From IMG/VR virus record IMGVR_UViG_3300024518_000793, positions 1 to 40,780 of that record: a stretch of 40,780 nucleotides of DNA. One strand, given 5' to 3'. The notes under the pieces are model-generated. The model was not told where the DNA came from and did not search any database. It was given only the letters and a program-made list of their open reading frames with translations. Of this stretch, positions 1-40,780 are shown in pieces. This DNA is from a virus. Numbering within the stretch: position 1 is the stretch's first letter; every line of letters starts with the position of its first letter. Both the position numbers and the translations under genes were made by a program.

Positions 1-156
1 GTACTCTAAATCTTCGCCTATATCATCACTCATATCATCCAAGTGAATGAATAAAGCTTTAGCCCCTGCATAACTAAAGTTATGCTTATAGTTACTTGTG
101 TCTTGTAAGTCGTGGTATAGTTTGTTTACGTTTGTTATAGTGTCTACGATTGCCAT
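1..156 (-). CDS. Early hypothetical protein, 3' end outside window
   Basis: An open frame of 52 codons starts at ATG 156 and runs off the window start, so only the N-terminus is visible (begins MAIVDTITNVNKLY). An AAGGAA ribosome site sits 8 nt before the ATG, and a host-like promoter at 197-228 lies just upstream. The later part (FSYAGAKALF, then HLDDMSDDIGEDLE) recalls small acidic early proteins of unknown role in many phages, but I cannot name a family with certainty. Position after the terminal region and the acidic character suggest an early gene. No function is assigned. Confidence 0.75.
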   Translation of the reverse strand, partial: MAIVDTITNVNKLYHDLQDTSNYKHNFSYAGAKALFIHLDDMSDDIGEDLEY

Positions 157-196
157 TGTCTTATTTCCTTTATAGTGTGGTTATTAAGTCTTATAT

Positions 197-228
197 ATTA
201 TAGTCTCATGTTTAAAAAACAGTGTCAA
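197..228 (-). promoter_or_regulatory. Putative host sigma70 promoter with flanking inverted repeat
   Basis: On the minus strand a perfect TTGACA (228-223) is followed after 20 bp by a perfect TATAAT (202-197). The 20-bp spacer is longer than the usual 17. A perfect 9-bp inverted repeat, ATGTTTAAA at 208-216 and TTTAAACAT at 236-244, brackets the -35 box. It would drive the gene starting at 156. The elements are seen in the sequence; promoter activity and regulator binding are inferred. Confidence 0.5.
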
Positions 229-231
229 CAA

Positions 232-498
232 TTAATTTAAACATTCTTGTTTTATATTACCACTTGCGATCTGTTCTAGTATCTCCGCTTTGTTCATACC
301 TAAGAACTGATATAAATACTTACTTGTGGTGCGTGAGTAATCTAAAGCATTATGATCTAGCGTTGTAGTATATCCCTTACGAGCTATTACAGTGTCATAA
401 GATTGGAATACCTCGCTTGCATCATCTAGCGTAATGATGAATTGATTCTTTACTGCTTCGCCTGATCTATGGCTTGTCATGTTTCTTACGTGTGTCAT
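232..498 (-). CDS. DUF8033-like early phage protein
   Basis: An 88-aa protein starting at ATG 498 with an AAGGAT ribosome site. Segments NMTSHRSG, NQFII, FQSYDTVIA and LDYSRTTSKYLYQFLG match my memory of a small widespread phage family (DUF8033) with the pattern NM-S-RSG, NQF, fQSY, YS-TT-KY and FLG. The function of that family is unknown. It is the first gene after the gene-poor terminal region and has its own host-like promoter at 566-596, which fits early expression. Family recognition is from memory, not from a search. Confidence 0.75.
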   Translation of the reverse strand: MTHVRNMTSHRSGEAVKNQFIITLDDASEVFQSYDTVIARKGYTTTLDHNALDYSRTTSKYLYQFLGMNKAEILEQIASGNIKQECLN

Positions 499-565
499 TG
501 TCTTATCCTTTGTGGTTAGTTGTTTAACTGTAAACAGTCAGGCATATCGCCCTTCCTTATAATTA

Positions 566-596
566 AGTATAGCATGAATAAGATATACCTTGTCAA
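566..596 (-). promoter_or_regulatory. Putative host sigma70 early promoter
   Basis: On the minus strand TTGACA (596-591) is followed by a 19-bp spacer and TATACT (571-566), preceded by TG one base before the -10 (extended -10). It lies about 70 bp upstream of the 88-aa early gene. The leader then contains GTTTA-CAGT-TAAAC, a small inverted repeat. Like the promoter at 197-228, the -35 is embedded in TTGTTGACA and the spacer is long. Host RNA polymerase use is inferred. Confidence 0.55.
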
Positions 597-696
597 CAAA
601 AAAAACAAATAAAATACATTTATATTATAGGGCATATCATAGCACATATTATATGTATCATAGGATATCACATAGACCACCAAAACAGGCAAATAG

Positions 697-859
697 TGAG
701 AACATTAGGAGAACACTGGATACTTAGGAATATATTCAGGCTCTAGGATGGACACACAGAGCGTTTAGAGGTGTCCCATAGGCAATCATACACGGCATAT
801 TAGGCTCGCTGTACGGTGAAGACATTGAGAGTACGCAATGAGAACATTAGAAGAACACT
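697..859. repeat. Two copies of a 20-nt direct repeat
   Basis: Copies at 697-716 and 840-859 share GAGAACATTAG-R-AGAACACT with one mismatch (G versus A), 143 bp apart. They lie in noncoding DNA on the genome-end side of the tandem array. They could be terminase or concatemer-processing signals, but nothing in the sequence proves this. Confidence 0.6.
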
Positions 860-1093
860 ATGTAACTGGTGGTTAACTAAGGGCAAGCGGACATTATACC
901 TAGCGATATCTAGGGCATCTTATTGATATCTAGGGATAACAAGTGGCCAATAAAGCGGACACGTTAGGGCAATAAGTGATATCATTATGTTACTAAGGGT
1001 GGCTAAGGCGGTCTATGTGATATCATTGTGTTAGATAAGGATAACAAAAGGATACGTTAGGGTAACTAAGGGATACATTAAGATACATTAGGG

Positions 1094-1156
1094 TAACTAA
1101 GGGATATCTAAGGGTAACTAAGGGATATCTAAGGGTAACTAAGGGATATCTAAGGG
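1094..1156. repeat. Three perfect tandem copies of a 21-bp unit
   Basis: Units at 1094-1114, 1115-1135 and 1136-1156 are identical. Each is made of TAACTAAGGG followed by ATATCTAAGGG. Degenerate copies precede them from about 1036 (GGATAAC, GGATACGTTAGGGTAAC, GGGATACATTA). A 105-aa minus frame across them repeats TLRYPLV and looks like an artefact of the repeats. The array resembles the short repeat clusters next to T7 terminal repeats in position and style. Confidence 0.75.
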
Positions 1157-1309
1157 TTTCTGGGTAAAGAAAAAAATATATTATCAGACATTGACGCAGA
1201 TGCGCACACAATAGGACTATATACCTATCATACGGTGCTTTATACAGGCATATGGATATATTATCCATCCAATATGCAATCAAATCAATGCGATAGGCGT
1301 TATTAATAA

Positions 1310-1359
1310 GAAAAACCCTGATACATTGCCTAGTTTGCAAGGGGTATGGGGGGTTTTTC
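1310..1359 (-). terminator. Terminator-like hairpin after the last late gene
   Basis: A perfect 9-bp stem, GAAAAACCC at 1310-1318 and GGGTTTTTC at 1351-1359, encloses about 32 nt that hold a further TTGC/GCAA helix. Because one arm is A-rich and the other T-rich it could act in both directions. It lies 27 bp past the stop of the 54-aa gene (1386), where the post-terminase transcripts should end before the genome terminus. Confidence 0.6.
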
Positions 1360-1385
1360 GTTTGTTATATATAGTTAAAGGTCAT

Positions 1386-1550
1386 TCACATTTTTTCTAA
1401 TTTTTCTACAGTGACTTTGACCATACCACACTCATCTACGCACTTCCTTGCGCGTCTGAGAGCTTTCTCTGAGGTATACACAGGGACACCTTCTGCATCG
1501 TTCTCTAAATGCCATTCATAGTCTGTTTTACACATATAACCTATCTTCAT
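1386..1550 (-). CDS. Small 54-aa hypothetical protein
   Basis: ATG at 1550 with a GAGGAG ribosome site 9 nt upstream opens a 54-codon frame (begins MKIGYMCKTDYEW, ends VTVEKLEKM). It contains three cysteines and a basic stretch KALRRARK followed by CVDECGMVKV. It is the last gene before the terminator-like hairpin at 1310-1359. The layout (short N-terminal strand, EKAL helix, C-GMVKV strand) recalls small T7-like phage proteins of unknown role. Good ribosome site and position support it; function unknown. Confidence 0.65.
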   Translation of the reverse strand: MKIGYMCKTDYEWHLENDAEGVPVYTSEKALRRARKCVDECGMVKVTVEKLEKM

Positions 1551-1688
1551 ATCTATTAGCTCCTCTAAGCCTCGTACAGGCGTTTAAATGTTTCTAAGGT
1601 ACCCTTATGACCCATTAGGTCTCTCAGGGCTGTCCAGGGACTCCAGATAGTCTTCTAGGTCCATTTGAGATGTATTATCTGGGGGTAG

Positions 1689-1985
1689 CTAGGGTTCCTT
1701 AGTTAACTTAACTATTATATCAGCTTCGTTTAGTACTAAATATTCTTTACCGTCTAAAACTACCTCATACCCCGCCCATTTATTGAAGATTACGCGGTCA
1801 CCAGATTTAACATCTAGTGGACGTACGTCACCACTGTCATTTACGTGTCCCGTTCCAACGGCAACAACTTCGCCTTCCATAGGCTTTTCTTGGATTGCAG
1901 ATGGAATAATGATCCCGCCAGCGGTTTTTGCTTCTTGCTCTATACGGCGCAATAAGACTCTATCGTGTAATGGACGAAATTTCAT
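1689..1985 (-). CDS. groES: GroES-like co-chaperonin
   Basis: A 98-aa protein of normal GroES length. It starts with [12 protein letters not shown], has the mobile-loop region [15 protein letters not shown] (the part that docks on GroEL), then EGEVVAVG and the late strand [13 protein letters not shown]. GroES caps the GroEL folding chamber; phage versions (T4 gp31 is the known case) help fold the capsid protein with host GroEL. No GroEL is present in this window. The ATG overlaps the stop of nrdH (ATGA) and has a GAGGAA ribosome site, so the two are probably translationally coupled. Confidence 0.95.
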
Positions 1986-2233
1986 ATCTTGTTTTCCTCA
2001 TGTTTAATAGGGATTAACTTAGCTATCTCTACAGGGTTAAAGCCTGACCAGTGTGTTCCATCAGATGTTACAACTACAGGAGCTTGTTTATATCCCAGCT
2101 CTTGGACACGTAAGAAGGCATCACCATCTTTGGTTAGATCTATGAGAGTGTAAGGGATGTCTTGGCGGTCCATAGATCTAGTTGTAGCTAGGCATTGGAC
2201 GCAGTTAGGTTTACTGTATATTGTGGTTGGCAT
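1982..2233 (-). CDS. nrdH: NrdH-type glutaredoxin
   Basis: An 83-aa thioredoxin-fold protein. SKPNCVQC carries the CxxC redox pair (Cys11 and Cys14), QAPVVV gives the cis-Pro region, and HWSGFNP matches the WSGF signature of NrdH redoxins. NrdH proteins reduce class Ib ribonucleotide reductase, but no reductase gene is visible here, so it may serve the host enzyme. It sits between a 79-aa unknown gene, with a TAATG stop-start overlap, and GroES, in a compact late operon. The ribosome site is GAGGAG. Confidence 0.9.
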
Positions 2234-2472
2234 TAGTTTGCTCCTCGGATAGCATGTGATGGCTTAGGATCACTTATTGTTTGTGGGACTTCTTTTACTG
2301 CACCCGCTTCTATAGCTGTTGTTATTTTAGATTGAATACCATGTAGGAACAACCATTTCTCGTGACCGTCCTTAGATCCTATACGTAACTCTGAGTAGTC
2401 CTTGAGTTCCTTAGGTGTTAGGATTTTATTCTTAATTAGATCTTTGTCTAATACATTTAATGTTGTAATCAT
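2233..2472 (-). CDS. Hypothetical protein, 79 aa
   Basis: A 79-aa reading frame with an AGAGGA ribosome site before ATG 2472; its stop overlaps the nrdH start (TAATG). The sequence is mixed in charge (LDKDLIKNKIL, then ELKDYSELRIG, EKWLFLHGI) with no motif I recognise. It is the first gene after the noncoding stretch 2473-2871 and heads the gene79-nrdH-groES operon. No function is proposed. Confidence 0.75.
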   Translation of the reverse strand: MITTLNVLDKDLIKNKILTPKELKDYSELRIGSKDGHEKWLFLHGIQSKITTAIEAGAVKEVPQTISDPKPSHAIRGAN

Positions 2473-2492
2473 TAGGTTTCCTCTTAGTTAAT

Positions 2493-2518
2493 TGGTGCGG
2501 AGCCGAGGATTTGAACCT
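2493..2518 (-). other. attP: tRNA 3'-end fragment, candidate attP core
   Basis: The minus strand reads AGG-TTCAAAT-CCTCG-GCTCCGC-A-CCA: T-loop, 3' T-stem, 3' acceptor strand, discriminator and encoded CCA of a tRNA. No matching 5' acceptor (GCGGAGC) lies upstream, and the base at 2519 spoils the T-stem (CTAGG against CCTCG), as expected if identity to a host tRNA begins at AGG. Tyrosine integrases of many phages recombine in such tRNA ends. The integrase gene is far away (36915-37709), which is unusual. Most likely an attP; a degraded tRNA is the alternative. Confidence 0.55.
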
Positions 2519-2593
2519 AGTCTGTCCTGAGACTACCGCCTTTATATTGAGCTGCCGATGACTCGTTCAACTAAACAGTTACTTCTAGAATTC

Positions 2594-2625
2594 ACTGTCT
2601 CGTCTCAAATTATGTACTGTCTCGT
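2594..2625. repeat. Pair of 10-bp repeats 22 bp apart beside candidate attP
   Basis: ACTGTCTCGT occurs at 2594-2603 and again at 2616-2625, offset by 22 bp (about two helical turns) and 76 bp from the tRNA-like core. Phased direct repeats next to an att core are the usual form of integrase arm-type sites. This reading depends on the attP call being right. Confidence 0.4.
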
Positions 2626-2681
2626 GTCGGAGCAACCACGACTTTATTTTTCCACGCACAAGTAGGCGCAATTAGAAAGCA

Positions 2682-2860
2682 GAGGCTCGCCAAGATCCGT
2701 GTCCTGTTAATCCTAGATCACCTGCAGTATCCTTGGGAAAACTCTTTTAGCTTGCTTAGTTAATAAGAAGCGTCTACCTCCGTCCATCGTCCCACTGGGC
2801 ATGATCTCATAGAGAGGGATCTTATTAACTTAGACGAGGATGCTATCTATGCAGAGCCTC
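2682..2860 (-). ncRNA. Possible structured noncoding RNA between late genes
   Basis: No gene fits this stretch between the HExxH gene and the tRNA-like fragment. On the minus strand GAGGCTC (near 2860) can pair with GAGCCTC (2682-2688), enclosing a 12/13-bp inverted repeat: CTAAGTTAATAAG (2833-2821) with CTTATTAACTAAG (2767-2755). Inside that are CCTCT/GGAGG, TCTC-TAT-GAGA and CCC-AGT-GGG. A further CCAAG/CTTGG helix follows. The nested pairing suggests a folded RNA in the late transcript. Only complementarity by eye supports this; it resembles no RNA family I can name. Confidence 0.35.
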
Positions 2861-2871
2861 ACACCTTTATA

Positions 2872-3180
2872 CTATATCTCTTTTATCCATGGGTTGTCAA
2901 GAGTTACCTGACACAAACCATTGGCTAATCTAGTTACAGTTTCTTCTTCGTCACTATCATCATGTAGATTATACTCTCTATATAAAGCATGAAGGATCTC
3001 ATGAATAAGTGTATTTCTTACGACATCTCTGGGAACTCCTACAGTAGCTACATGGATCTGTAAGTTATTGCTATCACATTTACCGAATATCTCGTGTTCA
3101 TGTGTCCAGTTAACGTCATGTTGGATTAGAGCATAGTTAGCTCCACCAACTTTAATATAATCTTTATTAATTATAACCAT
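2872..3180 (-). CDS. HExxH zinc metallopeptidase-like protein
   Basis: A 102-aa protein with HEILHALYREY near residue 68, an HExxH zinc-peptidase motif in a helix that follows RNTLIHE, and an acidic DDSDEEE after it. Such small zincin-like proteins occur in many phages with unknown substrates. I choose ATG 3180 because GGAGG lies 5 nt before it; an upstream in-frame ATG at 3195 would overlap that ribosome site. The gene sits directly behind a phage-type promoter (3194-3214) and shares a nearly identical promoter-leader with the locus at 34193. Confidence 0.75.
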   Translation of the reverse strand: MVIINKDYIKVGGANYALIQHDVNWTHEHEIFGKCDSNNLQIHVATVGVPRDVVRNTLIHEILHALYREYNLHDDSDEEETVTRLANGLCQVTLDNPWIKEI

Positions 3181-3193
3181 TTCGTCCTCCAAC

Positions 3194-3214
3194 ATCTTAT
3201 AATGTCAATTAAGG
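3194..3214 (-). promoter_or_regulatory. Putative phage RNA polymerase promoter (SP6-like)
   Basis: The minus strand reads CCTTAATTGACATTATAAGA, then TGTTGGAGGACGAAAT and the ATG at 3180. It shares TTA, TGACA and TATA with the SP6 promoter at the same spacing. TTGACA is too close to the TATA-like word for sigma70. From CTTAAT onward 35 of 36 nt match the site at 34211-34230. It would drive the HExxH gene and the downstream late genes. Confidence 0.65.
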
Positions 3215-3310
3215 TATAACTGTATAAGAAACATAAGGTCCCTATAGATATCTTTAAGATATCCTTAGGTAATCCTTAGTATACTATAGTTATATTTAAT
3301 ATCCCTTGCA

Positions 3311-3330
3311 CCTAGTAATGTCAATTAAGG
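3311..3330 (-). promoter_or_regulatory. Putative phage RNA polymerase promoter (SP6-like)
   Basis: The minus strand reads CCTTAATTGACATTACTAGG and lies only a few bases past the large-terminase stop (3334). It shares the first 15 nt with the site at 3194-3214 and then diverges (ACTAGG versus TAAGAT). The 96 bp between the two sites carries GATATC and CCTAAGG words like those of the terminal repeat region. Tandem late promoters are inferred. Confidence 0.6.
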
Positions 3331-3333
3331 GTG

Positions 3334-4989
3334 TTACAGCCAGGAAGCCTTTGATTTCCCTTGATCTCCGAAGATGTGTCTTTCTAAGAATTTCTCATAC
3401 TCAGCATCTTTAAGTTCACTAAGTCTAGAGGTCTCTTGTTCGTCAGCATCTAGGGACATCTGATCAACCCAATATTGTACAGCCATAGCAAGACAGTCAA
3501 TAGCATCATCGTGTAATAAGGCACCACGTTCTTTAGTCATCCTAGTCATCTGATAGAACATTCTGAACTGGTGGGTCTTATCCGTATTAAACTCACGGTA
3601 ATCCTGTTCAATACCTTTACGATCCATAATCAATCTATGTTGGTTCATAATAGGTTCTAGGGTGTCAATTACCCGTAGTTCTTTTTGAACGTGTTGTCTG
3701 ACTTCTTCGATTGGGCAAGGGTATATGCGTCCGAGGACTTTCTTAAAGAGCTCCGAGAACATTCCATCCCCAAAGTTGCTTTCGACCACGATTCCATTAA
3801 CTTGTTGATCCTTGGCAACCTTTGCGAGATACTCAAGTACTTCATCACTATATCCTCCGTCTAATTGTCCGTGAGCTGTAACCCAGATGTTACCACCTAA
3901 ATGTTTAGTTACATTCCACGCTGTTTTATCTTTACCACGACCAGAAGGGTCAATGGTTAATACTGCGCCATCGTAAGGGATCCATGTGTCTGACATAGAG
4001 ACAGGCATATAATATCTGTCTTTACCCATACCCACACAAGGGATATCTTGGATAGCTCGGACAGGATCATTGGACCACACAATAGATGTAGGGGCCTTGT
4101 CTTGATCAATATCCATGATAATGAGGTCTGAGAGCTTCAGAGGATACTTATTAGCATCACTGAGGGCTGTGTCCAACATAAACTGCAGGGCGTACCCTGA
4201 GTTACCATAGGATAGCCTACGCTCTTCAATCTCCATAAGGTTAAACCGAGAAGGTTCTAAGGGATCACCAATAGACAGGTTGTGTTTCTCTATGAATCCG
4301 TGGACCCAATCGGTCATTAGGGCACCATATTCACCCATATATTCATCATTAGGAACTTCCATAGGCCAGATACGCTTCTCATATCCACGTTTCATAAGCT
4401 CGTTGTACAAGCTATCCTCACATTGAGGTGTCCCAAGGTACGTTACCTTACCGCCTGGTTTTAGAATAGCGTCAAATTCTTTAACACGTTCTGCAAGCTT
4501 AAGGCGCATTGTTACGGTGTCGGAGTTGTTAGGAACTTCCACGTCATCCGCAATAATTTCATCAGCACGACCACCAGTCATCTGTCCCATGATACCCACA
4601 GAGCGCACAGAAGGCGCGTGAGAGGCTCCAGCGGGGCCAACGTCAAATGCTACCATAGAATCTCTTTGGCCGTCACGGGGCTTCAGATGCTCTAATAGAG
4701 GCACTTCAGTAATCAGGCGTTTGGTAAAGGTAGTAAATGCGTCTGAGCGATCCTTAGATGCTGAGACAACCATGATGTTCACTTGAGGGTCATTATAGAG
4801 TCTCCATAGTACATAGGCAGACGTAATCCATGACTTACCAATACCCCGAAAGGCAGTAATAGTCTTACGTCTGGGCCCATACTGTAGATAATCTGCAATG
4901 TCATATTGAACTGGGGTAGGGTCAGGGAGGTTCAAATGATCCCAAATGATCCATAGGAAGTTCTTAAATGATTTAATCTCTTGCGTCAT
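3334..4989 (-). CDS. terL: Terminase large subunit (T7 gp19-like)
   Basis: A 551-aa packaging motor. The ATPase domain has FRGIGKSW (Walker A, near residue 50) and DEIIADDVE (Walker B, near 145). The nuclease domain has LTIDPSGRGKDKTAW (first metal-binding Asp), VVESNFGDGMF and the late acidic motif DDAIDCLA. The enzyme cuts concatemers and pumps DNA into the prohead through the portal. Length is close to T7 gp19. It is the last gene of the packaging block and is followed by two phage-type promoters. Confidence 0.95.
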   Translation of the reverse strand: MTQEIKSFKNFLWIIWDHLNLPDPTPVQYDIADYLQYGPRRKTITAFRGIGKSWITSAYVLWRLYNDPQVNIMVVSASKDRSDAFTTFTKRLITEVPLLEHLKPRDGQRDSMVAFDVGPAGASHAPSVRSVGIMGQMTGGRADEIIADDVEVPNNSDTVTMRLKLAERVKEFDAILKPGGKVTYLGTPQCEDSLYNELMKRGYEKRIWPMEVPNDEYMGEYGALMTDWVHGFIEKHNLSIGDPLEPSRFNLMEIEERRLSYGNSGYALQFMLDTALSDANKYPLKLSDLIIMDIDQDKAPTSIVWSNDPVRAIQDIPCVGMGKDRYYMPVSMSDTWIPYDGAVLTIDPSGRGKDKTAWNVTKHLGGNIWVTAHGQLDGGYSDEVLEYLAKVAKDQQVNGIVVESNFGDGMFSELFKKVLGRIYPCPIEEVRQHVQKELRVIDTLEPIMNQHRLIMDRKGIEQDYREFNTDKTHQFRMFYQMTRMTKERGALLHDDAIDCLAMAVQYWVDQMSLDADEQETSRLSELKDAEYEKFLERHIFGDQGKSKASWL

Positions 4990-5008
4990 AGTTGTCTCCT
5001 CAATTATG

Positions 5009-5488
5009 TTAGGCAGTAGCAGCTTTAAGTTTAGCGAGTTTGTCTTCTAAATCAACAGATAAAGCGTCAAACTTTTCTTCAGCTTTACGGGCTTTGTCTA
5101 TTGCTCTATCAGCATCTCTGATAGAAGCTTCCGCTAATTTCTCGCGTAATAAAAGTTCTTCTTCTTTACCTTTTGAAAAGTTAGAAAATTCAGCAGACAT
5201 ATCTTTCAATTCTTTAAGGGAGGCTGTAACTTTGATTAGATCTTCAGCAACTGCTTCTTTGTCGGCAGCAGCACGAGCAGCATTAAGTTCAGCGTCTTTG
5301 TGGAAAGTACGAGCATCTTTTAAGATAACGTTGTTCTCTACACGCAAAGCATCTACTTCTTTGAGTTTAGCAGCAGCACCGTCTTCAAATACTTTTAATA
5401 CTTTCTTATCTTGTAGCTTGGTTAGTACGTCAGCCATCTTGGTCAACATTGTGATAACTTTGATGTCATCGTTTGTAATATTAGTCAT
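5009..5488 (-). CDS. Coiled-coil protein between terminase genes
   Basis: A 159-aa, Ala/Lys/Glu/Asp-rich protein that looks almost wholly helical (for example KLKEVDALRVEN, EEELLLREKLAEA, DRAIDKARKAEEKFDAL), with no cysteine. No catalytic motif is visible. It lies 20 bp before terL and after a putative virion protein. Position suggests a packaging or virion helper, but the composition alone cannot decide. Not recognised as a named family. Confidence 0.8.
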   Translation of the reverse strand: MTNITNDDIKVITMLTKMADVLTKLQDKKVLKVFEDGAAAKLKEVDALRVENNVILKDARTFHKDAELNAARAAADKEAVAEDLIKVTASLKELKDMSAEFSNFSKGKEEELLLREKLAEASIRDADRAIDKARKAEEKFDALSVDLEDKLAKLKAATA

Positions 5489-5509
5489 TTATTTAATTCC
5501 TTATTGTTT

Positions 5510-6091
5510 CTAAAGTGTAGGATGTTCGAGCGTCCAGATGTGGGTTAAATAGGCGTACCTGGTGGCTGTGATGGTACCCACAGGTTTCATATATAAAGCT
5601 AGTTCAGAATCTTCATCTACTGTGTGATCTATGCTAAACACACGTCTGTAGATGTCTGTAATAGCGCCGCTAGTGAACGCTTCGTGCTCAGGGTCAGCGG
5701 GGTCTATCCATGTGTCATCCAATAAAATTAAGTTACTATCCTCTGCATCGTCATCATAACCACCTAACCAACGGGCGGGTTCTGGTGTTTTTAAGTCTGC
5801 AACAAATTGTAAGTCAGTAATTTCCGCGCTGCTATTTACTCTATTGATAATTGTTAAATCTTTTACAACAGTACCTGCGGGGACGAAGAGTCCTAAGTGC
5901 TCGTATTCGATGATGGGATTCGAACCTATTCCCGCGCTTTCTGTAGCATTATAATGATTAGGGCCATACAGATCGTCATAACATGTGATCCAACGGTTAT
6001 CAGTAAATAAAGACCATCTGTTATAATGTTGAACTAACTGTGTTGTATGTGTAGCTGCTTGGCTACCTGTTGGTTTTTTCCAAATAGGCAT
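5510..6091 (-). CDS. Putative virion protein, 193 aa
   Basis: An acidic, Trp- and Tyr-rich beta-type protein (NRWSLFTDNRWITCYDDLYG, LGLFVPAGTVVKDLTIINRV, ARWLGGYDDDAEDSNLILL). It has no signal peptide or membrane segment. It starts 2 bp after the 88-aa beta protein, in the same block between terS and terL. The pattern resembles phage surface or appendage proteins, so a decoration or host-contact role is plausible, but I recognise no family. Function is inferred from composition and position only. Confidence 0.8.
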   Translation of the reverse strand: MPIWKKPTGSQAATHTTQLVQHYNRWSLFTDNRWITCYDDLYGPNHYNATESAGIGSNPIIEYEHLGLFVPAGTVVKDLTIINRVNSSAEITDLQFVADLKTPEPARWLGGYDDDAEDSNLILLDDTWIDPADPEHEAFTSGAITDIYRRVFSIDHTVDEDSELALYMKPVGTITATRYAYLTHIWTLEHPTL

Positions 6092-6092
6092 C

Positions 6093-6359
6093 TTAAGCCT
6101 CCACTACTATTACTGTTGCTGAACCATCCCCAATAACACTAATAGCGTCTGTAGGTACTATGTAAGGCTCATAAGCTTCTAAAGAAGCCAAATAAATACC
6201 TTCACCGTCTACTGCAGTTCCTGAGAAATTCAGAAATATTGTACCAACTCCTAAGTTCTGAATTAGAAGATAGGTTCTATTAGAGTTTAGGGGTAATAGA
6301 GTAGAAGCCACCGTTGTTACGTCTACTTTAGTCTGGTGGAATGCTACGTTCTTAGGCAT
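6093..6359 (-). CDS. Small beta-rich putative virion protein
   Basis: An 88-aa protein with the pattern NSNRTYLLIQNLGVGTIFLN, GEGIYLASLEAYEP and VPTDAISVIGDG. This arrangement (RTYL-IQN, then GI-L--G--YE, then a PT-AI strand) is common in small phage structural proteins that form a beta domain, often on heads or fibres. It is followed almost directly by the 193-aa protein and preceded by terS. A structural role is likely; the exact location in the virion is unknown. Confidence 0.8.
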   Translation of the reverse strand: MPKNVAFHQTKVDVTTVASTLLPLNSNRTYLLIQNLGVGTIFLNFSGTAVDGEGIYLASLEAYEPYIVPTDAISVIGDGSATVIVVEA

Positions 6360-6367
6360 GGTAACTC

Positions 6368-6589
6368 CTATTGTTGGGTGTGAATGTCGTCTTCATTAAA
6401 AGGCACCCTGTCTAGGATACTTTGTATCTTTGGATTCAATGCGCCATCACAATTAATATTATTATCTGACAGGAACTGTAAGAGTGTCTTACGGTCTGCA
6501 GGTGTCATGGTGTCATCCTTGAGCATCTTAGCGAAGTCATCAGCTAAAGCGTCAAATAAGTTAATTAGTTTTGTAGGATCTGCTGTCAT
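6368..6589 (-). CDS. terS: Terminase small subunit (T7 gp18-like)
   Basis: A 73-aa protein with helices TKLINLFDALADDFAKML and TPADRKTLLQFLSDNNINC, matching the T7-like small terminase pattern (L--L---LA--L, then TPA, then FL-DN-I-C). Small terminases recognise phage DNA and start packaging with TerL. It is shorter than T7 gp18 (89 aa), but similar short forms exist in marine T7-like phages. It follows the lysis genes and precedes two putative virion genes, the usual late position. Confidence 0.85.
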   Translation of the reverse strand: MTADPTKLINLFDALADDFAKMLKDDTMTPADRKTLLQFLSDNNINCDGALNPKIQSILDRVPFNEDDIHTQQ

Positions 6590-6600
6590 GTTATATCTTT

Positions 6601-6696
6601 CTATGAAGGTCTTTCTACTACCGTTATAATACTCGCAGGGTCTATTTGGAGTTCTCTAGGAACATATTGGGTTCCATTAAAGGTTACTTCTGACAT
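6601..6696 (-). CDS. Small 31-aa hypothetical protein
   Basis: ATG 6696 follows the o-spanin stop directly (TAA then ATG) and has an AAAAGGA ribosome site within the o-spanin tail. The frame gives MSEVTFNGTQYVPRE followed by LQIDPASIITVVERPS. It is a coherent small peptide with short beta-like segments. The tight junction and good ribosome site favour a real gene; no function is known to me. Confidence 0.55.
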   Translation of the reverse strand: MSEVTFNGTQYVPRELQIDPASIITVVERPS

Positions 6697-6918
6697 TTAT
6701 TTTCCTTTTAATTTCCTTGTTTGGTCTCTCATTACTTTGTAATCTTTAAAATATTCACAAAGGAGAGGTTCACGTTTACAGGTAACTACGAGGTAGTCAG
6801 CCATCTTGGTATTGTCTTCTTGGGAGTACTCAATGACATCTGGGAGTGCTCTAGAACGTCCCGTTGTACAGGCTGTCAAAAAGCTCATCGTTACTAGGAC
6901 GATTATTACGTATTTCAT
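6697..6918 (-). CDS. Outer-membrane spanin lipoprotein (o-spanin, Rz1-like)
   Basis: A 73-aa protein with a signal sequence MKYVIIVLVTMSFLTAC: hydrophobic core and lipobox LTAC, so Cys17 should be lipidated. The mature part is short and charged. O-spanins pair with an inner-membrane spanin to fuse the membranes at the end of lysis. Its start lies inside the 3' part of the i-spanin gene in another frame (68-nt overlap), the classic Rz/Rz1 arrangement, directly behind the lysozyme. Confidence 0.85.
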   Translation of the reverse strand: MKYVIIVLVTMSFLTACTTGRSRALPDVIEYSQEDNTKMADYLVVTCKREPLLCEYFKDYKVMRDQTRKLKGK

Positions 6919-7075
6919 TGAGTTCCTCCTGGTCTTTCATTGTTACTCTTAGGTCTTTAACCTCTATCGCTCTAGAGACATCTAAACGTCCCTTAGCATA
7001 GAAGTACCCAATGATCCCTAGGGCCGAAACGACCAATAGGATCTGGGGTAAATATCTTAATAATAGTGCTGGCAT
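6851..7075 (-). CDS. Inner-membrane spanin (i-spanin, Rz-like)
   Basis: A 74-aa protein with one N-terminal membrane helix (LPQILLVVSALGIIGYFYA) and a charged periplasmic tail, IEVKDLRVTMKDQEELNEI, able to form a coiled coil. It is short for an Rz protein. The start at 7075 is chosen because AAGGAG precedes it and the ATG overlaps the lysozyme stop (TAATG). The o-spanin gene begins inside it in another frame, which supports the spanin call more than the sequence alone does. Confidence 0.8.
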   Translation of the reverse strand: MPALLLRYLPQILLVVSALGIIGYFYAKGRLDVSRAIEVKDLRVTMKDQEELNEIRNNRPSNDELFDSLYNGTF

Positions 7076-7602
7076 TATTTTACTCCTTGTAAACAAACCT
7101 TATGCCACTTTAGTCTACGCTTCCAAACACCATAACAGTTGTTCTTACGGATCGTACAGTTACGCCCTCCAGCATACTTATATTTTAAAATAGCATCACA
7201 GGCTTTCTTAGGTTCCCCTGAGTTTAGGTGTCTAATCATAGATGATTTACTAACGCCATACACGCCAATGTTATAACTCATATCCGTCATTGCAGCGTGG
7301 ATCTCTGGGGTAACAATAGATTTAGCAGTGTCGTTGTATAAAGCAACAGTGCGAGAACTATAAGATTGGTATTGAACTTTATAGAGCTCCATACATTCTT
7401 CCATAGTATAAGTCTTACCAGGAATGATTTTCTTTGTCTCGCCTACACAGACTGTCTTCACACCAACAGAATCATAGTAGGCATTCAAGCGAACGCCCTC
7501 GTCTTCTTTAGTGAGGTTTAATCCCGTAGCTGTGGCAAGCGTCATAAAGACAGCAGTACCCAACGCAAGGAGCGTCTTAGGTTTCTTCATACAATTAAAC
7601 AT
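7075..7602 (-). CDS. SAR endolysin, GH24 lysozyme
   Basis: A 175-aa lysozyme. Residues 9-28 are weakly hydrophobic and rich in Ala, Thr and Gly, typical of a signal-arrest-release anchor rather than a cleaved signal. The catalytic region is EDEGVRLNAYYDSVGVKT, giving Glu35, Asp44 and Thr50, the triad and numbering I recall for the phage P21 and P1 SAR lysozymes. It cleaves peptidoglycan once released from the membrane. Holin stop and lysozyme start overlap (TAATG), and spanins follow at once. Several cysteines may form controlling disulfides. Confidence 0.92.
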   Translation of the reverse strand: MFNCMKKPKTLLALGTAVFMTLATATGLNLTKEDEGVRLNAYYDSVGVKTVCVGETKKIIPGKTYTMEECMELYKVQYQSYSSRTVALYNDTAKSIVTPEIHAAMTDMSYNIGVYGVSKSSMIRHLNSGEPKKACDAILKYKYAGGRNCTIRKNNCYGVWKRRLKWHKVCLQGVK

Positions 7603-7784
7603 TACTTATCCTCTTTTTCTTTTCGGTCATTACGGGCCCAAAAGTGTTTCTCTAGGAGAACAAAAGCTTGGATACCAATATAGACTAAGGTAGCAATGCA
7701 CACCCATTGGTTTAGGGTTACAGCAGATAAAGAAGCTCCCGCAACTGCAACAGTACCCTTGATACTTTCAATTTTTAATTCCAT
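7602..7784 (-). CDS. Class II holin (T7 gp17.5-like)
   Basis: A 60-aa membrane protein. LNQWVCIATLVYIGIQAFV followed by a charged tail (KHFWARNDRKEKEDK) aligns well with T7 gp17.5 (LNEWFYVAAIAYTVVQ, then a basic tail); the Ala/Val-rich N-terminal segment can form a first helix. ATG 7784 is preferred because GGGAAG lies 7 nt upstream; earlier in-frame ATGs lack a ribosome site. It is coupled to the lysozyme by a TAATG overlap. It should control timing of SAR lysozyme release. Confidence 0.85.
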   Translation of the reverse strand: MELKIESIKGTVAVAGASLSAVTLNQWVCIATLVYIGIQAFVLLEKHFWARNDRKEKEDK

Positions 7785-7800
7785 TCTATTACTTCCCATT

Positions 7801-8379
7801 CTACACCAACCCAACCAGGAACAGATAGATTATACAAGCTAATCCAAGTCCCCAGCCACTTGACTGTTCTTTCCACATATTAGGGTCGCCTGGTAATCTA
7901 CCTTTAGCATGGGAACCCAATTCGTGTCCTAATGGAAACGTAATGATACCAATACCACCAATAGGTAGCGTAATGATGAAGCCTTTAGTAGCAGCCCACA
8001 CCCACGAATAACCTTCGTCTCCGAGTTTATATCCAAGCAATCCCGCCATGAAATCGTTAAGACCCTTTAAGGTAGACTTACGATCTGTGTCAGGGTTTGC
8101 GTATCCTGTCCATCTTAGGTAAGCCCAAGTTGCAGACTGTTGTCCAGCGTAAACGATAATCGTTGGTACGGGGAACATTAACAAACTCCACAAGGGGTTT
8201 ATACCTAATAATGTGCAATATCCAAAACACCCAACGAAACCAATAGTTAAGCTTAGGATAGCCTCAGGAACTTCTGAGAACCAGTCTTTAATGTCTTGCC
8301 AATTCTTTGACCAAGGGAAGGAGGCTCCTGCCTCTGCTGACCAGTAACCCATCCATAGTATTGTGATTAAATATAACAT
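7801..8379 (-). CDS. Membrane protein upstream of the holin
   Basis: A 192-aa protein with several hydrophobic helices (N-terminal LYLITILWMGYW; ILSLTIGFVGCFGYC; LWSLLMFPVPTIIVYA; GFIITLPIGGIGIITF; GLGLACIIYLFLVGLV). Aromatic, Gly-rich loops (RWTGYANPDTDRK, GHELGSHAKGR) lie between. It sits between the tail fibre and the lysis genes. I do not recognise a characterised family. It may aid lysis or alter the envelope, inferred only from neighbours. Confidence 0.85.
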   Translation of the reverse strand: MLYLITILWMGYWSAEAGASFPWSKNWQDIKDWFSEVPEAILSLTIGFVGCFGYCTLLGINPLWSLLMFPVPTIIVYAGQQSATWAYLRWTGYANPDTDRKSTLKGLNDFMAGLLGYKLGDEGYSWVWAATKGFIITLPIGGIGIITFPLGHELGSHAKGRLPGDPNMWKEQSSGWGLGLACIIYLFLVGLV

Positions 8380-8388
8380 TATATTCCT

Positions 8389-9723
8389 TTATTTGTAGTA
8401 GGTGATATTAGCAGTACCACCGTTATATGAGTTAGCACCGCCAGCACTTGTAAGACGTACTGTTGTTAGCTCACCACTTAATGATTTACTACCACCACCA
8501 TAGATGGCACCAGAAGCTCCCTCACGCCCAAAGGAGTAAGAGGCACTCCAAGTATTTGTTGCGCTATCTAAGAGTACAAGTGTCATCACTCCATGTATAA
8601 TTAAACCACTTGTACCTGCCGTATTAACTACAAAACCATTTGTTGCTGTGAGTGTGTTAACGCCTGTAGAAGTTAAGGTTGAGGTGGACACATAACTACT
8701 TGTTTCAACACCACCACTGTCCCCTAGTTGCACAAGGATATCGTCCGTACTGTTAAGACGAACACTACTGAAACAAACTTTTATTTCTTTAATCCCAGAA
8801 GGTAAACTACCAAAATCAATTGTGGTACCTGAGGTCGTTGCAACAGCCGTTGCTGATAAAGCTTTAGCCTCCACAACTTCGTTATCAACATAAAACTTAA
8901 CTTGGTTTGCAGCAGGAACTCTAGAGTTTAATCCTGAAGACATTTGAGATGCGGTGGCTAATGTAACGACACCCGCTTGGTTAGTTGTAGCATCACCAAT
9001 TATAGCCGCCACTTCCGTTCCGCTGAGATCTTCAGGGTCTCCTGTACCTGCGGTTACTCTCCCCTTGATAGTATTAACAGCCATATCTTGTAACTTAGCG
9101 TTAGACACAGAATTATCTGTTAGCTGTAGATCTAGTATTAACCAGCTTGTTGTATCCGCATCATATATACGCAGGTTTGCCGCGACAGTGTTATAGTATA
9201 AATCACCTGAATTTAAAGCGTCTCCATCATTATCTACAGTTGGGTCAGAAGCTTTTGCACCTAAATAGGCATCGTCAAAATCATCGTAAATAGCTTGAAC
9301 TAATGCAAGCGTGGAAGCTGTTTGTGCCTCTGATAGGGCAGCATTAGAAGCCGAAGTTGCCGCAGCAGTAGCTGATAGTTCTGCATCAATAGCATCTTGA
9401 GCTGTATTAACAACAGCATCAAAAGACTCCTGAGCAATAAAGAGAAGCTGGAGGTCCGAGGTGTTCAGATCCCCAGCAGAAAGATTGGCTGCATTCTGCC
9501 ACACGACTTCACGAGTATCTCTAGGAGTACTTCGAGAGATCCTACCAGTAGCCCCGTTAACTGGTGCCACCGCAAATTCTGCTTGGCCCACTGTAGGGAA
9601 TGTGATAGGAGTTGCCACACTATCCACTAACGCTGTAACGTGAGTGTTGTCTAGGTAGTCGAATGGAATACTGAAGATGGTTGTTACACCATCTCCAACA
9701 ATATTAACGAATGAATCAGCCAT
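8389..9723 (-). CDS. Tail fibre protein (T7 gp17-type N-terminus)
   Basis: A 444-aa fibre. Residues 1-110 match the T7 tail-fibre attachment domain (FSIPFDYLDNTHV, then ATGRISRSTPRDTREVVW, then DLNTSDLQLLFIAQESFDA). A helical Ala-rich stretch follows (ATAAATSASNAALSEA), then beta-rich Ser/Thr repeats and a Gly-rich C-terminus (YGGGSKSLSGE, SYNGGTANITYYK). The N-terminus binds the tail; the C-terminus should contact the host receptor. It follows the gp16-like gene as in T7. Confidence 0.92.
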   Translation of the reverse strand: MADSFVNIVGDGVTTIFSIPFDYLDNTHVTALVDSVATPITFPTVGQAEFAVAPVNGATGRISRSTPRDTREVVWQNAANLSAGDLNTSDLQLLFIAQESFDAVVNTAQDAIDAELSATAAATSASNAALSEAQTASTLALVQAIYDDFDDAYLGAKASDPTVDNDGDALNSGDLYYNTVAANLRIYDADTTSWLILDLQLTDNSVSNAKLQDMAVNTIKGRVTAGTGDPEDLSGTEVAAIIGDATTNQAGVVTLATASQMSSGLNSRVPAANQVKFYVDNEVVEAKALSATAVATTSGTTIDFGSLPSGIKEIKVCFSSVRLNSTDDILVQLGDSGGVETSSYVSTSTLTSTGVNTLTATNGFVVNTAGTSGLIIHGVMTLVLLDSATNTWSASYSFGREGASGAIYGGGSKSLSGELTTVRLTSAGGANSYNGGTANITYYK

Positions 9724-9728
9724 TTATT

Positions 9729-12700
9729 TTATCTTTCTTTGTATTTCTCTTTAATGTTTTTGTATTGCTCATTAGCTTTACGCGTCAGCTTAGTTACTTC
9801 TGCATCCATCTTAACAAGTTTATTTAGTTTGGCCTCGTTAGATAACCTTTTACTATCCTTAACTTCGTTGATGTCTTTGTTCATTTCTCTTAGCTTCTTA
9901 TAGGCTTTGTTCAAGTCTTTACGACCTTCTAACTCACCCTTAAACCGTCTAGAGAAATCTCTAAACTCATCACGATTACCTTCACGCTCATCTAAAGAAC
10001 CTGCAGCTTGATTAGCTTCCTCAAGATTAGTGTAGAAGTTTGATAAAGAACGGCTTCGAGAACCTGTAGGTGCTGGGTCTGTAAAAGCCCTAACCACAGG
10101 TATGTCATCCACTGTTCTTAAAGGTTCCACAATATCTTCCCCCCTTAGTTTCTTATAACTACGTAATAACTTATCAGTAGCAGGCAAGAGATAATCTTTA
10201 CCTGAACCACCCAGCAAGGAACTAACAGTGTAGTCTAACTTAGCAGGAGATACATTAAAGAAGTCACCGATTTCTTGCGATGTCTGAGAAGTCCTACGCC
10301 CTTTACGGTCACGTGCTTGAACACCTGTTAACCCTTCTTGATGATCCTGTACAATTGAGGAGTCGAAAAAGAAACTATGGTTTGACGTTAGTTCTGCAAA
10401 TAACTTTAAAGGTACAGGGAAGACAGCCGCAGGATCCGTAATAGGACTTGTAGCTCCAACAATACCACCTAATGTAGACTTCCAAAATTGTTTTATTTCT
10501 GCGTCTTCATTATTACTAAAAGATTCAATCATCATTCTTTCAACTAAAGACCCGAACAAGTATCCAGTAGTAAAAGGTTTTGGATACATTATAGGTCTTC
10601 CTGTGTCTGTGAATCCTACAGGCCACGCAAGGTCTCTCTGGTAATCATTCATCTCTAAATAGTGTTGACGAGTTTCCTCATCGGCACCGTATAAGAAATA
10701 ACCTGTCAAGAGAACTTGAGGAACAGTAATAGTAGCTGCAGCCCAGAAACTAGCAGTAGCTGGGTCATCTCTAAATACTCTAAAAGTCTTATCAATACCT
10801 TGTAAAGAAGCGTTAAAGAAAGGTATGTATCTGTTTAAGAACCTACCAGCACTTCCACCTCTTTGGAAATCCAAAGTAATATCACGTGCTTGTAACGCAG
10901 CTTCAATACCATCCATACCGTCTTTACGAAGTTTCTTATAAATAGCTAATCGTGGAGCCATCTCTAAGGTCTCATTGATCTTATTCATAGCAGTTAAGGG
11001 AAAAGCATACTTAGCAAACTCCAAGGCTTTCTCTTTAGGGTTTTGAGCCCCTAAGATTTCTTTATAAGCCTTTTCAGTTTTGTTAGCGTGTTTCTTAGCG
11101 GCAGCTTTCGCTGCTACTTCGGACACACCAGGTATCCTATAACTAGCTACAGAATCCAATAGAGATCCTTTAGTGGATTTAGTTAAGTCACTGCCAAGAG
11201 CTTGAGTTACCGAATGGAAACCCCCACCGTCTCTGTGAAACTGTTCGACCAAAGCGGGGTCGTACACTTGCGCTGCGACACCGTCCAATATATTTAAAGG
11301 GTTTATTTTACCTTTGGAATGTATTGTTGCTGAGTGAGCATCTCGTAAGAAGTTTCTAATAGCAAACTCAGGCGTAGCTGTTGCTCCTGTTCTAAGGAGA
11401 CCTGCAGTGCCTTTAAAGAAAGCGTCTAGAGTTTTAGTGACAACATTAGCTGGTACAAACCTATCTAAGTTTTTCATAGCTTCCTGTAAAGGCTTATCTA
11501 TTTCTAACCATTTAAGCTTACCGTTCTCCCAATAAGGAGTTTGTTTCCTTGCTGTGAAAGGTCCAGGAGTGCCTGTTACTTTCTTCACACGGTCAGGTAA
11601 GTATTCAGCCACTTGAGCCATCTGCTGTCCGACTTTGGCAGTTTCAGTTAACTTAATAACATCGCTAACATACGTCATGATGTTTAAGTTCATGTCCTCA
11701 ACTTCCCTGTCAGAACCTCGGCGTTTCTTTAGGACAGGCCCTGTGTTTTTAATATCAGAGAATTGATCTAAAGTCATACCAGTAGCGCTATGTACCTCAG
11801 CTTCCATCACACGTCTTAGTGTGGCAAAGTTAGGGCGTTCGGCTACTTTAGCGTCATAGAACTCCTGAGAGACAACACCAGCATCCACAAGGTTTATAAA
11901 GACCCTCTGTAGAAACTCTGTGCTCTCCTTAGCGTTCTCGCTAATATGTGTGTAGGCGCCTTCGTATTTAGCTTCAAGACGTTCTATAGTTGCTTCAGCG
12001 TTAGCTTGGGCTTCTGGGGAAGTAATATACCCAGGGTCTTTAGGCCGTTTCATCCCTAACCTCTTTAATGCATTATTCACATCTTTGTGAGTACTTTCAA
12101 ATAATCTTCCGTCTTTGGATGCTTCACTTAACGTTTTGTAGGCACTGTTTATAGAAGATAATCGGTTTGAGTCTCTTTTTGTAGACGTGCCCGATACGTT
12201 AACTAATTTTAAAGCGGAATTTCTACCTTCTTTTAATTGTACGTCTAAATCTATTCTCTTGTCTTTATCCAAACTTACATCGTCAGATACTGATAAAGCT
12301 ATTCTATAATCATTAAAATCTTGAGCACGAGCTTTTCTATTAGGTTCAATGTCTAATGTATTCCCATCCCAACTATTTAAAACTTCCCTATAACCTGCAC
12401 CAGTACGTTCTACTTGTCCTGTCTCAGCATTAGTACGAGTTGTTCCTGTCATAAGATTAGATTGGACTAACATACCATTAGCTCTTAAACGTCTAACTGT
12501 GTTAGCTAGGTTTAAAGCGGAAGGTTGTACATTCCCTGCTTTAACAGATTCAGCGCTAAGCTTCTCTAGGGCATGTACATCATTAAACACTTGGGCGTAT
12601 ATTGTATCGCCCGCCTCTTTTAGATCGCGGTGGATTAAACTCCAAGAGCTTTCTGTGTAGTCTACATTGGGACCCTCTAAAGACAATTCTCTTGAAGAAG

Positions 12701-14153
12701 AATCCACAACTGTCAGAGCGCCTTTCATAAGAGCTTCTAGTTCAGGGTCGTGTCTAGGTGCCATAGATTCTTCAATCATAGCTTCTTGTTCAGCAACAGT
12801 CATGTTATTAACAGCATCAATAGATTCTTGACTACCACCGAGGAGGCCCTTAGTTATGTTGTAAGAAGCGCTAGAACCTCTTAAGATACCAACAACACCC
12901 GCTTCGATCAATACGTCATCCTTAGAAGGTGTAATAACGTCTAAGTAGTTCCCCATGTCTACCTCATCAGTCGCAACGAGGTCTAGGGTACCGCTGAGGA
13001 TTTGAGACACACGTTCTTCTCCTAACTCAGAGAGGACACTGGTCCAACCAGATTTAGTGAATATTTCACCTACAGTTGCTCCAGGCTTAACTTTCTTGTA
13101 AGCAGTAACAATAGCGCGTCTCGTGTCCACAGGAACTTTCTTAAGGCCTCCCATGAAGGCTGACTTGAGGACTGGTTTTACAGTCTCGTTTAAAAGGGGT
13201 CCCGTAAATTTTGTAACAGGCTTTACTACAAAAGAAGCCGCCTTGTCTATAGCGGGTCCTGACAACTCTGAGCCCACTTGAATAGTGTGGTGACCAAAAG
13301 CCATTAGAGCCGTTTTAGCGGGACTCTCGACAGCTTCGTTCATCAATAACTCACCTTTGTCAGTTATTTGGATTGATTGGTTTACTCTACGTTCTCCTAC
13401 GGTTCCTGCGAGTCTACCCAACATTGCAGGGTTAGCTGAGGTTTTCAAAACGGTCTTTGAGATTTCTTTGGTCAATGCAGTTTTAGCTTTCTTTTTTAGA
13501 CCGACTTTGGCTAAAGCGCCTACACCCCCAGTAGCAAACATCTCCACCATGAAAGCAGGTGTCTGCATTAACCCATGAGCTATAGAGCCCCCTAGAGTCA
13601 TCGAACGGTTAGCGATCTCAACTCTTTCCGAAATGAACTGCTTCATAAGTTTCTGTTGTTGAGCGTTCAACGGTTGCTTGTTTTTAAAATTATCCGCTGC
13701 CTTTAAGAGAACAGCAGACTCCGCTGCTTGTCGAAAACCCCCCATAGGGATAGTGTCCTCGAAATCTAGGAATCCCATTTGATCCCAAATACCAATAGGA
13801 CCTTTATCTGTCATAGCCTTTAGTTCATCTTCAGAAAAGAAAGCTTTACCTATTTGGGTCCACTGGTCTGCTTCATTCTCAATTTCAGCTTTGGCTTCAA
13901 CAGGTAAGGTATCTAAAGGTTGCCCCCCAAGAGCTTCTTTATTAATCTCTTGAGGAGTTTTTATAGGAGGTAAATCAGCTTCGTCTAGTTGAAAGTCTAC
14001 TAAAGAAGGATGGAGAGTTTCCTTGGTGTCCACAGGGACAGGCTCCAAGTCACTCTCATCGAGTTGGAAGTTATCCATTATACTACGTAAGCTTACTTCC
14101 TCTGTATTATCTACAGGGGTAACACTCTCTTCAATGTTATTATCAACTTCCAT
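9729..14153 (-). CDS. Internal virion protein D-like (gp16 position), 1474 aa
   Basis: A very large late protein in the T7 gene 16 position (T7 gp16 is about 1318 aa). T7-type gp16 proteins are ejected and form the channel across the envelope. Unlike T7, I see no transglycosylase motif at the N-terminus. That end is acidic and carries a doubled motif, NFQLDESDLEP and DFQLDEADLPP. A likely membrane segment, ITVPQVLLTGYFLYG, lies in the C-terminal third, and the last 150 residues are charged and helical. Function rests on synteny, size and composition. Confidence 0.8.
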   Translation of the reverse strand: MEVDNNIEESVTPVDNTEEVSLRSIMDNFQLDESDLEPVPVDTKETLHPSLVDFQLDEADLPPIKTPQEINKEALGGQPLDTLPVEAKAEIENEADQWTQIGKAFFSEDELKAMTDKGPIGIWDQMGFLDFEDTIPMGGFRQAAESAVLLKAADNFKNKQPLNAQQQKLMKQFISERVEIANRSMTLGGSIAHGLMQTPAFMVEMFATGGVGALAKVGLKKKAKTALTKEISKTVLKTSANPAMLGRLAGTVGERRVNQSIQITDKGELLMNEAVESPAKTALMAFGHHTIQVGSELSGPAIDKAASFVVKPVTKFTGPLLNETVKPVLKSAFMGGLKKVPVDTRRAIVTAYKKVKPGATVGEIFTKSGWTSVLSELGEERVSQILSGTLDLVATDEVDMGNYLDVITPSKDDVLIEAGVVGILRGSSASYNITKGLLGGSQESIDAVNNMTVAEQEAMIEESMAPRHDPELEALMKGALTVVDSSSRELSLEGPNVDYTESSWSLIHRDLKEAGDTIYAQVFNDVHALEKLSAESVKAGNVQPSALNLANTVRRLRANGMLVQSNLMTGTTRTNAETGQVERTGAGYREVLNSWDGNTLDIEPNRKARAQDFNDYRIALSVSDDVSLDKDKRIDLDVQLKEGRNSALKLVNVSGTSTKRDSNRLSSINSAYKTLSEASKDGRLFESTHKDVNNALKRLGMKRPKDPGYITSPEAQANAEATIERLEAKYEGAYTHISENAKESTEFLQRVFINLVDAGVVSQEFYDAKVAERPNFATLRRVMEAEVHSATGMTLDQFSDIKNTGPVLKKRRGSDREVEDMNLNIMTYVSDVIKLTETAKVGQQMAQVAEYLPDRVKKVTGTPGPFTARKQTPYWENGKLKWLEIDKPLQEAMKNLDRFVPANVVTKTLDAFFKGTAGLLRTGATATPEFAIRNFLRDAHSATIHSKGKINPLNILDGVAAQVYDPALVEQFHRDGGGFHSVTQALGSDLTKSTKGSLLDSVASYRIPGVSEVAAKAAAKKHANKTEKAYKEILGAQNPKEKALEFAKYAFPLTAMNKINETLEMAPRLAIYKKLRKDGMDGIEAALQARDITLDFQRGGSAGRFLNRYIPFFNASLQGIDKTFRVFRDDPATASFWAAATITVPQVLLTGYFLYGADEETRQHYLEMNDYQRDLAWPVGFTDTGRPIMYPKPFTTGYLFGSLVERMMIESFSNNEDAEIKQFWKSTLGGIVGATSPITDPAAVFPVPLKLFAELTSNHSFFFDSSIVQDHQEGLTGVQARDRKGRRTSQTSQEIGDFFNVSPAKLDYTVSSLLGGSGKDYLLPATDKLLRSYKKLRGEDIVEPLRTVDDIPVVRAFTDPAPTGSRSRSLSNFYTNLEEANQAAGSLDEREGNRDEFRDFSRRFKGELEGRKDLNKAYKKLREMNKDINEVKDSKRLSNEAKLNKLVKMDAEVTKLTRKANEQYKNIKEKYKER

Positions 14154-14166
14154 ATCTCTTCTTTCT

Positions 14167-16224
14167 TTATGTTAGATTTTCAATTCTAGTTACCAGACGT
14201 TTACTACGTTCTCCGACCTGATCGAACCACAACGAGTCGCGCATAGATTCTACCATTAGGGCGTAGTCTTCATTCTTTACAGCTTCTTTTAGACGTGTAA
14301 ATTTATTTAACTTTGTCCGTCCTAAGTTAAAAGCCATGTTCTGTAATACAGAAGCAACTTCAGGATTCTTAACTTCACCAAAGATAGCCGAAACGTCCTC
14401 TTTAGCTTCCTTAAGATCTATAGTTTTCCATTTATCAACAACCTCTTTTGGTATAGGAGTTCCTTCAGGATACTTAAGTTTCTCTGCGTCAGTCATAAGA
14501 TGTCCATGACCTCCCGTAAGATGTCCTTCAGTGTCCTTATAAGAGACGTGATTACCTTCAGCGTCTTTCTGAACACCTTCGTCAATCAGTATCTGCTTTT
14601 CTTCAGAACCTTCTAGACCCCCTTCAAGCCTCTTACTTAAGCCTCTTTTAATATCAGAGACAGTAACTTCTCTTCCAAGACGTGAGGATTCGGCACGAGC
14701 CATAGCTTTAAGGTCACTATCACTAATTGCTTCTTTCTGCATGTAGACAGACAAAGTATCAGATCCTTCCTGTTCTTGTAGGAATCTAGAAGACTTGTTT
14801 ATCTGTTCATCTTTATATTTAGTGATAACCTCTTGAGCACGTTGAAGGTAAGCGTCCTTGACATCAAACCTTTCCCCTTTATCTTCTGCAGCTTTTTGTT
14901 GGGCTCGGATATCTTCGGATTCAAAGAAAAGTTTCTTAATGACTTCTCCTCGATTCTGAGGGGCGATGTTTGTTTCGATGTAAGTAGAAGTGGCGCTGTC
15001 AAAAGATTTACCAATCTCTGCTAGAGCAGTAGCTTCTTTTGCGTTAGTTAAGCTATTAATTTGGTTCAGCAGTTTAGAGCCGTCTGTCCCCAATAACCCA
15101 TCAGTGTCAGCCTTCATAACCTCTAAACGGATATTTCTGATACCACGGAGATAATCGTTATTCTCTTCTTCTCCAGTTAAGGCTTCTGCGGTAGCTGCAA
15201 GGTTGTGTGTCTTCTGTAGTAAGGAAGCGTATAAAGCATTATCTACTTTGTTCCCTGCTTTATTATTAGCAACGAGTTTCCTTTTAACCTCTACATAGAA
15301 ATCCTTATTGATTTCAAAAGAACCCATTGCGTTCTCTAGCTGTAGAATCTTCTGAGTATTGGTTAATTCTTCATTACCTAGAACGTCATCAAAGAAGGTG
15401 TTCTCATTAGCTATCTTAGCCGCATCAGACACTCTATTCTGAACCTTGGTATCTTCTAATCGCGCAGCTTTGATAGCCTCGCGGGTATCCACTACACGCT
15501 TCATTAATCTAGTGGCTTCTTCAGTAGTCTCAGAGTTTTCTACCAGAGACTTTGCTGGACCACGTTGGAAGTTTAATACTTCCTCGGCCTTATCTACACG
15601 TCCCTGTGCTAACATAGCTTTAACAGATTCCAATACCAACCCATTAGTTTGAGTAGCCTTGGCACCATAGTTGTCAGCAGCTTGCTTCATGTTTGTAAAA
15701 GCCTCGGCAGTTTTACCATCCAACACATCATTATAGAATGACTTCGTTAAGGCAATGTTACGTCCCTTGATCTTCTCAGTCACTAGATACTTATTGTGTG
15801 TCGCTCTGAAGTCAGAAAACTTCTCTTTGAGCTTCGCATTGTAGCCAGCAGCCTCATGTGGATCTTCAAATTCACGCTGGTTCTTTTCTAAGAAATACTT
15901 AGCGGCATCCTCAGGAGTTCCTAAGGTGCCTTTGACTTCTTCATAATCAGCAATGTTGTCACGGTATGTGTCAGAGAACAGGTTTCCACCAGCGAGTTTA
16001 TTATCAGTGGCACGTTGAATATCAACTTCTACTTGTTCCAGGTTGTCCTTACGACCTTGTTCTTGAATATTCTCAAGGATCTGTGAACCACCCTGTAGGG
16101 CACTAGCCAATCGGCTGGCACTATTATCTTTAACAGCTCTACGTCCTTGGACAAAAGTATTAACTTGTCTAGCAGCAGGTGCCAGATTAACTTTTTGTAA
16201 GTCAGGTGTATTTTGTCTAGGCAT
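14167..16224 (-). CDS. Internal virion protein C-like (gp15) with C-terminal lysozyme domain
   Basis: A 685-aa protein in the T7 gene 15 position. Residues 1-540 are charged, mostly helical, as in internal core proteins. Residues about 545-685 form a T4-lysozyme-type (GH24) domain: IDEG with Glu549, YKDTEG with Asp564, LTGGHGHL with Thr570, then NMAFNLG and LWFDQVGERSKRLVTRI. The Asp-Thr spacing equals T4 lysozyme and the triad is complete. It should open peptidoglycan during DNA entry. In T7 the cell-wall activity is in gp16, so the enzyme has moved. Confidence 0.88.
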   Translation of the reverse strand: MPRQNTPDLQKVNLAPAARQVNTFVQGRRAVKDNSASRLASALQGGSQILENIQEQGRKDNLEQVEVDIQRATDNKLAGGNLFSDTYRDNIADYEEVKGTLGTPEDAAKYFLEKNQREFEDPHEAAGYNAKLKEKFSDFRATHNKYLVTEKIKGRNIALTKSFYNDVLDGKTAEAFTNMKQAADNYGAKATQTNGLVLESVKAMLAQGRVDKAEEVLNFQRGPAKSLVENSETTEEATRLMKRVVDTREAIKAARLEDTKVQNRVSDAAKIANENTFFDDVLGNEELTNTQKILQLENAMGSFEINKDFYVEVKRKLVANNKAGNKVDNALYASLLQKTHNLAATAEALTGEEENNDYLRGIRNIRLEVMKADTDGLLGTDGSKLLNQINSLTNAKEATALAEIGKSFDSATSTYIETNIAPQNRGEVIKKLFFESEDIRAQQKAAEDKGERFDVKDAYLQRAQEVITKYKDEQINKSSRFLQEQEGSDTLSVYMQKEAISDSDLKAMARAESSRLGREVTVSDIKRGLSKRLEGGLEGSEEKQILIDEGVQKDAEGNHVSYKDTEGHLTGGHGHLMTDAEKLKYPEGTPIPKEVVDKWKTIDLKEAKEDVSAIFGEVKNPEVASVLQNMAFNLGRTKLNKFTRLKEAVKNEDYALMVESMRDSLWFDQVGERSKRLVTRIENLT

Positions 16225-16235
16225 ATTTTAATCCT

Positions 16236-16811
16236 CTAAAAGCTTGTTGGTTTCTTAGGCGGGGCAGACGTAGCGGGATTGAAAGTAGAACCACTACTAA
16301 TATTTCCGCTTTGATAAGCTCCGAAAGCATTCGCTCCTGTGTTTAAGGCAATCCCTAAGTAATCAGGAGATTCCACAGCAGGTAACTGGTTGATTTGGGA
16401 TTCGGTTGTGATACCAATACCGTCAACCTCTAATTGTCTTTGACGTTGTTTGAAGTCTAAGTTCTCTGCAATGTCGAACGAGTTCTCATTACCTTGGAAG
16501 TTTAGGTCATTCAATAGGGCATCCACGGATAACCCAGCGACACCAGATTCACCAGCAGATACACGAGCCCTAGCAACGGCCGCATTCTCCTGTCGTTGTT
16601 GATCAAACTGAGCTTCTGTTGCTCTCTTAGTATCTTCGTCTTCTTGATTTTGTAATGATTGAATTTGTAAAGCTTGGTTACGAACAATTAAACCTTGGCT
16701 TGCTGCGTTAGCTTTGGATTGAGCACTAGCTGCTTTAGCGGCACCCACGGCTGTTGAGACACCCTGTGCAACTGCAAGTCCGATCAATACGGTGGAAGTA
16801 GCAATAGCCAT
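16236..16811 (-). CDS. Internal virion protein B (gp14-like)
   Basis: A 191-aa protein with an Ala/Gly-rich hydrophobic N-terminus (STVLIGLAVAQGVSTAVGAA), a long Gln-rich helix (LQIQSLQNQEDEDTKRATEA), and ARARVSAGESGVAGLSVDALL, which matches the T7-like gp14 pattern (R---A-SGV-G-S---L). The tail is Pro/Ser-rich. In T7, gp14 is ejected and sits in the outer membrane during DNA entry. It lies between the gp13-like and gp15-like genes, as in T7. Confidence 0.88.
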   Translation of the reverse strand: MAIATSTVLIGLAVAQGVSTAVGAAKAASAQSKANAASQGLIVRNQALQIQSLQNQEDEDTKRATEAQFDQQRQENAAVARARVSAGESGVAGLSVDALLNDLNFQGNENSFDIAENLDFKQRQRQLEVDGIGITTESQINQLPAVESPDYLGIALNTGANAFGAYQSGNISSGSTFNPATSAPPKKPTSF

Positions 16812-17207
16812 CTATAACCCCCTAGCAAACCCACACAGGTTCTCGTCTGTTTTGTTAAATTCTTTTTCTTCTAATCTTTTCTTAAGAGAGGTACTGTTAA
16901 CCGCAGACATAGCCACGGATCCACCCAACTCTTTAGCTTGTTTGCAAGCCTCATCAATCATAAAGTTTAATGCTTTATCACGGATGTCCCTATCAAACTG
17001 TTTATCAGAGATATAGTTCTCTAACCAGAAGATAGGAGTTTGTGTCATATAAATAAATACAGCACACACGTCTTCACCATTATAGGTTACTCTCACACCC
17101 TGCTCAGGAAGAAAGGCTTTAGGGAATCCACCCCAGCCCCAGTCTTTCCACCAGGATTTATATGTGCTGTATTTTTCTGTTAAGTTAATTGGTTCTGCTT
17201 TAAACAT
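16812..17207 (-). CDS. gp13-like protein, GNAT-like fold
   Basis: A 131-aa protein at the T7 gene 13 position, between tail tube B and gp14. The layout VCAVFIYMTQTPIFWLENYI, helix ALNFMIDEACKQAKELG, AMSAVNSTSLKKRLEEKEF and a final GFARGL resembles an acetyltransferase fold, as T7 gp13 does, without a clear acetyl-CoA loop. T7 gp13 is needed for assembly of internal proteins. Similarity is by layout and synteny; enzyme activity is not implied. Confidence 0.65.
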   Translation of the reverse strand: MFKAEPINLTEKYSTYKSWWKDWGWGGFPKAFLPEQGVRVTYNGEDVCAVFIYMTQTPIFWLENYISDKQFDRDIRDKALNFMIDEACKQAKELGGSVAMSAVNSTSLKKRLEEKEFNKTDENLCGFARGL

Positions 17208-17217
17208 TTATTGTCCT

Positions 17218-19311
17218 TTATCTAACGACTGAGTGAAAGAAGCCCTCCCATTCAGCAGCAGTAATAGCGAACGGTAAATAAGAAGAACTCTTAATTTTAA
17301 TCTTTGTAGTATCACCCTGAGATGAGATAGGTACTGAATAGACACCTGTAGAAGGAATAGCCTGTCCAATAGTAGACTGTACGGAACCGATAGGAGCGTT
17401 GAACTTACGAGTTCGTGTATCACGAGATTTAGGTGTGACATCAACTTCAAAGTAGGACGTATCTGCATAAGAGAATTTCATCTTACTAATCTTTAAGACA
17501 CCACCAAGTCTGGCAATAGATCCACCGCCAGCAGAGCTCTGTCGTACGAATAGAGGGCTTAGTTCCATCTCACGGTAAGCTTCGATACCAATGAAACAAG
17601 AGGACTCTGATAGGTCCCCTAGAACCTCTACGGTGTCCGCAGTGTTCTGTTCAGTACCTAAGACAGCCAAGCCTTTATTTGTAGTAAACCCATCGTCTCT
17701 CACGACAACCACAGTGTCTGCAGTATCAAAAGGGAGGGTCCAAGTTGTGCGCCCTGTACCAGCATCAAAGACACCAGTAAGTTCCAATCTTCGATCTAAT
17801 CTAACTTGATAAGGTAAGTCACCATCATAGTTACGAGTAGCCATGTCTAATGTTTCAGCAAACACTTCACCTTCACGTTCAATGATTAAGTTTACAACAT
17901 TATCAATGAGGTCCATATTAAGGATCTTAGTGTCAGCTCCCATGTCCCACTTGTGCCAAGCACTTTGTAGTTTACTTAGACCACCACTACTAGACGATCC
18001 CCAGTACCACTGGTAGACGTAAATAATATTTGGTGTGTCTGTAGATAACGACAAGAGGAAATCTTCGTTTGAACTAGCAACAACCTTAAAGACATTCTTA
18101 GGGACATACCTTGGGACGTGTTTAGTAATATCAGAGGCATCATTCTGGGACGTATCAGTGTCCACAAAATACTCTCGATATCCAGTGAAGTTAGTTCTCT
18201 CAAAAGGGAAGTAAATATTCTTACCAGCTAACACAGGACGCGCCTTAGGGCTTGTCGCAAAGTTAGTTGTTGGTTTAATCTCTACAGTGTCAGGTGTAAG
18301 CAAGTCTGCATCACCCATAGTAAACTGAAGGTTCTTTGAGAACAAGATCAATTTGTTATCAAAGGGAACAGCAAAGAGGAGGTTAGTTACCTCTCGGATA
18401 TTCGCAGAGACATCAATAGGATCGCTTTCGAGTAACTGGGTTACAGTGGTTCTAAAGAAGTTAAAGTAGTTGTCTGCACCTTGTTCGGATAGAATAACAT
18501 TGTCAGAAGATAAGAAAGCAAACCTATCACGATATAGGAACATATCATTAATTGTGTTACCCAAGAATGAATTAAATGGATTAGAGAAGTCACTACCGAC
18601 TACACGGGATACCCAAGGGACAACCTGTAGTTCAAAAGAGGTGGGACCTGTTCTCACGAGCTGGTGAGGCATTGTAGAAGCGTCATAAGCATCAGAGGTA
18701 ACAGTAGGGTCTGCAGTTTCTTCCCAAGTATCAGCATCGTTATCAGACTCATTAGCAGTCTTGATAACAAAGTAACTGTCAAAGGCATCGTTCTCGTCAC
18801 CTTGGATCTCGTAAACAGTCCCCACGGCAGCAGAGGTTGCATCTGCGATATCCTTTAGGCTGGAGAATCGTTGCGCTGTCCCATCAATAGTACCAGCAGT
18901 AATTGTGTTCTGTGTTACAGTAACAGTCTTATTCAAAATGAATGTGAAGTCTTTAATAGTGATAGCTTCAAAGTCTGTCTTAGGATCTGTGGACGCTAAG
19001 TAACCAACGCCAGCAGGATAAGTAACTGTTTGAGCAACACCATCCATATCATAGACAGCAATAGCCCCGCCTGAGATAACAACATTAAACTGTTCGGTAT
19101 CTGTACGATCAATCGTGTGGTGATATACGTTACCCAAAGGAGACGCAGAGATCTTACCACGGTGAACTGTAGGAGCTCTAGGGAGGATACCATCAGCAAT
19201 AGAGGAGAACAAGTTCAGTTGTGTTTCAACTTGGGATGTCCTACGAAGATTTGGGGCTTGTTGTGATACACCATTAAAAAAAGAGGGTATTGTTTCGTGT
19301 GTAAGCGGCAT
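17218..19311 (-). CDS. Tail tubular protein B (gp12-like nozzle)
   Basis: A 697-aa protein starting MPLTHETIPSFFNGVSQQ, with the T7 gp12 signature SFFNGVSQQAP followed by NLFSSIADG. Later blocks (FLYRDRFAFLSSDNVILS, NKLILFSKNLQFTMG) fit the same family, which forms the tail nozzle and binds fibres with gp11. Length is a little below T7 gp12 (794 aa). It follows tail tube A by 2 bp. Confidence 0.93.
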   Translation of the reverse strand: MPLTHETIPSFFNGVSQQAPNLRRTSQVETQLNLFSSIADGILPRAPTVHRGKISASPLGNVYHHTIDRTDTEQFNVVISGGAIAVYDMDGVAQTVTYPAGVGYLASTDPKTDFEAITIKDFTFILNKTVTVTQNTITAGTIDGTAQRFSSLKDIADATSAAVGTVYEIQGDENDAFDSYFVIKTANESDNDADTWEETADPTVTSDAYDASTMPHQLVRTGPTSFELQVVPWVSRVVGSDFSNPFNSFLGNTINDMFLYRDRFAFLSSDNVILSEQGADNYFNFFRTTVTQLLESDPIDVSANIREVTNLLFAVPFDNKLILFSKNLQFTMGDADLLTPDTVEIKPTTNFATSPKARPVLAGKNIYFPFERTNFTGYREYFVDTDTSQNDASDITKHVPRYVPKNVFKVVASSNEDFLLSLSTDTPNIIYVYQWYWGSSSSGGLSKLQSAWHKWDMGADTKILNMDLIDNVVNLIIEREGEVFAETLDMATRNYDGDLPYQVRLDRRLELTGVFDAGTGRTTWTLPFDTADTVVVVRDDGFTTNKGLAVLGTEQNTADTVEVLGDLSESSCFIGIEAYREMELSPLFVRQSSAGGGSIARLGGVLKISKMKFSYADTSYFEVDVTPKSRDTRTRKFNAPIGSVQSTIGQAIPSTGVYSVPISSQGDTTKIKIKSSSYLPFAITAAEWEGFFHSVVR

Positions 19312-19313
19312 AT

Positions 19314-19910
19314 TTAGCTCCCTGAAAAGTGTGTCCTATTTAATATACGTCTAACTGACAACGAATCTCTGAGCATGTTATGGTCTCTCGTATCAGACTC
19401 TTCATCAATCATATCAAAGTAGGCATCTTGTTCATCACTCTGGTCAAACTGAGAGAGCTCTGAAGATCCTAATAATTTCTGTTGGAACTTACGAGTCGCT
19501 TGGACAGCTATAAACCACCTAGCGTTTTCTGGTAGTTCCTCGTATGGTAAGTTCAGGACTATTTCTACAGTCACTGGAACGCCTATGTTAAAAGTGTTAG
19601 TTTCGCGGTTATACAATTTAGACCCACGTTGCACGAGATCTAAATGACACGACTTGCCCATCGTATCAACACTTAAGGTTGTCTTAGGCAGTATAATGTT
19701 TCCATCGGTATCTGGAGTAATCACATAGTTAACTAATGTGTTCCAGTGCCAACCTTTCTTCTGTATGGAGCGGGAAATACGATCAAGCATTACGGACGCT
19801 AAGTCAGCTTCCTGCAATCCACTGCCATCAACAGAGTTCACTGGCGCTTCCATGATACCCTCAAGTAACATATTGACAGCTTCTAGTTTAGTCGTTGGAT
19901 TTAATGACAT
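19314..19910 (-). CDS. Tail tubular protein A (gp11-like adaptor)
   Basis: A 198-aa protein: KLEAVNMLLEGIMEAPVNS, then ISRSIQKKGWHWN, and later NLPYEELPENARWFIAVQATRKFQ. These match T7 gp11, the ring that joins portal and nozzle. ATG 19910 is chosen because AAAGGA lies 6 nt upstream; an earlier ATG at 19964 would place the start inside the terminator hairpin. It is the first gene after the capsid terminator, as gene 11 is in T7. Confidence 0.93.
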   Translation of the reverse strand: MSLNPTTKLEAVNMLLEGIMEAPVNSVDGSGLQEADLASVMLDRISRSIQKKGWHWNTLVNYVITPDTDGNIILPKTTLSVDTMGKSCHLDLVQRGSKLYNRETNTFNIGVPVTVEIVLNLPYEELPENARWFIAVQATRKFQQKLLGSSELSQFDQSDEQDAYFDMIDEESDTRDHNMLRDSLSVRRILNRTHFSGS

Positions 19911-19938
19911 GATATTTCCTTTAAACAATTTTAAGATA

Positions 19939-19962
19939 GGCCCCACCCCGAAGGGTGAGACC
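19939..19962 (-). terminator. Terminator hairpin after the capsid gene (T7 T-phi position)
   Basis: On the minus strand GGTCTCACCC-TTCG-GGGTGGGGCC forms a 10-bp stem (two G-U pairs, stable only in minus-strand RNA) with a UUCG tetraloop, followed by TATCTT. A second 6-bp hairpin, TAGGTG/CACCTA (19972-19991), precedes it. T7 has its phage-RNAP terminator at exactly this point, after gene 10, which boosts capsid mRNA over the genes behind it. Confidence 0.8.
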
Positions 19963-19998
19963 ATGTTTATCTAGGTGGAGGAGAACACCTAAATTAGT

Positions 19999-20931
19999 TT
20001 AGGCTGTTTTAATTTCAACAGCTTCTTCAGGACGGTTTACACCAGTACCCAAGTACATCTTAGAAACCAAGTGAGTACCTTGCTTCTCTGTCTTGTAGTC
20101 CATCTCAGTAGAGATACCCATAAGTTTAACGGTACGGGCAGCACCAGGACGGGCAATAACAGCAGCAGTTGTACTAAAGTTGCCGCGGTATTTCGCAGGG
20201 ATTCCAGCAAGACCACTGTCATCAGCAGTAGGTAGGTTAACAGTCTTCTGAATACCAATGTCAGCAACTTTGTGTACTAGACCAGTGCTGTAAGAACCAG
20301 AACCATCCCAGTCACGATTAATGACATCAGTTGTTTGTGCAAGTAAGTAGTACTGTGCAGGGCGTACAAATGCTGTACGATCACCTTGTGGTACATACTT
20401 CTCATCTAAGTTTTGAGCAGCAGTAAAGATACTCGCAGCTAGAGAGGCACCGTTTGTTTTAGCATCAGCATCAACAATTTCAGTTCCGCCTTCTTGACCA
20501 GTAATAGTGGCACCAGTACGCGCAGCCAATACCAATGTACGAAGTACGTTAGCATCAAACATATTCGCTAGGGCTTCACCTTGCTGACGAGTGAACTCTT
20601 GACGTTTAGAAACGTGATCACGAAGTTCATCAATCTGACGAATAACAACATCGTGGTAAAGCAAGTCATCCAGAGTAATGTTAACTTCATTACTAGAAAT
20701 GTTCTCACCTTCAAGTTCAGTAACACCATCCCAGTAAACAGCGTTCGCACGTCCAATAACAGGGAATTGGAAAGACTTACCAGAAGATTCAGATTGAACC
20801 AAGTGGTATTTTTCCATGATGTTTGCGGCATTGTAGGATGCCATAGTTTCGCCACCGTACATCTTCAAGAAGAGTGCATCGTCAGCTCCTGCGCCATTAG
20901 CTTGACCAGGTAAGTTATATGTAGTAGCCAT
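19999..20931 (-). CDS. Major capsid protein (gp10-like)
   Basis: A 310-aa T7-type capsid protein: ANIMEKYHLVQSESSGKSF, FPVIGRANAVYW, ITLDDLLYHDVVIRQIDEL, EALANMFDANVLRTLVLAAR, and late ATEMDY-like and VSKMYLGTGVNRPEEAV parts. This is the HK97-fold shell protein. The scaffold gene precedes it with a 131-bp leader; a terminator hairpin follows. It is the most likely client of the phage GroES. Length is a little below T7 gp10A (345 aa). Confidence 0.95.
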   Translation of the reverse strand: MATTYNLPGQANGAGADDALFLKMYGGETMASYNAANIMEKYHLVQSESSGKSFQFPVIGRANAVYWDGVTELEGENISSNEVNITLDDLLYHDVVIRQIDELRDHVSKRQEFTRQQGEALANMFDANVLRTLVLAARTGATITGQEGGTEIVDADAKTNGASLAASIFTAAQNLDEKYVPQGDRTAFVRPAQYYLLAQTTDVINRDWDGSGSYSTGLVHKVADIGIQKTVNLPTADDSGLAGIPAKYRGNFSTTAAVIARPGAARTVKLMGISTEMDYKTEKQGTHLVSKMYLGTGVNRPEEAVEIKTA

Positions 20932-21062
20932 ATTTTAGTTTTCCTTTAGTTGAGTTTAAGTTTAGGTTATTTGTCCTTTACTTAGTAACTCATGTATCTA
21001 TCACGGTAGTCCTGACGTATCAGGGTCGTATTGTCTTCATGATATACATTTAGTAGTTAGAC
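20932..21062 (-). promoter_or_regulatory. Capsid leader with small hairpin
   Basis: A 131-bp gap between scaffold and capsid, where T7 has promoter phi10. The minus strand holds AATACGACCC, then a perfect CCTGA-TACG-TCAGG hairpin (UACG loop), then GAGTTACTAAG and an AAAGGA ribosome site before the capsid ATG. GAGTTACTAAG faintly recalls the proposed phage promoter GACATTACTAGG but with altered spacing. A leader with RNA processing or weak promoter function is possible; I cannot confirm either. Confidence 0.35.
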
Positions 21063-21854
21063 TTAGATAGTTCCCGCAGCATAAGAGCGTTCAGCTTTTG
21101 CTGTAACGTCATTACGATAATCAGGATCTGTCCAATAGCGTGTGTCTTCCATTGCTTTAGTCATAGCGTGAGAAGACTTGAATACGTCAGCAGACGCATT
21201 GTTAGCATTCTGACCTTTCACCAAGTTTGGTGTAGAGCCATTAGCTTCTACGTATTGTGCATACACACCTTGTAGAGCTAGTTTAGCTTGTGCTTGAGTA
21301 CCACTAGCGGCCTCATTGTAAGCTGTAATTTCTTCAGCAGATAAGTTTTCTCCAGCCCACTCCATAACGGAAGGGATGTTTTCTTGACCACCTACGATAG
21401 CTCCTAGAGCAACCGTCTGTGCATCGTTACGAGCAACTTGACCTGCAATGTAGTCGTCAACAACTTGCTTAGGGAAACCTTTAGTTTCCAAGTCAGCATA
21501 GGTTTTCTCTGAGAGACCACCAGTTGTTTCATATTCTGTTGAGAGGGCAGGAAAGTCAACGCCAGCTTTGATAGCTTCTTCTTTAACTTTATCTACAGGC
21601 TCGTCATCATTAGCTTCTTCAATCTTAGCTTCAGGCTTTTCTTCTTCCTTAGGCTTCTCTTCAGCTTCGCCTTGTTGATACTTAGTCAATTCAGCTTTAG
21701 TATCTGCAAGTGCTTTCTGTAATGATTCAACAGTCTGTCCGCCCTCAGGTGCACCTTCTTCTTTAGCTACAGGATTACCTTCGCCATCCACAATATTCTG
21801 GGGGGCTGTGTGTTCGTTTGTAGCTTCAGCAGGTGTTTGATTTACTTCGGTCAT
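21063..21854 (-). CDS. Scaffolding protein (gp9-like)
   Basis: A 263-aa acidic protein. The N-terminus is Glu/Thr/Ala-rich and disordered (TPAEATNEHTAPQN, GQTVESLQKALADTKAEL, EEKPKEEEKPEAK). The C-terminal third has helices and ends DTRYWTDPDYRNDVTAKAERSY, matching the T7-like scaffold tail (RY-DP-YR-DV). Scaffolds guide capsid assembly and leave the prohead. It lies between an 89-aa protein and the capsid gene, as expected. Confidence 0.9.
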   Translation of the reverse strand: MTEVNQTPAEATNEHTAPQNIVDGEGNPVAKEEGAPEGGQTVESLQKALADTKAELTKYQQGEAEEKPKEEEKPEAKIEEANDDEPVDKVKEEAIKAGVDFPALSTEYETTGGLSEKTYADLETKGFPKQVVDDYIAGQVARNDAQTVALGAIVGGQENIPSVMEWAGENLSAEEITAYNEAASGTQAQAKLALQGVYAQYVEANGSTPNLVKGQNANNASADVFKSSHAMTKAMEDTRYWTDPDYRNDVTAKAERSYAAGTI

Positions 21855-21875
21855 ATTTATATCTCCTCTTTAATA

Positions 21876-22145
21876 TTAACGGATAATGATCGTCCCAGTG
21901 ATAGGGTCCATCTCAGCTTTCTTACCACGAGCCTTAGCGTTCTCTTGTACTTCTTTGAACATCTTAGCTTCAGCAGTTTCGTCAGCAACTTTCTCTTCAG
22001 GCTTTAACACTACAACAGGCTCTTCTGTTTTAGGTTTACGACCCGCTTCATCAGACGCAAGTGGTCCATCTTTAAGTTTCTTTTCGACAGGTTTAATGTC
22101 TTCTGGTTTTACTGTTTTCTTATTCTTCGGTTTGCGCTCCGTCAT
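21876..22145 (-). CDS. Lys/Glu/Pro-rich protein between portal and scaffold
   Basis: An 89-aa, highly charged protein (TERKPKNKKTVKPEDIKPVE, later VVVLKPEEKV, ending MDPITGTIIIR). The start at 22145 overlaps the portal 3' end by 26 nt and has AAGGAG 9 nt upstream; longer frames run inside the portal gene. Likely disordered except for the C-terminus. Position suggests a head-assembly accessory, but I recognise no family. Confidence 0.7.
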   Translation of the reverse strand: MTERKPKNKKTVKPEDIKPVEKKLKDGPLASDEAGRKPKTEEPVVVLKPEEKVADETAEAKMFKEVQENAKARGKKAEMDPITGTIIIR

Positions 22146-23667
22146 TAGCTTGTGCTCCTTTAATAGCTTCTTGGATAACCCCTGGACCAGCATCGGCTAG
22201 GAGTTGTTGTTGTTGTGCTTGTTGTTGATCTGCAGCTAACTCATCTGGGGTTTTCATTAGACCATCCATATCAATGAATAGGGCTGTACCAGCTCTCTCA
22301 AGGAATGTAGTTTTATTAATCTCAGGCGGGAGTTGTGCAGCTTGAACAGCAATTTGTGCATACTGTAGCATCTTATCTAAATCATCCGTTCTACCTAAAG
22401 CAGATAGACCTGTAATAATTGTAGGAGACACGGAACCCTTAGGAAGCTTTTGTAGCTTCTTAGATTTCTCTAGTCTCTTAGTAAAGATACTAATAAAGGG
22501 TAGTTGAAATTCTTGTGATTGAATTGTATAAACACCACCAAGGGTATCTTCTAATTCTCTCGCAAGGAATCTAATTTCTTCAGCAGTTACTCTCTCAGCA
22601 TTACGCTGTACAGAACTATTAAGTAAGAAGGCTTTAGCCAACTCAGTCTCAACGTCTCTGTATGTCTCACGGACAACACTGAAGTCAGCTCGTTTCTCCG
22701 CTTGGATAACTGAGATATCATCAGCGTCCCCAGGTTTAACGTCACCGTTCTCAGCACTCGACACATCTTTAATACGTGTCTGTCCATTCTTTTTAACTAA
22801 GAATACAACTTTAGACATAGCAGCAGAACCCTCTGTAAGGTCTCTACGCAGTCCTTCAAGCGACACAAAGTCTCCAAAGTATTCTTCAACTAAACCACGA
22901 CCATAATCTTCTCCATCAATTCTAGAGAAACGTAAAGGCAACCAAGGGTTATCATCTAATGGATAAGACCCTTGAGCAGACTTAATGTTTACTTCATTGA
23001 TTTCCTGACGAACTGTCCAGTTCTTTGCGGTTCTCTTGATACGAGTGTAGATAGCCACTTCCTCAATAGGAGTTCCATCTTCATTCGGTGTCATATTAAT
23101 TTTAGCTTCTTTAACAACCTCTTCATCAAGGGTTAAAGGACTAGCCATTTCTTTAGTGATAATCTCAAGGACATTCCCTGAGCTATCTCTGCGTACCGTA
23201 TAGGAATCCAAACGATACACACGGATGTTATTGTCTTCACCTAAGTAGATGAGAGCATTACCCGAAGTGATTAACAGTTTGAGTGCTAGGAAAAATGGAG
23301 CACGAAATGGTGTACTCTCTAACTCAGCCATTGCGACTTTCTCACGATCCTTAAGACCACTTTCGATCTTAGTACGGAACTCTTTGTCAGTCTTTTCCAT
23401 CTCTTGTACATCAGCTTCAATAGCAGTGTAACGGAAGAATGGACCATTAGTAGGAAACAGGGCAAGCAAAAGCTTAGACGCTAAGTTGTTAACAGCTCTC
23501 GCACCAAAACCTTGGAAGGGTGTATATAGACTACTTGAGTCCATGTGGCCTTCTTTAGGTAATAGGAAAGGGATTGTTAACTCGGCACACATTCGGCCTC
23601 GGTCTAAGAATTGATCACGCACTCTTTCCAGGCCCTTGTAGGACCCAGCAATCGTTTGGATATTCAT
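22120..23667 (-). CDS. Portal / head-tail connector (gp8-like)
   Basis: A 515-aa portal protein of the T7 type: RVRDQFLDRGRMCAELTIPF, GFGARAVNNLASKLLLALFP, NNIRVYRLDSYTVRRDSSG, LPLRFSRIDGEDYGRGLVEE and the late VTAEEIRFLARELEDTLGG. A Gln-rich C-terminus (ADQQQAQQQQ) ends it. The dodecamer forms the DNA gate of the head and docks TerL. Length is close to T7 gp8 (536 aa). Confidence 0.95.
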   Translation of the reverse strand: MNIQTIAGSYKGLERVRDQFLDRGRMCAELTIPFLLPKEGHMDSSSLYTPFQGFGARAVNNLASKLLLALFPTNGPFFRYTAIEADVQEMEKTDKEFRTKIESGLKDREKVAMAELESTPFRAPFFLALKLLITSGNALIYLGEDNNIRVYRLDSYTVRRDSSGNVLEIITKEMASPLTLDEEVVKEAKINMTPNEDGTPIEEVAIYTRIKRTAKNWTVRQEINEVNIKSAQGSYPLDDNPWLPLRFSRIDGEDYGRGLVEEYFGDFVSLEGLRRDLTEGSAAMSKVVFLVKKNGQTRIKDVSSAENGDVKPGDADDISVIQAEKRADFSVVRETYRDVETELAKAFLLNSSVQRNAERVTAEEIRFLARELEDTLGGVYTIQSQEFQLPFISIFTKRLEKSKKLQKLPKGSVSPTIITGLSALGRTDDLDKMLQYAQIAVQAAQLPPEINKTTFLERAGTALFIDMDGLMKTPDELAADQQQAQQQQLLADAGPGVIQEAIKGAQANDGAQTEE

Positions 23668-23683
23668 GTGTTAACCTTTTGGT

Positions 23684-23902
23684 TTATTCGGGTACGTTCG
23701 CGCCTGATCCTGAAGTACCACCTGGTGTGATAAGGAATCTGTTAAGTCCTTTAGAAGGAGCTTTCTTTTCTAGGCGTTTCTTTTTAGAACCTGTGACTAG
23801 AACGTCTGGTTCTTTTTCCTCAATCTTGGCGACTGGGGCTGGTGTAGGAATCTTGGGAGATTTACCGCCACCTTTATAGTTTACTGGTTGTAGTTTTTTC
23901 AT
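23684..23902 (-). CDS. Small basic virion-type protein before portal
   Basis: A 72-aa, Lys/Pro-rich protein (KLQPVNYKGGGKSPKIPTP, GSKKKRLEKKAPSKG) ending in a Gly/Ser tail. It overlaps the GNAT gene end by 29 nt and lies 16 bp before the portal. T7 has a small Lys-rich virion protein, gp7.3, at this place, needed for adsorption; composition and position agree, but sequence identity is not evident. Call is tentative. Confidence 0.65.
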   Translation of the reverse strand: MKKLQPVNYKGGGKSPKIPTPAPVAKIEEKEPDVLVTGSKKKRLEKKAPSKGLNRFLITPGGTSGSGANVPE

Positions 23903-24359
23903 TTGATTTAATCTTTCTTAGGAAATACCCCACTCGCTCGTATCCTTTGCGCTCAAAGAATTTAAGCTTGCGTTCGGCTTCTATGCCATTTGCAATTCCC
24001 ACGAAAGACTCATCAACGTCACGAGCTCTCGCCCACGTTTCATAATTTTGTAGCAACATAACCCCAGCTCTAGTGTTCCTATATTCAGGAAGTACATACA
24101 CAACCTCTTGGCTGGACATGAAACCTCTACGGAATAAGTAAGGTTCTAGATTGGCTACCATGAAACCTGTAAGGTCTCCTTCGCCATTCTGGGATACAAA
24201 GATGTGAATAGAATCTTGTTGTAAAGTGTACTTAAAATAAAATCTCACAACGTCCTCTTCATAAGAAAGGTGTGAGATTGTTTCTAATACATTCTGTCTA
24301 GCAAGTTCTACAAAAGCATCTTCGTCTTCTGCTCTTATTGGTCTAACTGATACTGTCAT
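23874..24359 (-). CDS. GNAT-family acetyltransferase
   Basis: A 161-aa GNAT protein: VRPIRAEDEDAFVELA at the N-terminus, GFMVANLEPYLFRRG, EVVYVLPEYRNTRAGVMLLQ (the strand and acetyl-CoA loop R-T-AG, close to the usual R--G-G/A) and KLKFFERKGYERVGYFLRK. ATG 24359 has a strong GAGGAGG ribosome site; earlier in-frame starts overlap the previous gene. Similar GNAT genes sit before the portal in other marine T7-like phages. Target unknown: it might modify a virion or host protein. Confidence 0.85.
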   Translation of the reverse strand: MTVSVRPIRAEDEDAFVELARQNVLETISHLSYEEDVVRFYFKYTLQQDSIHIFVSQNGEGDLTGFMVANLEPYLFRRGFMSSQEVVYVLPEYRNTRAGVMLLQNYETWARARDVDESFVGIANGIEAERKLKFFERKGYERVGYFLRKIKSNEKTTTSKL

Positions 24360-24360
24360 T

Positions 24361-24552
24361 TTATTCCTCCTCATCTACTTCGAGAAGATACCCGATGTAG
24401 GAAATAATTTTTTGTTGTCCTTGTAGAAATCTTAGGTCATCTTTACTAATCTCCTTTGTGGGGAGAGTGTTAGGGAACCTCAATTTGAGTTCCTCGTGTA
24501 ACCCTGTGATAGCTAATGCGGACTGTGTAGTTAATCTGAAGTCTTCTGACAT
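24361..24552 (-). CDS. Small protein heading the virion operon
   Basis: A 63-aa protein (SEDFRLTTQSALAITGLHEE, LQGQQKIISYIGYLLEVDEEE) with mixed helices and an acidic end. It begins 10 bp below a phage-type promoter (24562-24583), with AGGAG 9 nt before its ATG, and its last codons hold the ribosome site of the GNAT gene. No family recognised. As first gene of the virion transcript it is likely well expressed. Confidence 0.75.
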   Translation of the reverse strand: MSEDFRLTTQSALAITGLHEELKLRFPNTLPTKEISKDDLRFLQGQQKIISYIGYLLEVDEEE

Positions 24553-24561
24553 GGGAATATA

Positions 24562-24583
24562 CTCCTACTAATGTTAATTAAGG
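24562..24583 (-). promoter_or_regulatory. Putative phage RNA polymerase promoter for virion genes
   Basis: The minus strand reads CCTTAATTAACATTAGTAGG. It matches the sites at 3194-3214, 3311-3330 and 34211-34230 in CTTAAT, ACATTA and the final AG. It lies in one of the few gaps between genes, exactly at the switch from replication to virion genes. Position adds weight to the motif match. Confidence 0.6.
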
Positions 24584-24607
24584 TTAAGTTCTTTTAGTTT
24601 CAATTAC

Positions 24608-24943
24608 TTAGAAGTTAAATGACATTTGCTTGTCATCTACCTCTTCAGACTGTTTAAGCACAAAGCTTAACCTAGCCAGGGCGTTCCACGCTAAGTGGGC
24701 TGCATGTAGTTGTTGACTTTCAGGATCAAATTTTTCCCCCATTTTTTCAGCCATATAATGACGAAGCATAGCACTGGTGTATCTATCTATACCGTGTGGT
24801 ACTTCTTTCCATCCATCCCTTGTGTACTTATTGGCACCAAAGGTGCCTACTGCTCCTACTTCTAATAATGCGTCAGCGAAGCCCCCTAGGACTAAATCTA
24901 GATCTGGCTTCCCTCCGTCAAACTTTGCTCCTTTAGCTACCAT
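24608..24943 (-). CDS. dATP/dGTP diphosphohydrolase N-terminal-like protein
   Basis: A 111-aa protein with GAKFDGGKPDLDLVLGGFAD, ALLEVGAVGTFGANKYTRDG and later LHAAHLAWNALARLSFVL. This matches the phage family annotated as dATP/dGTP diphosphohydrolase N-terminal domain (formerly DUF5664; KFD-GKP, ALLEV, FGA-KY, H-A-ANAL). Members are linked to purine dNTP pools; a MazG-like domain often follows but is absent here. I pick ATG 24943 because the family begins just before GAKFD and GGGAG lies upstream; it overlaps the exonuclease end by 11 nt. Biochemistry of the lone domain is uncertain. Confidence 0.75.
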   Translation of the reverse strand: MVAKGAKFDGGKPDLDLVLGGFADALLEVGAVGTFGANKYTRDGWKEVPHGIDRYTSAMLRHYMAEKMGEKFDPESQQLHAAHLAWNALARLSFVLKQSEEVDDKQMSFNF

Positions 24944-25751
24944 TTTCTGTGGGCTCCCATAATTTAATTTTGTTATTTGGATAATCTTCATATTGTAGTA
25001 TCTTTGCAATCCTGGCTTGTACTAGAGCTTCCTTCTCAGTCAACCCTGCCTTCTCAAAACGAGAGACAATAGCTTCCCATACCGTACAAGGTTCACCCTG
25101 TTGCCATCTAGTTTCCACTTCACCCTTCCTAGGTCCACGTTTAAATTCATGTTCATAAGACTCACATAGAGTAGGGTTGTTTAGAATATCTACGGCGGCC
25201 TTTGGACCTACACCAGGACATCCCTTGTAACCGTCTACCGTATCTCCAGTCAAAGTTTGCATGAAATGTAAATGCTGTCCATCTCGTTCTGAAGCTTTAG
25301 AGGTTGTGTTGTCTACGAAGTTATAGACATCCACAGGTATCTGATAGAGGTCCTTATCAATAGTAACAATAATTGATTCCTCTTCAGCAGGGTCCGTTGC
25401 TAAGATACCTAATAAATCATCTGCTTCTAGAAACTTATCTGACCTGCATGAATACTTATCCTCTACGAACTCCCTAAGTTTCTTAAGAAGTATGGGTCTA
25501 TGTATTCCCTCTCTGTTTGATTTATAATCTGGGTATACTGTTTTACGAAAGTTATTCTTGTCTGAGAAACAAAATAACATATCAGGGAAATCAAACTTAG
25601 CCCCTATGCGTCCAATCAAACTCTCTAGGGTTCTTACCCCGTGTTGGTAATCAGCATCATAAGTGACATCCCCGTCACCCCAATCTGTCTTAGTCTCCAC
25701 AGCACAGGCGGTTCTGTACACTACGATATCCGCATCAATTAATAATCTCAT
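24933..25751 (-). CDS. 5'-3' exonuclease (T7 gp6-like)
   Basis: A 272-aa FEN/5' nuclease. Metal ligands are visible in RLLIDADIVVYR (Asp6), FCFSDKNNFRK, KFLEADDLLGI and IIVTIDKDLYQIP; QTLTGDTVDGYKGCPGVGPK is the helix-3-turn DNA-binding part. T7 gp6 degrades host DNA and removes RNA primers, and also works in recombination. It ends the replication block and its start overlaps the HNH-like gene by 4 nt. Confidence 0.93.
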   Translation of the reverse strand: MRLLIDADIVVYRTACAVETKTDWGDGDVTYDADYQHGVRTLESLIGRIGAKFDFPDMLFCFSDKNNFRKTVYPDYKSNREGIHRPILLKKLREFVEDKYSCRSDKFLEADDLLGILATDPAEEESIIVTIDKDLYQIPVDVYNFVDNTTSKASERDGQHLHFMQTLTGDTVDGYKGCPGVGPKAAVDILNNPTLCESYEHEFKRGPRKGEVETRWQQGEPCTVWEAIVSRFEKAGLTEKEALVQARIAKILQYEDYPNNKIKLWEPTENGS

Positions 25752-26080
25752 CTCTGCTCTCCAAAGTTGTTTATAATATATTCTTTATAGAAGTCTGCCA
25801 GTGCTTGAATCTCAGACCACGAAGCGTCTGTTTTAATCTGATTAGCTCTTGAGGATATAACGAGAATGTTTCCTCGGACGTAACCCATCTCAGGAACTAT
25901 ACGATCTAGAGTAGGGCTAAAGGGGCCTGAAACCCCCTTAGACTTACCTATTCTAACCTTGAGAGCGGGGCAGAACTCAGGTATCTCTATGTCTTCTGTG
26001 GTGATACTGAAGGGAACTCTATGTTTCTTAGCTCTCCTCTTTGCAGTACTCACCATACTACTTATCATTTGTTTTGTCAA
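25748..26080 (-). CDS. HNH-like small endonuclease protein
   Basis: A 110-aa protein with FCPALKVRIG, then FSPTLDRIVPEMGYVRGNIL and ISSRANQIKTDASWSEI. This layout (CP-, SP-LDRI-P--GY--GN, I--RAN-IK-DA) is that of many small phage HNH-type proteins, though the His expected before SPTLDRI is not evident, so activity is uncertain. It overlaps genes on both sides by 4 nt within the replication operon. It may be a free-standing endonuclease or a remnant kept for another role. Confidence 0.65.
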   Translation of the reverse strand: MTKQMISSMVSTAKRRAKKHRVPFSITTEDIEIPEFCPALKVRIGKSKGVSGPFSPTLDRIVPEMGYVRGNILVISSRANQIKTDASWSEIQALADFYKEYIINNFGEQR

Positions 26081-26280
26081 AAGATCTCCTTACCCAGCTT
26101 AGTGATACAAAGGTCACACATTAGACGTGCCACAGAGTTCTTAGCGTCAGGGTGTTTTGGTTGGGTGTTGTACTTCATTATACCAATCATCGGTTCTTCA
26201 CACTCAGCACAAGCTAGATCTAAGGGACAGGCTTGCACTCCGTTTACACCTAGCTTTCTATTCTTTAACAAATCAGTCAT
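26077..26280 (-). CDS. Small zinc-ribbon-like protein
   Basis: A 67-aa protein with CPLDLACAECEEP and, 30 residues later, CDLC, giving paired cysteines that could bind zinc. The rest is basic and short. It overlaps its neighbours by 4 nt at both ends, so translation is likely coupled between the 71-aa protein and the HNH-like gene. No family recognised; nucleic-acid binding is only suggested by the cysteine pattern. Confidence 0.75.
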   Translation of the reverse strand: MTDLLKNRKLGVNGVQACPLDLACAECEEPMIGIMKYNTQPKHPDAKNSVARLMCDLCITKLGKEIF

Positions 26281-26492
26281 ACTAAATCCTCCGTAATGAA
26301 TACCTTTTCTGGAGATTTCAAGTATGAGTAAGGGTTGTCCTCGCTATACGAAAGAGGCTTTAGGCGCACCATACGTGCGGTTAAGGATACCACCTTTGCT
26401 TTAGAAAAAGAAGCCCCTGCGTTACGTCCATGTCCCTCACAAACAAGAGCAGAAGCCCCAACTGTTATATCTTTATTATTAAAATCTTTCAT
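26277..26492 (-). CDS. Hypothetical protein after DNA polymerase
   Basis: A 71-aa protein starting at ATG 26492, with AAGGAG 6 nt upstream (a longer frame inside the polymerase gene is an artefact). It reads KDFNNKDITVGASALVCEGH, GRNAGASFSKAKVVSLTARM and ends KSPEKVFITEDLV. The beta-like pattern with GRNAG is distinctive but not one I can place. It lies between DNA polymerase and the zinc-ribbon-like gene. Confidence 0.8.
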   Translation of the reverse strand: MKDFNNKDITVGASALVCEGHGRNAGASFSKAKVVSLTARMVRLKPLSYSEDNPYSYLKSPEKVFITEDLV

Positions 26493-26502
26493 TAGTTTCT
26501 CC

Positions 26503-28347
26503 TTAATGTGTTTCGGCCCATGTGTCACCAACCTTATACTCTCCATCAATAGGACATTGTAAATCAAAGTCCTGGGTTGTCTTACGCATCCCTTCGACCA
26601 AGAAGCCTCCCATGATATCCGCGAGTTCTGGTTTACATTCCATCTGGATCTCATCGTGTACGTTAGCACAGTATTCATAATCTACACTAGGTACATAACC
26701 CGCTTTCTGAATAGCCTCATCAGCATTAATCAGGGACTGCTTCATAATGATAGCACCATCACTTTGTAGTAATGTATTTAAGGCTGCGTGTTCATAACGG
26801 ACGCTCAACACACGACCATCTAGACCTCTAATGGATCCTTTCTTGGATGCCTTTTTGACACTGTTGATTAACTTAGCCAACGCTGGGATCTTAAGAAGGA
26901 AACGAGCGCGAAGTGTCTTACCTACTTTAAAGGAGCCATTCACAATACTACCAAGCTTACCATCACCAGCTCCATACAAGAAAGCGTAGATAAAGGTCTT
27001 GGCCATATCCCTGTTAGGAAGTCCTGCTGCATTCTGGTTCTCTGTGTGGATGTCCCCATCTACAACAACCTTTGCGTAAGCTCCTTTGTCCCAGAAAGCC
27101 ATACGATGCGCTAGACATCTTAACTCTAGTCCAGAAGCGTCTGCCCCTACAAACTTCCATCCCTGTCTAGGTCCGAAGAGTTCACGGCAATCTTGTCCAT
27201 ACGGAGCACGAACGCTAGGAACCTGCGCCACGTTTGGGTGAGAGTGTGTGCAACGTCCTGTAACAGCACCATTGGTATTAACAGAACCGTGAATGCGCCC
27301 ATTTTTAACCAGCTTAAGCCAGGCTTGATTACCTTCAGCAACCGCACCAATCCGCTTATCAAGTAAGAAGTAAGTGGAAAGCAGTTTAGCCTCAGGGTAT
27401 TTAAGTTTTGAAAGAATCGTCTCATCAATTTTAGGCCCTCCTTTAGGCGTGTATTCTTTTGGTTTCCATTGGTACTTCTCAGTGAAGACCCTAGCAATAT
27501 GTGCTCGGCTCCCTGGATTGAAAGGCGTGTGTTTGGTTTTTAAAGGACCAGGCTCTATGTCATCTAAGTGTTTCTTACGGAGATTTCCCGTAGGATAAGT
27601 ATCCTTGATTAGCTTTGTTAGTTTTGTTTTATTAGGGGCTTGGTGTCTTCCTGAGACGTAACACTGAGGAGTCTTCGTGTTGGTTGTCCAACCCTCAAAC
27701 GTACCTGCCATATCCTCAGTGATCTTGTGTCGTTTAGCTACGAGGTCTGCGTATAACTTAGCTGCTTCGTTCTCGTTGAACCCAATTCCGTTCTTAACCT
27801 GACGGTCAATGATGGTAGCAAATTTATGTTCTAGATCTATACAGGGCTGAGAATATTTTTTACCATCAAAATGAGCCAGTAGTTTTACCGTAAGCATAAC
27901 ATCCTGAACACAATACTCTAACATCTCTTCTGAATACTCAGACCAATCCGAAGTCTCCCCGAAGTCTCCCTTGAAGAAATTCAAACGATAACCCCAAGAC
28001 TTCAACGAGTGTCTTCCTCGCATACCTTTAGGCATCTTGGAGCCCATCTTTAGGTCCTCAGTATAAATGTCTGTGTAGATAACACGGGAAAGAATTAGTG
28101 TATCTGTAACTTTACAGCAGAAGTTTTTGTTCGGGTACAGCTTATGTAGCACTGGGATATCATAATTAATAGCGTTGTGTCCAATGAGGTGGTCCGCTTG
28201 CTCTAAAAGCCTGACACCTTCTGCGATATTAGCTGGATCGAAGCTATGAGTTTCCCCTGTGTTGATGTCATGCGCGACCAGACAATGGATTTTTGTGACC
28301 TCATCGTAGAGCCCGTCTGTTTCTAAGTCAAAAACTAATTCTTTCAT
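26503..28347 (-). CDS. Family A DNA polymerase (T7 gp5-like)
   Basis: A 614-aa replicative polymerase. The N-terminal 3'-5' exonuclease starts LVFDLETDG (Asp7, Glu9) and has HNAINYDIPVL and the later YCVQDVMLT. Polymerase motifs: A in VGADASGLELRCLAHR, B in RDMAKTFIYAFLYGAGDG, C in NVHDEIQMECK (His564, Asp565, Glu566). The position after motif B keeps Tyr (FLYGAG), as in T7. Length is below T7 gp5 (704 aa), so the thioredoxin-binding loop may be reduced or absent. It works with the primase-helicase and SSB nearby. Confidence 0.96.
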   Translation of the reverse strand: MKELVFDLETDGLYDEVTKIHCLVAHDINTGETHSFDPANIAEGVRLLEQADHLIGHNAINYDIPVLHKLYPNKNFCCKVTDTLILSRVIYTDIYTEDLKMGSKMPKGMRGRHSLKSWGYRLNFFKGDFGETSDWSEYSEEMLEYCVQDVMLTVKLLAHFDGKKYSQPCIDLEHKFATIIDRQVKNGIGFNENEAAKLYADLVAKRHKITEDMAGTFEGWTTNTKTPQCYVSGRHQAPNKTKLTKLIKDTYPTGNLRKKHLDDIEPGPLKTKHTPFNPGSRAHIARVFTEKYQWKPKEYTPKGGPKIDETILSKLKYPEAKLLSTYFLLDKRIGAVAEGNQAWLKLVKNGRIHGSVNTNGAVTGRCTHSHPNVAQVPSVRAPYGQDCRELFGPRQGWKFVGADASGLELRCLAHRMAFWDKGAYAKVVVDGDIHTENQNAAGLPNRDMAKTFIYAFLYGAGDGKLGSIVNGSFKVGKTLRARFLLKIPALAKLINSVKKASKKGSIRGLDGRVLSVRYEHAALNTLLQSDGAIIMKQSLINADEAIQKAGYVPSVDYEYCANVHDEIQMECKPELADIMGGFLVEGMRKTTQDFDLQCPIDGEYKVGDTWAETH

Positions 28348-28356
28348 CCTATTCTC

Positions 28357-28527
28357 CTACTTTATATTAATGAACTCAAATCCGTCTGGGTTCATGTTGT
28401 TCCTTTTGAAAGCACTCTTAATTTTATCTAAAGCTTTCTCGGGAGTGCGTTCTTTAGAGTAGCACCAATAGTAAACAGATTCTTTAAAAGCGTAGAACTT
28501 ATATTTATTAATTGGTTTATGTTTCAT
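28357..28527 (-). CDS. Small basic hypothetical protein, 56 aa
   Basis: ATG 28527 with GGAG 6 nt upstream opens a frame reading KHKPINKYKFYAFKESVYYW, then ERTPEKALDKIKSAFKRNN and FEFINIK. It is basic and rich in aromatic residues. A TTG 12 nt upstream gives a slightly longer version that would overlap the ribosome site. It lies 10 bp before the DNA polymerase gene. No family recognised. Confidence 0.7.
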   Translation of the reverse strand: MKHKPINKYKFYAFKESVYYWCYSKERTPEKALDKIKSAFKRNNMNPDGFEFINIK

Positions 28528-28529
28528 CC

Positions 28530-28928
28530 TTATCTCCAACCTACTTGTTGTAAAAATTTATCCCTAACCGCGTCACCCAAGCCTCTTGCTAAAGAAATAA
28601 CCAGCTCTTTCCTCGCGTTATCTAAATCAGGCTGAACTTCAGGCATCATGTTACACAAGCCAATATGAGTATCTAGGCGACATATTACATGGGAAGGGGG
28701 CCAAGGCTCCGCGTCCTCTGTAATACTAAGACCTGTATGAGCAACTGCAAACTTAAACTCACGCCCTCCAGTTATCTCATTCACCAATACGTTAAGATGA
28801 TTTTCAATATATCGTGGGTCGTAAGGTACCTGTTCTTCATGCCTTTTTATAATTTCTTTTAGTCTTTTTATCTCAGACCTATGAGACTTATAAAAGATAT
28901 TAAAAATAAATGATTTAATTCTAGTCAT
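28530..28928 (-). CDS. Hypothetical protein, 132 aa
   Basis: A basic, helical N-terminus (SFIFNIFYKSHRSEIKRLKE, able to lie on a membrane or nucleic acid) is followed by a mixed domain (REFKFAVAHTGLSITEDAEP, WPPSHVICRLDTHIGLC) and a helical end. No known motif. It sits between ligase and the 56-aa gene in the replication operon, 3 bp from each. Function unknown. Confidence 0.8.
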   Translation of the reverse strand: MTRIKSFIFNIFYKSHRSEIKRLKEIIKRHEEQVPYDPRYIENHLNVLVNEITGGREFKFAVAHTGLSITEDAEPWPPSHVICRLDTHIGLCNMMPEVQPDLDNARKELVISLARGLGDAVRDKFLQQVGWR

Positions 28929-28931
28929 GCT

Positions 28932-29612
28932 TTATCCTTTACAATGTTTAGCGTCTTTGTCAAAACGAAGTCTAATGAAACGAGGGTGCCTAAACTTACC
29001 CGCTTCTGTCAACTCCATACATTCTACTTCTATTACAGTACCTACCAACTCAGGGCGGAAGTAATCTTTTCTGTCAGTGTGAGTAAACCCAGTACCAACC
29101 TTACCTTTGGAAGTCATAAAGGCTCCTAAGCAACCTTCAAATTGTCCTGTACCTTCAATCAACTCAGTGATAACAACATCATGCGTCTCACTAGATTTAA
29201 CCTTAAGCCATTTCTCTGGTGTTGTCAAGACTAAACCTTCGTGTCCACCATTTAACACAACTTGAAGGTAATCCTCAATCAACTCAGGAGAGGGACTATC
29301 TACTTCAGCAAGAAGAAGTCTTGGGTCTAACGGTTGGATACTAAATATCTCATCCATTTCAACCTGGCGTGGAAGATTCTTAGAACACCTAACGATCTCC
29401 ACAGTCTTCTTAAAGGATCCACAGAATATCTCAACGTCCATCACCTCAGTAATGTTATTAAGAACATCGTCTAACCCATACAAAGGCTTTCCGTTAAAAC
29501 TTGTTGCTGTTTTATTGAAGGGGCAAAGCTCTGCTCGAACGCCATCAATCTTTTTAGATATAATAGTCTTTCCAACAATCTCTTTTCCAACGTATAGTTT
29601 AGGCTTTTTCAT
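28932..29612 (-). CDS. Small ATP-dependent DNA ligase
   Basis: A 226-aa ligase. The adenylation motif KIDGVR gives catalytic Lys21 (KxDGxR); VMDVEIFCG is motif III, HEGLVLTTPEKWLKVK covers motifs IV and V, and GKFRHPRFIRLRFDK resembles the final motif of T7-type ligases. It is much shorter than T7 ligase (359 aa), so the segments between motifs and the OB domain are reduced. It should seal nicks in replication and recombination. Confidence 0.92.
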   Translation of the reverse strand: MKKPKLYVGKEIVGKTIISKKIDGVRAELCPFNKTATSFNGKPLYGLDDVLNNITEVMDVEIFCGSFKKTVEIVRCSKNLPRQVEMDEIFSIQPLDPRLLLAEVDSPSPELIEDYLQVVLNGGHEGLVLTTPEKWLKVKSSETHDVVITELIEGTGQFEGCLGAFMTSKGKVGTGFTHTDRKDYFRPELVGTVIEVECMELTEAGKFRHPRFIRLRFDKDAKHCKG

Positions 29613-29635
29613 CTGTGACTCCTTAGGTATTATTA

Positions 29636-29917
29636 TTATTTAGAAGGGAATAGCTGTCCTAGAACAACATCGAATTGCTCCAAACGTCTTTCCTTTAAGG
29701 CTACTTCATCCAGTGCATCTACTAGATCATCTAGATCCATGTTCTTGTCAACACACATCTCAGTGATTTTACCTTCGAGACCTAAGATCTCAGCTTCTAG
29801 TTCTGCTTTTTTCAAATCGGCTTTAGCATTCATCATCTTAGCACGAAGAGGTGCCATAGATTCATCCAGCTTTTCTTTGCTCATTGAAATAATTTTCTTG
29901 AAAGGTTGTAGTTCCAT
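29636..29917 (-). CDS. Coiled-coil hypothetical protein, 93 aa
   Basis: A helical protein (MSKEKLDESMAPLRAKMMN, KADLKKAELEAEILGLEGK, VDALDEVALKERRLEQFD) with heptad-like spacing. No catalytic motif. It begins 18 bp after the 111-aa gene and ends 23 bp before the ligase. A possible small regulator or binding partner; nothing more can be said from sequence. Confidence 0.8.
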   Translation of the reverse strand: MELQPFKKIISMSKEKLDESMAPLRAKMMNAKADLKKAELEAEILGLEGKITEMCVDKNMDLDDLVDALDEVALKERRLEQFDVVLGQLFPSK

Positions 29918-29935
29918 TTAATCTCCTCAGATCGG

Positions 29936-30271
29936 TTAAGTTAATAATAGTAGTTTATTGGTACTCTTTTTCTTTGTCAAGGGCTTTTCTAATCTTGCAG
30001 GTATTTCACCAACATGCCTCTCTGCAGACATATAAGAAGGTTCGGGGTAATAGTTTGTGGGGCTGCCGCTTTTCTCTAATAATCTCTCTATCATGTGTGA
30101 AACCGTATGGTGTACGTCTTCCGCCCAACTGATTCTATTTATTAAGCTGCGTCCTGTTTTATTATCCCTTATCTCTATTTCATCTGAGCCTACACAAGGA
30201 ACTCTGGACGAGATCATATCAAACCTTCCGCCTTGTGAATACCTCCTACGGAACTCGTCAGGGTGCATCAT
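29936..30271 (-). CDS. Hypothetical protein after primase-helicase, 111 aa
   Basis: A 111-aa protein (MHPDEFRRRYSQGGRFDMIS, IRDNKTGRSLINRISWAED, HHTVSHMIERLLEK) with a basic, low-complexity end (LEKPLTKKKSTNKLLLLT). Its start touches the primase-helicase stop, so expression is coupled. No family recognised. Confidence 0.8.
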   Translation of the reverse strand: MMHPDEFRRRYSQGGRFDMISSRVPCVGSDEIEIRDNKTGRSLINRISWAEDVHHTVSHMIERLLEKSGSPTNYYPEPSYMSAERHVGEIPARLEKPLTKKKSTNKLLLLT

Positions 30272-31920
30272 TACTCTTCTCCTTCGTCATCAAATGGGTT
30301 TCGTTCTAGTTCTACTTGCTCTAAAGTTCCTGTATCTGGGTGATATAAAACATCTAAAGTTTGCCCTACATTCTGCCCTGACTTACGGGACTTTAAAACT
30401 CTTACGGTTGTAGTCCTAGCTTCCTCTACATCCTCAGCCTGTTGGTCTCTCTCCAACCCTATGATCACATTAGACCACTGTTTGATAGCACCAGATCCTT
30501 TAGCGTCATCAATCTTAACACGTCCACCCTCTTCAGCAGGGGTAGACTTACTGTCTGATTTTCTAGTGTGTGAAATAACTTGTAGGTTAAAGTTAAGCTC
30601 ACGGGTCATAGAAGAAAGGTTCTTCATTATTTGTTCCCCGATAGCGTTCGCTTCAAAACCTGCACCGTCCGTGAATACTGTAAGGTGGTCCAAGAATATA
30701 ATCTTACAACCAAGCCCCGCAACCATGTGTCGTACAGTAGCTTCCACAGCAGAGTAATCATCGTGACCAAAATGATCATAAAGATACAACTGTTCACTAT
30801 TAGCGAGGTCTGCCAAGGCTTGTTCTTTTTCCTCTTCATCGTATTCAATCTTAGGTGAGTTAAAACATTTCCCCGCCATTTTACCAGCAATGTCAACAAC
30901 GGTCTCATGTGCTTCTTCCTCTAGGAGGATTGCTCCCACCTTGTGATCTGTAGTTTTTAATATGTGACCTATGATAGCCTTAAAGAACTCTGTCTTACCC
31001 ATACCAGAACCAGCCAGCCAAACCCACACCTGACACATTAGGAGTCCATAGGTTAACTCATAAAGTCTATTCCAAGGAAGCTCAATACCCCACTCAGGTT
31101 TCTCTCCGACTCTTGGGAGTACGTCAGCCACAGAAACAATACCATCAGGTCTATATTCTTTAGCATTCCATACTTGATCTATAACGGCAGCACTCTCACC
31201 GTTGTTTAAACACTCATTAGCATCCTTCAAAGGTAACTTAGCGATCTTACATTTACCTGGTGTAAACATTAGGGCAACCTCACGGGCTGCTTCTTGACCA
31301 GGTTCATCCATATCGAACATAAGAACAATGTCTTCAAAGTTCTCTTCCAGCCATGCCAGTTGACTTCCTATAGCGCGAACGGCTCCTTTAGCTCCAGTTG
31401 GAACGGAAACGACAGGCCATTTATTCCCTTGTAGCTGGGCCACAGACATTGCATCTATTTCGCCTTCAGTGATAACGATCTTCTTACCTTTAGACCACAA
31501 CTGTTGACCAAACAAACGAGGTTTCTTAGTTTCCCCTAGAAACATAAAGTCTTTATCTGTAGTTCTTATTTTTTGTGCTACTTTATGGCCGTCCTTATCA
31601 TAGTAAGGGAAAGCTAACCCATAACCACTATCCTTAGTCTTCACGACCTGGACACCCCATTTCTTAACAGTAGCTAAGGTCAGCCCCCTGACAGCCTTAT
31701 GTTCTCCTGTAAGCAGGTTGGATTGCTTTCCCTTCGGACGTGTAGAGACCTTTGCAGTCTCTCCCTCTGGTGGATAGAAGTGGTTGCAAGAGAAGCAGAA
31801 ACCATCTCCTGCTTCATAGAGAACCTTCGCGTCCGATGAACCACACTCATCACACGGAAGTCTGCTTTCCACTACTATACCATTTTCTTCAGAGGCTGTA
31901 TCTTGCATAAGTCTTTCCAT
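30271..31920 (-). CDS. Primase-helicase (T7 gp4-like)
   Basis: A 549-aa bifunctional replisome protein. Zinc-binding cysteines are at 23, 26, 42 and 45 (LPCDECGSSD, FCFSC). The TOPRIM primase core has VITEGEIDAMS (near 150) and MFDMDEPG (near 201). The RecA-type helicase has GSGMGKT (304-310), KIIFLDHLT and later Gln/Arg motifs. Length is near T7 gp4 (566 aa). A second ATG at 31908 has GGAAAG just upstream and could give a 4-residue-shorter form. It overlaps the HTH gene by 32 nt. Confidence 0.95.
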   Translation of the reverse strand: MERLMQDTASEENGIVVESRLPCDECGSSDAKVLYEAGDGFCFSCNHFYPPEGETAKVSTRPKGKQSNLLTGEHKAVRGLTLATVKKWGVQVVKTKDSGYGLAFPYYDKDGHKVAQKIRTTDKDFMFLGETKKPRLFGQQLWSKGKKIVITEGEIDAMSVAQLQGNKWPVVSVPTGAKGAVRAIGSQLAWLEENFEDIVLMFDMDEPGQEAAREVALMFTPGKCKIAKLPLKDANECLNNGESAAVIDQVWNAKEYRPDGIVSVADVLPRVGEKPEWGIELPWNRLYELTYGLLMCQVWVWLAGSGMGKTEFFKAIIGHILKTTDHKVGAILLEEEAHETVVDIAGKMAGKCFNSPKIEYDEEEKEQALADLANSEQLYLYDHFGHDDYSAVEATVRHMVAGLGCKIIFLDHLTVFTDGAGFEANAIGEQIMKNLSSMTRELNFNLQVISHTRKSDSKSTPAEEGGRVKIDDAKGSGAIKQWSNVIIGLERDQQAEDVEEARTTTVRVLKSRKSGQNVGQTLDVLYHPDTGTLEQVELERNPFDDEGEE

Positions 31921-32095
31921 TTCTATCTTGTTTCATTTCAGTCTTAATCTTCAACCCTGGGCGGTTCTTAATACCTCGCTTCAAGTCTCTAATAACAGTA
32001 GAGATATCATAACAATTATATAAGCCAAGGGCTTCTAGTCTAGATATTGTACCTAACTCTTTTAGGTGCCTGTAAATCTCATCTCTAATACTCAT
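31889..32095 (-). CDS. Small helix-turn-helix protein
   Basis: A 68-aa winged-helix-like protein: IRDEIYRHLKELGTISRLEA, then YDISTVIRDLKRGIK and a beta end, IKTEMKQDRNGKTYARYSL. This fits the small phage helix-turn-helix family in which the recognition helix reads like STVIRDL. ATG 32095 has GAGGG upstream; an earlier ATG lies within the lysozyme-like gene. It could bind DNA to control phage or host transcription. Confidence 0.8.
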   Translation of the reverse strand: MSIRDEIYRHLKELGTISRLEALGLYNCYDISTVIRDLKRGIKNRPGLKIKTEMKQDRNGKTYARYSL

Positions 32096-32112
32096 TATAT
32101 AACCCTCTCTTT

Positions 32113-32511
32113 TTAATTGCAAGCTTTATTTAATTTAATTAATCTGTCATAGGAAATAACCTCAGCATCGGGGAACATATCCCTTAGCTCATCAACGATT
32201 TCGGGCAACACAGCTTCTTGTGCAGCCGTCATATTATCGGCTAACCTCTTAAGTCTCTTATCTTTACCCCCAGACCACTTAATGATTACCGAATGTTTGT
32301 TGTGTCTCTTTAGTCCCGCTGCGAATTCCTCTAGTTCCCTCCCACACTCTACATTACCATCAGGTTCTATAAAATAGTGAAAGCAGGGCCCCAGGAATCC
32401 ATTCTTTATATCTTTCATATATGCCTGTCCTGACGTGATGTTCTCTTCGGGATAAGTTCCCGTTGACATCACTACAATGTACTTAGTTTCTTCACGTTGC
32501 TTCATGAGCAT
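32113..32511 (-). CDS. T7-lysozyme homologue lacking catalytic residues
   Basis: A 132-aa protein in the T7 gene 3.5 position. MKQREETKYIVVMSTGT aligns with T7 lysozyme (KQREST-AIFVHCSAT), CFHYFIEPDGNVECGR with GYHFIIKRDGTVEAGR, and the final NKAC with PKAC. T7 lysozyme is both a zinc amidase (His17, His122, Cys130; Tyr46, Lys128) and an inhibitor of T7 RNA polymerase that uses its N-terminus. Here His17 is Met, Tyr46 is Phe and no His aligns with 122, while Lys128 and Cys130 equivalents and KQRE remain. Probably inactive as amidase but possibly still a transcription regulator. Start 32511 has GAGGTG upstream. Confidence 0.75.
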   Translation of the reverse strand: MLMKQREETKYIVVMSTGTYPEENITSGQAYMKDIKNGFLGPCFHYFIEPDGNVECGRELEEFAAGLKRHNKHSVIIKWSGGKDKRLKRLADNMTAAQEAVLPEIVDELRDMFPDAEVISYDRLIKLNKACN

Positions 32512-32950
32512 AGATATACACCTCTGTTCTCTCTTGTTCTCCTGGCTCTGCGAAACGCTTAGACGACACTAAATTAATAATGATGTCATCGTCTGTCCAA
32601 AAGTTTTTATCTGTTAAAATATCCAAAGGTGCCTTTACAAAGTTATCAGCGTCCCCTCTAGGGTACTCCTTCTTTGAGGTCTTAGCCTTCAGTACAATCT
32701 GTTCTACTACCACTGTTAGGTATAAATCAAGAGCTTCGTTCTGTTCCTTAATCTTAGCCACGGCTTCCTTACGCCATGCTGTGTACTTCTTACCGTAGTA
32801 AACTGACACAAACTTCCCTCTTACCGCAAACTTAGGTCTTGAAGCTGGCACAGGGTTGAATAAGAAAGAGGCCCCCAAAGTGGGAGCCCCTAACATATCT
32901 TTGATCTTACCTACTACATCCTTAGGATGCAAAGTCAGGTTCGTCATCAT
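32492..32950 (-). CDS. rusA: RusA-type Holliday junction resolvase
   Basis: A 152-aa protein with YPRGDADNFVKAPLDIL followed by NFWTDDDIIINLVSSKRF. These carry the RusA acidic residues (D-DN--K---D-L, then DD) that bind metal at four-way junctions. T7 uses an unrelated endonuclease (gp3) near this place, so RusA probably does the same job of resolving branched DNA. Start is 32950 (or 32947), with GAGGAAG just upstream; it overlaps the SSB end by 29 nt. A longer frame inside SSB is out of character. Confidence 0.85.
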   Translation of the reverse strand: MMTNLTLHPKDVVGKIKDMLGAPTLGASFLFNPVPASRPKFAVRGKFVSVYYGKKYTAWRKEAVAKIKEQNEALDLYLTVVVEQIVLKAKTSKKEYPRGDADNFVKAPLDILTDKNFWTDDDIIINLVSSKRFAEPGEQERTEVYIYAHEAT

Positions 32951-33617
32951 TATCTTCCTCTTCATCAAATGAACTTGTCGTTGTCGTTTGGGTTTCTTCT
33001 TGTGCGTCAGAGTCATCATACTCGTAACCACCCTCGTCTTCGTCATCAAATGCAGACTCTGCTCCGTATTGTACTAACTCTAGTAGTCGGATTGCGTCTA
33101 AGTAAAACGCACGACCTGCTCCAGCCTTAGGATTGACATAGATATCGCCTAAAGTGAATGCCATACGGATCGTTGATCCTGTGCTGATACCAAGAGCCTT
33201 CTTAATAGGTGTCCCCTTACTATCTTCAACGCGAAGCTTGCGTTCCCACTGTTCGTTGGTTTTCTTATTGATACCTGAAGCCTTCGTTTTGGCTTTTAGT
33301 GCTACCAATTCAGTCTCTTCGCCTTCTTCATCGAACACAACACGGTAAAGAGGATTAATAGTAATGTCCACTTTCTTGCCCGCTTTGAGTTGTTTCTTCT
33401 TGAACGCTTCAGCTTCTTTTTCGATAGCAGGAACCATATCGTCAAAACGCTTTAGTAGGTCTTTAACTTTTGGATCGTTCTTGTTCAAACGGATCTCACA
33501 TTTATATGAGCCATCAGCGTCTGGGTATTGGTCAGTACCATAGTCTACCTTGTCGATAGCTGGGTAAGGGCCTACAATACCCTTTGGTGTAACAATTTGT
33601 TCTTTCTTGTCAGTCAT
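32922..33617 (-). CDS. Single-stranded DNA-binding protein (T7 gp2.5-like)
   Basis: A 231-aa protein like T7 gp2.5: TPKGIVGPYPAIDKVDYG at the start, KCEIRLNKNDPKVKDLLK, KVDITINPLYRVV, IRMAFTLGDIYVNPKAG and FYLDAIRLLELV, then a long acidic tail (EDEGGYEYDDSDAQEE, EEEDNDDEPDF). The tail contacts the polymerase and primase-helicase in T7. The first gene of the well-recognised replication set. Confidence 0.92.
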   Translation of the reverse strand: MTDKKEQIVTPKGIVGPYPAIDKVDYGTDQYPDADGSYKCEIRLNKNDPKVKDLLKRFDDMVPAIEKEAEAFKKKQLKAGKKVDITINPLYRVVFDEEGEETELVALKAKTKASGINKKTNEQWERKLRVEDSKGTPIKKALGISTGSTIRMAFTLGDIYVNPKAGAGRAFYLDAIRLLELVQYGAESAFDDEDEGGYEYDDSDAQEETQTTTTSSFDEEEDNDDEPDFAS

Positions 33618-33631
33618 ATTAGTTTTTCCTC

Positions 33632-33778
33632 TTAGTTTAAAATTGAATGCTTCTGTTCCAACATACTATAGTTAATCCCTAAATCTGTCAAGGTCATAAT
33701 TCTGTCTACGGGAACGATACCTGTTGTCTCCAACATATCTACGGTATCATTAATAATCGTTTCGTTACTTGAGCTCAT
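33632..33778 (-). CDS. Small 48-aa hypothetical protein
   Basis: ATG 33778 overlaps the previous gene end by 14 nt and has AAGGAA about 10 nt upstream. The frame reads MSSSNETIINDTVDMLETTG followed by IVPVDRIMTLTDLGINYS and ends LEQKHSILN. It fills the gap before SSB exactly (15 bp between). The helical, charged sequence looks natural. No family recognised. Confidence 0.6.
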   Translation of the reverse strand: MSSSNETIINDTVDMLETTGIVPVDRIMTLTDLGINYSMLEQKHSILN

Positions 33779-34037
33779 TTTTCATGTATTCCTTAAGTGC
33801 TTTTAGTTGTTGTCTATGACCTTGATCTATGGTCTCTTTCATTATGTTGTCTGCTACCGTCAGAACCTCGTGTGGCTTAATATCAAAGCGCTCACACATC
33901 ATCAGCCAAAGGACAGCTAAAGAAACCACATGGTCCTCTTTTCTAAGGTGTTGGATTGCATCAATAATGATGAAACAAACCTTCTGTACTCTAGTGGCGT
34001 TGGGTGCTATTAGTATATTAAATCTTCCTATTCCCAT
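33765..34037 (-). CDS. Hypothetical protein after RNA polymerase, 90 aa
   Basis: A 90-aa mostly helical protein (GRFNILIAPNATRVQKVCFI, EDHVVSLAVLWLMMCERFD, IKPHEVLTVADNIMKETI). AGGAGG lies 6 nt before ATG 34037. It is the first intact gene after RNA polymerase and its phage promoter, the place of T7 genes 1.1-1.7. The APNATRV start and LCER-like middle recur, as I recall, in T7-like phages of the sea, but no function is known. Confidence 0.8.
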   Translation of the reverse strand: MGIGRFNILIAPNATRVQKVCFIIIDAIQHLRKEDHVVSLAVLWLMMCERFDIKPHEVLTVADNIMKETIDQGHRQQLKALKEYMKNELK

Positions 34038-34193
34038 GCACTTCCTCCTATGTTTTTCGTTAAGGTACCTGCAGGAGAACCTTTAGAGACCCCATGCCTA
34101 GTTACTTTGTTGTATAATACACCTTCTCTAACATAGTACAAGGTTCTCAAAAAAAGTAGCTCTAGGTAGTTTTTTATATGTAGGGTTGCCCAT
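34028..34193 (-). pseudogene. Broken HNH-type endonuclease N-terminus
   Basis: ATG 34193 has a fine GGAGG ribosome site but the frame stops after 21 codons (GNPTYKKLPRATFFENLVLC). The overlapping frame then continues with YYVREGVLYNKVTRHGVSKG, SPAGTLTKN and ends at 34028 just inside the next gene. GVLYNKV---G---GSPAGTL-KN is the N-terminal pattern of phage HNH homing endonucleases, without any catalytic part. The simplest reading is a frameshifted, truncated remnant next to RNA polymerase. The 21-aa peptide could instead be a real micro-gene. Confidence 0.4.
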
Positions 34194-34210
34194 TATTTCG
34201 TCCTCCAACA

Positions 34211-34230
34211 TCTTATAATGTCGATTAAGC
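34211..34230 (-). promoter_or_regulatory. Putative phage RNA polymerase promoter after gene 1
   Basis: The minus strand reads GCTTAATCGACATTATAAGA just 13 bp past the RNA polymerase stop and continues TGTTGGAGGACGAAAT. Apart from one base (C for T) it equals the 36-nt cassette at 3180-3213. It would start the replication transcript, as T7 promoters after gene 1 do. Confidence 0.65.
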
Positions 34231-34243
34231 CTATTTACGTAGT

Positions 34244-36658
34244 TTAAGCAAAGAAGAAGTCAGACTGTAAAACTTCCTCAATATCTAGTGTGCCCTTTTT
34301 AGGCGGCTTAGGGATACTATCAGGGTCACTAACCTGAGTTTTAATTTCTTCATAGAAATTATGCAACACATCAGTATCTCTATGGATCTGCACAAAAGCA
34401 TGTCTTAATAAGAGAGCAAGCTTAGAAGTATCTGCTGCGTGGGTCCCAAAACTATCATGAACCATAGCTAGGTCTAGGACCTCATTAGATTCTGCTAGAT
34501 TTACTGTTCTTATCAAGTGTGCCGCATCACATGAGTGCACAAAATTAGGGCTAATAGCTGCAGACATACGTTTCTTATTAATCTTATCGCTATTGTTCGT
34601 CTTTAACTTGGTTGAATAAAAGGTACCTGCAATCTCTGTGCGGACACGGGAAGTACAGGCTTGTTTATACTCTTGTAGTACAGGAAACCCCACAGGTGTT
34701 GTCCAGTGAACTGGTAAGTTCTCGGCTGCAGCTATCTTAGCAACTTTCTGTAACCATTCCATGGCCTCAGCAGCAGAAACAACAATTTCACCCAAACTCT
34801 CTTTAATCATTTGACCTAAGAAAATACACTCTCTGAACCCATCCTCAGCAAAAAGGGGCGTTTCAAGCCCATCATCTTTCCAAGATTGTAGCTCAGTCAT
34901 AAGCTGTTGCGTGAAGCCTGTTAGGGTGGCCCCGTAAGGCATCGTCATAGTAGGACGCTTAACTAACTTACGAGAAATAAAGCCCTTCCAAGGTAAAGCT
35001 AAAGGATCCTTAGACTCATCCAGCTTTCTTATTAGGACATCGGCTACTTCACGGTAGATATCTGCGGGTTCATCTAACGGCACCAGGTTAGTGGCTTTGC
35101 CCCCAATAGGATCCCTCAGCATAGCAGAGAAATTCTGTAGACCATTACAAGAGCCATCTAAAGCCACAGGTAGATGACTAATAAAATTCTCAGGGTCTTC
35201 TATAAAGTCTCTCCATTCTAAACAGAAGGCGAGGAACTGCCAAGGCTTATCTGCCTCTGTCCACCACTTGTTATCAAAGGGAGCCTTAGCACAGGCAATT
35301 ATCTTATCCTGGTGTTCCTGGGTCCACTCAACACGAGCCTGTAAGGTAACTTTATCAAATCCAAATAGGTTAGAACCATGTAAGGCAAGCCATGCACCAC
35401 TCTCATCGTCTACTGGTTTACCCTCTGCGAATGTTAAGAGAGCTTTCGTGCTATCATCGCCCTGAGGTGTTAAATATACTTGCGCTGGATACACACGGCC
35501 CCTGAAGTCTAAACTATAAACAAAGTACAAGCATTCTTCATCCACAAACTTCTTGGCAACCTGTAGCTTCTTACGTAGCGATAAGAATTTTGATCTCTGT
35601 CTAATGTTTTCTGTGTATGTAATGGCGGCTTGCTTTCTCCATTGAAAACGTGCTGCTTCATTTGTTGCAATGTCTAATGGTGTAGGTGGCAAAACAGCTT
35701 CTTCTCCTGTTGGTAATCCCCCGATTGAGAAATCATTATCTGCGGCCTGTGTCATTAATTCGTATATCTCTTTATTCACTTTCCATTTAGTTTTTTGTAG
35801 GTGGTTTATAGACTGGAATACTTCCCACATGTCCACACCATTAAGATCTTCTAGATAATTAAAGTTTGTTCTACGTACTAAAGAGCCGTGTATAAAGGGA
35901 GACCAGAACCCACCATTGTGTGAGCTCGTCCAATCTTTAGGAGGGACTAGCATAGGCATTATAACAGGCTGCAGTAATTCACAAGCTGCATTGTAAGACT
36001 TTAACCATTCAGTAGTTTTAGCTGTAGGCTGTACCAGAATAGATTTCCTCTTGGATCCATTCATGCCTAGAGGCTTAAACATCTCCACTAGGCCCGTGTG
36101 CTCAATGATTAAAGATAACATCAAGGCCCCAATGGTGTGCTTCTCCTGTATAGTGAACTTAATTAAAGCAATGTCATCTTTTTGGGCGGAGTGTCTTAAC
36201 ACGGTCCGTACATGTCTTTCGTTATTAGAGCGTTTTAATACGTCTCTCTTAACCTTCTTGTAATGGTTAGGGGATTCCTCTTTGAATTTTAAATAGTTTT
36301 TCTCATTTTCTATTTGAGACCCAATAGCCAGCGTGACCTGTGGGAAGGTTCTACGGTCAGACATTTTATCCAATAATACTTTTAAACTAAGGAAGGCCAC
36401 AACATCGGAAGGCATATCTTTAATAAACTTATGCGCCGCATGGTGTCTACCCGCAGATTTAGCTTGGGCAACCTTATAAGCATCTAAACCTTTAACGAGA
36501 GGTTCAAAAGCTTCACGCATTATCCGTAGAGTTCCACTAGTGGTACTCTCTAGGCCATTATCCTTAGCCGCTTGGACTTCCTCACGGAAACGGGCCACAC
36601 CCATTCCACGCATTTCTTCTTCTAAGTCAATCTGTCTGTCAAATATATCTTTAGTCAT
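34244..36658 (-). CDS. T7-like single-subunit RNA polymerase
   Basis: An 804-aa polymerase, shorter than T7's 883. Catalytic parts: LDGSCNGLQNFSAMLRD (first metal Asp), KRPTMTMPYGATLTGFTQQL (Lys and Tyr of the fingers helix) and MVHDSFGTHAA (Asp735). The C-terminus ends SDFFFA, like the T7 foot SDFAFA that reaches the active site. It should read the promoters at 34211, 24562, 3311 and 3194. It lies behind integrase and a 72-aa gene, an order known from integrase-bearing marine T7-like phages. Confidence 0.97.
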   Translation of the reverse strand: MTKDIFDRQIDLEEEMRGMGVARFREEVQAAKDNGLESTTSGTLRIMREAFEPLVKGLDAYKVAQAKSAGRHHAAHKFIKDMPSDVVAFLSLKVLLDKMSDRRTFPQVTLAIGSQIENEKNYLKFKEESPNHYKKVKRDVLKRSNNERHVRTVLRHSAQKDDIALIKFTIQEKHTIGALMLSLIIEHTGLVEMFKPLGMNGSKRKSILVQPTAKTTEWLKSYNAACELLQPVIMPMLVPPKDWTSSHNGGFWSPFIHGSLVRRTNFNYLEDLNGVDMWEVFQSINHLQKTKWKVNKEIYELMTQAADNDFSIGGLPTGEEAVLPPTPLDIATNEAARFQWRKQAAITYTENIRQRSKFLSLRKKLQVAKKFVDEECLYFVYSLDFRGRVYPAQVYLTPQGDDSTKALLTFAEGKPVDDESGAWLALHGSNLFGFDKVTLQARVEWTQEHQDKIIACAKAPFDNKWWTEADKPWQFLAFCLEWRDFIEDPENFISHLPVALDGSCNGLQNFSAMLRDPIGGKATNLVPLDEPADIYREVADVLIRKLDESKDPLALPWKGFISRKLVKRPTMTMPYGATLTGFTQQLMTELQSWKDDGLETPLFAEDGFRECIFLGQMIKESLGEIVVSAAEAMEWLQKVAKIAAAENLPVHWTTPVGFPVLQEYKQACTSRVRTEIAGTFYSTKLKTNNSDKINKKRMSAAISPNFVHSCDAAHLIRTVNLAESNEVLDLAMVHDSFGTHAADTSKLALLLRHAFVQIHRDTDVLHNFYEEIKTQVSDPDSIPKPPKKGTLDIEEVLQSDFFFA

Positions 36659-36694
36659 TCTTTTAATATCCCTGTAAAGTGGTACCTAGCGTTG

Positions 36695-36913
36695 TTAATT
36701 TATACGCCATAAGCGCATCTTACTCGTACCTGTATAACGAACTGAAAACTTTAGCCCTAATCGTGAACCATACTTCCTAAAAGTATTATGTACGGTCTTC
36801 TGCTGCTCTAAAGTCATACCTCCTAAAAACAAGCTATCACCTACTTTCATAGACTTAACGTCATATTTGTAACGTGTATAACTAGGTATTTTAATGTTTG
36901 TATCAAATTTCAT
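36695..36913 (-). CDS. Small conserved-type phage protein, 72 aa
   Basis: ATG 36913 with GGAGGA upstream. It reads MKFDTNIKIPSYTRYKYDVK, MKVGDSLFLGGMTLEQQKTV, then KFSVRYTGTSKMRLWRIN. The pattern I-IP---Y-----M-VGDS-F, then a helix, then FS-R-----RLWRI is that of a small protein common in phages (I recall it as a DUF without known role). It lies 2 bp after integrase and 36 bp before RNA polymerase. A longer frame inside integrase lacks a ribosome site. Confidence 0.8.
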   Translation of the reverse strand: MKFDTNIKIPSYTRYKYDVKSMKVGDSLFLGGMTLEQQKTVHNTFRKYGSRLGLKFSVRYTGTSKMRLWRIN

Positions 36914-36914
36914 T

Positions 36915-37709
36915 CTATTCCTCCAATAAGTTAATGGCTTCCTGCAGATTAGCAGGGGCAAGGTGGGCGTATCTCATAGTCATCTGAATATTCTTGTGTC
37001 CCATTAGCTTCATAATGGTTGTGATCTCTACTCCTTTCTGTATCAGGCGGGACGCAAAGGTATGTCTACAGGCATAAGGGACAAACTCAGGGTCATCTAT
37101 TTTTAGCGTCTGCTTACAGACATTCCAAGTGTAATTTAATAAAGCTGGTGTGATAGAACAAAGACACTCAAACCTGACGTGATTAGCTAAAATAGAGTTG
37201 GCTCGATTAGTTAGGGGTATTCTCCTTGTGGTTCCGTTCTTAGTATCCGATACCAAAACCCACCTATCTTCTACATCCAACTCCCTTAAACCCCGAATCT
37301 CAGAAGGTCTCAATCCTGTATCAATCATCACTACAAGAAAATCTCTAATAGCTACAGGGCTGAAAGCTAACATAGCCTGCTCCTCAACCTTACTTAGGAA
37401 TCTAATCCTACCTGGTGCTTCCTTCTGATACTCTAGCTTCAATAGCTTATCCGTATAACCCCGATCATAAGCAAACTGTTGCATCTTAGAGAATACACTT
37501 AGCTTTCTATTTATTGTCGCTGGGGTGTTCCCGATAGACAAGCAGTGATCTATAAGATCATCTAGGTCTGTCTGTTGGATGTCTTTGATATTCGTGCGAG
37601 TTCCGAAGAAGTCTATAACACCACCAAGACGGGAGCTCATAGATTTAGAAGACTTTGCGTTCTTCCAATACCTGTCCCATACTTTCTTTTCTATCTCTTT
37701 TAAGTTCAT
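36915..37709 (-). CDS. int: Tyrosine integrase
   Basis: A 264-aa tyrosine recombinase. An N-terminal SAM-like core-binding domain covers residues about 1-100 (DDLIDHCLSIGNTPATINRK). Catalytic parts: DTGLRPSEIRGL (Arg), VLVSDTKNGTTRRIPL (Lys), YACRHTFASRL (Arg; the usual first His of HxxR is Tyr), LMGHKNIQMTMRYAHL (His and nucleophile Tyr). No clear arm-binding domain precedes it, so it is compact. It could integrate the genome at a host tRNA; a candidate attP lies at 2493-2518. Its ATG overlaps the stop of the 36-aa gene. Confidence 0.95.
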   Translation of the reverse strand: MNLKEIEKKVWDRYWKNAKSSKSMSSRLGGVIDFFGTRTNIKDIQQTDLDDLIDHCLSIGNTPATINRKLSVFSKMQQFAYDRGYTDKLLKLEYQKEAPGRIRFLSKVEEQAMLAFSPVAIRDFLVVMIDTGLRPSEIRGLRELDVEDRWVLVSDTKNGTTRRIPLTNRANSILANHVRFECLCSITPALLNYTWNVCKQTLKIDDPEFVPYACRHTFASRLIQKGVEITTIMKLMGHKNIQMTMRYAHLAPANLQEAINLLEE

Positions 37710-37816
37710 TTTTTTACTACCCTTTCAAAAACATTATCTTTTGGCAGTACATTTGAACAAAGCCAAACACTAGAAAATGGTGGATTAAGGCTTGGTTTAG
37801 GGTCATCAAATTTCAT
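37706..37816 (-). CDS. Small 36-aa protein coupled to integrase
   Basis: ATG 37816 has GGGAGG upstream and overlaps the previous gene by 11 nt. It reads MKFDDPKPSLNPPFSSVWLC followed by SNVLPKDNVFERVVKK. Its TGA overlaps the integrase ATG (ATGA), so translation of integrase may depend on it. It might be a small directionality factor by position, but the sequence offers no support for that. Confidence 0.55.
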   Translation of the reverse strand: MKFDDPKPSLNPPFSSVWLCSNVLPKDNVFERVVKK

Positions 37817-37991
37817 CCTCTAATCCTCCCTTAATAAAACTTAAGCCTAAACTGCCCCAAGACTCTCTGAACCAGTGCCAAAAGTAATCTTCGTGATGGA
37901 TTCCATCATTTCTGGATATTGACACACTTTCAGTACCGTCTTCGCTTTCTAACGTTATAGTTAGCGTCTGTTTATAATTTGGTTTTTTCAT
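37806..37991 (-). CDS. Small acidic early protein, 61 aa
   Basis: A 61-aa protein (KKPNYKQTLTITLESEDGTE, SVSISRNDGIHHEDYFWHW, SLGLSFIKGGLEDEI) with beta strands first and Trp-rich later. It lies between a 22-aa zinc-type ORF and the 36-aa gene, with overlap to the latter. Early position; no family recognised. Confidence 0.75.
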   Translation of the reverse strand: MKKPNYKQTLTITLESEDGTESVSISRNDGIHHEDYFWHWFRESWGSLGLSFIKGGLEDEI

Positions 37992-37994
37992 TCT

Positions 37995-38063
37995 CTAATC
38001 CTCATCTCGGTTATAAATTAAATCAGTACTTCCGCAATTTCCGCAAATGGTGTAAAACAGCAT
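37995..38063 (-). CDS. Micro-ORF with CxxC, 22 aa
   Basis: ATG 38063 with GGGGGAG 9 nt upstream gives MLFYTICGNCGSTDLIYNR then DED. CGNCGSTDL is the first knuckle of a zinc ribbon; a second pair is absent, so it would need to dimerise or is a truncated remnant. It fills the gap between the 112-aa and 61-aa genes. Accepted because of ribosome site and protein-like sequence, with caution. Confidence 0.4.
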   Translation of the reverse strand: MLFYTICGNCGSTDLIYNRDED

Positions 38064-38069
38064 TAACCA

Positions 38070-38408
38070 TCACTCCCCCAACTTCTTGTATTCTGATAGG
38101 GCTTTAGAGGCATTATCAATGCGGTTATATATATCTCTTATGATATGGCTGTGATAACGGCTTCCATCACCTTCTGCCAACCCCCAATCCTTCACGCACG
38201 AGAAAGTCTTTAAAGCCTCACTAACCGCATCATCGCTTGGCGGGGTTAGGGCTTGTTCAACAATTTTATATAGCTTTAATTTGTTAGCCATATCATTTAC
38301 CCACTTGTTATCGCCATTACCTTCTTTAACGGTACGCGATAGATATGAAATAGTTTCTTGCACCATATCCAAAGTCAATTCCTGCGCTGTTTTGTTTTCT
38401 TTAGTCAT
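38070..38408 (-). CDS. Early hypothetical protein, 112 aa
   Basis: A helical protein (TAQELTLDMVQETISYLSRT, NKWVNDMANKLKLYKIVEQA, HSHIIRDIYNRIDNASKAL). No motif known to me. Its start overlaps the 49-aa gene end. Part of the compact early operon of small genes between the methyltransferase-like gene and integrase. Confidence 0.8.
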   Translation of the reverse strand: MTKENKTAQELTLDMVQETISYLSRTVKEGNGDNKWVNDMANKLKLYKIVEQALTPPSDDAVSEALKTFSCVKDWGLAEGDGSRYHSHIIRDIYNRIDNASKALSEYKKLGE

Positions 38409-38550
38409 TCTCTTTTCCTCTGATATCTAAATTAAGCAAGGAGTCAATCACTATGATCCCTCCGTCTTCGTCATGTAAACTGTACAACATAACCAGATCA
38501 TCGTTACGTGAACCATAAGGTTCCCAAGTGGTTGCTTTCCAGTTTCTCAT
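38401..38550 (-). CDS. Early hypothetical protein, 49 aa
   Basis: ATG 38550 overlaps the stop of the 63-aa gene (ATGA); the frame reads MRNWKATTWEPYGSRNDDLV, MLYSLHDEDGGIIVIDSLLN then LDIRGKEND. It ends inside the start region of the 112-aa gene. It fills a 138-nt gap exactly and shows natural amino acid use. Coupled translation on both sides supports it. Function unknown. Confidence 0.65.
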   Translation of the reverse strand: MRNWKATTWEPYGSRNDDLVMLYSLHDEDGGIIVIDSLLNLDIRGKEND

Positions 38551-38738
38551 GATCCGTCTATGTATTTCAGCCATTTCTTTACCTTCATTCTTTCTACATA
38601 TTGTTGTTTAGGCTTTGGGCTCATCCCTATGCCTGAGTTAGGACAAACATACGCATCGTCATGCTCCCAGATAGGCTTTACTCCGACTTCCAGCGCAACT
38701 ACGCCTGTCTCTATGTTTGTAACCTTAATATATCCCAT
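38547..38738 (-). CDS. Early hypothetical protein, 63 aa
   Basis: A 63-aa protein (GYIKVTNIETGVVALEVGVK, PIWEHDDAYVCPNSGIGMSP, KPKQQYVERMKVKKWLKYI) with a beta hairpin then a basic helix. It lies 25 bp after the DUF7768-like gene and overlaps the 49-aa gene. No family recognised. Confidence 0.75.
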   Translation of the reverse strand: MGYIKVTNIETGVVALEVGVKPIWEHDDAYVCPNSGIGMSPKPKQQYVERMKVKKWLKYIDGS

Positions 38739-38763
38739 AACTAATCCTTATGTCTATAACAAA

Positions 38764-39075
38764 TCAAGCCAAACTCCTATATTCTATTGTTCGTCCATTC
38801 TTCTCGTGGTTTTCGATAGCATACTTCATGCCCCCAGATATCCCAAGGTCTGTATAGATAGCCACAACGTCTGCAAGGTCTCCCCAGGCTAACCCCGCAT
38901 CAATCCCTAGTAGTCTTTCGTGTGGTTCTAAGTCATCAAGGAAATACACAAAGAATCCATGGGAAGCATAAGGGCTCTCTCCACGTCTTAAGCTGTCTAT
39001 ACAACACTTATGTAGATACTCCCGATTAAGTTCTACCTCTCCAGCGAAAGGGCTTTCTATAACTACTCTTTTCAT
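38764..39075 (-). CDS. DUF7768-like protein (deoxyribosyltransferase-like fold)
   Basis: A 103-aa protein: RVVIESPFAGEVELNREYLH, DSLRRGESPYASHGFF, ERLLGIDAGLAWGDLADVVA and IYTDLGISGGMKYAIE. This is the pattern of a phage and bacterial family now called DUF7768 (SP-AG, RD-L-RGE-P-A-H, A-LAW---D--V-YTD-GIS-GM), related in fold to nucleoside deoxyribosyltransferases. A role in nucleotide or base handling is possible; no catalytic residue is confirmed. Start overlaps the 79-aa gene stop. Confidence 0.8.
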   Translation of the reverse strand: MKRVVIESPFAGEVELNREYLHKCCIDSLRRGESPYASHGFFVYFLDDLEPHERLLGIDAGLAWGDLADVVAIYTDLGISGGMKYAIENHEKNGRTIEYRSLA

Positions 39076-39314
39076 TATTCGCGACCCTCTATGTGATCCA
39101 TAAGGATTTCAAAAAGATTATCTGTTAGACCGTCAAGGTGATCTGGTGTTACTCCAAACTTCTTTACACTACTGTCGGGAGGGCTAACAAGTTTTTCAAA
39201 GACCTTCATATCCATATTGGCTATTAAACTTGCAAGCTCCTCTGCTTCACGCCCTGAAAACTCTATAGTAATTGGTGGGGTTGTCATCTTAAAGTTCGTT
39301 TTAATCTTTTTCAT
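39075..39314 (-). CDS. Early hypothetical protein, 79 aa
   Basis: A 79-aa protein (KTNFKMTTPPITIEFSGREA, EELASLIANMDMKVFEKLV, DGLTDNLFEILMDHIEGRE), basic at the start and acidic later, mostly helical. It is the first gene behind the promoter and palindrome at 39362-39389. No family recognised; expression may be controlled at that site. Confidence 0.78.
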   Translation of the reverse strand: MKKIKTNFKMTTPPITIEFSGREAEELASLIANMDMKVFEKLVSPPDSSVKKFGVTPDHLDGLTDNLFEILMDHIEGRE

Positions 39315-39361
39315 CTTTCAATTCCTTTTGTTGTCTGAGCCAGAGTCATCAAGCTCTATTA

Positions 39362-39389
39362 ATAATACCAGTTTGACTTGTGAAGTCAA
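39362..39389 (-). promoter_or_regulatory. Putative early promoter with operator-like palindrome on -35
   Basis: The minus strand has TTGACT (39389-39384), a 16-bp spacer and TATTAT (39367-39362). The -35 lies inside a perfect palindrome, TTGACTT-CAC-AAGTCAA (39373-39389). A protein bound there would block the -35. It would drive the genes from 39314 on, including those leading to integrase and RNA polymerase. Promoter and operator roles are inferred. Confidence 0.5.
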
Positions 39390-39649
39390 CCCTTAATTCC
39401 ATACTTTTCTATATACTTATCCAAACATAACCCACCTATGCGCCCCCGAAGTCCTCTAGTTTCCCCTGATTCACGGGCGCTTGTTAAGTCTTCGTAGATG
39501 GTTATAGCGTCTTTAGCGTTTCTAAATGGTTGTCTATAGATAACTTTAGATGTTAGGAAGTCATAGGCTTTTAACTCATAGACGCCTTTGCTCTTCTTAT
39601 GCGTTGTTATGCTTATATTGTCGTTTTCTTTTACTCGTTCAATGCGCAT
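39386..39649 (-). CDS. Early hypothetical protein, 87 aa
   Basis: An 87-aa basic protein (RIERVKENDNISITTHKKSK, YELKAYDFLTSKVIYRQPFR, GETRGLRGRIGGLCLDKYIE). A beta-rich first half with a Gly/Arg-rich end. Its stop lies inside the palindrome at 39373-39389. It follows the methyltransferase-like gene by 4 bp. No family recognised. Confidence 0.78.
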   Translation of the reverse strand: MRIERVKENDNISITTHKKSKGVYELKAYDFLTSKVIYRQPFRNAKDAITIYEDLTSARESGETRGLRGRIGGLCLDKYIEKYGIKG

Positions 39650-39653
39650 TGTC

Positions 39654-40217
39654 TTAATCCTTATATTGTCGTTGTATTGGGTTTAATTCTTCTAAAACCA
39701 TTTTAGAAGGTAGTACGTCCTTACAAAAATAACCGCTTGCAAAATGATTACCACTCGCCCACTCTTCCATATTACCATTAATATAAAAGCAAATCCTGCG
39801 ATTAAAACCTAAATATTCTAGGCCGTTATCTATGAACATTTTAACACGTTTAATAGACTGTAAGGCATTTTGAGGTAAAAGAACTGCAAAAGGCTTATCT
39901 ATGTTATATAAATGTTCTAAAACAGCATCTTTTATAGAGAAAGGAGGGTTACTTACAATGCAATCTATATGATTATAGTTGTTATTAAAGAAATCTTTTC
40001 CCTCCTCTTTTAGAGGGTCATAATGTGTATTTATAACAGTGAAACCCTCGGCTTTTAATACCCTAACAAAAAAAGAGTCGTCTTTGTCGAACGGACACCA
40101 TATCTTTCTATAACCTTTTCTTCTTAAATGTTTTATTAGTGGTATGACGGCATATTCTGGTGTTAAACATTCGTCACTCTCCTTTGTTCTTCCTGACGTT
40201 AAGTATCCTTTATTCAT
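39654..40217 (-). CDS. Methyltransferase-like early protein (NPPF)
   Basis: A 187-aa protein with the layout of phage N6-adenine methyltransferase-like enzymes: DECLTPEYAVIPLIKHL, IWCPFDKDDSFFVRVLKAEG (site of the SAM-binding loop, but without the usual GxG), THYDPLKEEGKDFF, and DCIVSNPPFSIKDAVLEHL, where NPPF is the catalytic motif IV. Dam-like phage enzymes protect DNA from host restriction. The altered SAM loop leaves activity open. It is one of the first early genes, a sensible place for anti-restriction. Confidence 0.75.
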   Translation of the reverse strand: MNKGYLTSGRTKESDECLTPEYAVIPLIKHLRRKGYRKIWCPFDKDDSFFVRVLKAEGFTVINTHYDPLKEEGKDFFNNNYNHIDCIVSNPPFSIKDAVLEHLYNIDKPFAVLLPQNALQSIKRVKMFIDNGLEYLGFNRRICFYINGNMEEWASGNHFASGYFCKDVLPSKMVLEELNPIQRQYKD

Positions 40218-40232
40218 AGTATTAGCCCTTTC

Positions 40233-40418
40233 TTAATAATAAATAAACATTAATAGTAATACACTTAGACACATCCCAAAGAGGATTGCCAAGCCTTTAT
40301 TGTAACGCTCCTCTTGTTTCTTCTTAAGGTAACGCTCCGCGGCTGGGTTGCGCCTCATATTGTTTAATGTTTTATCTGTTTTATATTTAGCTTTCATTAG
40401 TTTTGTTTCGTTACACAT
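40233..40418 (-). CDS. Small early membrane protein, 61 aa
   Basis: A 61-aa protein: a charged basic N-terminal part (KAKYKTDKTLNNMRRNPAAE, RYLKKKQEERYNKG) and one C-terminal membrane helix, LAILFGMCLSVLLLMFIYY. It looks like a tail-anchored inner-membrane protein with the basic part in the cytoplasm. Small early membrane proteins often block superinfection or disturb the host, but nothing here proves it. Confidence 0.75.
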   Translation of the reverse strand: MCNETKLMKAKYKTDKTLNNMRRNPAAERYLKKKQEERYNKGLAILFGMCLSVLLLMFIYY

Positions 40419-40420
40419 AG

Positions 40421-40780
40421 TTAAATCTCCCTTTCAAAATCAAAGCCGTTTACTGTAACAGAAATATATTGATAAGCATCCACTCCGTGTGTATCGCCTT
40501 CTAAAGTATAGTCTATACTACAATTATACTTTTTAAGTACTTCATTTAAAGCTGCTTCCATGTCATCGAGTATAACAGTAGCCTCTTTTTCAGCAATACC
40601 CCGTTTTTTCTTTTGGTCTTTAATAAAGTTGTCTTTTGTCTCATTATGTAGTTTTTGGAGTCCTAACTTATCTATTAATTCTTTTTCAAACGTGTGGTGT
40701 CCTGTTATTTTATCCCCTATCACTAGGCAGGACAGTCCCTCACTTCCTACTTGTTTATTAGGGTTGTTTAGCTTCCACTC
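40421..40780 (-). CDS. Early protein, 5' end outside window
   Basis: The frame is open from the window end to its stop at 40421, about 119 codons visible. A GTG at 40723 could start a 100-aa form, but it has no ribosome site, and the upstream codons (EWKLNNPNKQVGSEGLSCLV) continue without a stop, so the gene is probably cut by the window edge. The visible part is charged (EKEATVILDDMEAALNEVLK, DAYQYISVTVNGFDFEREI). No family recognised. Confidence 0.65.
   Translation of the reverse strand, partial: EWKLNNPNKQVGSEGLSCLVIGDKITGHHTFEKELIDKLGLQKLHNETKDNFIKDQKKKRGIAEKEATVILDDMEAALNEVLKKYNCSIDYTLEGDTHGVDAYQYISVTVNGFDFEREI

Follow-up and report, generated by a model that had tools for sequence, protein, structure and literature searches.

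Genomic context and closest relative

The window, meaning the whole stretch of DNA analysed, is the 40,780-base genome of a T7-like podovirus whose minus strand holds nearly all large genes. The two ends of the window join in one continuous reading frame, showing that the genome is circular. PHROGs recognise the RNA polymerase (RNAP), Gp2.5, primase/helicase, DNA polymerase, exonuclease, head-tail adaptor, capsid and terminase large subunit (TerL). The minus strand carries TerL (3334–4989), the T7-like RNAP (34244–36658) and a 264-aa tyrosine integrase (PF00589; 36915–37709). Past TerL, a small HEILH gene (SprT-like/peptidase-like; 2872–3195, minus) lies directly upstream of a non-coding gap, and a 79-aa gene (2233–2472, minus) follows on its other side. 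Between terminase and the repeat region lie a GroES-like co-chaperonin (1689–1985) and a glutaredoxin (1982–2233); degenerate tandem repeats of GGGTAACTAAGGGATATCTAA occupy 1024–1148, in non-coding DNA to which the terminal repeat may belong. A minus-strand motif, CTTAATTGACATTATAAG, is repeated at 3193–3214, 3309–3330, 24562–24583 and 34209–34230 and is probably the phage RNA polymerase promoter.

Scans of viral contigs with the TerL, integrase and HEILH proteins returned one close relative only, IMGVR_UViG_3300001202_000009 (40,877 bases), which is likewise circular and whose ends fall within the integrase gene. Its identity to the window is 87% for TerL, 79% for integrase and 77% for RNAP. 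No provirus of the window phage was found among the viral contigs, where this is the single close relative. Where the two genomes can be aligned, identity is mostly 60–80%, and they share 23 exact runs of at least 26 nt in all, nearly all of them coding. A 39-nt intergenic hairpin-like stretch (19972–20010), which might be terminator-like or a processing site, is also exactly conserved in the relative.

A tRNA-Leu-type 3′ end in the gap behind terminase

The non-coding gap contains a 26-nt candidate attP core on the minus strand (2493–2518; AGGTTCAAATCCTCGGCTCCGCACCA), recognised from its sequence, from the relative and from an isotype search. Read from 2518 to 2493 as AGG-TTCAAAT-CCTCG-GCTCCGC-A-CCA, it comprises part of the T-stem, the T-loop, the 3′ strand of the T-stem, the 3′ strand of the acceptor, A73 and CCA. 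The original prediction described a tRNA 3′ end that lacks its 5′ half and has a T-stem mismatch at its edge, and both points held: the letters fit T-loop, acceptor and CCA, the 5′ T-stem strand CTAGG leaves one mismatch, and no complete tRNA was detected around the fragment by ARAGORN at default settings, by Infernal with RF00005 or by Rfam. ARAGORN gave noise-level matches only at a reduced threshold and low-scoring fits only for a tRNA with an intron, and a tmRNA was rejected by ARAGORN -m and Rfam. The complete cloverleaf that defines a phage tRNA gene is thus missing, and what is present, from T-stem to CCA only, is the partial tRNA copy expected of a tRNA-derived attP. Three T-arm-like stems occur in the window genome, and CCA follows at tRNA distance only after the stem at 2518–2493. 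Another T-arm-like motif, GGTTCGAATCC at about 5910, was set aside as a chance occurrence, being inside an ORF and without CCA.

The acceptor pattern GTTCRANYCNNNNGCTCCGCACCA was searched in 2.9 million viral contigs, and its carriers besides the window were the relative and three intact tRNA-Leu genes, so the fragment is of tRNA-Leu type. The best of these three genes agrees with it at 24/26 positions, and the match to tRNA-Leu has an E value of 5e-6; no other tRNA-Leu match above noise exists elsewhere in the window or the relative genome. Directly 5′ of the T-loop stem lies an inverted repeat, TAGTCT-CAGGAC-AGACTA (2518–2535, minus), and the relative has ACAG-CCCA-CTGT at this position. In each phage the hairpin at this position could correspond to the variable arm found in class II (Leu) tRNAs. 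Its alignment to tRNA-Leu is not significant alone, and the remaining 5′ side aligns no better than shuffles. At the distance that a tRNA would span, a 7-mer weakly resembling a 5′ acceptor strand is present in both phages. No convincing anticodon-arm motif common to the two phages was found.

The fragment is invariant in the relative

The relative carries all 26 nt unchanged at the homologous place, between its HEILH gene and 79-aa gene. The sequence flanking the 26 nt is unrelated between the two phages on both sides, the non-coding DNA around the site is about 65–75% identical, and an additional small gene lies directly past the CCA in the relative. The spacing from CCA to ATG is 20 nt in both phages though the genes that follow differ. 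We estimate the chance of 26/26 identity at a background of about 72% to be about 2e-4. The 3′ strand is invariant, and its 5′ T-stem and acceptor partners differ between the phages and mispair, which argues for a constraint on sequence and not on an RNA fold. This suggests, from the comparison of two genomes, the sequence-level constraint that an attP core needs; a functional tRNA would not show such a pattern.

At 82 nt upstream of the 26-mer, the relative has another tRNA-like 3′ end, reading AAGGG-TGCAAGT-CCCTT-ACACGCC-A-CCA (7346–7374 of the analysed relative sequence). Such an end occurs in shuffles at a frequency of 0.0004 (0.04%), and it is accompanied at the canonical distance by a Met-like anticodon-arm-like stem (CAT) without a D-arm. 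The two tandem tRNA-like 3′ ends in the relative suggest the remnant of a tRNA pair.

A conserved non-coding block of about 80 nt (2677–2757, minus) lies upstream of the fragment in the window. It belongs to no known RNA family in Rfam, and its folding in the window is no better than that of shuffles, so it was rejected as a structured ncRNA. Its GGCG(A)AGCC might pair with GGCUCCGC of the fragment, but too weakly for a claim.

Search for a matching host tRNA

The original prediction called for a bacterial tRNA gene ending in the same 26 nt, and no such gene came to light: the 26-mer had no match in 84,980 species genomes, a looser 21-mer had only two, neither of them a tRNA, and 294 Planctomycetota genomes held no match to the fragment with one mismatch allowed. 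Among the 2.9 million viral contigs, the 26-mer occurs in the relative alone. We regard the missing attB as only moderate evidence and not as proof, because the phage group is rare in collections.

The integrase and the direct repeats

The integrase is intact: it matches PF00589 and PHROG_1 and contains the motifs TGLRP, HTFASR, GH and Y. It has no detectable arm-binding domain. Compared with the integrase of the relative, both ends are nearly identical and the middle (about residues 108–204) is strongly divergent, a pattern that an exchange of part of the catalytic domain would leave.

Two direct repeats on the plus strand, ACTGTCTCGTCTC (2594–2606) and ACTGTCTCGTGTC (2616–2628), had been likened to arm-type sites. 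The repeats themselves are real, with 12/13 identical positions, a spacing of 22 bp and a distance of 76 bp from the fragment, an arrangement matched by 0/200 shuffles. For arm-type sites one expects repeats that are conserved and an arm-binding domain that binds them. Because these repeats are missing in the relative, despite an integrase N-terminus about 90% identical, and because no such domain was detected, their reading as arm-type sites is unsupported.

The distance of 7 kb or more first given between integrase and fragment has to be shortened, since the genome is circular: from the integrase start (37709) to the fragment (2493) it is 5,564 bp on the circle. The original prediction placed terminal repeats and early genes between them; on the circle, the early genes and a repeat-rich region (about 500–1400) lie there. 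The fragment is therefore not beside int, where attP usually occupies the int–RNAP gap, and it starts in the T-stem, not at the tRNA-Leu anticodon loop where the core would be expected. The gap itself is filled by small ORFs that differ between the window and the relative. Because these ORFs fill the place of attP in related phages, no attP candidate was found near int, and nothing tRNA-like was detected there. No MarR-type regulator, a frequent neighbour of int in relatives, turned up in the early genes scanned.

Comparison with known integration systems

The tRNA-Leu type agrees with what is known of temperate T7-like phages, in which tRNA-Leu is the usual integrase target. Relatives of the integrase in cyanophages target tRNA-Leu, and integration of S-TIP37 into tRNA-Leu was shown by experiment to require both int and attP (PMC8776855). 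The gene is likewise the integrase target in an HTVC019P-like phage (PMC3861242), and LUZ100 has tRNA-Leu beside int (PMC10134795). In our comparison, relatives of the integrase had tRNA-Leu sequence near int, mostly covering the anticodon loop: P-SSP7 and HTVC105P carry a tRNA-Leu 5′ half in the int–RNAP gap; HTVC200P and LUZ100 combine an intact tRNA-Leu, upstream of int, with a stretch covering the anticodon loop in the gap; tRNA-Leu lies upstream of int in RHEph01 and RHEph21 and 1.4 kb downstream of it in Lo5R7ANS; and in ProddE int is followed by a tRNA 3′ half.

The window phage shares with P-SSP7, S-TIP37, HTVC105P, HTVC200P, LUZ100 and RHEph01/21 the phage architecture, a tyrosine integrase next to RNAP and a phage-borne tRNA-Leu sequence. 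However, attP in those phages spans the anticodon loop and lies beside int, mostly in the int–RNAP gap, whereas the window site runs from T-stem to CCA only and lies 5.6 kb from int, past terminase. The intact tRNA-Leu genes near int in LUZ100, RHEph21 and Lo5R7ANS have A73 and CCA in common with the fragment, but they are complete tRNAs. A provirus whose integrase is 36–38% identical is located at a tRNA-Leu, the 3′ end of which agrees with the fragment at 24/26 positions, and a tRNA-Leu stretch from anticodon to variable arm is repeated elsewhere on its contig.

A more distant cousin, IMGVR_UViG_3300017782_000321 (TerL 73%, RNAP 60% identical to the window), carries, immediately beside its own, different integrase, a 3′ fragment of tRNA-Glu type that extends from the anticodon loop to CCA (about 43 nt). 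Within its region 9000–13500, the fragment lies at about 2860–2896 and the 337-aa tyrosine integrase at 2916–3929. The 26-mer of the cousin occurs in 13 other viral contigs, one of which has an intact tRNA-Glu containing it, and is useful for host assignment; the cousin also carries intact tRNA-His and tRNA-Glu. Its attP-like fragment resembles that of the window in being the 3′ part of a tRNA up to CCA without the 5′ half and in coming from the same phage lineage, but it differs in starting at the anticodon loop, in being adjacent to int and in being common among viruses. Because the cousin fragment is adjacent to its integrase and recurs in 13 contigs, this lineage does place 3′ tRNA fragments where attP would be, and a fragment of that kind is normally seen elsewhere too.

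Interpretation of the fragment

The reading that we place first, tentatively, is a detached att core, either working or orphaned by integrase exchange. More specifically, the fragment would be a tRNA-Leu 3′ end kept as a T-loop-type attachment core, probably attP, that has moved away from its integrase. The genome would circularise, the tyrosine integrase would pair the TTCAAAT loop region with its identical counterpart in a host tRNA-Leu gene, and after insertion the phage-borne end from T-stem to CCA would rebuild the host tRNA. The tRNA 3′ end, its Leu type, its position and its conservation are shown, as is the integrase; the recombination and the use of the site by this integrase are the parts that we infer. 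Under this proposal every base up to the CCA would be fixed and the flanks would be free to drift, because the phage end rebuilds the host tRNA. The narrower version, a working T-loop-type tRNA-Leu attP moved beyond the terminal-repeat region and behind terminase, is on its own rather unlikely; an orphan attP from an earlier integrase would look alike.

The original attP claim thus stands in part. Its support comes from the tRNA-Leu-type 3′ fragment, conservation at the sequence level and the lack of a rival site near int; against it are the lack of a matching host tRNA, the lack of an anticodon-loop core and the tandem ends in the relative. The missing attB counts less against attP than the distance from int and the lack of the anticodon loop do.

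Close behind, though doubtful, is the explanation that the fragment has no present function and is what remains of a phage-borne tRNA-Leu gene (or a small cluster of tRNAs) that has decayed, or of a dead att site. This would account for the two tandem tRNA-like 3′ ends of the relative, which stand at tRNA spacing with a CAT anticodon-arm-like stem at the upstream one, and for the acceptor-like 7-mer in both phages. It is also consistent with the intact tRNA-Leu genes in several T7-like relatives, with the tRNA-His and tRNA-Glu genes of the cousin and with the absence of a host match from the species genomes searched. However, a relic should decay like its flanks, and the 5′ halves align to tRNA-Leu no better than shuffles do. 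A relic without function does not easily explain why 26/26 letters were kept while the sequence to either side turned over, and this speaks for attP.

It is improbable, though less so than pure chance, that the fragment acts at the RNA level, as a T-arm/acceptor end read in the late transcript by RNase P, RNase Z or a CCA/EF-Tu-type reader, which would fix the 5′ start of the next mRNA or make the upstream RNA more stable. The fragment lies downstream of the phage-promoter-like motifs at 3193 and 3309, on the strand that is transcribed, and both the constant CCA-to-ATG spacing before different genes and the conserved upstream block would fit such an element. However, the acceptor and T-stem strands have mispairs with their 5′ partners in the window, shuffles of the region fold at least as well as the region itself, and no Rfam family matches. 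Chance resemblance to a tRNA end, which the shortness of the motif and the mismatched T-arm stem might allow, is excluded in practice by its being the sole T-arm with CCA in the genome, by its identity at the homologous place in the relative and by the E value of the tRNA-Leu match.

If the fragment is attP, site and integrase would come near each other only on circularisation, tying integration to that step, and integration would split the prophage after the late operon and not between int and RNAP, giving a different prophage gene order for the lysis–lysogeny choice. Searches for attP confined to the neighbourhood of int would then miss the sites of such phages. If it is a relic, the fragment would record the loss or exchange of a lysogeny module in a T7-like lineage.
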